Shown one piece after another: positions 1-42,390 of a stretch of 42,390 nt of DNA. The first letter of the stretch is position 1, and the number at the start of each line of letters is the position of its first letter. Source of the stretch: Clostridiales bacterium. Lineage in GTDB: Bacteria; Bacillota; Clostridia; Christensenellales; Pumilibacteraceae. The DNA lies in the NCBI GenBank assembly GCA_031255775.1, contig JAIRRW010000005.1:1-42390 (forward strand). Reading direction: 5' to 3'. The position numbers were made by a program, and so were the translations under genes. The notes under the pieces were generated by a model. It was not told where the DNA came from, ran no database searches, and saw only the letters and a program-made list of their open reading frames with translations.

Positions 1-115
1 TGCCGCACGTGCGGGATTTGGGCTTGGGCGGCGGCGTAAAAGGGTCGTACATCCCCTGCGGCGGCGGCGGCGCCCAATACTGCCCGCCCCCGGCGCCCGG
101 ACCGAATTGGCTCAT
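1..115 (-). CDS. N-terminus of a Pro/Gly-rich protein, cut by the window edge
   Basis: An open frame starts at an ATG at 115 (minus strand) and runs off the left edge after about 38 codons. A GGAGG ribosome binding site lies five bases before the ATG, which fixes the start. The visible N-terminus begins MSQFGPGAGGGQYWAPPPPQ and continues rich in Pro, Gly and Gln, then becomes more basic and reaches a Cys just before the edge. Such tails often precede a zinc ribbon or a membrane domain in small Firmicute proteins, but the rest is not here, so no function is given. It follows mnmA on the same strand after a 109-nt gap with its own candidate promoter. Confidence 0.6.
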   Translation of the reverse strand, partial: MSQFGPGAGGGQYWAPPPPQGMYDPFTPPPKPKSRTCG

Positions 116-182
116 AACAACCTCCCGATCGGTTGAATTTATCCGGCAGCCCGCGCAAGCAAACAACTGCCGCATCCCCTAC

Positions 183-211
183 AGTGTGACAGAAAAACTC
201 ATATTTGTCAA
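183..211 (-). promoter_or_regulatory. candidate promoter for the left-edge gene
   Basis: On the minus strand a perfect -35 TTGACA (206-211) is followed after 17 nt by CACACT (183-188), a poor -10. It lies between the end of mnmA and the ATG at 115 and would give a leader of about 60 nt. The -10 mismatch makes this only a candidate. Confidence 0.35.
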
Positions 212-224
212 ATGATACTTTACG

Positions 225-1295
225 TCAATCGATCATGGCGCCGCCGAGGCAGCGGCCGTCAAGGTAGAGGACGGCGTACTGGCCGGGGGTGACGGCGCGT
301 TGGGGCTTGTCGAAGCGGAGGGTGAGGCGGTCGCCCTCGATCACGGCGCGGGCGGCCTGCATTTCTTGGCGGTGGCGCGTCCTGACTTGGCAGGAAAAAT
401 CGGTTTGTGTAAAACGGCCGATGAGGTTGAGGCCGCTTGCGGTGAGGCTGTTTGCGTACAGCTCGTCCCCCTCGCCCGCCGACACGGTGAGGCGGTTGGC
501 CGCCAAATCCTTGCCCACCACGTACCAGCGGCCGGGCGGGGCGCCGGCGACGCCGCCGATGTCGAGGCCGCGGCGCTGGCCGGGCGTATAATACATGAGC
601 CCCTCGTGCCGTCCGACGGTTTTGCCCGTCGTGTCCACGATGTCGCCCGGCTGGGCGGGCAGGTAGGTTTTTAGAAAGGCGCGGAACTTGCGTTCGCCGA
701 TAAAGCAGATGCCGGTCGAATCCCGTTTTTTGGCGGTGACAAGCCCTTCGCGCGCGGCGATCTTGCGCACCTCTGTTTTTTGCAGGCCGCCCAACGGAAA
801 CAGGACGTTTTCGAGTTGTGCCGTCCGAACCTGATTTAGAAAATAGGTTTGATCCTTATTGCGGTCGGCGGCGCACAGGAGGTGTGTGTCGTCCGCGTAA
901 TGCGCGACGGCGCAGTAGTGGCCGGTGGCGACGAAATCGGCGCCCAGCTTTTTTGCGTATGCCGAAAAGGGGCCGAATTTGATCTCGCGGTTGCACAGGA
1001 CGTCGGGGTTGGGCGTGCGCCCCTTTTTATAGGCGTCCAAAAAGTCGGCAAAGACGCGCTCTTGGTATTCGCGCGCGAAGTTGACCGAATAACAGGGGAG
1101 CTTGAGCTTGTTGGCGACGGCCAGCGCGTCCGCCCAGTCCTCGGCGGAGGTGCAGTGCCCGTCCTCGTCCTCCTCCCAATTGTGCATAAAAAGGCCGATC
1201 ACCTCATAGCCCTGCCGCGCCAAAAGAAAGGCCGCGACCGACGAATCCACGCCGCCGGACATGCCGACGACGACCGTTTTTTTCGCGGCGCTCAC
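225..1295 (-). CDS. mnmA: tRNA-uridine 2-sulfurtransferase MnmA
   Basis: MnmA thiolates U34 of the tRNAs for Lys, Glu and Gln, taking sulfur from a cysteine desulfurase relay and activating the base with ATP in the cytoplasm. The 356-residue product has the PP-loop SGGVDS at residues 13-18, the first catalytic Cys at 101 (in NPDVLCNREIKFG) and the second Cys at 197 (in STGICFIGER); the C-terminal beta-barrel follows. Length fits the family. The start is taken as the GTG at 1295 because the longer frame upstream only translates the tsaD gene out of frame, and because this GTG overlaps the tsaD stop codon (GTGA), a typical translational coupling. It is the last complete gene of the run transcribed leftward from prfB and tsaD. 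Confidence 0.97.
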   Translation of the reverse strand: MSAAKKTVVVGMSGGVDSSVAAFLLARQGYEVIGLFMHNWEEDEDGHCTSAEDWADALAVANKLKLPCYSVNFAREYQERVFADFLDAYKKGRTPNPDVLCNREIKFGPFSAYAKKLGADFVATGHYCAVAHYADDTHLLCAADRNKDQTYFLNQVRTAQLENVLFPLGGLQKTEVRKIAAREGLVTAKKRDSTGICFIGERKFRAFLKTYLPAQPGDIVDTTGKTVGRHEGLMYYTPGQRRGLDIGGVAGAPPGRWYVVGKDLAANRLTVSAGEGDELYANSLTASGLNLIGRFTQTDFSCQVRTRHRQEMQAARAVIEGDRLTLRFDKPQRAVTPGQYAVLYLDGRCLGGAMID

Positions 1296-2353
1296 CGCGT
1301 GCCCGCCCGGAGGTTGGCGTGGGCGTTGAGCGTGAGGTCGGCGATATTTTGGTTTTCGATCAGGCCGTAATAGCCGCGCGCGGCCACCATGACGGCGTTG
1401 TCGGTGCACAGCCCGGGGGGCGGCAGGCAAACGTCTATGCCCGCCGCTTTCGCCTCCTGCGTCAGCCGCCCGCGCAGGTACGAATTGGCCGCCACGCCGC
1501 CGCACAGCGCGATGAGCCGCCGCCCGTCCCGCCTTGCGGCCAGCAGCGCGGTGTCGACCAAAATGTCCACGGCGGCGGCGGTCAGAGAGGCCGCAATATC
1601 GGGCAGGGAGAGCGTTTCGCCCCGGCTGCGGGCGTTGTGAATGTACTGGACGGCGGCGGTCTTTAGCCCCGAATAGGACAGGCTAAGATCGGCTTCGGCC
1701 GTCTTTTTGTGCTTATAAAAGGGGATGCGGGGCGTGCCCGACTTGGACAGGCGGTCGAGCTCCGGCCCGCCGGGATAGGGCAGACCCAAAACCCGCGCCA
1801 CCTTGTCAAAGGCCTCGCCGATCGCGTCGTCCACCGTTCCGCCGCGCACATAAAATTCGTTATACCCGGCGGCGTCGATAAAATGCGTATGGCCGCCGGA
1901 GGCGACAAGCGCGGTAAAGGGGGGCTTTAGCTCGGGGCGGGCGACATAACAGGCCGCGATATGCGCCTCGATATGGTTGACCCGGACGAGCGGCAGGCCG
2001 GCCGCAAAGCAGAGCGCCTTGGCCGCCGACACGCCGACAAGAAGCGCGCCCAACAGCCCGGCGCCGCAGGTGACGGCCACCGCGTCGATGTCGCCAAGCG
2101 CCAGCCCGGCCTCGCCGAGCGCCTGTCCGATGACCGCGTTTACGGCCAGCGTATGGTTGCGCGACGCCACCTCGGGCACCACCCCGCCAAAGCGCCGATG
2201 GATCTCGATTTGGGAGGAAATGACGCCGCTCAAAACCGTGCGGCCGTCCCTGACCACCGCCGCCGCCGTCTCGTCGCAGGAGCTTTCGATCCCCAAGACG
2301 ACGATATGCCGCTTGGCCTTTAGCGCTTTTAATTTTTGGGTCACGTCGTACAT
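1292..2353 (-). CDS. tsaD: tRNA threonylcarbamoyladenosine transferase TsaD
   Basis: TsaD transfers the threonylcarbamoyl group from TC-AMP to A37 of tRNAs reading ANN codons, working with TsaB and TsaE (neither is in this window). The 353-residue protein has the ASKHA-fold start GIESSCDETA at residues 21-30, the glycine-rich GAGLLGALLVG stretch near 98-108 (usually GPGLVGSLLVG) and the metal-binding HIEAH at 127-131, plus a C-terminal ALCGGVAANSYLR segment. Length is slightly above the usual 335-345, because of about 15 extra residues at the N-terminus; no shorter start has a better binding site. It starts 6 nt after the prfB stop and its own stop overlaps the mnmA start. Confidence 0.97.
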   Translation of the reverse strand: MYDVTQKLKALKAKRHIVVLGIESSCDETAAAVVRDGRTVLSGVISSQIEIHRRFGGVVPEVASRNHTLAVNAVIGQALGEAGLALGDIDAVAVTCGAGLLGALLVGVSAAKALCFAAGLPLVRVNHIEAHIAACYVARPELKPPFTALVASGGHTHFIDAAGYNEFYVRGGTVDDAIGEAFDKVARVLGLPYPGGPELDRLSKSGTPRIPFYKHKKTAEADLSLSYSGLKTAAVQYIHNARSRGETLSLPDIAASLTAAAVDILVDTALLAARRDGRRLIALCGGVAANSYLRGRLTQEAKAAGIDVCLPPPGLCTDNAVMVAARGYYGLIENQNIADLTLNAHANLRAGTR

Positions 2354-2359
2354 ATTGCG

Positions 2360-3454
<1,095 letters not shown>

Positions 3455-3465
3455 AACTCCGAATC

Positions 3466-3494
3466 ATTGTAGCATTTTTGCCGGGAAATATCAA
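3466..3494 (-). promoter_or_regulatory. promoter of prfB
   Basis: Minus-strand TTGATA (3489-3494), a 17-nt spacer and TACAAT (3466-3471) form a strong sigma-A type promoter. The -10 ends only 11 nt before the prfB ATG, so the predicted leader is about 5 nt long. Confidence 0.7.
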
Positions 3495-3546
3495 GCCGTT
3501 CGGGAAAAAATGTTATTTGTCCTGCTCTTGGGTAAAGTGCGGGCTG

Positions 3547-4035
3547 TTAAGAAACCGCCGCTTCGAGCGCGCCCGATTGCCGGCCGATTTGTCGGATCAG
3601 CTCGTATAAACCGTCGGTCTCATAGAGATAATAGACTTTCGTCGTTCCGTAGGTAAACGGGCCGAGAACTAAAACCGTTTCGTGACCGTTGCCGTCTTTT
3701 AGGGTGATCGCGCTGTGCCCGCCGTCATACGGACCCGCCCCGTCTTTGACAAACCTGACATCCCGAAGTAAGGTCCGGACGACCGTCTCCACCGTGGCTG
3801 TATCGCTTATGGTAAACAAAACGGGCGGCGGCCGGCCGATGTCCCAGCTCACGTCGATACTGCGTATATCCGCGTCAAAATCGCGGTATTGCGGGAAATC
3901 CGTAAACCCGATTTTGCCGGGCGTACACCTTGTTATACCAAAAATGTATGCCCCTAAACCGATTGCCCCCAAGAGTCCGACCGCAAGTAAAACTCTCAAA
4001 AGCCCGGATCTGAACGACACGCTCGCTTTTTTCAT
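3547..4035 (-). CDS. small membrane-anchored protein of unknown function
   Basis: The 162-residue product starts with a short basic segment (MKKASVSFRSG) followed by one hydrophobic helix at about residues 11-34, so it is probably held in the membrane with the rest outside; a lipobox is not seen. The remainder is a mixed alpha/beta domain with acidic and aromatic residues (for example YDGGHSAITLKDGNGHE near 105-121). I do not recognise the family. It lies between secA and prfB on the same strand, 88 nt after the secA stop. The start ATG at 4035 follows a run of nine G residues that would have to serve as the ribosome binding site, which is unusual. Confidence 0.75.
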   Translation of the reverse strand: MKKASVSFRSGLLRVLLAVGLLGAIGLGAYIFGITRCTPGKIGFTDFPQYRDFDADIRSIDVSWDIGRPPPVLFTISDTATVETVVRTLLRDVRFVKDGAGPYDGGHSAITLKDGNGHETVLVLGPFTYGTTKVYYLYETDGLYELIRQIGRQSGALEAAVS

Positions 4036-4045
4036 GTCGGCTTAT

Positions 4046-4054
4046 CCCCCCCCC
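4046..4054 (-). repeat. G9 homopolymer in the ribosome-binding region
   Basis: Nine consecutive C on the plus strand (G on the mRNA) lie 11-19 nt before the ATG of the small membrane protein. No other Shine-Dalgarno is visible, so the tract both provides and spaces the binding site. Tracts of this length can slip during replication. Confidence 0.6.
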
Positions 4055-4090
4055 GGCCTGTCTTAATCCCTCGATAAAATGCACGCGTCA

Positions 4091-4110
4091 GCGTCATTTG
4101 AACGATAGCG
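4091..4110. repeat. 20-bp dispersed repeat, copy 1 (after secA)
   Basis: GCGTCATTTGAACGATAGCG at 4091-4110 occurs again, identical and in the same orientation, at 30542-30561. Here it lies just downstream of the secA stop codon; the second copy spans the stop codon of the GH92 gene. Confidence 0.7.
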
Positions 4111-4123
4111 GGAGCGCAAAGCG

Positions 4124-6847
4124 TCAGCGTTCGATATCCTTGGGGAGGCAGCAGTTTTTGTACTTTTTGCCCGAGCCACAGGGGCAGAGCTCGTTGCGGC
4201 CGACGGTGCGGGCGCTGGCGGCGACCGGGCTTTGGACGACGCGCTGGTTGCCGCGGTTTTCGATATACTCGACCTTTTGCTGCTCGCGCTGCGGGACGCG
4301 CTCGATATTGACGTGCATGAGGAGGGCGACGGTCTCCTCGTTGATCTTGTCGACCATCTCGTCAAACATTTCGAAGCCGGCGGACTTGTAGGCCATGACC
4401 GGGTCCTGGTTGGCGTAGGCCTTGAGCACGATGCCCTTTTTGAGCTGATCCATCGCGTCGATGTGGTCCATCCACTTGGCGTCGATGACGCGCAGGAGGA
4501 TGACGCGCTCGACCTCGGCAAAGTCGACGGGGGCGCCGGTCTGCGTCTCCAACGCCTTGGCGTCGGCGATCTTGGCGTCGTAATAGGCGGCGATGGCCTC
4601 GTACAGCCGATCCTTGATCTCCTCGAGCGCCAGCGTTTCCATGCGTTCCTGCGTGAAAAACTCGGGCTCGCCGGGCAGGAGCTTGCGCTCGATCTCCTTG
4701 TTTAGGGTCTCATAATCCCACTCGTCCCAGTCCAGCCGCTGGTCGGTAAAGTCGTCGACGATGGCGTCCACCTGCCCGCGAATCATTTTGAGGATCTGAT
4801 CGTGAATGTCGAGGCCCGCCAGCACCTGATTGCGCTGGCTGTACATGATGGTGCGCTGGGCGTTCATGACGTTGTCGTATTCTAAAACCTGGCGGCGGGT
4901 GGAAAAGTTGCGCCCCTCGATGTTGCGCTGGGCGTTTTCGATCTGTCTGGTCAAAAGACCTAAAGAAAACGGCGTGTCCTCGTCGACCTTAAAGCGGTCG
5001 GCGATGGCCTTCATGCGGTCGCCGCCAAACAGGCGCAGCAGCTCGTCCTCCATGCTGAGGTAAAAGACGGACGACCCGATGTCGCCCTGCCGTCCGGCGC
5101 GGCCTCTAAGCTGGTTGTCGATGCGGCGGGATTCGTGACGCTCGGTGCCGACGATCCTGAGCCCGCCGACGGCGATAACGTTTTCTTTTTCGGCGGCGAT
5201 CTCGGCTCTAAACTCGTCGTACAGCTCCTTGTACTGCCTGCGGGCGTCCAAAACGGCGCGGTCGCCGGTGCTGTAATAGGCGGTGGACGCGGAGATGAGC
5301 GCCTCCTCGACGCCCAGCTCGCGCATCTTTTTTTTGGCCATAAACTCGGCGTTGCCGCCCAGCATAATGTCGGTGCCGCGGCCGGCCATGTTGGTGGCGA
5401 TGGTGACGGCGTGGAATTTTCCGGCCTGCGCGACGATCTCGGCCTCGCGCTCGTGGTTTTTGGCGTTGAGGACGTTGTGGGGGATCTTGCGCCGTTTTAA
5501 CAGCTCGGACAGCTCCTCGCTCTTTTCGACGGTGGTGGTGCCCACCAGCACGGGCTGGCCGCGCTCGTAGCACTCGGTAATATCCTCGATGATCGCCTTG
5601 ATTTTGCCTTTTACGGTCGAGTAGATCTGATCGTTTTCGTCCACGCGCCGGGAGGGCAGGTTGGTCGGAACGGTGACGACGTCGAGGCGGTAGATGCCCT
5701 TAAACTCGTTTTCCTCGGTCTTGGCGGTGCCCGTCATGCCGCTCAGCTTTTTGTACAGGCGGAAATAGTTTTGAAAGGTGATGGTGGCCAGCGTCTTGTT
5801 TTCGCTCTGGACCCGGACGCCCTCCTTGGCCTCGATGGCCTGGTGAAGCCCGTCGCTATAGCGGCGTCCCTCCATCAGGCGGCCGGTAAACTCGTCGACG
5901 ATAATGATTTCGCCCTTGGGGTTGACGATGTAATCCTTATCGCTTTTCATGATGTAGTTGGCGCGGACGGCGTTGTTGATATAGTGGTTGGTCTCCATGT
6001 TGTCGGGGTCGGACAGGTTGTCGATCCCAAAGAACCGCTCGGCCTTTTCGACGCCCGCCTCGGTCAGGGTGACGGCCTTCTTTTTTTCGTCGAGGTCGAT
6101 GTCGTCGGGCTTTAGCCCCTTGGCGAATTTGTTGGCGGTGACGTACATCTCGCTGCTCTTGCCGCTGCGGCCGCTGATGATGAGGGGCGTCCGCGCCTCG
6201 TCGATGAGAATGGAGTCCACCTCGTCGATGATGGCAAACGACAGCGGGCGCTGCACCTTGTCGCTGTTTTGAATGACCATGTTGTCGCGGAGGTAATCAA
6301 AGCCCAGCTCGTTGTTGGTGGCGTAGGTGACGTCGCAGGCGTAGGCCGCGCGCTTGGCGGCGTTGTCCATGCCCGCGACGGCCACGCCGACGGTCAGCCC
6401 CAAAAACCGATGGATCTTGCCCATCCATTCGGCGTCGCGCTTGGCGAGGTAGTCGTTGACCGTGACGATGTGCACGCCCTCGCCGGACAGCGCGTTGAGG
6501 TACGTCGGCAGGACGGCGACCAGCGTTTTCCCCTCGCCCGTGCGCATCTCGGCGATACGCCCCTGGTGGAGCGCGATGCCGCCCAATATCTGGACGTGAA
6601 AGTGGCGCATCTCCAGCACCCGATCCGCCGCCTCGCGGACGGCGGCAAAGGCCTCGGGCAGCAGGTCGTCCAGCGTCTCGTAATTGTCCTTTAGCCGCTT
6701 TTTGAACTCGGCGGTCTTGGCCTTTAGCCGATCGTCGGACATTTTGCGGTACGAATCCTCCAGCTCGTCCACGCGCTGCGCGATCGCCTCGAGCTTTTTG
6801 ATGCTGCGCTTGTTGTCGCCGCCCTTAATAAACGATATGAGTCCCAT
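4124..6847 (-). CDS. secA: preprotein translocase ATPase SecA
   Basis: SecA is the motor that pushes unfolded preproteins through the SecYEG channel; secY is also in this window. The 907-residue protein has Walker A GEGKT at 104-108, the DEVDS DEAD-type box followed by ILIDEARTPLIISG, the preprotein-binding region, the helicase-like second nucleotide-binding domain (NMAGRGTDIMLGG, and LRGRAGRQGD), and a C-terminal zinc-binding tail CPCGSGKKYKNCC at 888-900, the SEC-C type that also binds SecB or ribosomes in other species. Length is in the longer bacterial range. The ATG at 6847 has AAAGGAG upstream. It follows pheA by 25 nt and is the fourth gene from the right of this block. Confidence 0.98.
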   Translation of the reverse strand: MGLISFIKGGDNKRSIKKLEAIAQRVDELEDSYRKMSDDRLKAKTAEFKKRLKDNYETLDDLLPEAFAAVREAADRVLEMRHFHVQILGGIALHQGRIAEMRTGEGKTLVAVLPTYLNALSGEGVHIVTVNDYLAKRDAEWMGKIHRFLGLTVGVAVAGMDNAAKRAAYACDVTYATNNELGFDYLRDNMVIQNSDKVQRPLSFAIIDEVDSILIDEARTPLIISGRSGKSSEMYVTANKFAKGLKPDDIDLDEKKKAVTLTEAGVEKAERFFGIDNLSDPDNMETNHYINNAVRANYIMKSDKDYIVNPKGEIIIVDEFTGRLMEGRRYSDGLHQAIEAKEGVRVQSENKTLATITFQNYFRLYKKLSGMTGTAKTEENEFKGIYRLDVVTVPTNLPSRRVDENDQIYSTVKGKIKAIIEDITECYERGQPVLVGTTTVEKSEELSELLKRRKIPHNVLNAKNHEREAEIVAQAGKFHAVTIATNMAGRGTDIMLGGNAEFMAKKKMRELGVEEALISASTAYYSTGDRAVLDARRQYKELYDEFRAEIAAEKENVIAVGGLRIVGTERHESRRIDNQLRGRAGRQGDIGSSVFYLSMEDELLRLFGGDRMKAIADRFKVDEDTPFSLGLLTRQIENAQRNIEGRNFSTRRQVLEYDNVMNAQRTIMYSQRNQVLAGLDIHDQILKMIRGQVDAIVDDFTDQRLDWDEWDYETLNKEIERKLLPGEPEFFTQERMETLALEEIKDRLYEAIAAYYDAKIADAKALETQTGAPVDFAEVERVILLRVIDAKWMDHIDAMDQLKKGIVLKAYANQDPVMAYKSAGFEMFDEMVDKINEETVALLMHVNIERVPQREQQKVEYIENRGNQRVVQSPVAASARTVGRNELCPCGSGKKYKNCCLPKDIER

Positions 6848-6872
6848 ATGCTCCTTTTGTCTCCTTACCCCT

Positions 6873-7658
6873 TTATTCGTACATGCCCAAAAACTTCATC
6901 AATTCCGTTCGGGCGGACAGGTCGTTTAGGATCCGCATCACGCCCTTTTTATCGGCGTCGGTCATAAACTCTAAATAGAACCGATAGCGGAACGCCGACT
7001 GCCTGCCGGGGCGCGACTCCAGCTTGTGGAGGTTGACCCCGTTTTCCGCCAGCGATCGGAGCGCCGAAAACAGCGCGCCCGGCCGGTGCCTGGCCTCAAA
7101 CATCAGGCTGACGTTTTTGCCGGAAAACCGGGGCGCGGCCTCCAGCACGATAAAGCGCGTGGCGTTGTCCTTGCGATCCTCGATATGCGCCGCCAAAACC
7201 GCCTGGCCGGGCCCCGCCCCGCGGGCGATGGCCGCCTCCTCCCCGCCCCGGATCAGCCCGAGCGCCTCGCTGGTGCTCTTGACCGGAATGAGCGTCGCGT
7301 CCTTGAGGTTTTGCCCGATATAGACGCCGCACTGCGCCAGCGCCTGCGGGTGCGAATAGACCCGTTTGATTATGGACGGATTTGCGCCTTCGTATCCGAT
7401 CAGCGCGTGCGAAATCGGCATAAAATGCTGACGGACGATATAGGCGTCGGCGGCAAAGAGCGCGTCCAGCGTCTCGGCGACGGTGCCGCCGTAGCTGTTT
7501 TCGATGGGAATGACGGCCGTATCGACCGCGCGGTCGGTCAGGAGCGCCGCCGCCCCGCCCACCGTGGCGGCGCCGGTAAACCGCGCCTCCGAAAACAGCG
7601 CGGACGCGGCGGCGTAGGTGTGGCTGCTTTCGTCGCCCAGGTATGCAACGTTTATCAT
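6873..7658 (-). CDS. pheA: prephenate dehydratase (monofunctional, with ACT domain)
   Basis: The enzyme turns prephenate into phenylpyruvate in phenylalanine synthesis. The 261-residue protein has the periplasmic-binding-like catalytic domain with PIENS at 51-55, the conserved TRF motif at 167-169 (DNATRF) whose Thr is needed for catalysis, and a C-terminal ACT domain from about 183, with GALF at 194-197 and ESRP at 214-217, the residues that bind phenylalanine for feedback inhibition. No chorismate mutase domain is fused. It begins 10 nt after the Rho-like gene and is followed by secA 25 nt on, so the three are probably one transcript; no other aromatic amino acid gene is nearby. Confidence 0.95.
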   Translation of the reverse strand: MINVAYLGDESSHTYAAASALFSEARFTGAATVGGAAALLTDRAVDTAVIPIENSYGGTVAETLDALFAADAYIVRQHFMPISHALIGYEGANPSIIKRVYSHPQALAQCGVYIGQNLKDATLIPVKSTSEALGLIRGGEEAAIARGAGPGQAVLAAHIEDRKDNATRFIVLEAAPRFSGKNVSLMFEARHRPGALFSALRSLAENGVNLHKLESRPGRQSAFRYRFYLEFMTDADKKGVMRILNDLSARTELMKFLGMYE

Positions 7659-7668
7659 TTAATATTTT

Positions 7669-9069
7669 TCACGACTTTTTTTCGCGTTTGGCTAATTCCC
7701 GAATCAGCGCCTTGTTGTCGGGGTAGCGCAAAACCACCTGCACGGCGCGTTCGTCGCCCTCCTCCTCCAAAATTCCGTTGACCTTGGCAAGCGCGAGCCG
7801 CTCGTCCTCACTCCGCTCCAGATCGGAAAACGAATAACTGCTTTTGACGTCCATACGGTACGTGCGGGTGTAGGGGTTGACCTTGAAACGGCATTCCATG
7901 TCCGCCAGATTTTTGATCTCGTAGTACACGCCGAAAAAGTTTTCGCGGTCGGCGCCCGCAATCACGGTGACGCTGCCCCCCGACTCGTACTGACGCGCCG
8001 CCGAGACGACCTCGCCGACGGCCAGGCGGCTGTCGTATTTTAGGCGGGTAATGCTGTTTAAGACCACCGCGATATTCCGTCCCACCGACGCCATCCGCCC
8101 CGCATAGGCGAGCGCCCGCCTTAAAACGACCGCGTTTTCCTCCTCGGGATCGGTAAGCGCGGTAAAGATAATGCTTTTATAGGTGTTTTGCAGGTACGCG
8201 ATCCGCTCCTCGCGCTCGTACAGGCACAGGCAGAGCACCTCGTCCGCCTGCCCGCTAAACTTGACCGAACGGTACACTTCCGCCATAAACTCGGTTTCCT
8301 CCGCGCGTCCCTCGGCGGCAAGGAGGGCAAACTGCCCCTGACAGACGGGCGTGAAAAAATCGATCAGCCTAAGGAGCGGGTGCGAATCGGGACACGCCAA
8401 ACGGATGCGCTTAAAGGGTCGAACCGGCGCCGGCGCGGACGCGGGCTCGGGCACGCCGCGCCCCTTAGTCGGCGCCATGTCCACGCCGTTGAGGGTCTCG
8501 ATATAGCACAGGCAAAAAAAGCCGACGGTCTTGAGAAACACGGCGCGTCCCTTGATAAAGTCGCCGTCCCGCAAACGGTACTGGCCGGACAGGGCGCGAA
8601 TGACGCAGACGTCGTGAATGTCACTGACAAACCGCTTGACGCGCAAAATGCCGCCCACGACGCCCGACTCGTAAACGCCCTCCACGTCCGTCCCGAGCAA
8701 AAGCTCGCCGTACTTGACGTTTTCCAAAACCGACAGCTCGTCCTCGGGCTGCAGCTTTTCGACGTCCGCCTCGTTTAGGATGGGCGTATCCTCGGAAAAA
8801 TGCTGGATCCCCCACAGCTTGTCCAGCATGGCGTTGATCAGCTCTTCCTTATTGAGCGTGGTCGCCGACTCCACCCCGATCTTTCTGCCCATCTCGCGGT
8901 TGTCGGTGACGTTGCGCGCCTCTAAATAATGACGGGACAAGCCCTTAAAAACGGGCTCGTCCTCCCGCCTCAACGTCCGCGACTGCTCGTCGGCCTGAAT
9001 CAGCTTTAACGTGCTGTTTTTAAAGGACAGCTTTTTCCTGTCCTTTAACTTGAGTTTGCTCTTTTCCAT
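7669..9069 (-). CDS. degenerate Rho-family protein lacking ATPase and RNA-binding motifs
   Basis: An uninterrupted frame encodes a 466-residue protein that aligns with transcription terminator Rho over its whole length. A Rho_N/SAP-like helical segment lies at about 60-90 (GRKIGVESATTLNKEELINA), a cold-shock-like RNA-binding fold at about 128-195, and the RecA-like core at about 225-420 (LLRLIDFFTPVCQGQ; VVLNSITRL; GGSVTVIAGA). The working residues appear lost. Walker A is AAEGRAEE at 251-258 without Lys-Thr. Walker B Asp is Asn338. The Q-loop region near 344-356 is shortened. No arginine finger is seen, and the RNP1 aromatics (GFGFL in E. coli) read VGGIL. Length, composition and upstream signals look like a working gene. 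The start at 9069 has AAAGGG before it; an earlier ATG at 9081 overlaps the -10 box. It could be a regulator, scaffold or Rho partner; termination activity of its own seems unlikely. Confidence 0.8.
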   Translation of the reverse strand: MEKSKLKLKDRKKLSFKNSTLKLIQADEQSRTLRREDEPVFKGLSRHYLEARNVTDNREMGRKIGVESATTLNKEELINAMLDKLWGIQHFSEDTPILNEADVEKLQPEDELSVLENVKYGELLLGTDVEGVYESGVVGGILRVKRFVSDIHDVCVIRALSGQYRLRDGDFIKGRAVFLKTVGFFCLCYIETLNGVDMAPTKGRGVPEPASAPAPVRPFKRIRLACPDSHPLLRLIDFFTPVCQGQFALLAAEGRAEETEFMAEVYRSVKFSGQADEVLCLCLYEREERIAYLQNTYKSIIFTALTDPEEENAVVLRRALAYAGRMASVGRNIAVVLNSITRLKYDSRLAVGEVVSAARQYESGGSVTVIAGADRENFFGVYYEIKNLADMECRFKVNPYTRTYRMDVKSSYSFSDLERSEDERLALAKVNGILEEEGDERAVQVVLRYPDNKALIRELAKREKKS

Positions 9070-9079
9070 AATCCCTTTC

Positions 9080-9108
9080 ATTTTACCATAATCAATGAAA
9101 AAAGTAAA
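9080..9108 (-). promoter_or_regulatory. promoter of the Rho-like gene
   Basis: Minus-strand TTTACT (9103-9108), 17 nt, TAAAAT (9080-9085). The -10 lies 10 nt before the ATG at 9069, so the leader from this promoter would be only a few bases. The same 12-base string TTTACTTTTTTC occurs at the -35 of the pckA promoter. Confidence 0.6.
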
Positions 9109-9118
9109 TCAAAATGCG

Positions 9119-9489
9119 CCCGTTGCTGACGCAAACGGGCTATCGGCCAAACGCGAATGCCAAAGGCATTCGGCCGAACTTTTACGGTGTCCGAGGGGAA
9201 AAAGTGTCATTTTTCCCCTCTCCCGATTTAAGTCGCACAAAATGCCGCTTACGCTTGCATTTTGGCGAGATATAAGAGGACAAAAGCGGCAATATAATAT
9301 CCCAACTCATACAGGACTTTTGCCTACTTTTTCTAAAAGTAGGTTGTTGCGGGGGTCTGGGGACACAATCAACAGTGTCCCCAGATTCTTTTTGGTTCTT
9401 TTTGGGATATACAAAAAGAACAATGCCCATGCCCCGCCAACGCGGGGGGATATAAGAAAAAGAGCCCGTGTCTGCGGCGGTGAGCAGAC
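9119..9489. other. hairpin array between rplQ and the Rho-like gene
   Basis: This gene-free stretch holds a series of inverted repeats: near 9119-9140 (GCCCGTT.. with GCAAACGGGC), 9144-9176 (CGGCC..GAATGCC-AAA-GGCATTC..GGCCG), 9193-9220 (11-bp stem GAGGGGAAAAA/TTTTTCCCCTC), 9238-9264 (CAAAATGC/GCATTTTG), 9312-9333 (CCTACTTTT/AAAAGTAGG), 9357-9384 (CTGGGGACAC/GTGTCCCCAG), 9433-9448 (CCCCGC/GCGGGG) and 9470-9489 (GTCTGC/GCAGAC). Open frames here on either strand lack a ribosome binding site and are not supported. Part of the stretch is a dispersed repeat (9302-9504). It may be a composite of inserted repeats or a structured leader. Confidence 0.7.
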
Positions 9490-9504
9490 TTTCCTCCCCG
9501 GAAA
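9302..9504 (+). repeat. dispersed intergenic repeat, copy 1
   Basis: Two blocks recur, in the same order and on the opposite strand, at 42193-42051. Block A reads CATACAGGACTTTTGCCTA here and CATACGGGACTTTTGCCTA there. Block B starts CCGTGTCTGCGGC in both and continues to a CTTTYCTCCC..GGAAA stretch. The sequence between the blocks is diverged and differs in length (about 135 against 75 nt), though GTGTCCCC is kept. Confidence 0.65.
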
Positions 9505-9512
9505 GATAGGGG

Positions 9513-9542
9513 AAAAAAAGAGCCCACCGCTTAGGTGAACTC
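9513..9542 (-). terminator. Rho-independent terminator after rplQ
   Basis: On the minus strand GAGTTCACC pairs with GGTGGGCTC (9 bp with two G-U pairs) around the loop TAAGC, followed by seven T. It lies 10 nt past the rplQ stop and closes the ribosomal cluster. Confidence 0.85.
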
Positions 9543-9552
9543 TTAGTCGTGT

Positions 9553-10062
9553 TTATACCAGCTCGATAACCGCCATTTCGGCGTTGTCGCCGCGGCGCGG
9601 CCCGGCCTTTAGGACGCGGGTATAGCCGCCGCCCTGGCCGTTTTGCTTGTTGCGCTTGTCGTACTTGGGCGCCAGCTCGTTGAAAATCTTTTCGATCAGG
9701 GGGTGCTTGATGTGCTCGGTCCGCCCCCGAAAGCTCGCCTTGGTCTCGTCCGCCTTGCGCTGCTCCTGCGGGTCGTAGACCTTGCCCATGATGCGGCGGC
9801 GCGCGGCCAGCTTATCCTTGCCGTCGTTGACCAGCTCGATCTTGACGTCCTGCCCCTTCTTGTTTTTGCGGGTCTCGATCTTTTTGACGGTGTCGGTATA
9901 GGTGTTGACGGCCAGCGTCAAAATCTTGTCGGCCATGCGGCTGACTTCCTTCGCGCGGGCGTACGTGGTCTCGATTTTGCCGTGCCAGAGGAGCTCGGTC
10001 ACCTGATTGGTCAGGAGTGCGTCGCGCTGGTCGGTCGGCCGGCCCAGTTTTCTCTGTTCCAT
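9553..10062 (-). CDS. rplQ: 50S ribosomal protein L17 with an internal insertion
   Basis: L17 binds 23S rRNA near the tunnel exit. The 169-residue product has the family ends: RKLGRPTDQRDALLTNQVT at the N-terminus and GGGYTRVLKAGPRRGDNAEMAVIELV at the C-terminus. The usual length is 112-130; the extra 40-50 residues are a charged insertion between about 53 and 115 (NKKGQDVKIELVNDGKDK and following), in the place where other L17 proteins have a short loop. It is the last gene of the alpha-operon part, 15 nt after rpoA, with a terminator 10 nt beyond the stop. Confidence 0.97.
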   Translation of the reverse strand: MEQRKLGRPTDQRDALLTNQVTELLWHGKIETTYARAKEVSRMADKILTLAVNTYTDTVKKIETRKNKKGQDVKIELVNDGKDKLAARRRIMGKVYDPQEQRKADETKASFRGRTEHIKHPLIEKIFNELAPKYDKRNKQNGQGGGYTRVLKAGPRRGDNAEMAVIELV

Positions 10063-10077
10063 GTGTATAGCTTCTCC

Positions 10078-11031
10078 TTATTCTTCGCTGCTTTTGAGGT
10101 CCAAGCCGTAGCTCCTCAGCTTGGCGATAACCTCGTCTAATGATTTGCGGCCGAGGTTGCGCACCTTGAGCATATCGTCCTCGGTCTTTTTGGTCAGGTC
10201 CTCCACCGCGTGGATCCCGGCGCGTTTTAGGCAGTTGTAGCTGCGCACCGACAAATCCATTTCCTCAATGTTCATCTCCAGTATCTTGGTGTGCCTGTCG
10301 TTTTCGTTGCTGACCAAAATGCTGGTGGAGCTAAAGGTGTCGCTAAGGTCGACAAACAGCCGAATGTGCTCTAAAACCGCCTTGGCCGCCAAACTTATGA
10401 CCTCCTTGGCCGACAGCGAGCCGTCCGTCCTGACGTCCATGATCAGCTTGTCATAGTCGATGTTTTGGCCGACGCGGGTGGCCTCGACGCTGTAGCTCGC
10501 GGCCTTGACGGGCGTAAAGATCGCGTCGATGGGGATAAACCCAAGCGGCTTGCCCGGGTCCTTATTTTCGGCGGCGACGACATAGCCGCGGCCGGAGCCC
10601 ACCGTCATTTCGAGCCGGAGGCTGCCGCCCTCGTCGATCGTACAGATGTACATCTCGGGATTGAGAATGGTGACCTCGGGATCGGGTTCGATGTCGGCGG
10701 CGGTGACGACGCCCACGGTTTTGCGCTCGATCCTAAGCGTCTTTTTGAGCTGCTTGTCCGAATATTCGGCCTTTAGGTTTAAGCCCTTTAGGTTGAGGAT
10801 GATGTCGGCGACATCCTCCTTTACGCCGGGAACGGTGCTAAATTCGTGATTGACACCCTCGATGTTAACGCCCACCACCGCAGCGCCCGGAAGGGCGGAC
10901 AAGAGGACGCGTCTCAAGGCATTTCCCAAAGTGATACCGTACCCTCTTTCCAGCGGCTCGACAATGATCTTGCCGCTTCGCTTATCCGCGCTTTCTTCGA
11001 GTGTGATCTTAGGCGTTTCGATTTCCATCAT
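10078..11031 (-). CDS. rpoA: RNA polymerase alpha subunit
   Basis: Alpha dimerises to start RNA polymerase assembly and its C-terminal domain binds UP elements and activators. The 317-residue protein has the N-terminal domain with GYGITLGNALRRVLLSALPGAA near 28-50 (the dimerisation and beta-binding surface) and the C-terminal helix-hairpin-helix domain from about 240 (LSVRSYNCLKRAGIHAVEDL; VRNLGRKSLDEVIAKL). The AT-rich tract upstream of the S10 promoter in this window would suit such a domain. It lies between rpsD (37 nt upstream) and rplQ (15 nt downstream). Two adjacent Met codons begin the frame; the first is used here. Confidence 0.98.
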   Translation of the reverse strand: MMEIETPKITLEESADKRSGKIIVEPLERGYGITLGNALRRVLLSALPGAAVVGVNIEGVNHEFSTVPGVKEDVADIILNLKGLNLKAEYSDKQLKKTLRIERKTVGVVTAADIEPDPEVTILNPEMYICTIDEGGSLRLEMTVGSGRGYVVAAENKDPGKPLGFIPIDAIFTPVKAASYSVEATRVGQNIDYDKLIMDVRTDGSLSAKEVISLAAKAVLEHIRLFVDLSDTFSSTSILVSNENDRHTKILEMNIEEMDLSVRSYNCLKRAGIHAVEDLTKKTEDDMLKVRNLGRKSLDEVIAKLRSYGLDLKSSEE

Positions 11032-11068
11032 AATACTCTGTTTTCTCCTTATTGTCGGCGTAAGGCGC

Positions 11069-11689
11069 TTATTTTGAATATAACTCGATAATCAGCTGTT
11101 CCTTGATGCCGAGGTCGATGTCCTCGCGCTTGGGGAGCTCTAAGATCTTGCCGACAAACCGCTCGGTATCAAACTCCAACCACTTGGGCATGACGATCTT
11201 GGCGCCGCGAAGCTCCTTGAACAGGGTGTTGTCCCTCTTGCCTTCCCGCACCGTGAGGACGTCGCCCGTCCTGACCTGAAAGCCGGGAATGTCCACGCGG
11301 CGGCCGTTGACCTCGATGTGGCCGTGGTTGACGATTTGCCGCGCCTGCGCGCGGGAGGCGCCCAAGCCCATGCGGTAAATGACGTTGTCCAGCCTGCGCT
11401 CTAAGAGAGAGAGCATGATCTCGCCGGTGACGCCGCGCATCCGCTCGGCCTCCTCATAATAGCCGCGAAACTGCTTTTCGAGCAGGCCGTACATCCGCTT
11501 GGTCTTTTGCTTTTCGCGCAGCTGAATGCTGTACTCGGAGGGCTTGCGCCGCGAGGGGCCGTGCGGGCCGGGGGGCGTGGGGCGTTTTTCGATCGCGCAC
11601 TTTTTGGACACGCAGCGGTCGCCCTTTAAAAACAGCTTGGCGCCCTCCCTGCGGCAAAGCTTGCAATCTGCATCCGTATATTTAGCCAT
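11069..11689 (-). CDS. rpsD: 30S ribosomal protein S4, zinc-binding form
   Basis: S4 binds 16S rRNA early and nucleates assembly of the small subunit; in several bacteria it also represses the alpha operon. The 206-residue product carries four N-terminal cysteines (C9, C12, C26, C31: CKLC and CVSKKC) for zinc, the form typical of many Clostridia, and the S4 RNA-binding domain in the middle ([30 protein letters not shown]). It starts 17 nt after rpsK and precedes rpoA. Nothing unusual in length. Confidence 0.98.
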
Positions 11690-11706
11690 GTTTTATTATT
11701 CTCCTC

Positions 11707-12093
11707 TTAGACTCTTCTGCGCTTGGGCGGCCGGCAGCCGTTGTGCGGAATGGGCGAAACGTCGGTGATGGCGGAGACCGAAATACCGGCGGCCTCCAGC
11801 GCGCGGATCGACGACTCGCGTCCCGACCCCGGCCCCTTGACAAACACCTCTACGCTGCGGATCCCGTGGTCTTTTGCGACCATCGCGGCCTTTTCGCAGG
11901 CTTGCTGCGCGGCGTAGGGCGTGCTCTTGCGCGAGCCGCGAAAGCCCAGCGCGCCCGCGCTGCACTGCGTGATGGCGTTGCCCTGCTCGTCGGTAAAGGT
12001 GATGAGCGTATTGTTGAAGGAGGCGTGAATGTGGAGCTGTCCCCTGTCAATGTTTTTGGTAATGCGTTTTTTGGTTGTCTTTCTGACTGCCAC
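11707..12093 (-). CDS. rpsK: 30S ribosomal protein S11
   Basis: S11 sits on the small-subunit platform near the mRNA exit. The 128-residue product shows the family core [19 protein letters not shown] at about 21-39, [21 protein letters not shown], and the basic C-terminus [16 protein letters not shown]. Length is normal. It is placed 13 nt after rpsM and 17 nt before rpsD. Confidence 0.98.
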
Positions 12094-12106
12094 GGTTTAA
12101 GCCCTC

Positions 12107-12484
12107 CTACTTGCCTTTTTTCTTGGCGCGGCCGACGGTGCGTTTAGGCCCCTTGCGGGTGCGCGCGTTTTGCTTGGTGCTCTGCCCCCGCACGGGAAGC
12201 CCCTTGCGGTGCCGAACGCCGCGATAGCAGCCGATCTCCATCAGGCGCTTGATGTTGAGCGCCACCTCGCGGTGAAGGTCGCCCTCTACCTGCACATTCT
12301 TTTCGATATAGGTCCTCAACCGTCCGACCTGATCCTCGGTAAGGTCCTTGACGCGGACGTCGGGATCGACCTCCGCCGCTTTTAGAATCCGGTTTGCCAT
12401 GGGCCTGCCGATGCCGTAAATATAGGTCAGGCCGATTTCTACCCGTTTGTCCTTGGGCAGATCGATTCCAGCAATTCGTGCCAC
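12107..12484 (-). CDS. rpsM: 30S ribosomal protein S13
   Basis: S13 contacts the head of the 30S subunit and the P-site tRNA. The 125-residue product begins [20 protein letters not shown] and has [29 protein letters not shown] and the basic tail [18 protein letters not shown]. The start is the GTG at 12484: it has AAGGAG eight bases upstream and gives the normal S13 N-terminus. The frame is open for 55 more codons upstream but that part has no S13 similarity and is low-complexity. A 207-nt gap separates it from rpmJ, and that gap holds a long hairpin. Confidence 0.97.
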
Positions 12485-12620
12485 TGTTTTGTTACTCCTT
12501 AAAAATAAATGTGTAAAATATGTGTATGCCGCGCGCCCACGGGCCCAGGCTGTGCTTGGAATGAGCCTAAATCCGTCGGCGGATTGTTTTTGCTTTTTAG
12601 CGGATTGTTTTTGGCTTGTT

Positions 12621-12687
12621 TTTATCCGGACAACGCGCAAACCCGGCACCGCGTTTTCCGCTTGCCGGTTTGCCCTTGTCGGATAAA
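12621..12687 (-). other. long imperfect hairpin between rpmJ and rpsM
   Basis: On the minus strand TTTATCCG-ACAA-GG-GCAAACC-GGCA pairs with the complementary arm TGCC-GGGTTTGC-GCG-TTGT-CCGGATAAA with a few bulges, roughly 24 paired bases around a loop rich in GCGG and AAAA. It fills a third of the 207-nt gap between rpmJ and rpsM, unusual in a cluster where other gaps are under 65 nt. A direct repeat of GCGGATTGTTTTTG lies just beyond it. It may be an attenuator, a processing site or an inserted palindromic repeat. Confidence 0.6.
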
Positions 12688-12691
12688 TCCG

Positions 12692-12808
12692 TTAACCCTG
12701 CCGCTGCTTATGATTGGCGTACTTGCTGCAAATGACCATGATCTTGCCGTGACGCTTGATGATCTTGCATTTGTCGCACATGGGCTTGACCGATGCTCTG
12801 ACTTTCAT
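12692..12808 (-). CDS. rpmJ: 50S ribosomal protein L36, zinc-binding form
   Basis: A 38-residue protein too short for many gene finders, starting [14 protein letters not shown] and ending ANHKQRQG. It has the zinc ligands C11, C14, C27 and H33 of the C+ form. One residue more than the common 37 lies in the CSKYANH segment. The start at 12808 is set by the family N-terminus MKVR; the frame is open further upstream without similarity. It follows infA by 64 nt and precedes rpsM, the usual Firmicute order. Confidence 0.96.
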
Positions 12809-12872
12809 GTGTGTCGTTCCTCCGATTTTGCCCGGCGCGTCCCCGAAAAAAGGGGCGGCCGCGCGTAAAAAA

Positions 12873-13094
12873 TTAGGTCTTGTTGCGGTAGGTGATGCGC
12901 CCCTTTGTAATGTCGTAAGGGGACATCTCCAGCTTGACCGTATCGCCCACGAGAATCTTGATGTAGTGCATACGGATCTTGCCGGATATGGTGCAGGTAA
13001 CAATATGGCCGTTGGACAGCTTGACCTTAAACATGGCGTTGCGCAAGGTTTCGATCACGGTGCCCTCGGTTTCGATATTGTCGTCTTTTGGCAT
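12873..13094 (-). CDS. infA: translation initiation factor IF-1
   Basis: IF-1 occupies the A site during initiation. The 73-residue OB-fold protein reads [20 protein letters not shown] at 7-26, [19 protein letters not shown] and [21 protein letters not shown], all typical. Length is one residue above the common 72. It lies 18 nt after the KOW-domain gene and 64 nt before rpmJ. Confidence 0.98.
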
Positions 13095-13112
13095 ATGCCC
13101 TCCTGAATGTGT

Positions 13113-13367
13113 CTACCGCTTGTTTTGGTAGCTCTTTATCAGCGCCCGAACGGCCGGGTCGGTAAAGCCGTCTTGGCCGAGCGGCGCGGCGGCGAGCTGC
13201 CGCACGTGCCCGATCCGCTTTTGCTTGGGATTGTCGATCTTTCGGTATCGGCCGTCCACCAGCAGGATAAAGTCTTGGTTTATGACGGACGCCACGTAGT
13301 ACAACCGTCCCGTATCATGGCCCTTTAGGCTGACGACAATGCCGCCCTCGGCTGGTTTTGCATCCAT
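13113..13367 (-). CDS. KOW-domain RNA-binding protein (L14e-like)
   Basis: The 84-residue protein begins MDAKPAEGGIVVSLKGHDTG and has a KOW-like strand set: VVSLKGHDTGRLYYVASVINQDFILLVDGRYRKIDNPKQKRIGHV. In Clostridia a small protein of this kind, sometimes annotated as ribosomal L14E/L6E/L27E-like, regularly sits between map and infA; its role is not established, but RNA or ribosome binding is likely. The start is placed at 13367, where GGGAG lies five to six bases upstream; a second ATG at 13397 has no such site. The 262-nt gap before it (toward map) holds a repeat element. Confidence 0.85.
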   Translation of the reverse strand: MDAKPAEGGIVVSLKGHDTGRLYYVASVINQDFILLVDGRYRKIDNPKQKRIGHVRQLAAAPLGQDGFTDPAVRALIKSYQNKR

Positions 13368-13471
13368 ATCGGCTCCCGGCGGCGCACAAAACCGCATTTT
13401 AGATTATATCACATCCGGCGTCCGCTTGTAAACTGATTTTGGGGGGCAAATCACGAGTTATGCGGAGTTTT

Positions 13472-13661
13472 GCGGCGTGACAAAGAGTGAGGTTCAGACG
13501 GGCAACAGGCGGCGGGGCAACGAGGGCGCGTATTTCTAATACGTAACCGAGTTGCCTCGCCGAACCGACAATCGCTTGCGATTGCTAACTTTGCGTCAGC
13601 AAAGTTCAGAGAGGTTCGGCACGCACGTAGCCCGTATCAACCCACTATCTGTCACGCCGCT
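13472..13661. repeat. 190-nt structured inverted-repeat element
   Basis: The element is bounded by an 11-bp inverted repeat, GCGGCGTGACA (13472-13482) and TGTCACGCCGC (13651-13661), and flanked by a direct repeat AAAGAGTGAGG (13483-13493 and 13662-13672, offset by one base at the second end). Inside are GCGTATTT-CTAATACGT near the middle, hairpins CAATCGC-TT-GCGATTG and AACTTTGC-GTCA-GCAAAGTT, and the pair GCCGAACC/GGTTCGGC enclosing them. The map stop codon lies at its very edge. The centre GAGGG.GCGTATTT..AATACGT.ACCGA recurs in the element at 15094-15215, so both belong to one family of small mobile or palindromic repeats. Confidence 0.65.
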
Positions 13662-14406
13662 AAAGAGTGAGGATCTCTGGCTCGCCGGTAGTAATCAGGA
13701 CGGTGTTTTCGTAGTGCGCGGAGGGCTTTCCGTCGGCCGTCCGGCACGTCCACCCGTCCGCTTGGTCAAAGCTGACCCGAAAGGTGCCCAAATTGATCAT
13801 GGGTTCGATCGCCAGGCAATAACCCGCCTTTAGGACCGGACCGGAGGAGGGCGGGCCGAAGTTGGGGATGCTCGGGTCCTCGTGCACCTTGCGGCCGATG
13901 CCGTGGCCGGTCAGCGCCCGCACCACGCCGTAGCCGTTGGATTCGGCATGGGTCTGGATGGCGTTGCTGATGTCGCCCAGGCGTCTGCCCTCGCGCGCCT
14001 CCCCGATGCCCTTAAAAAAGGATTCGCGGGCGACGTCGATCAGCCTTTGCAGCGCCGCGTCGATCTGTCCGACCGCAAACGTCCGCGCCGCGTCGCCGTG
14101 AAAGCCGCCGATGAGCGCCCCCACGTCGATGCTGACAATATCGCCCTCTTTTAGCGCGTACTCGGAGGGAATCCCGTGCACCACGACCTCGTTGACCGAA
14201 ATACAGGCGGCGTTGGGGAACCCGTACAGGTTTTTAAAGGAGGGCGACGCGCCGTTTGCCGCAAAAAATTCCTCAATGCGCCGATCCAGCTCCAGGGTGG
14301 TGACGCCCGGCTTAATGTACGCCTCGATCATTTTGAGCGCGTCGCCGGTCAGCCGGCCGGCCTTGCGCATCCTGTCCTGCTCGGACTTTGTCTTGACCGG
14401 GATCAT
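13660..14406 (-). CDS. map: type I methionine aminopeptidase
   Basis: The enzyme removes the first Met from new proteins. The 248-residue product has the five metal ligands of the family: D94 (SIDVG), D105 (HGDAARTF), H168 (GHGIG), E201 (AIEP) and a Glu in the C-terminal SAHYENTVLITT; H77 in VVHGIP is the substrate-contact His. Start: the ATG at 14406 overlaps the adk stop (ATGA), so the two are coupled; the longer upstream frame only covers adk in another frame. It follows adk and precedes the KOW gene and infA after an unusual repeat-containing gap. Confidence 0.97.
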   Translation of the reverse strand: MIPVKTKSEQDRMRKAGRLTGDALKMIEAYIKPGVTTLELDRRIEEFFAANGASPSFKNLYGFPNAACISVNEVVVHGIPSEYALKEGDIVSIDVGALIGGFHGDAARTFAVGQIDAALQRLIDVARESFFKGIGEAREGRRLGDISNAIQTHAESNGYGVVRALTGHGIGRKVHEDPSIPNFGPPSSGPVLKAGYCLAIEPMINLGTFRVSFDQADGWTCRTADGKPSAHYENTVLITTGEPEILTL

Positions 14407-15026
14407 AGCCGCCGCAATGCCTGTCGGATGGCCGCCGACACCGCGTCGATGTCCTGCATCCCGTCGATATTGACGAGAAGCCCCTCGGCCCGATAAAAGT
14501 CGATGAGCGGGGCGGTCTCGGCCTTGTACACCAAGAGACGCGCCGCGACGGTCTCGGCCTTGTCGTCCTCCCGTTGGATGACGGCGCCGCCGCACTTCGT
14601 GCAGACCTCGGGCGAACCTAAATCGACGTGATAGCTCTCGCCGCAGCCGCCGCAGACCCGCCGCCCGGACAGGCGTTTGGCGAGGGCGTCGAGGTCGGCG
14701 TCCAGATTGATGACGGCGTCCGGCGCCGCGATCGCTTTGAGCGCCTCGGCCTGCGCCAGCGTCCGGGGAAAGCCGTCCAGCAAAAACCCGTTTTTGCAGT
14801 CGTCCTCTAACAGGCGCAGGCGGACGATCTCGACGACCACCCCGTCGGGGACAAGCTGCCCCTTGGCGAGGTACGCCTTGGCCGTTAGCCCGACGGGCGT
14901 CTCTTCCTTAAGATTTTTGCGAAAGATGTCGCCGGTGGAAATGTGCGGAATACCTTGATTTTTGGCGATGCGCACCGCCTGCGTGCCCTTGCCCGCCCCC
15001 GGCGCGCCCAGTAATACCAGTTTCAA
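14403..15026 (-). CDS. adk: adenylate kinase, zinc-LID form
   Basis: The enzyme interconverts ATP plus AMP with two ADP. The 207-residue product has the P-loop GAPGAGKGT at 7-15, LDGFPRT at 83-89, and a LID with four cysteines (C125, C128, C142, C145) for zinc, as in Gram-positive adenylate kinases. The start is the TTG at 15026: AGGAG lies seven bases upstream and the next residues LKLVLLGAPG are the normal N-terminus; upstream in-frame codons have no family similarity. It stands between secY and map; the 184-nt gap from secY is filled mostly by a repeat element. Confidence 0.96.
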   Translation of the reverse strand: MKLVLLGAPGAGKGTQAVRIAKNQGIPHISTGDIFRKNLKEETPVGLTAKAYLAKGQLVPDGVVVEIVRLRLLEDDCKNGFLLDGFPRTLAQAEALKAIAAPDAVINLDADLDALAKRLSGRRVCGGCGESYHVDLGSPEVCTKCGGAVIQREDDKAETVAARLLVYKAETAPLIDFYRAEGLLVNIDGMQDIDAVSAAIRQALRRL

Positions 15027-15093
15027 ATAAATTCTCCTATAACACCACACACACGGAAAAACGATTTTAAAGGTTCGCGAAGCCGCGAAGGCC

Positions 15094-15215
15094 AATAATC
15101 GTTAGATTCGAGCAAGACGCGAAAGGCGCGGATTTTTTGAGGGAGCGTATTTCCAATACGTGACCGAAAAAAAACGTAAGCCTGACAAAGTATTGCGACG
15201 GATATAACGATTATT
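15094..15215. repeat. 122-nt inverted-repeat element between secY and adk
   Basis: The ends are an 11-bp perfect inverted repeat, AATAATCGTTA (15094-15104) and TAACGATTATT (15205-15215). The two halves pair imperfectly, allowing G-U, around the centre GCGTATTTCCAATACGT near 15142-15158. The secY stop codon (15211-15213) lies inside the right terminal repeat, so the element abuts the gene end exactly. The central motif GAGGGAGCGTATTT..AATACGTGACCGA is shared with the element at 13472-13661. Confidence 0.7.
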
Positions 15216-16527
15216 TCAAAAAGCCCTTGTACTGCTTCATCATGATCAAACTCTCCAGCTGCTTTTCGAGCTCCAGCGCAACGGACACGACGATGAGCAT
15301 ACCGGTGGCGGACATGGAGTTGACGAGGAGCGTGCCGTCGAAAAAGGGGATGAGCGAAAAGACAAGGTTGGGCACGATCGCGATGATCGCGAGGTAGATG
15401 GCGCCAAACAGCGTGATCCGCTTGGAGATGCGCACGAGGTATTCGTAGGTGGGCTTGCCCGGCCGGATACCCGGGATAAAGCCGCCGTACTGCTGGATGT
15501 TGCGCGAGACCTCCTCGGGGTTGAACTGGATTTGCGCGTAGAAGTAGGAAAAGAACAGGATCAACAGACCCAAGAGTACGCTGTAGGCCGCGGTGCCCGC
15601 GCCCAAATACTCCCGCCAAAAGAGGTCAAACGCGGTGCCCGACCAAAAGATTTGACCCAAAAGCTGCGGAAAGGTGAGGATGGCGGACGCGAAGATGATG
15701 GGCATGACGCCGCTGGCGTTGACCTTGATGGGAATGTAGGTACTCTGCCCGCCGTACTGCTTGCGCCCCTTGATTTGCTTGGCGTACTGGATGGGGATCT
15801 TGCGCTCGGCCAAATCGACAAAGGTGATAAAGAAAAAGATCAACAGCACGAGGATGATAAAGGCCAAGAGCACCCAAAGCGCCTGCTGGCCGTCGTCGCC
15901 GCCGCTAAACGCGGTTTGGAACTGCGCGATGATGGCAAGGCCGGCGGAGGACACGATACCGACAAAGATGAGGAGGGAAATGCCGTTGCCGACGCCCGCC
16001 TCGGTGATGCGCTCGCCCAGCCACATGGTGAGCATGGAGCCGCCGACCAAAATAAAGCCGACCATGACGCCCACGCCCCAGACGGGAAAGTCGGCAAAGC
16101 CAAACAGCTGACTCTCCAGCCCCCCGCTGTTGGCCCAGTTGATGACGATGCCCACCGACTGCGCAACGGCCAAAATCAGCGTGATGACCCGGGTGATGAC
16201 GTTGATCTTTTTGCGCCCCTCCTCGCCCTGCTTGGTCAGCTTTTCGAGGCGCGGAATGGCGACCGAGAGGAGCTGAACGATGATGGACGCGTTGATATAG
16301 GGGGCTATGCCGATCGCGAAAATCGCGCCCTGCGAGAGCGCGCCGCCGGTAATGGAGGCCAAAAGGCTCAAAAGCGTGTTGTTTTGGGCGCTGTCGCCGA
16401 CGGTGCCGGAAATGCCGGGCACCGGAAGCCAGCAGCCGAGACGGTAGATAAACAACAGCGCCAGCGTGATCAAAATCTTGTTGCGGACGTCCCTGTTTTT
16501 AAAGGCGTTGATCAGCGTTTTTAACAT
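15211..16527 (-). CDS. secY: preprotein translocase channel subunit SecY
   Basis: SecY is the membrane pore used by SecA. The 438-residue protein has ten hydrophobic helices; recognisable parts are the N-terminal NAFKNRDVRNKILITLALLF, the plug region after PGISGTV, and the cytosolic loops EEGRKKINVITRV, the QAKQIKGRKQYGGQSTYIPIKVNASGVMPIIFA type loop (QYAKQIKGRKQYGG) and FNPEEVSRNIQQYGGFIPGIRPG, which bind SecA and the ribosome. The start ATG overlaps the rplO stop codon. Gene order rplO-secY-adk-map is the standard one. Confidence 0.98.
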   Translation of the reverse strand: MLKTLINAFKNRDVRNKILITLALLFIYRLGCWLPVPGISGTVGDSAQNNTLLSLLASITGGALSQGAIFAIGIAPYINASIIVQLLSVAIPRLEKLTKQGEEGRKKINVITRVITLILAVAQSVGIVINWANSGGLESQLFGFADFPVWGVGVMVGFILVGGSMLTMWLGERITEAGVGNGISLLIFVGIVSSAGLAIIAQFQTAFSGGDDGQQALWVLLAFIILVLLIFFFITFVDLAERKIPIQYAKQIKGRKQYGGQSTYIPIKVNASGVMPIIFASAILTFPQLLGQIFWSGTAFDLFWREYLGAGTAAYSVLLGLLILFFSYFYAQIQFNPEEVSRNIQQYGGFIPGIRPGKPTYEYLVRISKRITLFGAIYLAIIAIVPNLVFSLIPFFDGTLLVNSMSATGMLIVVSVALELEKQLESLIMMKQYKGFLK

Positions 16528-16970
16528 CAGTCTACCTCGGCTTTTCCGCCGGCCTTTTCGATTTTTTCGGCGGCGCTTTTTGAAAACGCGGCGGCGCGGA
16601 CGATCAGCTTTTTGTTGAGGTCGCCGCTCCCGAGAACCTTGAGGCCGTAGGGCTCGATCTTACTCAAGATCCCTTGCGCTTTTAGGATCTCGGCGTTGAC
16701 GACGTCGCCGTCCGCAAACGGTTCGAGGTCTTTTAGGTTGACCACCGAATACACCTTTTTCCAGGCGTTGTCAAAGCCGCGCTTGGGCAGCCGCCGCGCC
16801 AAGGGCATCTGACCGCCCTCAAACCCGGGACGGACGCCGCCGCCGCTTCGCGCCCACTGGCCCTTATGACCCTTGCCGCTTGTCTTGCCCGTGCCGCTGC
16901 CGATGCCGCGGCCCAGCCGTTTTTGAGCCGTCCGGGCGCCGGGCGCCGGACTCAATTCGTGCATTTTCAT
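16527..16970 (-). CDS. rplO: 50S ribosomal protein L15
   Basis: The 147-residue protein opens with [20 protein letters not shown] and the Gly/Lys-rich segment [21 protein letters not shown] that threads into 23S rRNA, then [17 protein letters not shown] and the globular C-terminal part ([21 protein letters not shown]). Its length is normal. The stop codon overlaps the secY ATG; rpmD lies 52 nt upstream. Confidence 0.98.
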
Positions 16971-17022
16971 AAAACCTTATACCTCCGTGCGCACTGCTGT
17001 CGAAAAACCGCGTAAGGCTTTT

Positions 17023-17241
17023 TTACGCGCCGACATAGGGCTTGACCTCAACGAGATGCTTGACGACAAAAATCATGCCGCGCGTCGCCTCGTTGTCGGG
17101 CTTGACCACCGAATGGCCGATCCGCTTTAAACCCAGCGCCTCGACCGTCCTTTTTTGCTTATCCAAACGGCCGATAACGCTTTTTATAAGCGTGATCTCC
17201 ACCCGCGCGGCGGCCGCCTGCTCTTTCTTTTTTGTTGCCAT
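17023..17241 (-). CDS. rpmD: 50S ribosomal protein L30
   Basis: The 72-residue product contains the L30 core [51 protein letters not shown], with about 12 additional Lys/Ala-rich residues at the N-terminus compared with the usual 58-60. Start: the ATG at 17241 is chosen over the in-frame GTG at 17253 because GGAG overlaps that GTG and can only serve the later ATG (about 11 nt away). It lies between rpsE and rplO. Confidence 0.95.
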
Positions 17242-17288
17242 ACTCTTTGTCACTCCGAATAATTTATGATTGGACCGCGCCCGGCGGC

Positions 17289-17795
17289 TTACAGCTCTTC
17301 GACGGCCTTGCCGCGCAACGCGGCCACCTGCTCGGGCGTCCGCAAGCCCGCAAGGCCCGCCATCGCCGCCTTGACGCAGTTGACGGGATTGCGGGAGCCG
17401 TAGGCCTTGGTCGTGATGTTTTTGATCCCGGCCAGCTCGACCACCGCGCGGACGGAGCTGCCCGCGATGACGCCAGTCCCCTCGGGCGCCGGACGCAACA
17501 GGACGTTGCTCTTGCCGAAAGCGCCGTTGGTCTTGTGCGGAATGGTGGTGTCGGCCATCGCGACCTTGACGAGGTTGCGCCGGCCGTTTTGCTCGGCCTT
17601 GCGGATCGCCTCGGGGACCTCGGCCGCCTTTCCGGTGCCGATGCCCACGCTGCCCTTGCCGTCGCCGACGACGACCAGCGCCGTAAAGCGCATATTGCGG
17701 CCGCCCTTGACGACCTTGGTGACGCGGTTGATCGATACGAGCTTAGAGGAAAACCCGTCATCCGGCTTTAATTCTTCCCGTTCTCTTCTTGCCAT
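17289..17795 (-). CDS. rpsE: 30S ribosomal protein S5
   Basis: S5 lies at the mRNA entrance and affects decoding accuracy. The 168-residue product has the double-stranded-RNA-binding-like N-domain ([38 protein letters not shown]) and the C-terminal [32 protein letters not shown]. Length is normal. It follows rplR by 20 nt with its own Shine-Dalgarno AAGGAG. Confidence 0.98.
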
Positions 17796-17815
17796 GACTT
17801 TTTCTCCTTATCTCC

Positions 17816-18178
17816 TTAAAACGCTAGGCCGCCGTCTCTCGCGGCGTCGGCCAGAGTCTTGACCCTGCCGGTATACAGGTAGCCGCCGCGGTCAAACACA
17901 ACGTCCTTAAAGCCGGCCTTTAGGGCCTTTGCGGCCAAGTCCCTGCCGACGATCTCGGCGGCCTGTGTCTTGGTCCTGCCCTTGACGTCCACGCCCTTGG
18001 CGATGGTGGAGCTGGACACTAAGGTCACGCCCTTTTCGTCGTCGATGAGCTGCGCGTAGATGTGCGCGGTGGAGCGGTATACGTTAAGCCGCGGACGCGC
18101 CGCCGTGCCCGACACCTTGGCGCGGACGCGGTAATGGCGGTTTTTGCGGATTTCGTTTTTGTTTTCTTTGATAATCAT
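17816..18178 (-). CDS. rplR: 50S ribosomal protein L18
   Basis: L18 binds 5S rRNA together with L5. The 120-residue product shows [40 protein letters not shown] and the C-terminal [26 protein letters not shown] (usually [12 protein letters not shown]). Length is normal. It lies 11 nt after rplF. Confidence 0.98.
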
Positions 18179-18189
18179 GCGAATCTCTC

Positions 18190-18732
18190 CTACTTACCGG
18201 CCGTCTTGCCTTCTTTTTTCGTGATGGCCTCGTCGCTGTAACGAAGGCCGTACAGGTGATAGGGCTCGACCTTGCGCTTGGACTTAATGGTCGCCGCGAC
18301 TTGGCCGACCAGCTCCTTATCGATGCCGGTGACCGTGACGGTGTTTTGGTCGGGGCAGGCAAGCGTGATCCCGGCGGGCGCGACGTATTCGACCGGGTGC
18401 GAAAACCCGATGTTCATGGTCAGCTTAGCGCCCGCGACCGCCGCCTTGTACCCGACGCCGTTGATGATGAGGGTCTTGGAAAAGGGGGTGACGACGCCCC
18501 GAACCATGTTGGCGATGAGCTGGCGGTATAAGCCGTGCATGGCGCGCGACTCCTTTTGGTCGTTTAGGCGGGTGACCTTGACCTCGCCGTCCGCCGCCGC
18601 CACGGCGATATTTTTGGACGCGATGGCCTGGGTCAGCGTGCCCTTGGGGCCGGTGACCGTGACGACGCCGCCGTTGTACTCAAACTTGACTTCTTTCGGG
18701 AGGGGGATCCCCAATTTTCCGATACGTGACAT
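18190..18732 (-). CDS. rplF: 50S ribosomal protein L6
   Basis: L6 binds near the sarcin-ricin loop and GTPase centre. The 180-residue product starts [21 protein letters not shown], carries two repeated RNA-binding domains, and ends with [19 protein letters not shown], close to the family signature PEPYKGKGIRY (here [14 protein letters not shown]). Length is normal. rpsH precedes by 19 nt. Confidence 0.97.
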
Positions 18733-18751
18733 AGCTTTTTCTTTTCTCCTC

Positions 18752-19150
18752 TTACCAGACGTACGCTAAAACTTCGCCGCCGATGTTGTTGGCCCGGGCC
18801 AGCTTGTCCGTCATGACGCCCTTGGAGGTCGAAATGATGGCGATGCCGAGGCCGCCCAAGACCTTGGGCAGCTTTTCGGAGCCGCAGTACACGCGGAGGC
18901 CGGGCTTAGAGATGCGCTTAAGGTTGGTGATGACGCGCCGATTTTTGGGGCCGTACTTTAGGGCGATCAGGATATTGGGATGCCCGTCCGCGTCGATGAG
19001 CTCGGCGGATTTGACATAGCCCTCCTGCACGAGAATGTCGGCGATGGCCTTTTTCATCTTGGAGGCGGGGACGGTGACGGTCTCGTGCTTCGCGGTGAGC
19101 GCGTTGCGGATGCGGGTCAATAGATCCGCGATCGGATCGGTAACTATCAT
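18752..19150 (-). CDS. rpsH: 30S ribosomal protein S8
   Basis: S8 organises the central domain of 16S rRNA and, in E. coli, represses the spc operon. The 132-residue product starts [25 protein letters not shown] and has the C-terminal [31 protein letters not shown], the family signature. Length is normal. It is 18 nt from rpsN and 19 nt from rplF. Confidence 0.98.
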
Positions 19151-19168
19151 GTTTTTTCCTTCGCCTCC

Positions 19169-19354
19169 TTACCAGCTCGACTTTTTGACGCCCGGGATCT
19201 CGCCCTTGTACGCCAGCTCTCTAAAGCAGATACGGCAGATGCCGTACTTTTTGAGGACGGCGTGCGGCCGCCCGCAGATGGAACAGCGCGTATAGGCGCG
19301 GGTGGTGTACTTGGCGGGGCGTTGCTGCTTATTGATCATTGCTTTTTTAGCCAT
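19169..19354 (-). CDS. rpsZ: 30S ribosomal protein S14, zinc-binding (type Z)
   Basis: A 61-residue short S14 with the zinc ligands C24, C27, C40 and C43 (CSICGRPH and CRICFRE) and the C-terminus [15 protein letters not shown]. This is the zinc-dependent form that many Gram-positive bacteria keep as the housekeeping copy; a zinc-free paralogue is not seen in the window. It lies between rplE and rpsH. Confidence 0.97.
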
Positions 19355-19376
19355 TTGCTTTTATCTCCTCTCCCCT

Positions 19377-19970
19377 CTAGTTTTTAAAGGGCATCCCAAG
19401 CCTGGTCAAGAGCGCCTTTGCCTCGTCGTCCGACCGCGCGCTTGTCACGATGCAGACGTCAAACCCGCGCACCTTTTCGATCAGCTCGTAGGAAACCTCG
19501 GGGAAAATGATGTGCTCCTTGACGCCCAGCGAATAGTTGCCGCGCCCGTCGAAGGCCTTGGGGGAAATGCCGCGAAAGTCCCGCACGCGGGGCAGGGCGA
19601 TGGACACCAGGCGATCGAAAAACTCGTACATACGCCGGCCGCGCATGGTGACCTTGGCGCCGATGGGCTGACCCTCGCGGAGTTTAAAGTTGGCCACCGA
19701 TTTTTTGGCCAAGAGCGTGACGGCCTTTTGGCCGCAGACGGCCTCGAGCTCCTTGGTCGCCGAGCTCATGCTCTTGGAGTTGTCCTTGATGTCGCCCATG
19801 CGCATATTGACGATGATCTTTTCGAGCTTGGGGACCTCGTTGATGTTTTTGTAGCCGCGCTCCTTCATGAGGGCGGGAACGATCTCTTCCTGATACGCCC
19901 TTTGCAGCCGGTAGCGGTTGGGATTCCCCTCGCCCTTGGGCGCGGCGGCCTTTGTCTGTTTGTCTGCCAT
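19377..19970 (-). CDS. rplE: 50S ribosomal protein L5
   Basis: L5 binds 5S rRNA and contacts the P-site tRNA. The 197-residue product has the family core: [14 protein letters not shown] at about 48-61, [56 protein letters not shown]. It carries about 18 additional N-terminal residues ([16 protein letters not shown]..., Lys/Ala/Gly-rich) relative to the common 179-180. It lies 15 nt after rplX and 22 nt before rpsZ. Confidence 0.97.
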
Positions 19971-19985
19971 ACTATGTCCTCCCTC

Positions 19986-20843
19986 TTAGGCCTCGCCGTT
20001 TTCGGCGCCGCCCGTCTCGGGCTTTTTCGCCTCGGCCTTTTTAGCCGCGGGCTTTTTGGTCGGCGCTTTTTCCGTCTCGGGCTTTTCCGCCGCCTCGGCC
20101 TTTTTAGCCGCAGGTTTCTTGGCTGCGGGCTTTTCCGTCTCGGGCTTTTCCGCCGCCTCGGCCTTTTTGGCCGCAGGTTTCTTGGCTGCGGGCTTTTCCG
20201 TTTCGGGCTTTTCCGCCGCCTCGGTCTTTTTGGCCGCAGGTTTCTTGGTCGGCGCTTTTTCCGTCTCGGGCTTTTCCGTTTCGGCCGTTACTGTTTCGAC
20301 CGTTTTCGTTTCGGCCGTTTTCGTTTCGGGCTTTTTCGTTTCAACCGTTTCCGTTTCGGGTTTTTTGACCGCCGATTTTTTGGCGGGTTTTTCGGTCACG
20401 GCGGACTCGGGCACGACGATCTCGGCCTTGTCCCCGGCCTTGCCCTTGGCGGCTTTTTTGACCGATTTTTTCGCTTCCTTGACCGTCTTGTCCGACTTGG
20501 ACTTGGCGTCTAAGGACGCGCCGCATTTTTTGCAGGTGCGGATCTTGGCGGGTTTTTTGCCGCCGGCCGGCGTCTCGCCAAACACGACGGCGACGCGGGT
20601 GGCCTTGTTGCAGGACGGGCAGATGATTTGCACATTACTGCCGTCGATAGAGCCGTTGATGCGCTCGACGGCGCTGGTCTCCTTGGCCGAACGCGCCTTT
20701 TTGTGGCGGGTGATGATGTTGCGGCCGTCCACGACGACGCGGCCGTTGCCGGGGTTGACCGCGACGATCCGACCCGACTGCCCCTTGTCCTTTCCGGCGA
20801 GAATGAGCACATTGTCGCCCTTTTTAACGTGTAAACTACTCAT
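19986..20843 (-). CDS. rplX: 50S ribosomal protein L24 with a long repetitive C-terminal tail
   Basis: L24 is an early assembly protein of the large subunit. Residues 1-112 are a normal L24: KOW motif [23 protein letters not shown] at 7-29, and two cysteine pairs C75/C78 (CPSC) and C104/C107 (CKKC). From about 113 to 285 the protein continues as a low-complexity tail rich in Lys, Ala, Pro, Glu and Thr, with [16 protein letters not shown]-type units of 21 residues repeated. Common L24 is 100-115 residues, so the tail more than doubles it. The gene is intact, in its normal place between rplN (21 nt) and rplE (15 nt), with a normal ribosome binding site. The tail resembles bacterial histone H1-like and linker sequences in composition only; what it binds is unknown. 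Confidence 0.95.
20038..20289. repeat. four 63-nt tandem repeats in the rplX tail
   Basis: Four units of 63 nt run head to tail at 20038-20100, 20101-20163, 20164-20226 and 20227-20289. Each starts TTTTTRGCCGC on the plus strand and encodes a 21-residue unit of the L24 tail. Units two and three are nearly identical at the DNA level; the outer two carry a variant (GTCGGCGC in place of GCTGCGGG), suggesting recent unit duplication. Confidence 0.85.
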
Positions 20844-20864
20844 AGTATTTATGCGCTCCTCCCT

Positions 20865-21233
20865 CTATAACACTTCGGGCGCTAAGGATATGATCTTCAT
20901 ATAATCCTTTTCGCGAAGCTCGCGGGCGATGGGCCCGAAGATACGGGTGCCGCGGGGTTGCTTTTGCTTGTCGATGATGACGGCGGCGTTGTCGTCAAAC
21001 CGAATGTGCGAGCCGTCGGGACGACCCACGCCCTGATGGGTGCGGACGATGACTGCGGTCACGACGTCGCCCTTTTTGACGGCGCCGCCGGGGGTCGCGG
21101 ACTTGACCGACGCCACGATGACGTCGCCGATGTTGCCGCTCTTACGGTGCGAACCGCCCAAAACGCGTATGCACATGATCTCTTTCGCGCCGCTGTTGTC
21201 GGCGGCCTTGAGATAAGACTGGGGTTGTATCAT
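20865..21233 (-). CDS. rplN: 50S ribosomal protein L14
   Basis: L14 forms an intersubunit bridge. The 122-residue product starts [27 protein letters not shown], which contains the family signature, and ends [23 protein letters not shown]. Length is normal. rpsQ lies 31 nt upstream and rplX 21 nt downstream. Confidence 0.98.
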
Positions 21234-21264
21234 GATGATTGACTCCTATTGGTTTCTCTCGCGG

Positions 21265-21528
21265 TCACTTCGCTTTCTCGACGATCTCGACCAGCCGCCA
21301 GCACTTGTCCTTGGAGAGGTGCCGGGTCTCGGCCACGCGAACCGTGTCGCCGATGCCGCACTCGTTTTGCTCGTCGTGCGCCTTGAGCTTCATGGTCTTG
21401 TTGATGGTCTTTTTGTACAGGGGGTGCTTGACCTTATCCTTGACCGCGACGACGACGGTCTTGTCCATTTTGTCGGACACGACGATGCCGATACGTTCTT
21501 TCCGGTGGTTTCTTGCCTGTTGTTCCAT
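21265..21528 (-). CDS. rpsQ: 30S ribosomal protein S17
   Basis: The 87-residue product starts [27 protein letters not shown] and has [41 protein letters not shown], the S17 core. The start is the ATG at 21528, with AGGAGG twelve bases upstream lying partly over the end of rpmC; the open frame upstream of it is not S17-like. Order rpmC-rpsQ-rplN is standard. Confidence 0.97.
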
Positions 21529-21544
21529 GATTGATCGCAGCCTC

Positions 21545-21745
21545 CTACTTCGCTTTTTTGAGCTCGCGCTCACGGACTACCGTCATGACCCGCGCGATGT
21601 CGCGCTTGACCGCCGTCATCTGCAAGGGGTTTGCCAGCTGCGCCGTCGCGTGCTGGAACCTGAGGTTGAACAGCTCTTTTTTAAGCTCGTTTAGCTTGAC
21701 TTCCAGCTCGTCATCCCGCATTTCGTGAATTTCTTTGGCTTTCAT
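21545..21745 (-). CDS. rpmC: 50S ribosomal protein L29
   Basis: L29 is at the tunnel exit and part of the docking site for trigger factor and SRP. The 66-residue two-helix product reads [20 protein letters not shown] and [19 protein letters not shown], then an Arg/Lys-rich helix ([21 protein letters not shown]). Its ATG at 21745 overlaps the rplP stop (ATGA), so translation is coupled; the open frame continues upstream without similarity. Confidence 0.97.
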
Positions 21746-22218
21746 CAGGCATTTACCTCCTTGTCGGGCGTTTGGGTTTCGCAGGGCGTTTCGCCGTTTA
21801 GCGCCGCACATTCGGCGCGCGTCATAAACTTGCATTTGACGGGCAGCTTGTGCATGGCCAACCGCAGGGCCTCACGCGCCACGGGCTCGGCGACGCCGGA
21901 CATTTCAAACATGACCCGGCCGGGCTTGACCACGGCCACCCAGTATTCGGGCGCGCCCTTGCCGCTGCCCATGCGGGTCTCGGCGGGCTTTTTGGACATG
22001 GGCTTGTGCGGAAAGATGTCGATCCAGACCTTGCCGCCGCGCTTGATATGACGGGTCATCGCGATACGCGCGGCCTCGATTTGGTTGGCGGTGATGTGGC
22101 CGGGCTCTAAGGACACCAGTCCGTATTCGCCGTAGGCGATCTTATTGCCGGATAAGGCTTTTCCGGTCATGCGCCCGCGATGAACGCGGCGCCTCTTTAC
22201 TCTTTTAGGCATTAACAT
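21745..22218 (-). CDS. rplP: 50S ribosomal protein L16
   Basis: L16 lies near the A-site tRNA elbow. The 157-residue product starts [20 protein letters not shown] and has [43 protein letters not shown], including the family signature RMGSGKG. The usual length is 136-146; extra residues form a polar C-terminal tail ([17 protein letters not shown]). Start: the ATG at 22218 follows GGAGGGG six bases upstream, better than the in-frame codons before it. The 139-nt gap from rpsC is larger than normal here and may hold a small ORF. Confidence 0.97.
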
Positions 22219-22220
22219 AT

Positions 22221-22304
22221 TTATCCCCTCCGCGATAGACCGCGACAAAAATCCACGAAATTCGCCGCGTCCGCAGCCCCTCCTTTAACAAAACTGTTTT
22301 TCAC
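22221..22304 (-). CDS. possible 27-codon ORF between rpsC and rplP
   Basis: In the 139-nt gap between rpsC and rplP, a GTG at 22304 opens a 27-codon frame ([20 protein letters not shown] then GLSRRG) that ends in a TAA at 22221, inside the rplP ribosome-binding region. AAGGAG lies about eleven bases before the GTG. The layout suggests a short peptide whose translation could feed into rplP, but the composition is not diagnostic and the frame may be accidental. No homologue is known to me. Confidence 0.25.
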
Positions 22305-22357
22305 GTTTAAACTTTCTCCTTATCCGCAAAAGCGCCGCGCAAACGGCAAGCCGCCCG

Positions 22358-23029
22358 CTACGCCTCGCGCTGCTCCTCGCCTAAGGCTCTCTTTTCCTTT
22401 TGGAGGATCTCGCCCTTATAGATCCACACCTTGACGCCGATGACGCCAAAGGTCGTGTGCGCCTCGGCCGTGCCGTAATCGATGTCGGCCCGCAGCGTTT
22501 GGAGGGGGATCGAACCCTCGTGATAGCCCTCGCTCCGCGCGATCTCGGCGCCGTCGAGGCGGCCGGACACGTGGATCTTGACGCCCTTGGCGCCGCTGCG
22601 CATGACCCTGGACATCGCCTGCTTCATGGAGCGGCGGAAGGACGCGCGTTTTTCGAGCTGTGCCGCGACGGACTCGGCCACCAAAACGGCGTCGAGGTCG
22701 GGGCGGCGCACCTCTAAAATATTGATATGAAGCGTCGGGGCGGCCGTCACCTGTTTGAGCTCTTTTTTGAGCTGCTCGACGCCCGCGCCCTTTGTGCCGA
22801 TCATCATGCCGGGCTTGGAGGTATAGATGCCGACGGTCACCTTATCCTGTGCGCGTTCGACGACGACCCGGCTGATGCCGTACGAAAAATACTTTTTCTT
22901 GATACAGGCGCGGATCTTGTGATCCTCTAAAATAAACCTGCCGAAATCCTTTTTAGCGGCGTACCACTGTGCGTCCCAGCCGGTATTGATGCCGACGCGG
23001 AGGCCGTGCGGATTGACTTTTTGACCCAT
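22358..23029 (-). CDS. rpsC: 30S ribosomal protein S3
   Basis: S3 lines the mRNA entry channel. The 223-residue product starts [22 protein letters not shown], has the KH domain with its GxxG loop ([17 protein letters not shown] near 76-92), and the C-terminal domain [40 protein letters not shown]. Length is normal. It begins 3 nt after rplV, so the two are likely coupled. Confidence 0.98.
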
Positions 23030-23032
23030 GGC

Positions 23033-23428
23033 TTAGTTGCCCTCCTTGACGGTGTCTAAGATGACCGTGATATGGCTGGTGCGCTTGTTGATGCGGTGTG
23101 AGCGGCCCTTGGAAACGGGCTGGATGCGCTTTAGGATGGGGCCGCCGTCGGCGAATATCTCGGCGACGTACAGATCCTGCCGATTTAGGTTGGCGTTGTG
23201 CTCGGCGTTGGCCGCGGCGGAGTTGACCAGCTTTAGGATGACCTCGGACGCCGCCTTTTGCGTGGTCGAAAGGATATTGACGGCCTCGTCGACCTGCTTG
23301 CCGCGCACGATGTCCAAAACGACGCGGACCTTGGAGGGCGCGATGCGGATATAGCGCGCGTGCGCCCGGGGGCGCTCGTCGCGGTTCTCCTTGCGCTGCT
23401 TGGATTTTTCTCTGCTTCTTGTTGCCAT
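23033..23428 (-). CDS. rplV: 50S ribosomal protein L22
   Basis: L22 reaches into the exit tunnel with a long hairpin, the site of macrolide-resistance changes. The 131-residue product has ARYIRIAPSKVRVVLDIVRGKQVDEA and the hairpin LYVAEIFADGGPILKRIQPVSKGRSHRINKRTSHITV. About 20 Arg/Lys/Glu-rich residues precede the usual start of the fold (MATRSREKSKQRKENRDERP), an extension not found in most L22. Located 11 nt after rpsS. Confidence 0.97.
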   Translation of the reverse strand: MATRSREKSKQRKENRDERPRAHARYIRIAPSKVRVVLDIVRGKQVDEAVNILSTTQKAASEVILKLVNSAAANAEHNANLNRQDLYVAEIFADGGPILKRIQPVSKGRSHRINKRTSHITVILDTVKEGN

Positions 23429-23439
23429 CGTGTGCTCTC

Positions 23440-23718
23440 CTATCTCTTGCCGGTGCTCTTTTCGCCCGGGTGCCCCTTAAAGGTGCGCGTGGGGGCAAAC
23501 TCGCCCAGCTTATGGCCGACCATTTCCTCGGTGCAGTAGACCGGCACGTGCTTGCGCCCGTCATGGACGGCAACCGTGCAGCCGATAAACTCGGGGAACA
23601 CGGTGGACGCGCGCGACCAGGTTTTGATGACCTTTTTGTCACCCGACGCCTGCATCGCCTTGACGCGGTTAAACAGCTTTTCTTCGACGTAAGGTCCTTT
23701 TTTGACGCTTCTGCTCAT
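23440..23718 (-). CDS. rpsS: 30S ribosomal protein S19
   Basis: S19 pairs with S13 in the 30S head. The 92-residue product starts [19 protein letters not shown] and contains the signature [34 protein letters not shown]. Start: the ATG at 23718, where AAGGAG lies upstream and the family N-terminus MSRS(V/L)KKGP begins; the frame upstream is not S19. It lies 19 nt after rplB. Confidence 0.97.
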
Positions 23719-23737
23719 GGCTCTTTGGTCCCTCTCC

Positions 23738-24565
<828 letters not shown>

Positions 24566-24611
24566 AGTGCTCTTTTTAATACTCCTAAACTGTCGGGTTG
24601 TTCTCTAATTA

Positions 24612-24902
24612 TTAACCCAAACTCTCAAAAAACGGTATCGCCTTCTCGCCTTTCTTCAGCTTCACATACGCCTTCTTATACTTGGAGGTATACCCCTCGG
24701 TACGGCCCTGCCGCTTAAACTTGCCGCGGACGTTGACGATGTTGACCCGCTCGACCTTGACCGAAAACGCCTCCTCAACGGCGGCCTTGATCTGCTTTTT
24801 GTCGGCGCGCGTGCTGACGATAAAAACATAATTTTTATCGGGGATCCCGGCCATGCTCTTTTCGGTCTGGATCGGCTTTATGATGATGTCGTATGCGTTC
24901 AT
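24612..24902 (-). CDS. rplW: 50S ribosomal protein L23
   Basis: L23 is the main docking point for trigger factor and SRP at the tunnel exit. The 96-residue product starts MNAYDIIIKPIQTEKSMAGI and has YVFIVSTRADKKQIKAAVEEAFSVKVERVNIVNVRGKFKR, the family signature. It overlaps the end of rplD by four bases (ATGA), so translation is coupled. Confidence 0.98.
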   Translation of the reverse strand: MNAYDIIIKPIQTEKSMAGIPDKNYVFIVSTRADKKQIKAAVEEAFSVKVERVNIVNVRGKFKRQGRTEGYTSKYKKAYVKLKKGEKAIPFFESLG

Positions 24903-25525
24903 GCCTTGTAGGCCTCCTCAATCTTTAAGACGGCCGCCTTGGTCGCCATCAGCTTTTCGTTGTTGACGACGTCGTACACGTTGATGAGGTTGGAGGGAAT
25001 GGTGACGACGTTTTCGAGGTTGTTTGCGGCGCGGACAACGTCGGCGTCGGTATCGGTCACCACCAACAGGACGCGGCGGTCCAGCTTGAGCGCGTCCATC
25101 ACGGCGGCCATCTCGCGGGTCTTGGGGGCGGCCAGCTTGAGCTCGTCGACGACGATCAGATTTTCGTCCGCCACCTTGCCGGAGAGCGCGCTCACCAGCG
25201 CGTTCCGCTTTTGAACCTTGTTGACCTTTTGCGAAAAATCGCGGGGCTTGGGGGCAAACACGACGCCGCCGCCCTTCCACTGCGGGGAGCGGATCGAGCC
25301 CTGCCGCGCCCGGCCGGTGCCCTTTTGCCGCCACGGCTTGATGCCGCCGCCGCGCACCTCCCGGCGGGTGAGCGTGGACTTGGTGCCCTGCCGCTTGTTG
25401 TTGGCCTGCGCGACCACCACCTGATGAATGAGCGCTTCGTTGTACTCGGCGCCGAATACGCTGTCGTTTAGGCTCATGGTACCGGCCTTTTCGCCGGTCA
25501 TCTTGTATACGTTAATGCTTGGCAT
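24899..25525 (-). CDS. rplD: 50S ribosomal protein L4
   Basis: L4 lines the exit tunnel; in gamma-proteobacteria it also binds the S10 leader and shuts the operon. The 208-residue product has the extended loop QGTKSTLTRREVRGGGIKPWRQKGTGRARQGSIRSPQWKGGGVVFAP and the Rossmann-like rest. Length is normal. Because the S10 leader in this window is long and structured, L4 is a natural candidate to act on it, although that is not known for Firmicutes. Confidence 0.98.
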   Translation of the reverse strand: MPSINVYKMTGEKAGTMSLNDSVFGAEYNEALIHQVVVAQANNKRQGTKSTLTRREVRGGGIKPWRQKGTGRARQGSIRSPQWKGGGVVFAPKPRDFSQKVNKVQKRNALVSALSGKVADENLIVVDELKLAAPKTREMAAVMDALKLDRRVLLVVTDTDADVVRAANNLENVVTIPSNLINVYDVVNNEKLMATKAAVLKIEEAYKA

Positions 25526-25536
25526 AGCGTCCTCTC

Positions 25537-26187
25537 CTACTTACCGGCTTTGGCGGCGGCCTGTTTTTTGACGGCCTGCTTGACGGTGACCAGCCCGCCC
25601 TTGGGGCCGGGAACCGCGCCGCGCACTAAGATCACGTTTTTGTCGGGATCGACCTTGACGACCCTGAGGTTTTGGATGGTGACGTTTTCGTGTCCGTACT
25701 GGCCGGCCATGTGCAACCCCTTGATGACGCGGCTGGGCGTCGAGTTGGCGCCCATCGAGCCCCGGCTGCGGTGAACCGGGCCGGTACCGTGGGTCATCTT
25801 TAGACGGTGCTGGTTCCAGCGCTTGATGACGCCGGTATAGCCGTGGCCCTTGGTGAGGCCGGACACGTCCACGATGTCGCCCTTGGCAAACATATCGCAC
25901 CTGATCTCGGCGCCGACCTCGTAGCTGTCGGCGTACTTAAATTCCTTCAAAACCCGCTTGGGCTTGACGGCGGCCTTTTTGAAAACGCCCGCGTCGGGCT
26001 TGTTGACGTTGCTTTCCTTCGCGTCCAAAAACGCGACGACGGTCGCCGAATAGCCGTCCCGTTCCGCCGTTTTATTGCGGATAACGGTCATCGGCCCCGC
26101 CTCGATGACGGTGACGGGAACCATGAGACCCGTTTCGTCAAATATCTGGGTCATCCCAAGCTTTCTGCCTAAAATCGCTTTTTTCAT
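25537..26187 (-). CDS. rplC: 50S ribosomal protein L3
   Basis: L3 supports the peptidyl transferase centre. The 216-residue product starts MKKAILGRKLGMTQIFDETGLMVPVTVIEAGP, with the core FAKGDIVDVSGLTKGHGYTGVIKRWN and a conserved GSMGANSTPSRVIKGLHMAGQYGHENVTIQNL. A Lys/Ala-rich C-terminal tail is short. It lies 20 nt after rpsJ and 11 nt before rplD. Confidence 0.98.
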   Translation of the reverse strand: MKKAILGRKLGMTQIFDETGLMVPVTVIEAGPMTVIRNKTAERDGYSATVVAFLDAKESNVNKPDAGVFKKAAVKPKRVLKEFKYADSYEVGAEIRCDMFAKGDIVDVSGLTKGHGYTGVIKRWNQHRLKMTHGTGPVHRSRGSMGANSTPSRVIKGLHMAGQYGHENVTIQNLRVVKVDPDKNVILVRGAVPGPKGGLVTVKQAVKKQAAAKAGK

Positions 26188-26207
26188 GATGTGTCAGCTC
26201 CTCCGGC

Positions 26208-26516
26208 CTACAGCTTGATCTGTATATCGACGCCCGCGGGCAGGTCCAGCTTCATCAACGAATCCACCGTCTTTGCCGAAGGGCTGTAAATATCGATCAA
26301 TCTCTTGTGCGTGCGGATCTCAAACTGCTCCCGCGAATCCTTGTATTTGTGCACCGCGCGCAAAATGGTCACTACCTCTTTTTCGGTGGGGAGCGGAATG
26401 GGCCCGCTGACCCGTGTCCCCGTCTTTTTCGCCGTCTCTACGATCCTCGCCGCCGACTGGTCGATGAGCTCGTGATCGTAAGCCTTTAGCTTGATGCGAA
26501 TCTTTTGACTTGCCAT
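26208..26516 (-). CDS. rpsJ: 30S ribosomal protein S10
   Basis: S10 is in the 30S head and, with NusB, takes part in antitermination. The 102-residue product starts [20 protein letters not shown] and carries [67 protein letters not shown]. Start: ATG at 26516, where the family N-terminus begins; GGAGG lies fourteen bases upstream, a little far. It is the first gene of the whole ribosomal cluster; no rpsL-rpsG-fusA-tuf block stands upstream. Confidence 0.97.
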
Positions 26517-26876
26517 GACTCTTTTTCTTGTCCTCCAAATTAGCGTCTGACGCGCCCCGCCGCTCCGCAAAAAACGGCCTCGTGTGTGTTAAAAATCGGG
26601 CTGATTTTTAAGGCGTCTCCGCCCGCTGTCCGCCTGTCGTCTCCCCGGCCGCCCCACCGGCAGTAGGCGCTTTGATCCGGTTTTACCCGTCCCCGCCCTG
26701 ACCGGCAAAGCGCCCGCTGACGCGGCCATTTTGCACACCTATGAATTAACGCGCCCGCATCCGTGAAACCGGATACCTGGGTCCCCCCCAAGTTCTCCCG
26801 CGGCTAAGCTATTTTCCGCCGGTAACCTCAAAGGATCGTCCCCGTGCCCAAAGCCACACCCCAATTTAAGCGCAGC
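26517..26876 (-). promoter_or_regulatory. structured 5' leader of the S10 operon
   Basis: About 360 nt separate the predicted start of transcription (near 26876) from rpsJ. One hairpin (26666-26714) has a 14-bp stem: CAAAGCGCC/GGCGCTTTG plus ACCGG/CCGGT with a two-base bulge. Its 3' arm also contains AAACCGGAT on the RNA (26675-26683), which could instead pair with ATCCGGTTT (26766-26774), and that strand can fold locally into ATCCG/CGGAT (26759-26774). A third hairpin TTAAAAATC-AGCCC-GATTTTTAA lies at 26587-26609. Mutually exclusive folds like these are typical of leaders that respond to a protein or to translation. I see no gene in this stretch. Confidence 0.6.
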
Positions 26877-26882
26877 CTTTTG

Positions 26883-26911
26883 ATTATACGGAAAAGCCAA
26901 GCCTTTGTCAA
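26883..26911 (-). promoter_or_regulatory. promoter of the S10 ribosomal cluster
   Basis: On the minus strand a perfect TTGACA (26906-26911), 17-nt spacer and perfect TATAAT (26883-26888). The 40 nt upstream (26912-26955) are almost all A and T with A-tracts and T-tracts, a likely UP element. No other promoter of this strength was seen within the cluster. Confidence 0.93.
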
Positions 26912-26975
26912 CTGTTTTTTTATAAAAAATAAATAAAAGTAAATAAAAACCTATGTAAGCGCGTCAGCGGCGGCC

Positions 26976-27431
26976 CTAAAAGCTAAAGCCGTGCTGGCGG
27001 AGGGCTTCGTAGAGGACGACGGCGACGGCGTTGGAGAGGTTGAGCGACCTTAAGTCTCCCGTCATGGGGATGGCGAGCGCGGTTTCGGGGTTGTCGAAAA
27101 TGAGGCTTTCGGGGAGGCCCTTGGTCTCCTTGCCAAACAATAAAAAGCATTCGGCGGGATAGGCGGCGTCGGTATAGCGCCGGCTTGCCTTGGTGGACAG
27201 ATAATAGTATTTGCCGCCCCTTGTGTCCTCGAAAAAGGCGGACAGGCTGTCGTGATAGACAACGTCCACCTTGTCCCAATAGTCGAGTCCGGCGCGGCGC
27301 AGGGATTTTTCGTCAACCGAAAAGCCCAGCGGCCTGACGAGGTGCAGGCGGCTTTTGGTACAGGCGCAGGTGCGCGCGATGTTGCCGGTGTTTTGCGGGA
27401 TCTCCGGCTCGACAAGCACAATATGGATCAT
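26976..27431 (-). CDS. trmL: tRNA (cytidine/uridine-34-2'-O)-methyltransferase TrmL
   Basis: TrmL methylates the ribose of the wobble base in two tRNA-Leu species with S-adenosylmethionine. The 151-residue protein has the SPOUT start MIHIVLVEPEIPQNTGNIARTC, LLFGKETKGLPESL near 98-111 and the knot-forming AIPMTGDLRSLNLSNAVAVVLYEALRQ at the C-terminus. Length fits the family. The ribosome binding site before the ATG at 27431 is weak. It is the gene just ahead of the S10 promoter and transcribed in the same direction. Confidence 0.93.
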   Translation of the reverse strand: MIHIVLVEPEIPQNTGNIARTCACTKSRLHLVRPLGFSVDEKSLRRAGLDYWDKVDVVYHDSLSAFFEDTRGGKYYYLSTKASRRYTDAAYPAECFLLFGKETKGLPESLIFDNPETALAIPMTGDLRSLNLSNAVAVVLYEALRQHGFSF

Positions 27432-27448
27432 ACGTTTTAGGCAGTGTG

Positions 27449-27486
27449 GACACGCGTGCGATAAATCGGCAGGTTACACGCGTGTC
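27449..27486. repeat. inverted repeat between the tautomerase gene and trmL
   Basis: GACACGCGTG (27449-27458) and CACGCGTGTC (27477-27486) form a 10-bp inverted repeat around an 18-nt loop. The flank CACGCGTG..ATAAATCGG..A recurs with three or four changes at 41933-41950, inside a larger inverted repeat. It could act as a weak terminator or operator, or be a piece of a dispersed repeat. Confidence 0.5.
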
Positions 27487-27494
27487 AGCACGAC

Positions 27495-27731
27495 CTAGAG
27501 CAGGTCTTTGGGGTCGTAACCCGGTTGGACGTATTGCGCGTCCGGCTTATCGGTCACCTCGGTTTGAAAGACCGTTTGCCATTCCTCCGGCGTAAAGTCC
27601 TCGATGCTGACCGTGATGTGCGAGGGGCCGACGCCCAGCGCCTTTTGCAGGGCGGCGGACAGCGCCTCGGCCGCCTGTTCCTTTTGGGCGGGCGTGCGGC
27701 CCTTAAGCATTTTTAGGCTGATATGCGGCAT
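27495..27731 (-). CDS. 4-oxalocrotonate tautomerase-like small protein
   Basis: A 78-residue protein starting MPHISLKMLKGRTPAQKEQA, with the tautomerase pattern: Pro right after the initiator Met (the catalytic amino-terminal Pro once Met is removed), a helix, and LGVGPSHITVSIEDFTPEEWQ, which matches the VTVxIEDVPxExWG pattern of the family. The C-terminus is slightly longer than the classical 60-65. Start: ATG at 27731 with AAGGAGG nine bases upstream. It begins one base after the Pr6Pr-type gene. The substrate is unknown; members range from catabolic tautomerases to enzymes of unknown role. Confidence 0.8.
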   Translation of the reverse strand: MPHISLKMLKGRTPAQKEQAAEALSAALQKALGVGPSHITVSIEDFTPEEWQTVFQTEVTDKPDAQYVQPGYDPKDLL

Positions 27732-27732
27732 G

Positions 27733-28422
27733 TTAATGTTCCTCCTTGCCGTTAGACTTTTTGACGCGCAGGCGATCCAGCCCGTAAAACAGCAGTCCCA
27801 GCGCCATGAATACCGCGATGAGCGCGAGGATATAGACGGCGACCATGCCGCCCCGGCTGTGATAATCCAAAAAGAAATAGGGGAAATGCACGGGCCCGGC
27901 GTCCGTCTCGAAAAACACATAGCCCGAAAAGCCGAGAACGGTCGCCAGCGCCACATAAAACAGCGGAAACACCAGCGAAAACGCCAGATCCTTAAGCCGA
28001 ATGTGTCCGGCGGGCGCAAACAGAAACAGGTCGGCGGCACACAAAAGGGGCACGACGGCGTGAACCGTGAGGTTAGAAAAGGCCAGCAGCGAGGCGGGCT
28101 CCCCCATGGTAAAGGCCTGCGGGGCGAGCATGACCCAATAGACGCCGAAGGTCAGTAAAATATCGATCATGCAGACAAAGACGACGCGCGGCCGATAACA
28201 GGCCGGGCCCTTGATGCCGTTCCGTCTCATGTCGCGCGCGGTCAAACAAAGGAGCGCGCCGAACAGGACGAGTATCAAAATGTTGCTCATCACCGTATAA
28301 AACAGCAGCACCGAAAAAGAGAACCGTCCCTTAAACGCCCCGGCCGTATCCAAGATACCCGCCAGACACAGGAGGAAAGACGCCCCCCGAAAGATTAAAG
28401 CCGTCAGTCTGTTTTTGATCAT
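27733..28422 (-). CDS. Pr6Pr-like six-helix membrane protein
   Basis: The 229-residue protein has about six hydrophobic helices, and motifs that fit the Pr6Pr (FAR-17a/AIG1-like) family as I remember it: FYTVMSNILILV in the second helix, LTVHAVVPLLCAADLFLF with the central His, and FPYFFLDYHSRGGM before the last helix. Some eukaryotic relatives hydrolyse fatty acid esters of hydroxy fatty acids; the bacterial role is not established. The tautomerase gene starts one base after its stop, so the two are probably an operon. The next gene upstream, pckA, ends 118 nt away. Confidence 0.7.
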   Translation of the reverse strand: MIKNRLTALIFRGASFLLCLAGILDTAGAFKGRFSFSVLLFYTVMSNILILVLFGALLCLTARDMRRNGIKGPACYRPRVVFVCMIDILLTFGVYWVMLAPQAFTMGEPASLLAFSNLTVHAVVPLLCAADLFLFAPAGHIRLKDLAFSLVFPLFYVALATVLGFSGYVFFETDAGPVHFPYFFLDYHSRGGMVAVYILALIAVFMALGLLFYGLDRLRVKKSNGKEEH

Positions 28423-28451
28423 TGTATCCTATAGAATACCGTTTTTTATTA

Positions 28452-28522
28452 GGCCGTGTTTCCACGAGATTTTGATCGGCCGGTTTAAAACCTGCCCGAT
28501 TCCCGCGCGTGTCAACACGGCC
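28452..28522. terminator. inverted repeat after pckA, possible terminator
   Basis: GGCCGTGTT (28452-28460) and AACACGGCC (28514-28522) form a 9-bp inverted repeat with a 53-nt interior containing GGTTTAAAACC. On the minus strand it follows the pckA stop by 18 nt and is followed by TAATAAAAAACGG, so it may end pckA transcription. Fragments of the same phrase (GGCCGTGTT with TTCCACG) recur near 36082-36101, 40450 and 41923, so it may instead be part of a repeat. Confidence 0.45.
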
Positions 28523-28540
28523 CGGCCCCCTTTATCCGCG

Positions 28541-30124
28541 TCAGGCCTTGGGGCCGGCGCCGACGATCGCGGCGGACATTCCCTTGTATTTTTTGAAGTT
28601 TTGCACCATGTCCCCGGCCAGTTTTTTGGCGAGGCGGTCATATTCTTTCTTATCCGACCAGGTGTTTTTGGGGTTGAGGACGGCCGCGTCCACGCCGGGG
28701 CAGGACTTGGGGATGCTCAGGCCAAAAAAGGCTTCGGTCTCGTAATCGACCTTGGCCAGCTCGCCGTTTAGGGCGGCCGTGACGATCGCGCGGGTCGCGG
28801 GCAGGCTCATGCGCTTGCCCACGCCGTAGGCGCCGCCCGTCCAGCCGGTGTTGATGAGGTAGACGTCCGAACCGTGCTTTTCGATCTTTTCGCCCAACAG
28901 CTCGGCGTAAATGCCGGATTTGAGCGGCAGAAAGGGCGAGCCGAAGCAGGTCGAAAAGGTGGATACGGGGTCGGTGATGCCGCGCTCGGTCCCGGCAAGC
29001 TTGGAGGTATAGCCGGACACAAAGTAGTACATGGCCTGTTCCTTGGTGAGCTTGGCGACGGGCGGCAGAACGCCAAACGCGTCGGCCGTCAAAAAGACGA
29101 CGGTTTTGGGGTGGCCGCCCACGCTGGGAATGACGGCGTTGTCGATAAAGTCCAGCGGATAGGACACGCGGGTGTTTTCGGTCAGCGAATCGTTGTCATA
29201 ATCGGGCACGCGGGTCTCGGGATCGACCACGACGTTTTCGACGACCGCGCCGTGCCGGATGGCGCGGTAGATGTCGGGCTCTTTTTCGAGCGTGAGGCCG
29301 ATACATTTGGCGTAGCAGCCGCCCTCGATGTTGAATATGCCCTTATCCGACCAGCCGTGCTCGTCGTCGCCGATCAGGCCCCGGTTGGGGTCGGCGGACA
29401 GCGTGGTCTTGCCGGTGCCGGACAGCCCGAAGAACAGCGCGGTATCGCCGCTGCCGTCCAGCGCGACGTTGGCCGAGCAGTGCATACCCAAAACGCCCTT
29501 TAGGGGCAGTATGTAATTCATGACCGAAAAGACCGACTTTTTCATCTCGCCGCAATACTTGGAGCCGCAGATGATGACCATCATTTTTTTGAAGTTGACC
29601 AAAATGGCGGCCTCCGAATTGAGCCCCTCCGCCTTGGGGTCGAGCTTTAGGCCGGGCGCGCAGAGAATGGTAAATTCCTCGGAAAACCCGGCGAGGTCTT
29701 TCGTTTCCGGGCGGATCAGCATATTCTGCATAAACAGGTTGGCCGAGGCGTACTCGGTGACGATCCGAACGTTGAGGCGGTAGGCGGGGTCGGCGCCCGC
29801 GTAGCCGTCAAACACATAGATGTCGCGGTTGGACAGATACGCCGCTATTTTGCCGCAAACGCGGTCGAAGGTCTCCTCGGAAATCCGCTTGTTCTCCCCC
29901 TCCCAGTCGATGTTTTTGGCGGTGGAGGGCTCGTCCACGGTAAACTTGTCCTTGGGCGAACGGCCGGTATACTTGCCGGTCTCGATGAGGAGGGCGCCCT
30001 TGTCGGTCAGCTTGGCGTCCGGCTCGGTCCTGAGCGCCAGCTCCGTGAGAAGCGCGGAGCTCAAGTTGCGGCCGACGCTTTTGGGCGTCATGATATGATA
30101 CTTTTCCAATCCGTAGGTTTCCAT
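28541..30124 (-). CDS. pckA: phosphoenolpyruvate carboxykinase (ATP)
   Basis: The enzyme interconverts oxaloacetate plus ATP with phosphoenolpyruvate, CO2 and ADP; in gut anaerobes it often runs in the carboxylating direction. The 527-residue protein has the kinase-1a P-loop GLSGTGKT at 233-240, the metal-binding DDEHGW at 253-258 (IGDDEHGW), the oxaloacetate-binding R/GRSPKDKF at about 54-61, and a C-terminal RMSLPATRAIVTAAL. Length is typical. Start ATG at 30124 with AAGGAG eight bases upstream. It has its own promoter and a leader of about 200 nt with four tandem repeats. Confidence 0.98.
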   Translation of the reverse strand: METYGLEKYHIMTPKSVGRNLSSALLTELALRTEPDAKLTDKGALLIETGKYTGRSPKDKFTVDEPSTAKNIDWEGENKRISEETFDRVCGKIAAYLSNRDIYVFDGYAGADPAYRLNVRIVTEYASANLFMQNMLIRPETKDLAGFSEEFTILCAPGLKLDPKAEGLNSEAAILVNFKKMMVIICGSKYCGEMKKSVFSVMNYILPLKGVLGMHCSANVALDGSGDTALFFGLSGTGKTTLSADPNRGLIGDDEHGWSDKGIFNIEGGCYAKCIGLTLEKEPDIYRAIRHGAVVENVVVDPETRVPDYDNDSLTENTRVSYPLDFIDNAVIPSVGGHPKTVVFLTADAFGVLPPVAKLTKEQAMYYFVSGYTSKLAGTERGITDPVSTFSTCFGSPFLPLKSGIYAELLGEKIEKHGSDVYLINTGWTGGAYGVGKRMSLPATRAIVTAALNGELAKVDYETEAFFGLSIPKSCPGVDAAVLNPKNTWSDKKEYDRLAKKLAGDMVQNFKKYKGMSAAIVGAGPKA

Positions 30125-30148
30125 GAATCTATCTCCTTACATAAAATG

Positions 30149-30255
30149 AATTTACGCTTAATGCTTGATGAAATGAATTTACGCCTACTGCTTAACGACG
30201 CGAATTGTCGCCCAATACTTGACAAGGCGAATTTACGCCTACTGCTTACGACGCG
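30149..30255 (-). repeat. four 26-27-nt tandem repeats in the pckA leader
   Basis: Units at 30149-30175, 30176-30202, 30203-30229 (27 nt each) and 30230-30255 (26 nt). Units one, two and four begin AATTTACGC on the plus strand, and unit three has AATTGTCGC. On the mRNA they read roughly CGCGTCGTTAAGCAGTAGGC plus GTAAATT. They lie between the promoter and the pckA ribosome binding site. Open frames across them on both strands lack start signals. Confidence 0.8.
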
Positions 30256-30327
30256 AGTTAGGTCTGCGGGGGGACGGGCGCCGGGCCGCGTATTCCACGC
30301 GGAAAAGTACCAATCTCCACCGAATAC

Positions 30328-30356
30328 AGTATAGTAAAAGCGGCGAAAAAAGTAAA
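30328..30356 (-). promoter_or_regulatory. promoter of pckA
   Basis: Minus-strand TTTACT (30351-30356), 17 nt, TATACT (30328-30333). Transcription would start near 30321, giving a 200-nt leader. The -35 lies in the same TTTACTTTTTTC string as in the Rho-like gene promoter. Confidence 0.65.
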
Positions 30357-30417
30357 GCAAAAAATGTGTCTTTTATCTTTTCTTAATGAGTTAGCCCTTT
30401 TTGCCGCCAACACAGGT

Positions 30418-30477
30418 AACACAGGGGGACGGCGTAATGCGCTTATTTATAGCACATTACGCCGTCCCCCCTGTGTT
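30418..30477. repeat. 60-nt near-perfect palindrome
   Basis: AACACAGGGGGACGGCGTAA (from 30418) pairs with its complement ending at 30477; about 25 bp match with a single extra G and one C/T difference, around the loop TTATTTATA. It lies between the GH92 stop (30545) and the pckA promoter. The design, CACAGGGGGACGG.. with its mirror, resembles palindromic repeats spread in other Clostridia genomes, as far as I remember. It could end GH92 transcription but is not followed by a T-run. Confidence 0.75.
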
Positions 30478-30541
30478 CAACAACAGCCGCAAAGACGCCG
30501 TATAGATGATTGTTGATGAGCCGGATTACTATTGAAGCAAC

Positions 30542-30561
30542 GCGTCATTTGAACGATAGCG
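30542..30561. repeat. 20-bp dispersed repeat, copy 2 (GH92 gene end)
   Basis: Identical to 4091-4110. This copy encodes the last residues LSFK and the stop codon of the GH92 protein on the minus strand. Confidence 0.7.
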
Positions 30562-32566
30562 TCAAGTCGAAATGACTGATGATATTGCCCTCATATGAAA
30601 GGACGGGGAACGTTTTTGCCGCCGTGCGGATCGTGATTTTTTTGAAGAGCGGTTTTGAACAAACATATTCGGGCTTACCGGGGCAGAACGGATAAAAGCC
30701 CAGACAGGCAAAGATATACCAGCAGGCCATTGTGCCGTTGTCCTCGTCCCCGGGAAAGCCGTCGTCCCCGTCGGAAAAGGCGGTTTTGACCAATTTTTCC
30801 ACCCAATATTCGGTTTTTTGGCGGTCGCCGAGGGCGCTGAAAATATACGGTATGTGAAAGCTGGGCTGGTTGGAAATCGCACATTGGCCGAAATCTACCG
30901 CCGCAAGCTCGCTCATCTCGTGAATCTCGCGGGCATAGCCGCCAATCTCGAACGTCGGCGGCGCCGAAAACAGCGCGTCGATTTTTTCGAGCAGCTTATC
31001 CCGCCCGCCGTAGAGCGCGGCCAGCCCCTCTATGTCGTGCTGAACGGCAAACGAGCTCTGCCAGGCGCTGCCCTCGGTATACTCGCCGCCCCAGTCGAAC
31101 GGACTAAAGCCGTCCCGCCTCCTGCCCTGGCTGTCCTTGCCGCGCATAAAGCCCGACGCCCGATCGAAAACCCGGCTATAATTTTTCGACGTCCGCTCAA
31201 ACGCCTCGGCCGTCTCGTTTTCGCCGACATAACGCGCGACCTGCGCGATGCAGAAATCGCCGTAGGCGCAATCCAAAGTTTCGTTGACGCTCTCTTTTTC
31301 GAGATCGTTGGGCACGTACCCCAGCGTCCGATAGGCGTCGATCGCTTTTCGCCCCTGTTTTTTATTGTCCGACTGAACTTGGGCATTTTTTAGCATGGCT
31401 TTGAGTGCGCGTTCGCACTGCGCCCGCGGCAGCAAGCCCTTGACGACGGCGTCGGCAATAACCGCCTCGACTAGGGTTCCGGGCATAAAGCCGCCCTCGG
31501 ACGGGCTTGGCCAGCGCGGCAAATACCCCGTATCGTCATAAAAATTCAGCCAGCCGTCCACGATCTCGGCGTACGTATCCGGCGCAAGAATCGAGTACAG
31601 CGGGTAGACGGTTCGGAACGTATCCCAAAACCCGTTATTGGTGTACATAACGCCCCGCTTGATCTCGTTTGTCTCGGGATCGACGTGATAATTTTCGCCC
31701 GTTTCGTCGGTTTCGTAAAACTTGGTCGGGTACAAAAACGCGCGGTACAGGCAGGAATAAAAGGTTTTTTTCCGTGCCGTTTCGCCCTCGACGGCAATGC
31801 GCGATAAAACCGCCTCCCAAGCACCTTCGGCACGGGCGCGCGCCTGCTCGTACGTCAGATCCGCGCTCTCTTTTTTTAGGTTATAAAACGCCTGCTCATA
31901 ACTCAAATACGAGGTCGCCAAGCGGACGGTGACGGCTTTGTCCCGCAGGGCGACGTTGGCCAGGGTATCGCCGATCTCGCTTTTGCTCAAATCGATCGCG
32001 CAATCGAACGAAAAGACGAAATAAATTTTGAAATCCCCGTTTTGCGGGTTAAAGGTTTTGGCGGTCGTAAAACCGTACACCGTTCTTTTTGCCTCGTCAA
32101 CCCTTATCTCGCCCTTAAAATCGAACGGCAAGACGGCAAAACGCGGTGTTTGGTCAAAGGCGTAGGCGATTTTCATGACCGCGCCGCTGTCCGTGGGCGT
32201 CAGCCTAAAATCCGCGCCGTAGCGCAAGAGACGCAGGCGCATTTCGTGCGGCCTTAGCGCCGCCTCCCCGGGTCGAAAGCTCGACCACCTAAAGTCCGGC
32301 TCAAAATTGATTTTTTCGCCGCAGCAGGGCATAAAGACAAAGTGCGAAAAATCTCCCAGCCACGGGCTTGGCTGGTGCGTCAGGCGGATCCCCTCACAGC
32401 TCCGATCCTTCGGGTGATAAAACCACCTGCCCCGCTCGCTGTCGGTCTGCGGCGCAAAGGCCGCCATCGAGTGCGGCAGCGCGGTGAGCGGCAGCGTGTT
32501 TCCGCTTGAAAACCGAAGCTGCGAATCCGTCCCCTGCTTGATATTGACAAATTTTAATAATCCCAT
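30545..32566 (-). CDS. GH92 family alpha-mannosidase, no signal peptide
   Basis: GH92 enzymes are calcium-dependent exo-alpha-mannosidases acting on N-glycan or fungal mannans. The 673-residue product has the family order: an N-terminal beta-sandwich with GTDS at 12-15 and THQPSPWLGDF at 63-73, then the (alpha/alpha)6 catalytic domain with NGFWDTFRTVYPLY, SAWQSSFAVQHDIEGLAALYGG, NQPSFHIPYIF and GFPGDEDNGTMACWYIFACLGFYPF at 603-627, where E608 lies in the conserved NED/DED segment. The family is usually around 740 residues; the C-terminal part here is short and ends in a 20-bp dispersed repeat. No signal peptide is seen, so it should act in the cytoplasm. It follows the sulfatase gene by 31 nt, in one operon. 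Confidence 0.93.
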   Translation of the reverse strand: MGLLKFVNIKQGTDSQLRFSSGNTLPLTALPHSMAAFAPQTDSERGRWFYHPKDRSCEGIRLTHQPSPWLGDFSHFVFMPCCGEKINFEPDFRWSSFRPGEAALRPHEMRLRLLRYGADFRLTPTDSGAVMKIAYAFDQTPRFAVLPFDFKGEIRVDEAKRTVYGFTTAKTFNPQNGDFKIYFVFSFDCAIDLSKSEIGDTLANVALRDKAVTVRLATSYLSYEQAFYNLKKESADLTYEQARARAEGAWEAVLSRIAVEGETARKKTFYSCLYRAFLYPTKFYETDETGENYHVDPETNEIKRGVMYTNNGFWDTFRTVYPLYSILAPDTYAEIVDGWLNFYDDTGYLPRWPSPSEGGFMPGTLVEAVIADAVVKGLLPRAQCERALKAMLKNAQVQSDNKKQGRKAIDAYRTLGYVPNDLEKESVNETLDCAYGDFCIAQVARYVGENETAEAFERTSKNYSRVFDRASGFMRGKDSQGRRRDGFSPFDWGGEYTEGSAWQSSFAVQHDIEGLAALYGGRDKLLEKIDALFSAPPTFEIGGYAREIHEMSELAAVDFGQCAISNQPSFHIPYIFSALGDRQKTEYWVEKLVKTAFSDGDDGFPGDEDNGTMACWYIFACLGFYPFCPGKPEYVCSKPLFKKITIRTAAKTFPVLSYEGNIISHFDLTLSFK

Positions 32567-32597
32567 AAAAAACCCTTTTCAGCCGAAAGCGGTGGCG

Positions 32598-34058
32598 TTA
32601 GATTCCGTTCGGATGCTTGTTTCTCAGCGCCGCCGCATAGTCCCCTCTGTCCGTTTCTGCCAGTCTTTTGCAAAAAACCTCCAGACAGCCGCGCGTGTGC
32701 ATCGGCCCGCCCTCGGCCAAAACGGTCAGGAGCGGATCGACCTGCGAATCCGATTTGAGCATCTGCTCGGTATGCCATTCGAGTAGCAGCTTGGCGCCCT
32801 TGGCGCAAAGCTCGGGACGCCCTGCCGCGAGATTGTCCCGCTCGTGGGGGTCCTTTTCCAGATCGAAGAGCATTTCCGCGGGAAAGGGATGAAACCCGTC
32901 GTGATAGACCCGGCTGTAGAGGTACTTTTCGAACCGAACGCCGCGCATCAGCGTGTGCGCGCACTGGCTCAAAACCAAATACTCATGCCCGGATTTTCGG
33001 CCGCTTTTTAAGGTCTCAAGATAGCTGATCCCGTCCCATTTCGCGTAGGGCGGCAGGCCAAACATCTCGGCCAGCGTCGGGCATAAATCGACGTTGTAAT
33101 GAAAATCGTCCACGGCTTGGCCTTTTAGAAAATCCTTCCGTTTGATGATCATGGGGACGCGGCAGGTCGCCTGGTCGGCGGTCGCGTGCTCGCCGTAAAT
33201 CCCCAGCTCGCCGATATTTTCGCCGTGGTCGGACGTCACGATCACGCAGGTATCCTCGTACAGCCCGTTTTCCTTCAAAAACGCCGTTACTTCGCCGATC
33301 TTGTCGTCCATATATCGGATGCCGCAATCGTAGCCGTCAATCAGGGTTTTTACGCCCTTTGCGTCGTAAACCGAGCCCGGATAGCGCGGATACGGGCTGT
33401 CGTCGCCGCCGCTGTACATAAACATATCCCGCAGCCCGTGCGGCCCGCAATAGTTGAGGTGTTCGCGAATGGCCCCGTCGTCCGGCCAGGCGGGAAGCGG
33501 CTCGTTTTCAAACGGATTCCCGTATTCCTTAGGCACGCGGTAGGGCGTGTGCGCGTCCCATAAATTGACGTGCAGCGCCCAGTCGTCCCGATCCTTGTTG
33601 CTTTTTAGCCAATTCATCACGGTGGGCATGACTTCCTCCGCCGATTCCATCCCGCCCTTGCCCGTGGGGTTGTGCTGCTCGTTTAGGTGCGAACCAAACC
33701 ACCAGGCGGCGTGCCGCTCCGGAAACGAGCTGATCGAAACCGTATACATCCCCGCCCGGCGAAAAAGACTCCACAGGCCGTTTTGAATGTGGGTGTCCCG
33801 AAACCCCCGCGCCGCGCCCTGAAGCCGCATGTCGCCCGCCGTTCCGCCGTGACCCACCGCCCCGGTATGTATGCCGAACCGCCCCGTCAAAAGCGCCGCC
33901 CGGCTCGGCAGACAGGGCGCGTCCGAGCAATAATAATTGGTAAAACGCGTCCCCTCCCGCGCCAGCGCGTCTATGTTGGGGGACGTATTCCGCCCATACC
34001 CATAACACCCCAAATGATCCGGCCTCACCGTGTCCAAGTCAAAAATAATCGTCCTCAT
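32598..34058 (-). CDS. cysteine-type sulfatase (arylsulfatase family S1)
   Basis: The enzyme would remove sulfate esters, probably from a sulfated glycan. The 486-residue product has MRTIIFDLDTVRPDHLGCYG at the N-terminus (D7/D9 near the metal site), the modification motif C49-LPSR (CxPSR, in APCLPSRAALLTGRF) in which Cys becomes formylglycine, and VTSDHGENIG further on with metal-binding Asp and His. The Cys form needs an anaerobic sulfatase-maturing radical-SAM enzyme, not present in this window. There is no signal peptide, so it should be cytoplasmic. It is the first gene of the sulfatase-GH92 operon and diverges from a GntR/LacI regulator. Confidence 0.93.
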   Translation of the reverse strand: MRTIIFDLDTVRPDHLGCYGYGRNTSPNIDALAREGTRFTNYYCSDAPCLPSRAALLTGRFGIHTGAVGHGGTAGDMRLQGAARGFRDTHIQNGLWSLFRRAGMYTVSISSFPERHAAWWFGSHLNEQHNPTGKGGMESAEEVMPTVMNWLKSNKDRDDWALHVNLWDAHTPYRVPKEYGNPFENEPLPAWPDDGAIREHLNYCGPHGLRDMFMYSGGDDSPYPRYPGSVYDAKGVKTLIDGYDCGIRYMDDKIGEVTAFLKENGLYEDTCVIVTSDHGENIGELGIYGEHATADQATCRVPMIIKRKDFLKGQAVDDFHYNVDLCPTLAEMFGLPPYAKWDGISYLETLKSGRKSGHEYLVLSQCAHTLMRGVRFEKYLYSRVYHDGFHPFPAEMLFDLEKDPHERDNLAAGRPELCAKGAKLLLEWHTEQMLKSDSQVDPLLTVLAEGGPMHTRGCLEVFCKRLAETDRGDYAAALRNKHPNGI

Positions 34059-34065
34059 GTCCTAT

Positions 34066-34094
34066 AATATAAGCCATTGTATGGGAAAAGTCAA
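34066..34094 (-). promoter_or_regulatory. promoter of the sulfatase-GH92 operon
   Basis: Minus-strand TTGACT (34089-34094), 17 nt, TATATT (34066-34071). The -10 ends only 7 nt before the ATG at 34058, so the mRNA would be leaderless or nearly so. No good ribosome binding site precedes the ATG. Confidence 0.65.
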
Positions 34095-34138
34095 TAGGCG
34101 TCCGTGTGGAAAAAAATAAAGTTGTCACACTTGTCCTG

Positions 34139-34167
34139 TTGACTTTTGATGAGCGGCGTGATAAGGT
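34139..34167 (+). promoter_or_regulatory. divergent promoter of the GntR/LacI regulator
   Basis: TTGACT (34139-34144), 17 nt, TAAGGT (34162-34167), a weak -10, ending 6 nt before the ATG at 34174. The -35 regions of the two divergent promoters are inverted copies (AAAAGTCAA and TTGACTTTT), and the 44 nt between them include TTGTCACACTTGTC, a possible operator. The same AAGGT may instead be a weak ribosome binding site. Confidence 0.5.
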
Positions 34168-34173
34168 AAAAAC

Positions 34174-35238
34174 ATGAAAACCCTGTTATACGAGCAAATT
34201 ATGGCGTATGTTTTGGAGCTGCTGGAGGCAAACAGGCTCATGCCCGATTTTAAGCTCCCGTCCGAGAATCAGCTGGTCAAAAAATTCAACGCGAGCCGGC
34301 AGTCGGTCGGAAAGGCGTACGCCCTGCTCGAAAAGAAAAAGCATATCGTGCGCGTGCAGGGCAAGGGCACCTTTGCCAACAGGGACGCCCCGCAACCCGC
34401 CGCGAAAAAGGTTATGAACAATATCGCCCTGATCATTCCTTCGACGGAGACAAAATTTGCCAATAATATCGTGCGCGGCATAACAACCTTTTGCGACGAA
34501 AATTCGCTCAATTTATTGATCATGCAGACGGCAAACGACCCCGAAAAGGAGGTCAAATACATCAAGGCCGTTTCCGCGCTGGATTTTAAGGGCCTGCTGA
34601 TTTTTCCGGTCGATAACGAAACCTTTAACGAGGAGCTCCTGCGGCTTTCGATCGGCAAATTCCCGATCATCATGATCGACCGCCTGCTCAACGGCATCAA
34701 TATCGGGTACGTCTGCACCGACCACTACAGCTCGACCTTTGAGACCGTCCGATACCTCCGCGCAAAGCGCTATAAGCATATCGTTTATATCGCTTCCGAG
34801 CCCAAGGTCACCAGCACGTACCTCGAACGAATCAACGGCTTTGAGCAAGGCCTGTTAACATTTTACGACGGCATAAGGCCGTACAATACCCTCCGTCTAA
34901 AGGCGGACCGTGTGGATCACGCCGCCGAACAGATCGAAAAATTTTTAGCGGCGCACCCCGAGGTAGACGCCGTTATTATCAACGGCTATACCCTGTCGCT
35001 GGCCTTTTTTCACGCCCTTGAGGCCTTGGATCAGCAGCGGCACACGCGCCTGCAACCCATCATATACGACGACGAATTTATCGCGTTCGATCACATCATC
35101 AAGAGCAAGGCTTTTACCATCCTACAGGATTCCCTCACGATCGGATACAACGCCGCAAAAGCCCTCTACAGGCAAATATGCGGCGATTTGCGCCCGATAA
35201 AAGAGAAAATCCCCGCAAAACTCATCACCCGCGAATAG
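34174..35238 (+). CDS. GntR/LacI-type (AraR-like) transcription regulator
   Basis: The 354-residue protein has an N-terminal GntR winged helix-turn-helix at about 1-70 (LLYEQIMAYVLELLEANRLM; LPSENQLVKKFNASRQSVGKAYALLEKK; VQGKGTFANRD) and a C-terminal sugar-binding domain of the LacI/periplasmic-binding type from about 80 (NIALIIPSTETKFANNIVRGI; HIVYIASEPKVTSTYLERINGFEQGL; DAVIINGYTLSLAFFHALEAL). This combination is that of AraR, which represses sugar-use genes until a sugar binds. It diverges from the sulfatase-GH92 operon across 115 bp, so it most likely controls it in response to a mannose-containing or sulfated sugar. The start is secured by the family N-terminus. Confidence 0.92.
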   Translation: MKTLLYEQIMAYVLELLEANRLMPDFKLPSENQLVKKFNASRQSVGKAYALLEKKKHIVRVQGKGTFANRDAPQPAAKKVMNNIALIIPSTETKFANNIVRGITTFCDENSLNLLIMQTANDPEKEVKYIKAVSALDFKGLLIFPVDNETFNEELLRLSIGKFPIIMIDRLLNGINIGYVCTDHYSSTFETVRYLRAKRYKHIVYIASEPKVTSTYLERINGFEQGLLTFYDGIRPYNTLRLKADRVDHAAEQIEKFLAAHPEVDAVIINGYTLSLAFFHALEALDQQRHTRLQPIIYDDEFIAFDHIIKSKAFTILQDSLTIGYNAAKALYRQICGDLRPIKEKIPAKLITRE

Positions 35239-35303
35239 AATCGGCGGCGGTCTTTAGACAATTTTCAGGCGGTTTTTAGGTCGTGTTTCCGCGCCTGATC
35301 GCC

Positions 35304-35331
35304 TTGACAAGGCCTGCTTTTATGATATAGT
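35304..35331 (+). promoter_or_regulatory. promoter within inverted repeats, after the regulator gene
   Basis: TTGACA (35304-35309), 16 nt, TATAGT (35326-35331). The -10 is flanked by inverted repeats TTTTATGA (35318-35325) and TCATAAAA (35348-35355) and, further out, AGGCCTG (35309-35315) and CAGGCCT (35367-35373), which look like operator sites. The only downstream frame with a ribosome binding site is a 32-codon ORF at 35392. Confidence 0.6.
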
Positions 35332-35391
35332 TTCAATCGAATAATTTCATAAAAATGGGTCTAAAACAGGCCTACGAAAACAGGGGTTAAG

Positions 35392-35490
35392 ATGGACCAT
35401 AAAACACGGCTGTTAGAAAAAAAGTTTCGCCGCACCGCAAGCTCCTTTAAGGCGGTCTTGGTCAGCTTTGCTTTGATTCCGGCGGCGTGA
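35392..35490 (+). CDS. possible 32-codon small protein
   Basis: ATG at 35392 with AGGGG five bases upstream opens a 32-codon frame (MDHKTRLLEKKFRRTASSFK then a hydrophobic end AVLVSFALIPAA) that stops at 35490. The basic first half and short hydrophobic second half would suit a small membrane-associated peptide. A good promoter lies about 60 nt upstream. No homologue is known to me, and the frame is short enough to be chance. The opposite strand also has an open frame here without start signals. Confidence 0.3.
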   Translation: MDHKTRLLEKKFRRTASSFKAVLVSFALIPAA

Positions 35491-35502
35491 AAAATACTGT
35501 TT

Positions 35503-36007
35503 TTATCTCTTGACATAATCCGGCCAGTTGTTGTACGTGTAGGCTTGGCCGTCGATTTTCTCATAGTCGCCGCAGGCGTAGGTCGGTTGGCGCCGAATGG
35601 CTAAAAGCTCCTTTTCGGACAGGCCGTCCATTTTTGAAAATATGTCAACGACGTCCGATTTATCCTTGATATTGCCGGCGTCAAAGGCCTTGAAGCAGTA
35701 CATTTTATCCCCGCCGTAGGGGCAGAAATTTCCGTAACGACAGGACAAACAGCACAGGAGCGTCATATTTTTGGGCAGGTTGTTTTGCAGGCTGAACAGC
35801 GCGTACTCCAACGTATAGCCGTAAACCTCGGAAAAATCGGAGGGGTCGCCCCCCTGCGTCTCTGGGCGTAACCTCCGAGAGATATTTTTGCTTATTTACG
35901 GACAATTCTAACCGATACCCGTCACAGCCGTCCGCGGCGCAATCGATTATTGCAATTTTTCCGGGCAAAATATCCCTTTCCGTCTTGACCTTGATCGGAT
36001 AAACCAT
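35503..36007 (-). pseudogene. cysteine-rich protein gene with a one-base frameshift
   Basis: Starting from the ATG at 36007 (GGGGAG just upstream, perfect promoter at 36045-36073), the frame reads MVYPIKVKTERDILPGKIAI onward to about residue 51 and then meets a run of six G (plus-strand C at 35849-35854). From there the frame shifts: the other frame continues without a break to 35503, with a cysteine cluster LLCCLSCRYGNFCPYG and MYCFKAFDAG. Removing one G joins the two parts into about 167 residues (...RDAGGDPSDFSEVYGYTLEY...). It may be a true pseudogene, a phase-variable tract or a sequencing error. The family is not certain; it resembles small uncharacterised Firmicute proteins with one or two CxxC pairs. 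Confidence 0.6.
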
Positions 36008-36014
36008 CTCTCTC

Positions 36015-36042
36015 CCCTAAGCCGTATGACCGTGGCTTAGGG
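36015..36042 (-). promoter_or_regulatory. 9-bp inverted repeat at the start of the cysteine-rich gene
   Basis: CCCTAAGCC and GGCTTAGGG (10-nt spacer) lie between the -10 and the ATG of the frameshifted gene; the downstream arm contains the AGGGG of the ribosome binding site. It overlaps the predicted transcription start near 36038, so it may be an operator, or a hairpin hiding the binding site if transcription starts a few bases earlier. Confidence 0.5.
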
Positions 36043-36044
36043 CA

Positions 36045-36073
36045 ATTATACGTTTTTTGGCGAAGTTTGTCAA
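36045..36073 (-). promoter_or_regulatory. perfect sigma-A promoter of the cysteine-rich gene
   Basis: Minus-strand TTGACA (36068-36073), 17 nt, TATAAT (36045-36050): consensus at both elements, as strong by sequence as the S10 promoter, although the gene behind it is frameshifted. Confidence 0.85.
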
Positions 36074-36116
36074 TATATGCCTATCTCGTGGAAAACACGG
36101 CCCAACCGTATATTAC

Positions 36117-36146
36117 TTGCGTTTTAACAAGCAACTATGCTACTAT
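36117..36146 (+). promoter_or_regulatory. candidate promoter of the FN3/LRR surface protein
   Basis: TTGCGT (36117-36122), 18 nt, TACTAT (36141-36146), giving a leader of about 90 nt before the ATG at 36245. Both elements are imperfect. Confidence 0.4.
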
Positions 36147-36244
36147 GGTCAGGGACGGCGCGCGGCTTTGCTTGTGTCGGGCCGAAAAAGGGAAAAGAAA
36201 AGGGATCGTTCGGCTTTTTTAGGAAAAACAAGAGAGAGAATTTT

Positions 36245-39200
36245 ATGTTTGAGACTAAGAGGAAAAAATGGGCGCTGTTGATCATTGCGGCGGCTTTTGT
36301 GCTCATCACGTCGGTGGCGATCGTTTTGCCGATCGTGCTGACCGATCGGGGCGGCGAGCCGACACAGCTCGCCGTCCCCGCGGGCGTCAAGGCAAGCGCG
36401 GACACAAAAATGCTGACCTGGAACGCGGTCGAAGAGGCTCTCGGCTATGTCGTGTCGGTTGACGACATCGAAAAACCGCGGCAAACCGCCGTGGCGTATA
36501 ACCTCGCGCCGCTGGCGGCGGGTACATATTCGCTCAAGGTCATGGCGGTCGGCGACGGCGAACGGTACACAAATTCGCCCTGGTCGGCGGCGCTAAGCTA
36601 TACCGCGCCCTCCGCCTTTCCCGACGCGCCCGCGCGGGGTCCCTCCGCGCCGCAGAATTTTGCCGCGGCGCCGGGCGACAGGCAGGTCACGCTCTCCTGG
36701 ACGGCGCCCGAAAGCGACGGCGGGTCGGAAATCACGAGATATGAGGTCACAATCAATCATTGGCGGACAAGCGACACGACAACCGCTTTGACCTACACCT
36801 TCACAGGCTTAGACAACGGCAAAACTTACACCTTTAAGGTTCGCGCCCTCAACGATGTGGACGCGGGCGCGGAAACCGAAGTTGACGCGACACCCGTAAC
36901 CGTCCCCGCCGCGCCCAAAAACTTTGCGGCAACGCCCGGCGACGCGCAGGTCGTTCTCTCTTGGACGGCGCTATCGGGCAGCGCCCAAACCGGCGGCACG
37001 CCTATTATCGAATATCAAGTACGCATGGACGATGAACCTTGGGTTACGGCGGACACCGATACCGCCCACACCTTTACGGGCTTGACAAACGGGCAAGCAT
37101 ATACCTTTATGGTTCGCGCCCGCAACGCCGTGGGCGGCGGCGCGGCTGCCGAAATTGGCGCGACGCCCGTAACCGTCCCCGCCGCGCCCGCAAATTTTGT
37201 CGCGACGCCCGGCGACCGACAGGTCACGCTGACTTGGACTAAGGTGCCGGACGACGCAAACGGCGGCTTGACGATTACGGGATATGAGGTGTCTAGCGAT
37301 GACGGCTTGTCCTGGACGGACGCGTCAGGCACGAGCCACACCTTTACGGGCTTAGAAAACAGCAAATCATACACCTTTAAGGTTCGCGCCCGCAACGCCT
37401 TGGGCGGCGGCGCGGCAAGCGAGGCCGCGGCGACGCCGACCGCCTCCGTGACGATTCCCTCCGTCCCGCGGAATTTTACCGCGGCGCCGGGCGACGGGCA
37501 GGTTACGCTGACTTGGGAGACGCCCGCAAGCGACGGCGGCGCGGACGATATTTGGTATGAGGTATGGATCACCGACGGCGACTGGGAGGAGGCGGACAGC
37601 GACGCGGGACATACTTTTACGGGCTTGACCAACGGCGAACCGTACACCTTTAAGGTTCGCGCCCGCAACAGCGCGGGACCCGGTGTGGAAGCCGAAGTTA
37701 TCGCGGCGCCCGCGACCGTCCCCGCCGCGCCCGCAAACTTTGTCGCGGCGCCGGGCGACCGACAGGTTACGCTAAGGTGGACTGCGGTGCCGGACAACGC
37801 AAACGGCGGCGCGGCGATCACCAAATACGAAGTGTCCGGCGACGGCGGCGGCACTTGGGAATGTGCGGGGTCAAGCGCCGAATACACTTTCACGGGCTTA
37901 GAAAACGGCGCGGAATATATCTTTAAGGTTCGCGCGGTCAACAGCGCGGGACCCGGCACGGCTGCCGAACTTAACGCGACGCCCGCGACCGTCCCCGACG
38001 CGCCCGCAAACCTTGCGGCGGCAGTGAGCGCCGGGCGGGTCGATCTGACTTGGGTTGCGCCCGCTTATGACGGCGGCGCGCCTATCACCGCCTATCAAGT
38101 GTCCGGTGACGGCGGTTCGACTTGGGAATGTGTGGGGTTGAGCACGAGCCACACTTTCACGGGCTTGGCCAACGGCACGACATACACCTTTAAGGTCCGC
38201 GCCGTCAACGCTATGGGCGCGGGCGCGGAAAACACGGTAACGGCAAAACCCGTAACCGTCCCCGACGCGCCCGGAAGCTTTTTGGCGACGCCGGGCGACC
38301 GGCAGGTCACGCTCTCCTGGACGGTTCCCGCAGACGGCGGCGAGGCCATTACGCTGTACCAAGTATGGATGTTCGGCGGCGTAGGCTGGGAGGAGGCGGA
38401 CAGCAACACGGGACACCTCTTTACGGGCTTAAAAAACGACGAATCATACACCTTTAAGGTCCGCGCCCACAACGCCTTGGGCGACAGCGCGGCAAGCGAG
38501 GCCACGGCAACGCCCAAAGCGCAGCGGATGTTTACGACGGAATCGGTGGAGATCGGCGAGGCGGCCGGCCTGATGATCACCGGCCTGACGCCGGCATACG
38601 CGGATATCCAACATCTGGTGATTCCCGCAGAGATCGATTCGGAGCCGGTCCTGAAAATTGCGAAGGAGGCCTTTAGCGGCAACCTAAATTTACGCTCGGC
38701 GGTCATCCAGAGCGACGGCGCCCTGCGGCAGATCGAGGCGGGGGCGTTTATGGGCTGCGCAAACCTCACGAGCTATACCGCGCCGTTTACGGGAGAATGG
38801 GACAATGCCGCCCCCTATTTCGGGCGCGTTTTCGGGAGGCTGACGCCGTCCGATCCCGACACGGTCCCGACGGTCCTAGCGACCGTCACGATAACCGTCG
38901 GCACGGTGCCGGGCGGTCACTTCGGGAACGGCGCGATGCTCTACACGGATTTCTCGGTCGGCGCGTTTGAGGGCTGCGCAAACATCAGATCCATCCATTT
39001 GGACAACGACCTGACCGAGATCGGGGCAAACTCGTTTAAGGGCTGCGCGTCGCTCGAAAAACTTTGGCTGCCGACGGGTCTGTTGACGCTTGATCCGACG
39101 GCGTTTATCGGCTGCGACGCGCTCACCTCTTTGCGCATACCCGCATCGGTCTCCGCCATCGGCGCGGGCGGCTTTGGCGGCGGGATCACATCGCTGTCGG

Positions 39201-40429
39201 TCCATGCGGACAACACGGTTTACGCCTCGGCGGGGACTTATCTCTACAAAAAATCAACGCCCGCGGTTTTGCAGCACGGCTCTAAGGCAACCGATTTGAC
39301 CGCGGCGGCGGCCGTCACCCAAATTGCGGACAGCGCGTTTGCCGACTGTCAGTTTATCGAGTTTACCGTTCCCGACAGGGTGACCTCGATCGGCATAAAC
39401 GTCTTTGGCGGCTGCACCTCGCTGCACACCCTAAAGCTGCCGTATCTGGGGTCGGCTATGTCCGCGTCCGAAAGCCTCGGCTATCTTTTCAGCACGGCAG
39501 CCTCCACGTCGTCCCGCAACGCGGCCGTCCCGCAATCGCTCAAACGGGTGGAGCTGAAAACCGTGGGAAACAACGGCTTGGTTTCGAGCGTATTTGACGG
39601 CTGCCAATATATCGAAACGATCGTTCTGCCCGATTTTAGCGGCATCCCTTCCCGCGCCTTTAAAAACTGTACCGCGCTTGCCGCCCTATCCACGCCAAAC
39701 GGAATCAGCGGCACGATCGAATTTTCGGCCTTCGAAAACTGCGCGTCCTTAGAATCGATCAAATTTAAGGAAGGCCCGGGCGTTTCGATCACCATAAGAA
39801 GCAGCGACGTCGGCAACGGCGCCTTTCTCAATGCGGGGCTGACAAGCCTGGATCTCACCAATCATACAAGCGGCCGCACCATAACCGTTGAACGGGGCGC
39901 GTTTACCGGCTGCGCCAAGCTCGCCCGCATGGATTTGACCTTTAATTCTTTCCCGACGAATGCCACCACCAGGCAGCTTGCCAGCTTCTTTTGGCTGGCG
40001 GACGCAACGGCAAACAACGCGGCACACGTGCCGGCCAGCCTAAAAACAATTGTATACCGCACGAATGACCTGTACGTCACGATGTTTCAAAACTGCAAAA
40101 ATGTAGAAACCTTCGTCTGGAATCGGACTCTGCCCAGCGCCTTCAAAATTCCGGCCAACACCTTTGCGGGCTGCGCCGCGCTCAAAACGTTTGCGCTGTC
40201 GAATTATTTGGATTTCTCCGCCCTTGACGCCAACGTGTTTGCCGGATCGAACGCCGTAAACAGGGTATTCTTCGGAAACGGCCAAGCCGGAGGCGGCCAA
40301 GCCGCGTTTGCCTCCGTTTTTGCCGATTGCCCGCAAATAAAAAACGCGGCAAACAAATACTACGCCCTGACCGGCGCAAGCCGGGACTGGCACTATGACG
40401 CAAACGGCCTGCCCGCCCCCGGGAAATAA
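36245..40429 (+). CDS. membrane-anchored surface protein with FN3 repeats and a BspA-like LRR region
   Basis: The 1394-residue protein starts with a short basic N-terminus and one hydrophobic helix at about 9-31 (RKKWALLIIAAAFVLITSV), likely a membrane anchor or uncleaved signal. One diverged FN3-like domain follows (about 40-125), then seven FN3 domains of about 90 residues from 131 to 759, each beginning VPxAPxNFxAxPGDRQVTLxW and containing YTFKVRARN. From about 760 to the end is a BspA-like leucine-rich region (LRR_5 type: AFMGCANLTSY, SFKGCASLEKLWLPTGL, VFGGCTSLHTLKLPY). No LPxTG or S-layer motif is seen at the C-terminus. Such proteins bind host or glycan surfaces. Start: ATG at 36245, since the 36 codons before it in frame are not conserved-looking; the ribosome binding site is weak (AGAGAG). 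Confidence 0.9.
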   Translation: MFETKRKKWALLIIAAAFVLITSVAIVLPIVLTDRGGEPTQLAVPAGVKASADTKMLTWNAVEEALGYVVSVDDIEKPRQTAVAYNLAPLAAGTYSLKVMAVGDGERYTNSPWSAALSYTAPSAFPDAPARGPSAPQNFAAAPGDRQVTLSWTAPESDGGSEITRYEVTINHWRTSDTTTALTYTFTGLDNGKTYTFKVRALNDVDAGAETEVDATPVTVPAAPKNFAATPGDAQVVLSWTALSGSAQTGGTPIIEYQVRMDDEPWVTADTDTAHTFTGLTNGQAYTFMVRARNAVGGGAAAEIGATPVTVPAAPANFVATPGDRQVTLTWTKVPDDANGGLTITGYEVSSDDGLSWTDASGTSHTFTGLENSKSYTFKVRARNALGGGAASEAAATPTASVTIPSVPRNFTAAPGDGQVTLTWETPASDGGADDIWYEVWITDGDWEEADSDAGHTFTGLTNGEPYTFKVRARNSAGPGVEAEVIAAPATVPAAPANFVAAPGDRQVTLRWTAVPDNANGGAAITKYEVSGDGGGTWECAGSSAEYTFTGLENGAEYIFKVRAVNSAGPGTAAELNATPATVPDAPANLAAAVSAGRVDLTWVAPAYDGGAPITAYQVSGDGGSTWECVGLSTSHTFTGLANGTTYTFKVRAVNAMGAGAENTVTAKPVTVPDAPGSFLATPGDRQVTLSWTVPADGGEAITLYQVWMFGGVGWEEADSNTGHLFTGLKNDESYTFKVRAHNALGDSAASEATATPKAQRMFTTESVEIGEAAGLMITGLTPAYADIQHLVIPAEIDSEPVLKIAKEAFSGNLNLRSAVIQSDGALRQIEAGAFMGCANLTSYTAPFTGEWDNAAPYFGRVFGRLTPSDPDTVPTVLATVTITVGTVPGGHFGNGAMLYTDFSVGAFEGCANIRSIHLDNDLTEIGANSFKGCASLEKLWLPTGLLTLDPTAFIGCDALTSLRIPASVSAIGAGGFGGGITSLSVHADNTVYASAGTYLYKKSTPAVLQHGSKATDLTAAAAVTQIADSAFADCQFIEFTVPDRVTSIGINVFGGCTSLHTLKLPYLGSAMSASESLGYLFSTAASTSSRNAAVPQSLKRVELKTVGNNGLVSSVFDGCQYIETIVLPDFSGIPSRAFKNCTALAALSTPNGISGTIEFSAFENCASLESIKFKEGPGVSITIRSSDVGNGAFLNAGLTSLDLTNHTSGRTITVERGAFTGCAKLARMDLTFNSFPTNATTRQLASFFWLADATANNAAHVPASLKTIVYRTNDLYVTMFQNCKNVETFVWNRTLPSAFKIPANTFAGCAALKTFALSNYLDFSALDANVFAGSNAVNRVFFGNGQAGGGQAAFASVFADCPQIKNAANKYYALTGASRDWHYDANGLPAPGK
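36637..38520. repeat. seven about 270-nt direct repeats encoding FN3 domains
   Basis: Units start near 36637, 36901, 37180, 37450, 37720, 37990 and 38260, spaced 264-279 nt. Strings such as ACCTTTAAGGTTCGCGCC recur with few changes, showing recent duplication; unit number may vary between strains. Confidence 0.85.
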
Positions 40430-40463
40430 GGATACGAAAATTAAAATTTAGAACACGGCCTCA

Positions 40464-41693
40464 TTAAAGAAGCCGAGCCGGAATCATACAATCCAACCGA
40501 TTGATTGGCAGGGTGGTTTCGCACAGGCAGACGATCCCGCCGTTCCCGCGCGTTAAACCGGATTTTTCAAGCGCGTCAAACTTTTTTACTTCGCGCTTAT
40601 CGGGGTTTGCCGACAGCTTGATTTCGAGGGGATGGATCGCTTGGCCCATTTGAATAAACAAATCAATTTCTTTGCTGTTTCCGTCGCGGTAGTAGCCGAT
40701 TTCGGGATAGACGGCGGAATACGCATAGCCTTTGAGCAGCTCGGTCACCGCAAAGGTTTCGAAAAACGCGCCGTTTGCCGCGCCGTCCATCAGCGTTTCG
40801 CGCGTGGGCCACTTGGTAAGAAACGCGCACAAGCCCGTATCCATAAAATAGAGCTTGGGGGTTTTTGAAAGGCGTTTTAGGCGGTTGTTGGCGTACGGCT
40901 GAAGTAAATAAACGATATTTAGGCTTTCGAGCAATTTTAGCCATGCGCTTGCCGTCGGTTGGGATATTTCGGCTATTTGCGCAAGCCTGGACAGGTTGAG
41001 CTGCTGCGCGGTTTCGGCGGCGCAGGCGGTCAGGAATCTTTTAAACTTGATACTGTCCGCAACGCGGCCGATCTCTAAAACGTCTCGCAGGATGTAAGTA
41101 TTGACGTACGAATTAAAATATACCTGCCGTTCCTCCGCACCGGCGTTTTGAACCTGCGGCATACCGCCCTGCCAAATGTAATCAAACACGCCGATCATAT
41201 CGGCGCGGTCGGTCAGCCTCTCCCGCGCGAGCAGCGAATCCATATCAAATTTGAGCGGCTCGGCAAATTTATACCCGCACAGCTCACTGCGGCTAAAGCC
41301 GAACAATTCCAGGATTCCGATCCGACCCGCCAGGCTTTCGCCGACATTTTTCATCATAGAATATTTTTGCGAGCCGGTCAGCCAAAAAAGCCCCTTATCC
41401 TCACGGCTGTCGCAAATAATTTTAATTTGATTAAAAAGCTGCGGCGCTTTTTGCACCTCATCAATCAAAATCGGCGGCTTGTATCTCTGAAAAAACAGCT
41501 TGGGATCGTTTTGGGCAAGCCCCCTTACGTCGTCGTTGTCCAACGAAACCATTGTCCGATTTTGCCCTTTTGCCAAGTGTGTCAGCATGGTCGTCTTGCC
41601 GACCTGCCTTGCGCCGGTAATCAACACGGCCTTGAAAAACCCGCTCATGCGCAAAAATTTATCTTCGATCGTCCGACTGATATACGCCGACAT
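40464..41693 (-). CDS. AAA family ATPase with DUF4143 domain
   Basis: The 409-residue protein has a P-loop GARQVGKT at 27-34, a Walker B segment PPILIDEVQKAPQ, a sensor-like WLTGSQ, and a C-terminal domain with a winged-helix part (LSRLAQIAEISQPTASAWLKLLE) and YFMDTGLCAFL...GAFFETFAVTELL...EIDLFIQ, the DUF4143 type with a nuclease-like fold. Large families of these occur in anaerobes and archaea; the role is not settled. Start: ATG at 41693 with AAGGAG seven bases upstream; the TTG two codons earlier is less likely. It stands alone, convergent with the surface-protein gene, with its own promoter. Confidence 0.9.
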   Translation of the reverse strand: MSAYISRTIEDKFLRMSGFFKAVLITGARQVGKTTMLTHLAKGQNRTMVSLDNDDVRGLAQNDPKLFFQRYKPPILIDEVQKAPQLFNQIKIICDSREDKGLFWLTGSQKYSMMKNVGESLAGRIGILELFGFSRSELCGYKFAEPLKFDMDSLLARERLTDRADMIGVFDYIWQGGMPQVQNAGAEERQVYFNSYVNTYILRDVLEIGRVADSIKFKRFLTACAAETAQQLNLSRLAQIAEISQPTASAWLKLLESLNIVYLLQPYANNRLKRLSKTPKLYFMDTGLCAFLTKWPTRETLMDGAANGAFFETFAVTELLKGYAYSAVYPEIGYYRDGNSKEIDLFIQMGQAIHPLEIKLSANPDKREVKKFDALEKSGLTRGNGGIVCLCETTLPINRLDCMIPARLL

Positions 41694-41731
41694 AGCCAAG
41701 CTCCTTTTTAAGATATTTTAAAGTCAACTTT

Positions 41732-41761
41732 ATATTATCTTAATTTTTTAAGGCTTGTCAA
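41732..41761 (-). promoter_or_regulatory. promoter of the AAA/DUF4143 gene
   Basis: Minus-strand TTGACA (41756-41761), 18 nt, TAATAT (41732-41737), with a leader of about 32 nt containing the ribosome binding site. Confidence 0.75.
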
Positions 41762-41934
41762 GCCCTCGAACCCATAAAATTTTGCCGAATCGAAAAATAT
41801 TTGCGGACACCTTATCCCGCGATAAAATGAGAGCCTCGGCGGCATTTTATAAAACGAAATCGAAAGCGCCAGCGCTTAACGGTATAAACTGACTTGTACC
41901 GTTTTTCTTTATATACTGGGTGGCGTTTCCACGC

Positions 41935-42040
41935 GTGTAATAAATCGGTATATACGAAAGAGCAAGCTGCGGACACGCGGCTGCGCCGCCTTTTTGCAGC
42001 AGAGCTGCGGGGTATTTACCGATTTATTTTTCTTATTACA
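41935..42040. repeat. 106-nt inverted-repeat element
   Basis: GTGTAATA (41935-41942) and TATTACAC (42033-42040) with a second pair AATAAATCGGTA (41939-41950) and TACCGATTTATT (42017-42028); the interior has GGCTGCGCCGCC and repeated GCTGC. Part of its left end resembles 27451-27471. The frames of 60-120 codons across it lack start signals. Confidence 0.55.
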
Positions 42041-42050
42041 CAACCCGGAT

Positions 42051-42193
42051 TTCCGGGAGAAAAGCCCGCTTATTGCCGCAGACACGGACATAGGCGCTTT
42101 ATTGTGCGCCAAACAAGCGCCGGGGACACTTTTGAGCTTCTTTTCTTTTTGACGCCGGCCAAAAAGATAGGCAAAAGTCCCGTATGGGGTTGG
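42051..42193 (-). repeat. dispersed intergenic repeat, copy 2
   Basis: The opposite-strand counterpart of 9302-9504: block A at 42193-42161 and block B at 42087-42051, in the same order on the minus strand. The 697 nt from 41694 to the right edge hold this repeat, the inverted repeat before it and two promoters; I see no convincing gene. Confidence 0.65.
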
Positions 42194-42312
42194 CGAAAAC
42201 TCATTGCTCCTCTTTTGGATATGTCAAAAATTAGCCCGGGTATATTGATCCGATAACACGGCTGTTACTTCGTGTTAATACACAAACCCCGTCTCGCGAC
42301 ACCGCGAACAGC

Positions 42313-42342
42313 TTGACATTTTTTACCAAATCATGCTATAGT
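42313..42342 (+). promoter_or_regulatory. rightward promoter at the window edge
   Basis: TTGACA (42313-42318), 18 nt, TATAGT (42337-42342), followed by GGAGG at 42352-42356. A GTG at 42371 could start the next gene, but the window ends 20 bases later; the true start may lie outside. Confidence 0.75.
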
Positions 42343-42390
42343 ATACGTATCGGAGGACATTCGTTTTACGGTGTGCCGTACATTCAATTA

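Follow-up and report, generated by a model that had tools for sequence, protein, structure and literature searches.

Introduction

Rho is regarded as a motor, and it is debated whether any of its functions survives once ATP-driven translocation is lost. The ATPase activity of Rho is abolished when the Walker lysines, the Walker B aspartate, and the arginine finger are missing, and the contacts of its pore with RNA are abolished when the Q- and R-loops are. For the Rho of M. tuberculosis, a mechanism of termination uncoupled from the motor has been put forward (PMC4499133); this Rho retains its ATPase and an ATP-dependent motor, whereas the protein described here has lost the residues themselves. 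The rho-less Bacilli, which lose purine bias (PMC13323073), are likewise lineages without Rho-dependent termination, but they have no rho gene, whereas the family studied here keeps a motor-less one. Rho2, a short-form Rho paralogue (NCBIfam NF041509), is likewise a divergent Rho-family protein, recognized as its own type. Within the open-access papers searched, we found no description of an inactive, degenerate, or pseudo-Rho, in keeping with an earlier sequence-only reading of this DNA, whose author knew of no described family of the kind.

The gene under study lies in a stretch of 42,390 nucleotides from a Clostridiales bacterium (contig JAIRRW010000005.1), referred to as a whole as the window. 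Comparison with its relatives demonstrates that in this bacterial family the motor residues have been lost and the Rho fold, the N-terminal domains, and the reading frame retained; we designate the protein pseudo-Rho. Labels denote families (f), genera (g), genomes (G), and Rho proteins (L), with f1 the family of the window.

The Window Gene Descends from Rho

The pseudo-rho gene occupies positions 7669..9069 on the minus strand and encodes 466 amino acids from an ATG at 9069. The longest frame (7669-9081) has 470 codons from an upstream ATG, but the ATG at 9069 aligns with the starts of the relatives (M5 is invariant in the alignment) and has AAAGGG just upstream, so the 466-codon frame first read from the sequence is the right one. 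Residue numbers given here follow the 470-residue form (ATG at 9081), in which Asn338 of the shorter form becomes N342.

Sequence comparison and structure prediction together indicate that the window gene is a true Rho descendant. The protein is matched by the Rho profiles NF006886 (E 2.7e-24; 85.7 bits against a cut-off of 315) and TIGR00767 (E 6.2e-21; 74.7 bits against a cut-off of 509), in both cases below the equivalog score, and the NCBIfam Rho models cover residues 52-348. Pfam contributes PF07497 (Rho_RNA_bind) alone, at residues 143-201 with an E value of 0.0016, under its cut-off, and Rho chains in the PDB give sequence matches with E values down to 5.9e-13. The Rho2 profile NF041509 scores 70.2 bits, far from its cut-off of 628, and the protein is no Rho2-like paralogue, because it is the sole Rho relative found in its genome.

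An AlphaFold2 model, for which the window protein and its relatives supplied 59 sequences, has a pLDDT of 88.2 and a pTM of 0.82. The best 50 Foldseek matches listed for it are all Rho (E 2.3e-22), and VIA structural comparison aligns 329 residues to Rho 7oqh_D with a Z score of 33.0 and an rmsd of 2.6. The next-best fold, ATP synthase, reaches a Z of about 22, and the F1/V-type and FliI-type ATPases stand roughly 11 Z units under Rho in the structural listing and are absent from the profile matches; a better fit to another ATPase family, which the sequence-only reading had named as grounds for abandoning its view, was not found in these comparisons. A shorter relative from genus g8 folds too (pLDDT 86.8), and its best structural matches listed are Rho. 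The protein is thus homologous along its length, as first proposed, to the Rhos of E. coli, M. tuberculosis, T. thermophilus, and T. maritima, with about 21-22% identity to the solved structures on structural alignment. It has the domain order of Rho: a Rho_N/SAP-like helical domain (8800..8928, minus strand, approximately residues 52-94; the Rho profile begins at residue 52), a cold-shock-fold RNA-binding domain (CSD; 8479..8694, minus strand, approximately residues 130-201, resting on PF07497 and on beta strands in the model), and a RecA-like core with C-terminal helices (7672..8436, minus strand, approximately residues 216-470), predicted not to work as an ATPase.

Loss of Motor and RNA-Site Residues

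Residues were called by aligning the protein to the Rho of E. coli and to 16 canonical Rhos from its own order. Canonical Rho has the Walker A lysine, the Walker B aspartate, the Q-loop, the R-loop lysine, the arginine fingers, and the primary-site aromatics, unlike the window protein. The former Walker A reads AEGRAEETE (8290..8316, minus strand), with K181 replaced by R259 and K184 by E262, and the former Walker B reads IAVVLNSIT (8047..8073, minus strand), with D265 replaced by N342, so that the degenerate Walker A and the aspartate-to-asparagine change noted from the sequence both stand. The Q-loop is lost as well, by outright deletion of columns 278-290 (E. coli numbering) rather than by the shortening first described. 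The R-loop K326, part of the secondary RNA site, is absent, and the arginine fingers are indeed missing, R353 being gapped and R366 replaced by F418.

All three aromatics of the primary RNA site are gone, as had been read: F62 is gapped, F64 is I145, and Y80 is C159. The loss is extensive and not total, because T185 (T263), the catalytic glutamate E211 (E289, lost in most f1 relatives), and R66 (R147, the single primary-site residue retained) survive. To say that the RNA-binding residues have been lost was accordingly too strong: R66 is kept, conservation among the f1 proteins is highest in the N-terminal RNA-binding domains, and in family f4 the site is intact. The net charge of the CSD is slightly lower in the pseudo-Rhos, which does not clearly speak either for RNA binding or against it; with F62, F64, and Y80 lost in addition, RNA binding by the window protein is not assured.

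Distribution within the Family

We compared 74 genomes of the family, from 18 genera, most of the compared genomes being metagenome assemblies. A search of genome contigs with a single protein gave no match; a profile built on proteins of the family itself located a pseudo-Rho in 37 of the 74 genomes, distributed over 12 genera (one of which, g8, contains Candidatus Protoclostridium), with the frame intact in most of the 37. The f1 relatives tabulated all lack the Walker A GK[ST], the Q-loop, and the arginine finger. Normal Walker motifs in relatives would have pointed to a sequencing error; since the relatives share the losses, both an error and a lone oddity were rejected. In three f1 genomes (contigs G016:C37, G066:C9, and G021:C11) the profile matches cross stop codons, and these are possible true pseudogenes or mis-extended matches.

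No second Rho was found in the genome of the window (89.8% complete), and no canonical Rho above the Rho cut-off in any of the 74 family genomes; weaker core-only matches, considered as a second rho, proved in those tested to be the beta subunit of F1 ATP synthase. The earlier suggestion that the protein modulates a true Rho is therefore disfavored. The gene is cleanly missing from genera g18, g2, g5, g4, g16, and g7, where pheA-secA or secA stays, and pseudo-rho is therefore dispensable.

Motor-less Rhos Elsewhere in the Order

An order-wide sample yielded a Rho above the cut-off in 289 of 396 genomes. Intermediate Rhos, with catalytic residues eroded to varying degrees, occur in f4 (genera g21, g79, g100, and g122), f15 (g32, g128, and g134), f29, f9, f30, and one f6 genome. 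Walker A is absent from the f4 genera g100 and g21, the latter also lacking the arginine finger in 4/4; g79 keeps the GK, but E211 and both arginine fingers are missing from each of its seven genomes; in G220 and G300 the residues are changed only in part. The primary RNA site of f4 is intact (DGYGFLR...DIYVS) beside the dead motor. A class-wide sample of 156 genomes contained no clear intermediates outside the order, its two weak best matches (G527 and G554) scoring where other ATPases do.

The dead forms elsewhere in the order occupy the canonical rho locus. In f15, the canonical gene of G038 has both flanks in common with the dead genes of G211, G223, G234, G255, G283, G356, and G372, and G038 belongs to the same genus as these; in f4, the flanks of canonical G182 match those of dead G027, G129, G252, and G345. 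The dead genes of these two families are therefore the resident rho and not duplicates. The Rho tree requires no fewer than six switches between the canonical and the dead state, a count that is only a guide because several branches are long. The motor has been removed repeatedly in the same neighborhood where relatives hold a canonical rho, and the remainder has been preserved by selection, so that comparison of these genes directly tests whether Rho can function without its motor.

One same-locus series, in g32 of f15, runs from canonical L071 to the heavily eroded L156, L153, L148, L152, L145, L146, and L157, and is well suited to working out the steps by which the motor was lost. The motor-dead f4 proteins L301, L299, and L139 score about 414-427 bits, above the NF006886 cut-off of 315, and would therefore be labeled functional Rho by an automatic pipeline; standard annotation is misleading here, since this equivalog calls several dead f4 proteins "Rho."

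Selection on the Dead Cores

Selection was assessed by pairwise codon models, with likelihood ratio tests (LRT) against omega = 1; the evidence comes from other genera because none of the relatives of the window gene is near enough for a dN/dS estimate. Two g8 pairs with usable dS (about 1-1.9) gave omega values of 0.058-0.065 for the N domain and 0.079-0.100 for the dead core, with LRT values over 100. For the dead cores of f4 (dS up to 2) omega was 0.011-0.053, similar to canonical controls. The dead cores of the relatives are thus under purifying selection (omega 0.01-0.10), far from the value near one that would have spoken against the sequence-only reading; together with the intact 466-codon frame, this agrees with its statement that the gene is no random pseudogene.

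Identities across the SAP, CSD, and core regions show an inversion of constraint in f1. In canonical Rho the core is the most conserved (0.25/0.38/0.63), whereas the corresponding values are 0.66/0.53/0.43 for the g8 pseudo-Rhos and 0.48/0.40/0.30 for those of g1, g12, and g15 combined; here conservation is highest in the N-terminal RNA-binding domains, the SAP-like domain foremost, and the core is the fastest-changing.

The main rival to a retained function is slow decay, in which rho became dispensable in the order, its motor was lost, and the surviving genes are stages toward complete loss that serve no important purpose. Outright loss has occurred repeatedly, which speaks for limited importance; erosion is graded across the order, and the branches are very long. 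Against a decaying relic stand the frames that remain intact in most of the 37 genomes, the low omega values even of dead cores, the invariant N-terminal motifs of the pseudo-Rhos, and the full fold of the modeled window and g8 proteins, and we consider decay unlikely. A purine-bias test for lost Rho termination was null, with coding purine fractions of 0.538 in canonical and 0.528 in f1 pseudo-Rho genomes (p 0.30), and is low in power because silent-site bias is small even in canonical genomes and genes per genome are few.

A Possible Motor-Free Function

Because motor-less Rhos are recurrent and preserved by selection, they probably have a new, motor-free job on RNA. The reading we lean toward for the window protein is a Rho-derived pseudo-ATPase whose fold is kept as an ATP-independent factor that binds RNA or RNA polymerase. 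Such a protein would be unable to translocate along RNA; it may be kept for RNA binding through its SAP-like and cold-shock domains, possibly also for binding RNA polymerase, and could act as a non-motor transcription or RNA factor that occupies or tethers nascent RNA, or traps or pauses RNA polymerase without ATP. The M. tuberculosis precedent and the retention of NusG speak for this reading, whereas the dispensability of the gene within f1 and the null purine-bias test count against it. Whether the pattern amounts to a widespread class of regulators, with the motor Rho repeatedly converted in place to an ATP-independent RNA- or polymerase-binding factor within one gut-bacterial order, we regard as evenly balanced; if true, Rho possesses a conserved function that needs no motor and that selection can maintain by itself. 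That the dead RecA ring instead serves as a scaffold or partner subunit holding NusG, NusA, RNA polymerase, or another protein, with RNA binding secondary, is improbable: the core is folded and still under purifying selection, and NusG was present in 13 of 13 genomes tested, but the core is the fastest-changing domain in f1.

Genomic Context

Ten nucleotides downstream of pseudo-rho, the close coupling already noted from the sequence, lies pheA (prephenate dehydratase; 6873..7658, minus strand), followed by secA (4124..6847, minus strand). The order pseudo-rho-(pheA)-secA is nearly always conserved in f1, with gaps mostly of -55 to +14 nt, and the canonical rho of four sister families does not adjoin secA. 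A terminator-like hairpin behind rplQ (9518..9544, minus strand) lies between pseudo-rho and the rpoA operon; pseudo-rho therefore probably begins its own transcript, with pheA and then secA. A likely promoter of its own, TTTACT-17-TAAAAT with an extended -10 ending at 9080, spans 9073..9108 (minus strand) together with the Shine-Dalgarno AAAGGG, as a consensus match only. On these signals pseudo-rho, pheA, and secA are probably on one transcript starting at pseudo-rho, and the proposed factor would be the product of an operon shared with secA.

Cis-acting regulation, in which the protein binds the mRNA of its own operon and controls pheA-secA expression, would explain why the gene keeps its place just before secA: adjacency to (pheA)-secA is seen at almost every f1 locus that carries it, while the neighbors on its upstream side vary. 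We nevertheless give this explanation little credence: gene order may be mere inheritance, secA-prfB being conserved too; the dead Rhos of f4 and f15 are not at this secA-linked position; and a 5' hairpin is confined to the window gene. The hairpin, an 11-bp stem (TTAAAGGACAG-loop-CTGTCCTTTAA) at 9020-9048 on the minus strand, lies near codons 7-16, and the stability of the 5' fold is 4.3 sd above codon shuffles; the hairpin is absent from the relatives and was rejected as a conserved regulatory element.

Other features of the surrounding DNA include strong inverted repeats in the long gap between rplQ and pseudo-rho (9095-9540), such as a 16-bp stem at 9351-9390; a plus-strand open reading frame within this gap encodes no protein recognizable by Pfam or NCBIfam. 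A 162-residue open reading frame at 3547-4035, between secA and prfB, is without a Pfam or NCBIfam match. Ribosomal protein L17 (9553-10062) has 169 residues, and the NCBIfam L17 model matches it in two pieces, suggesting an insertion.
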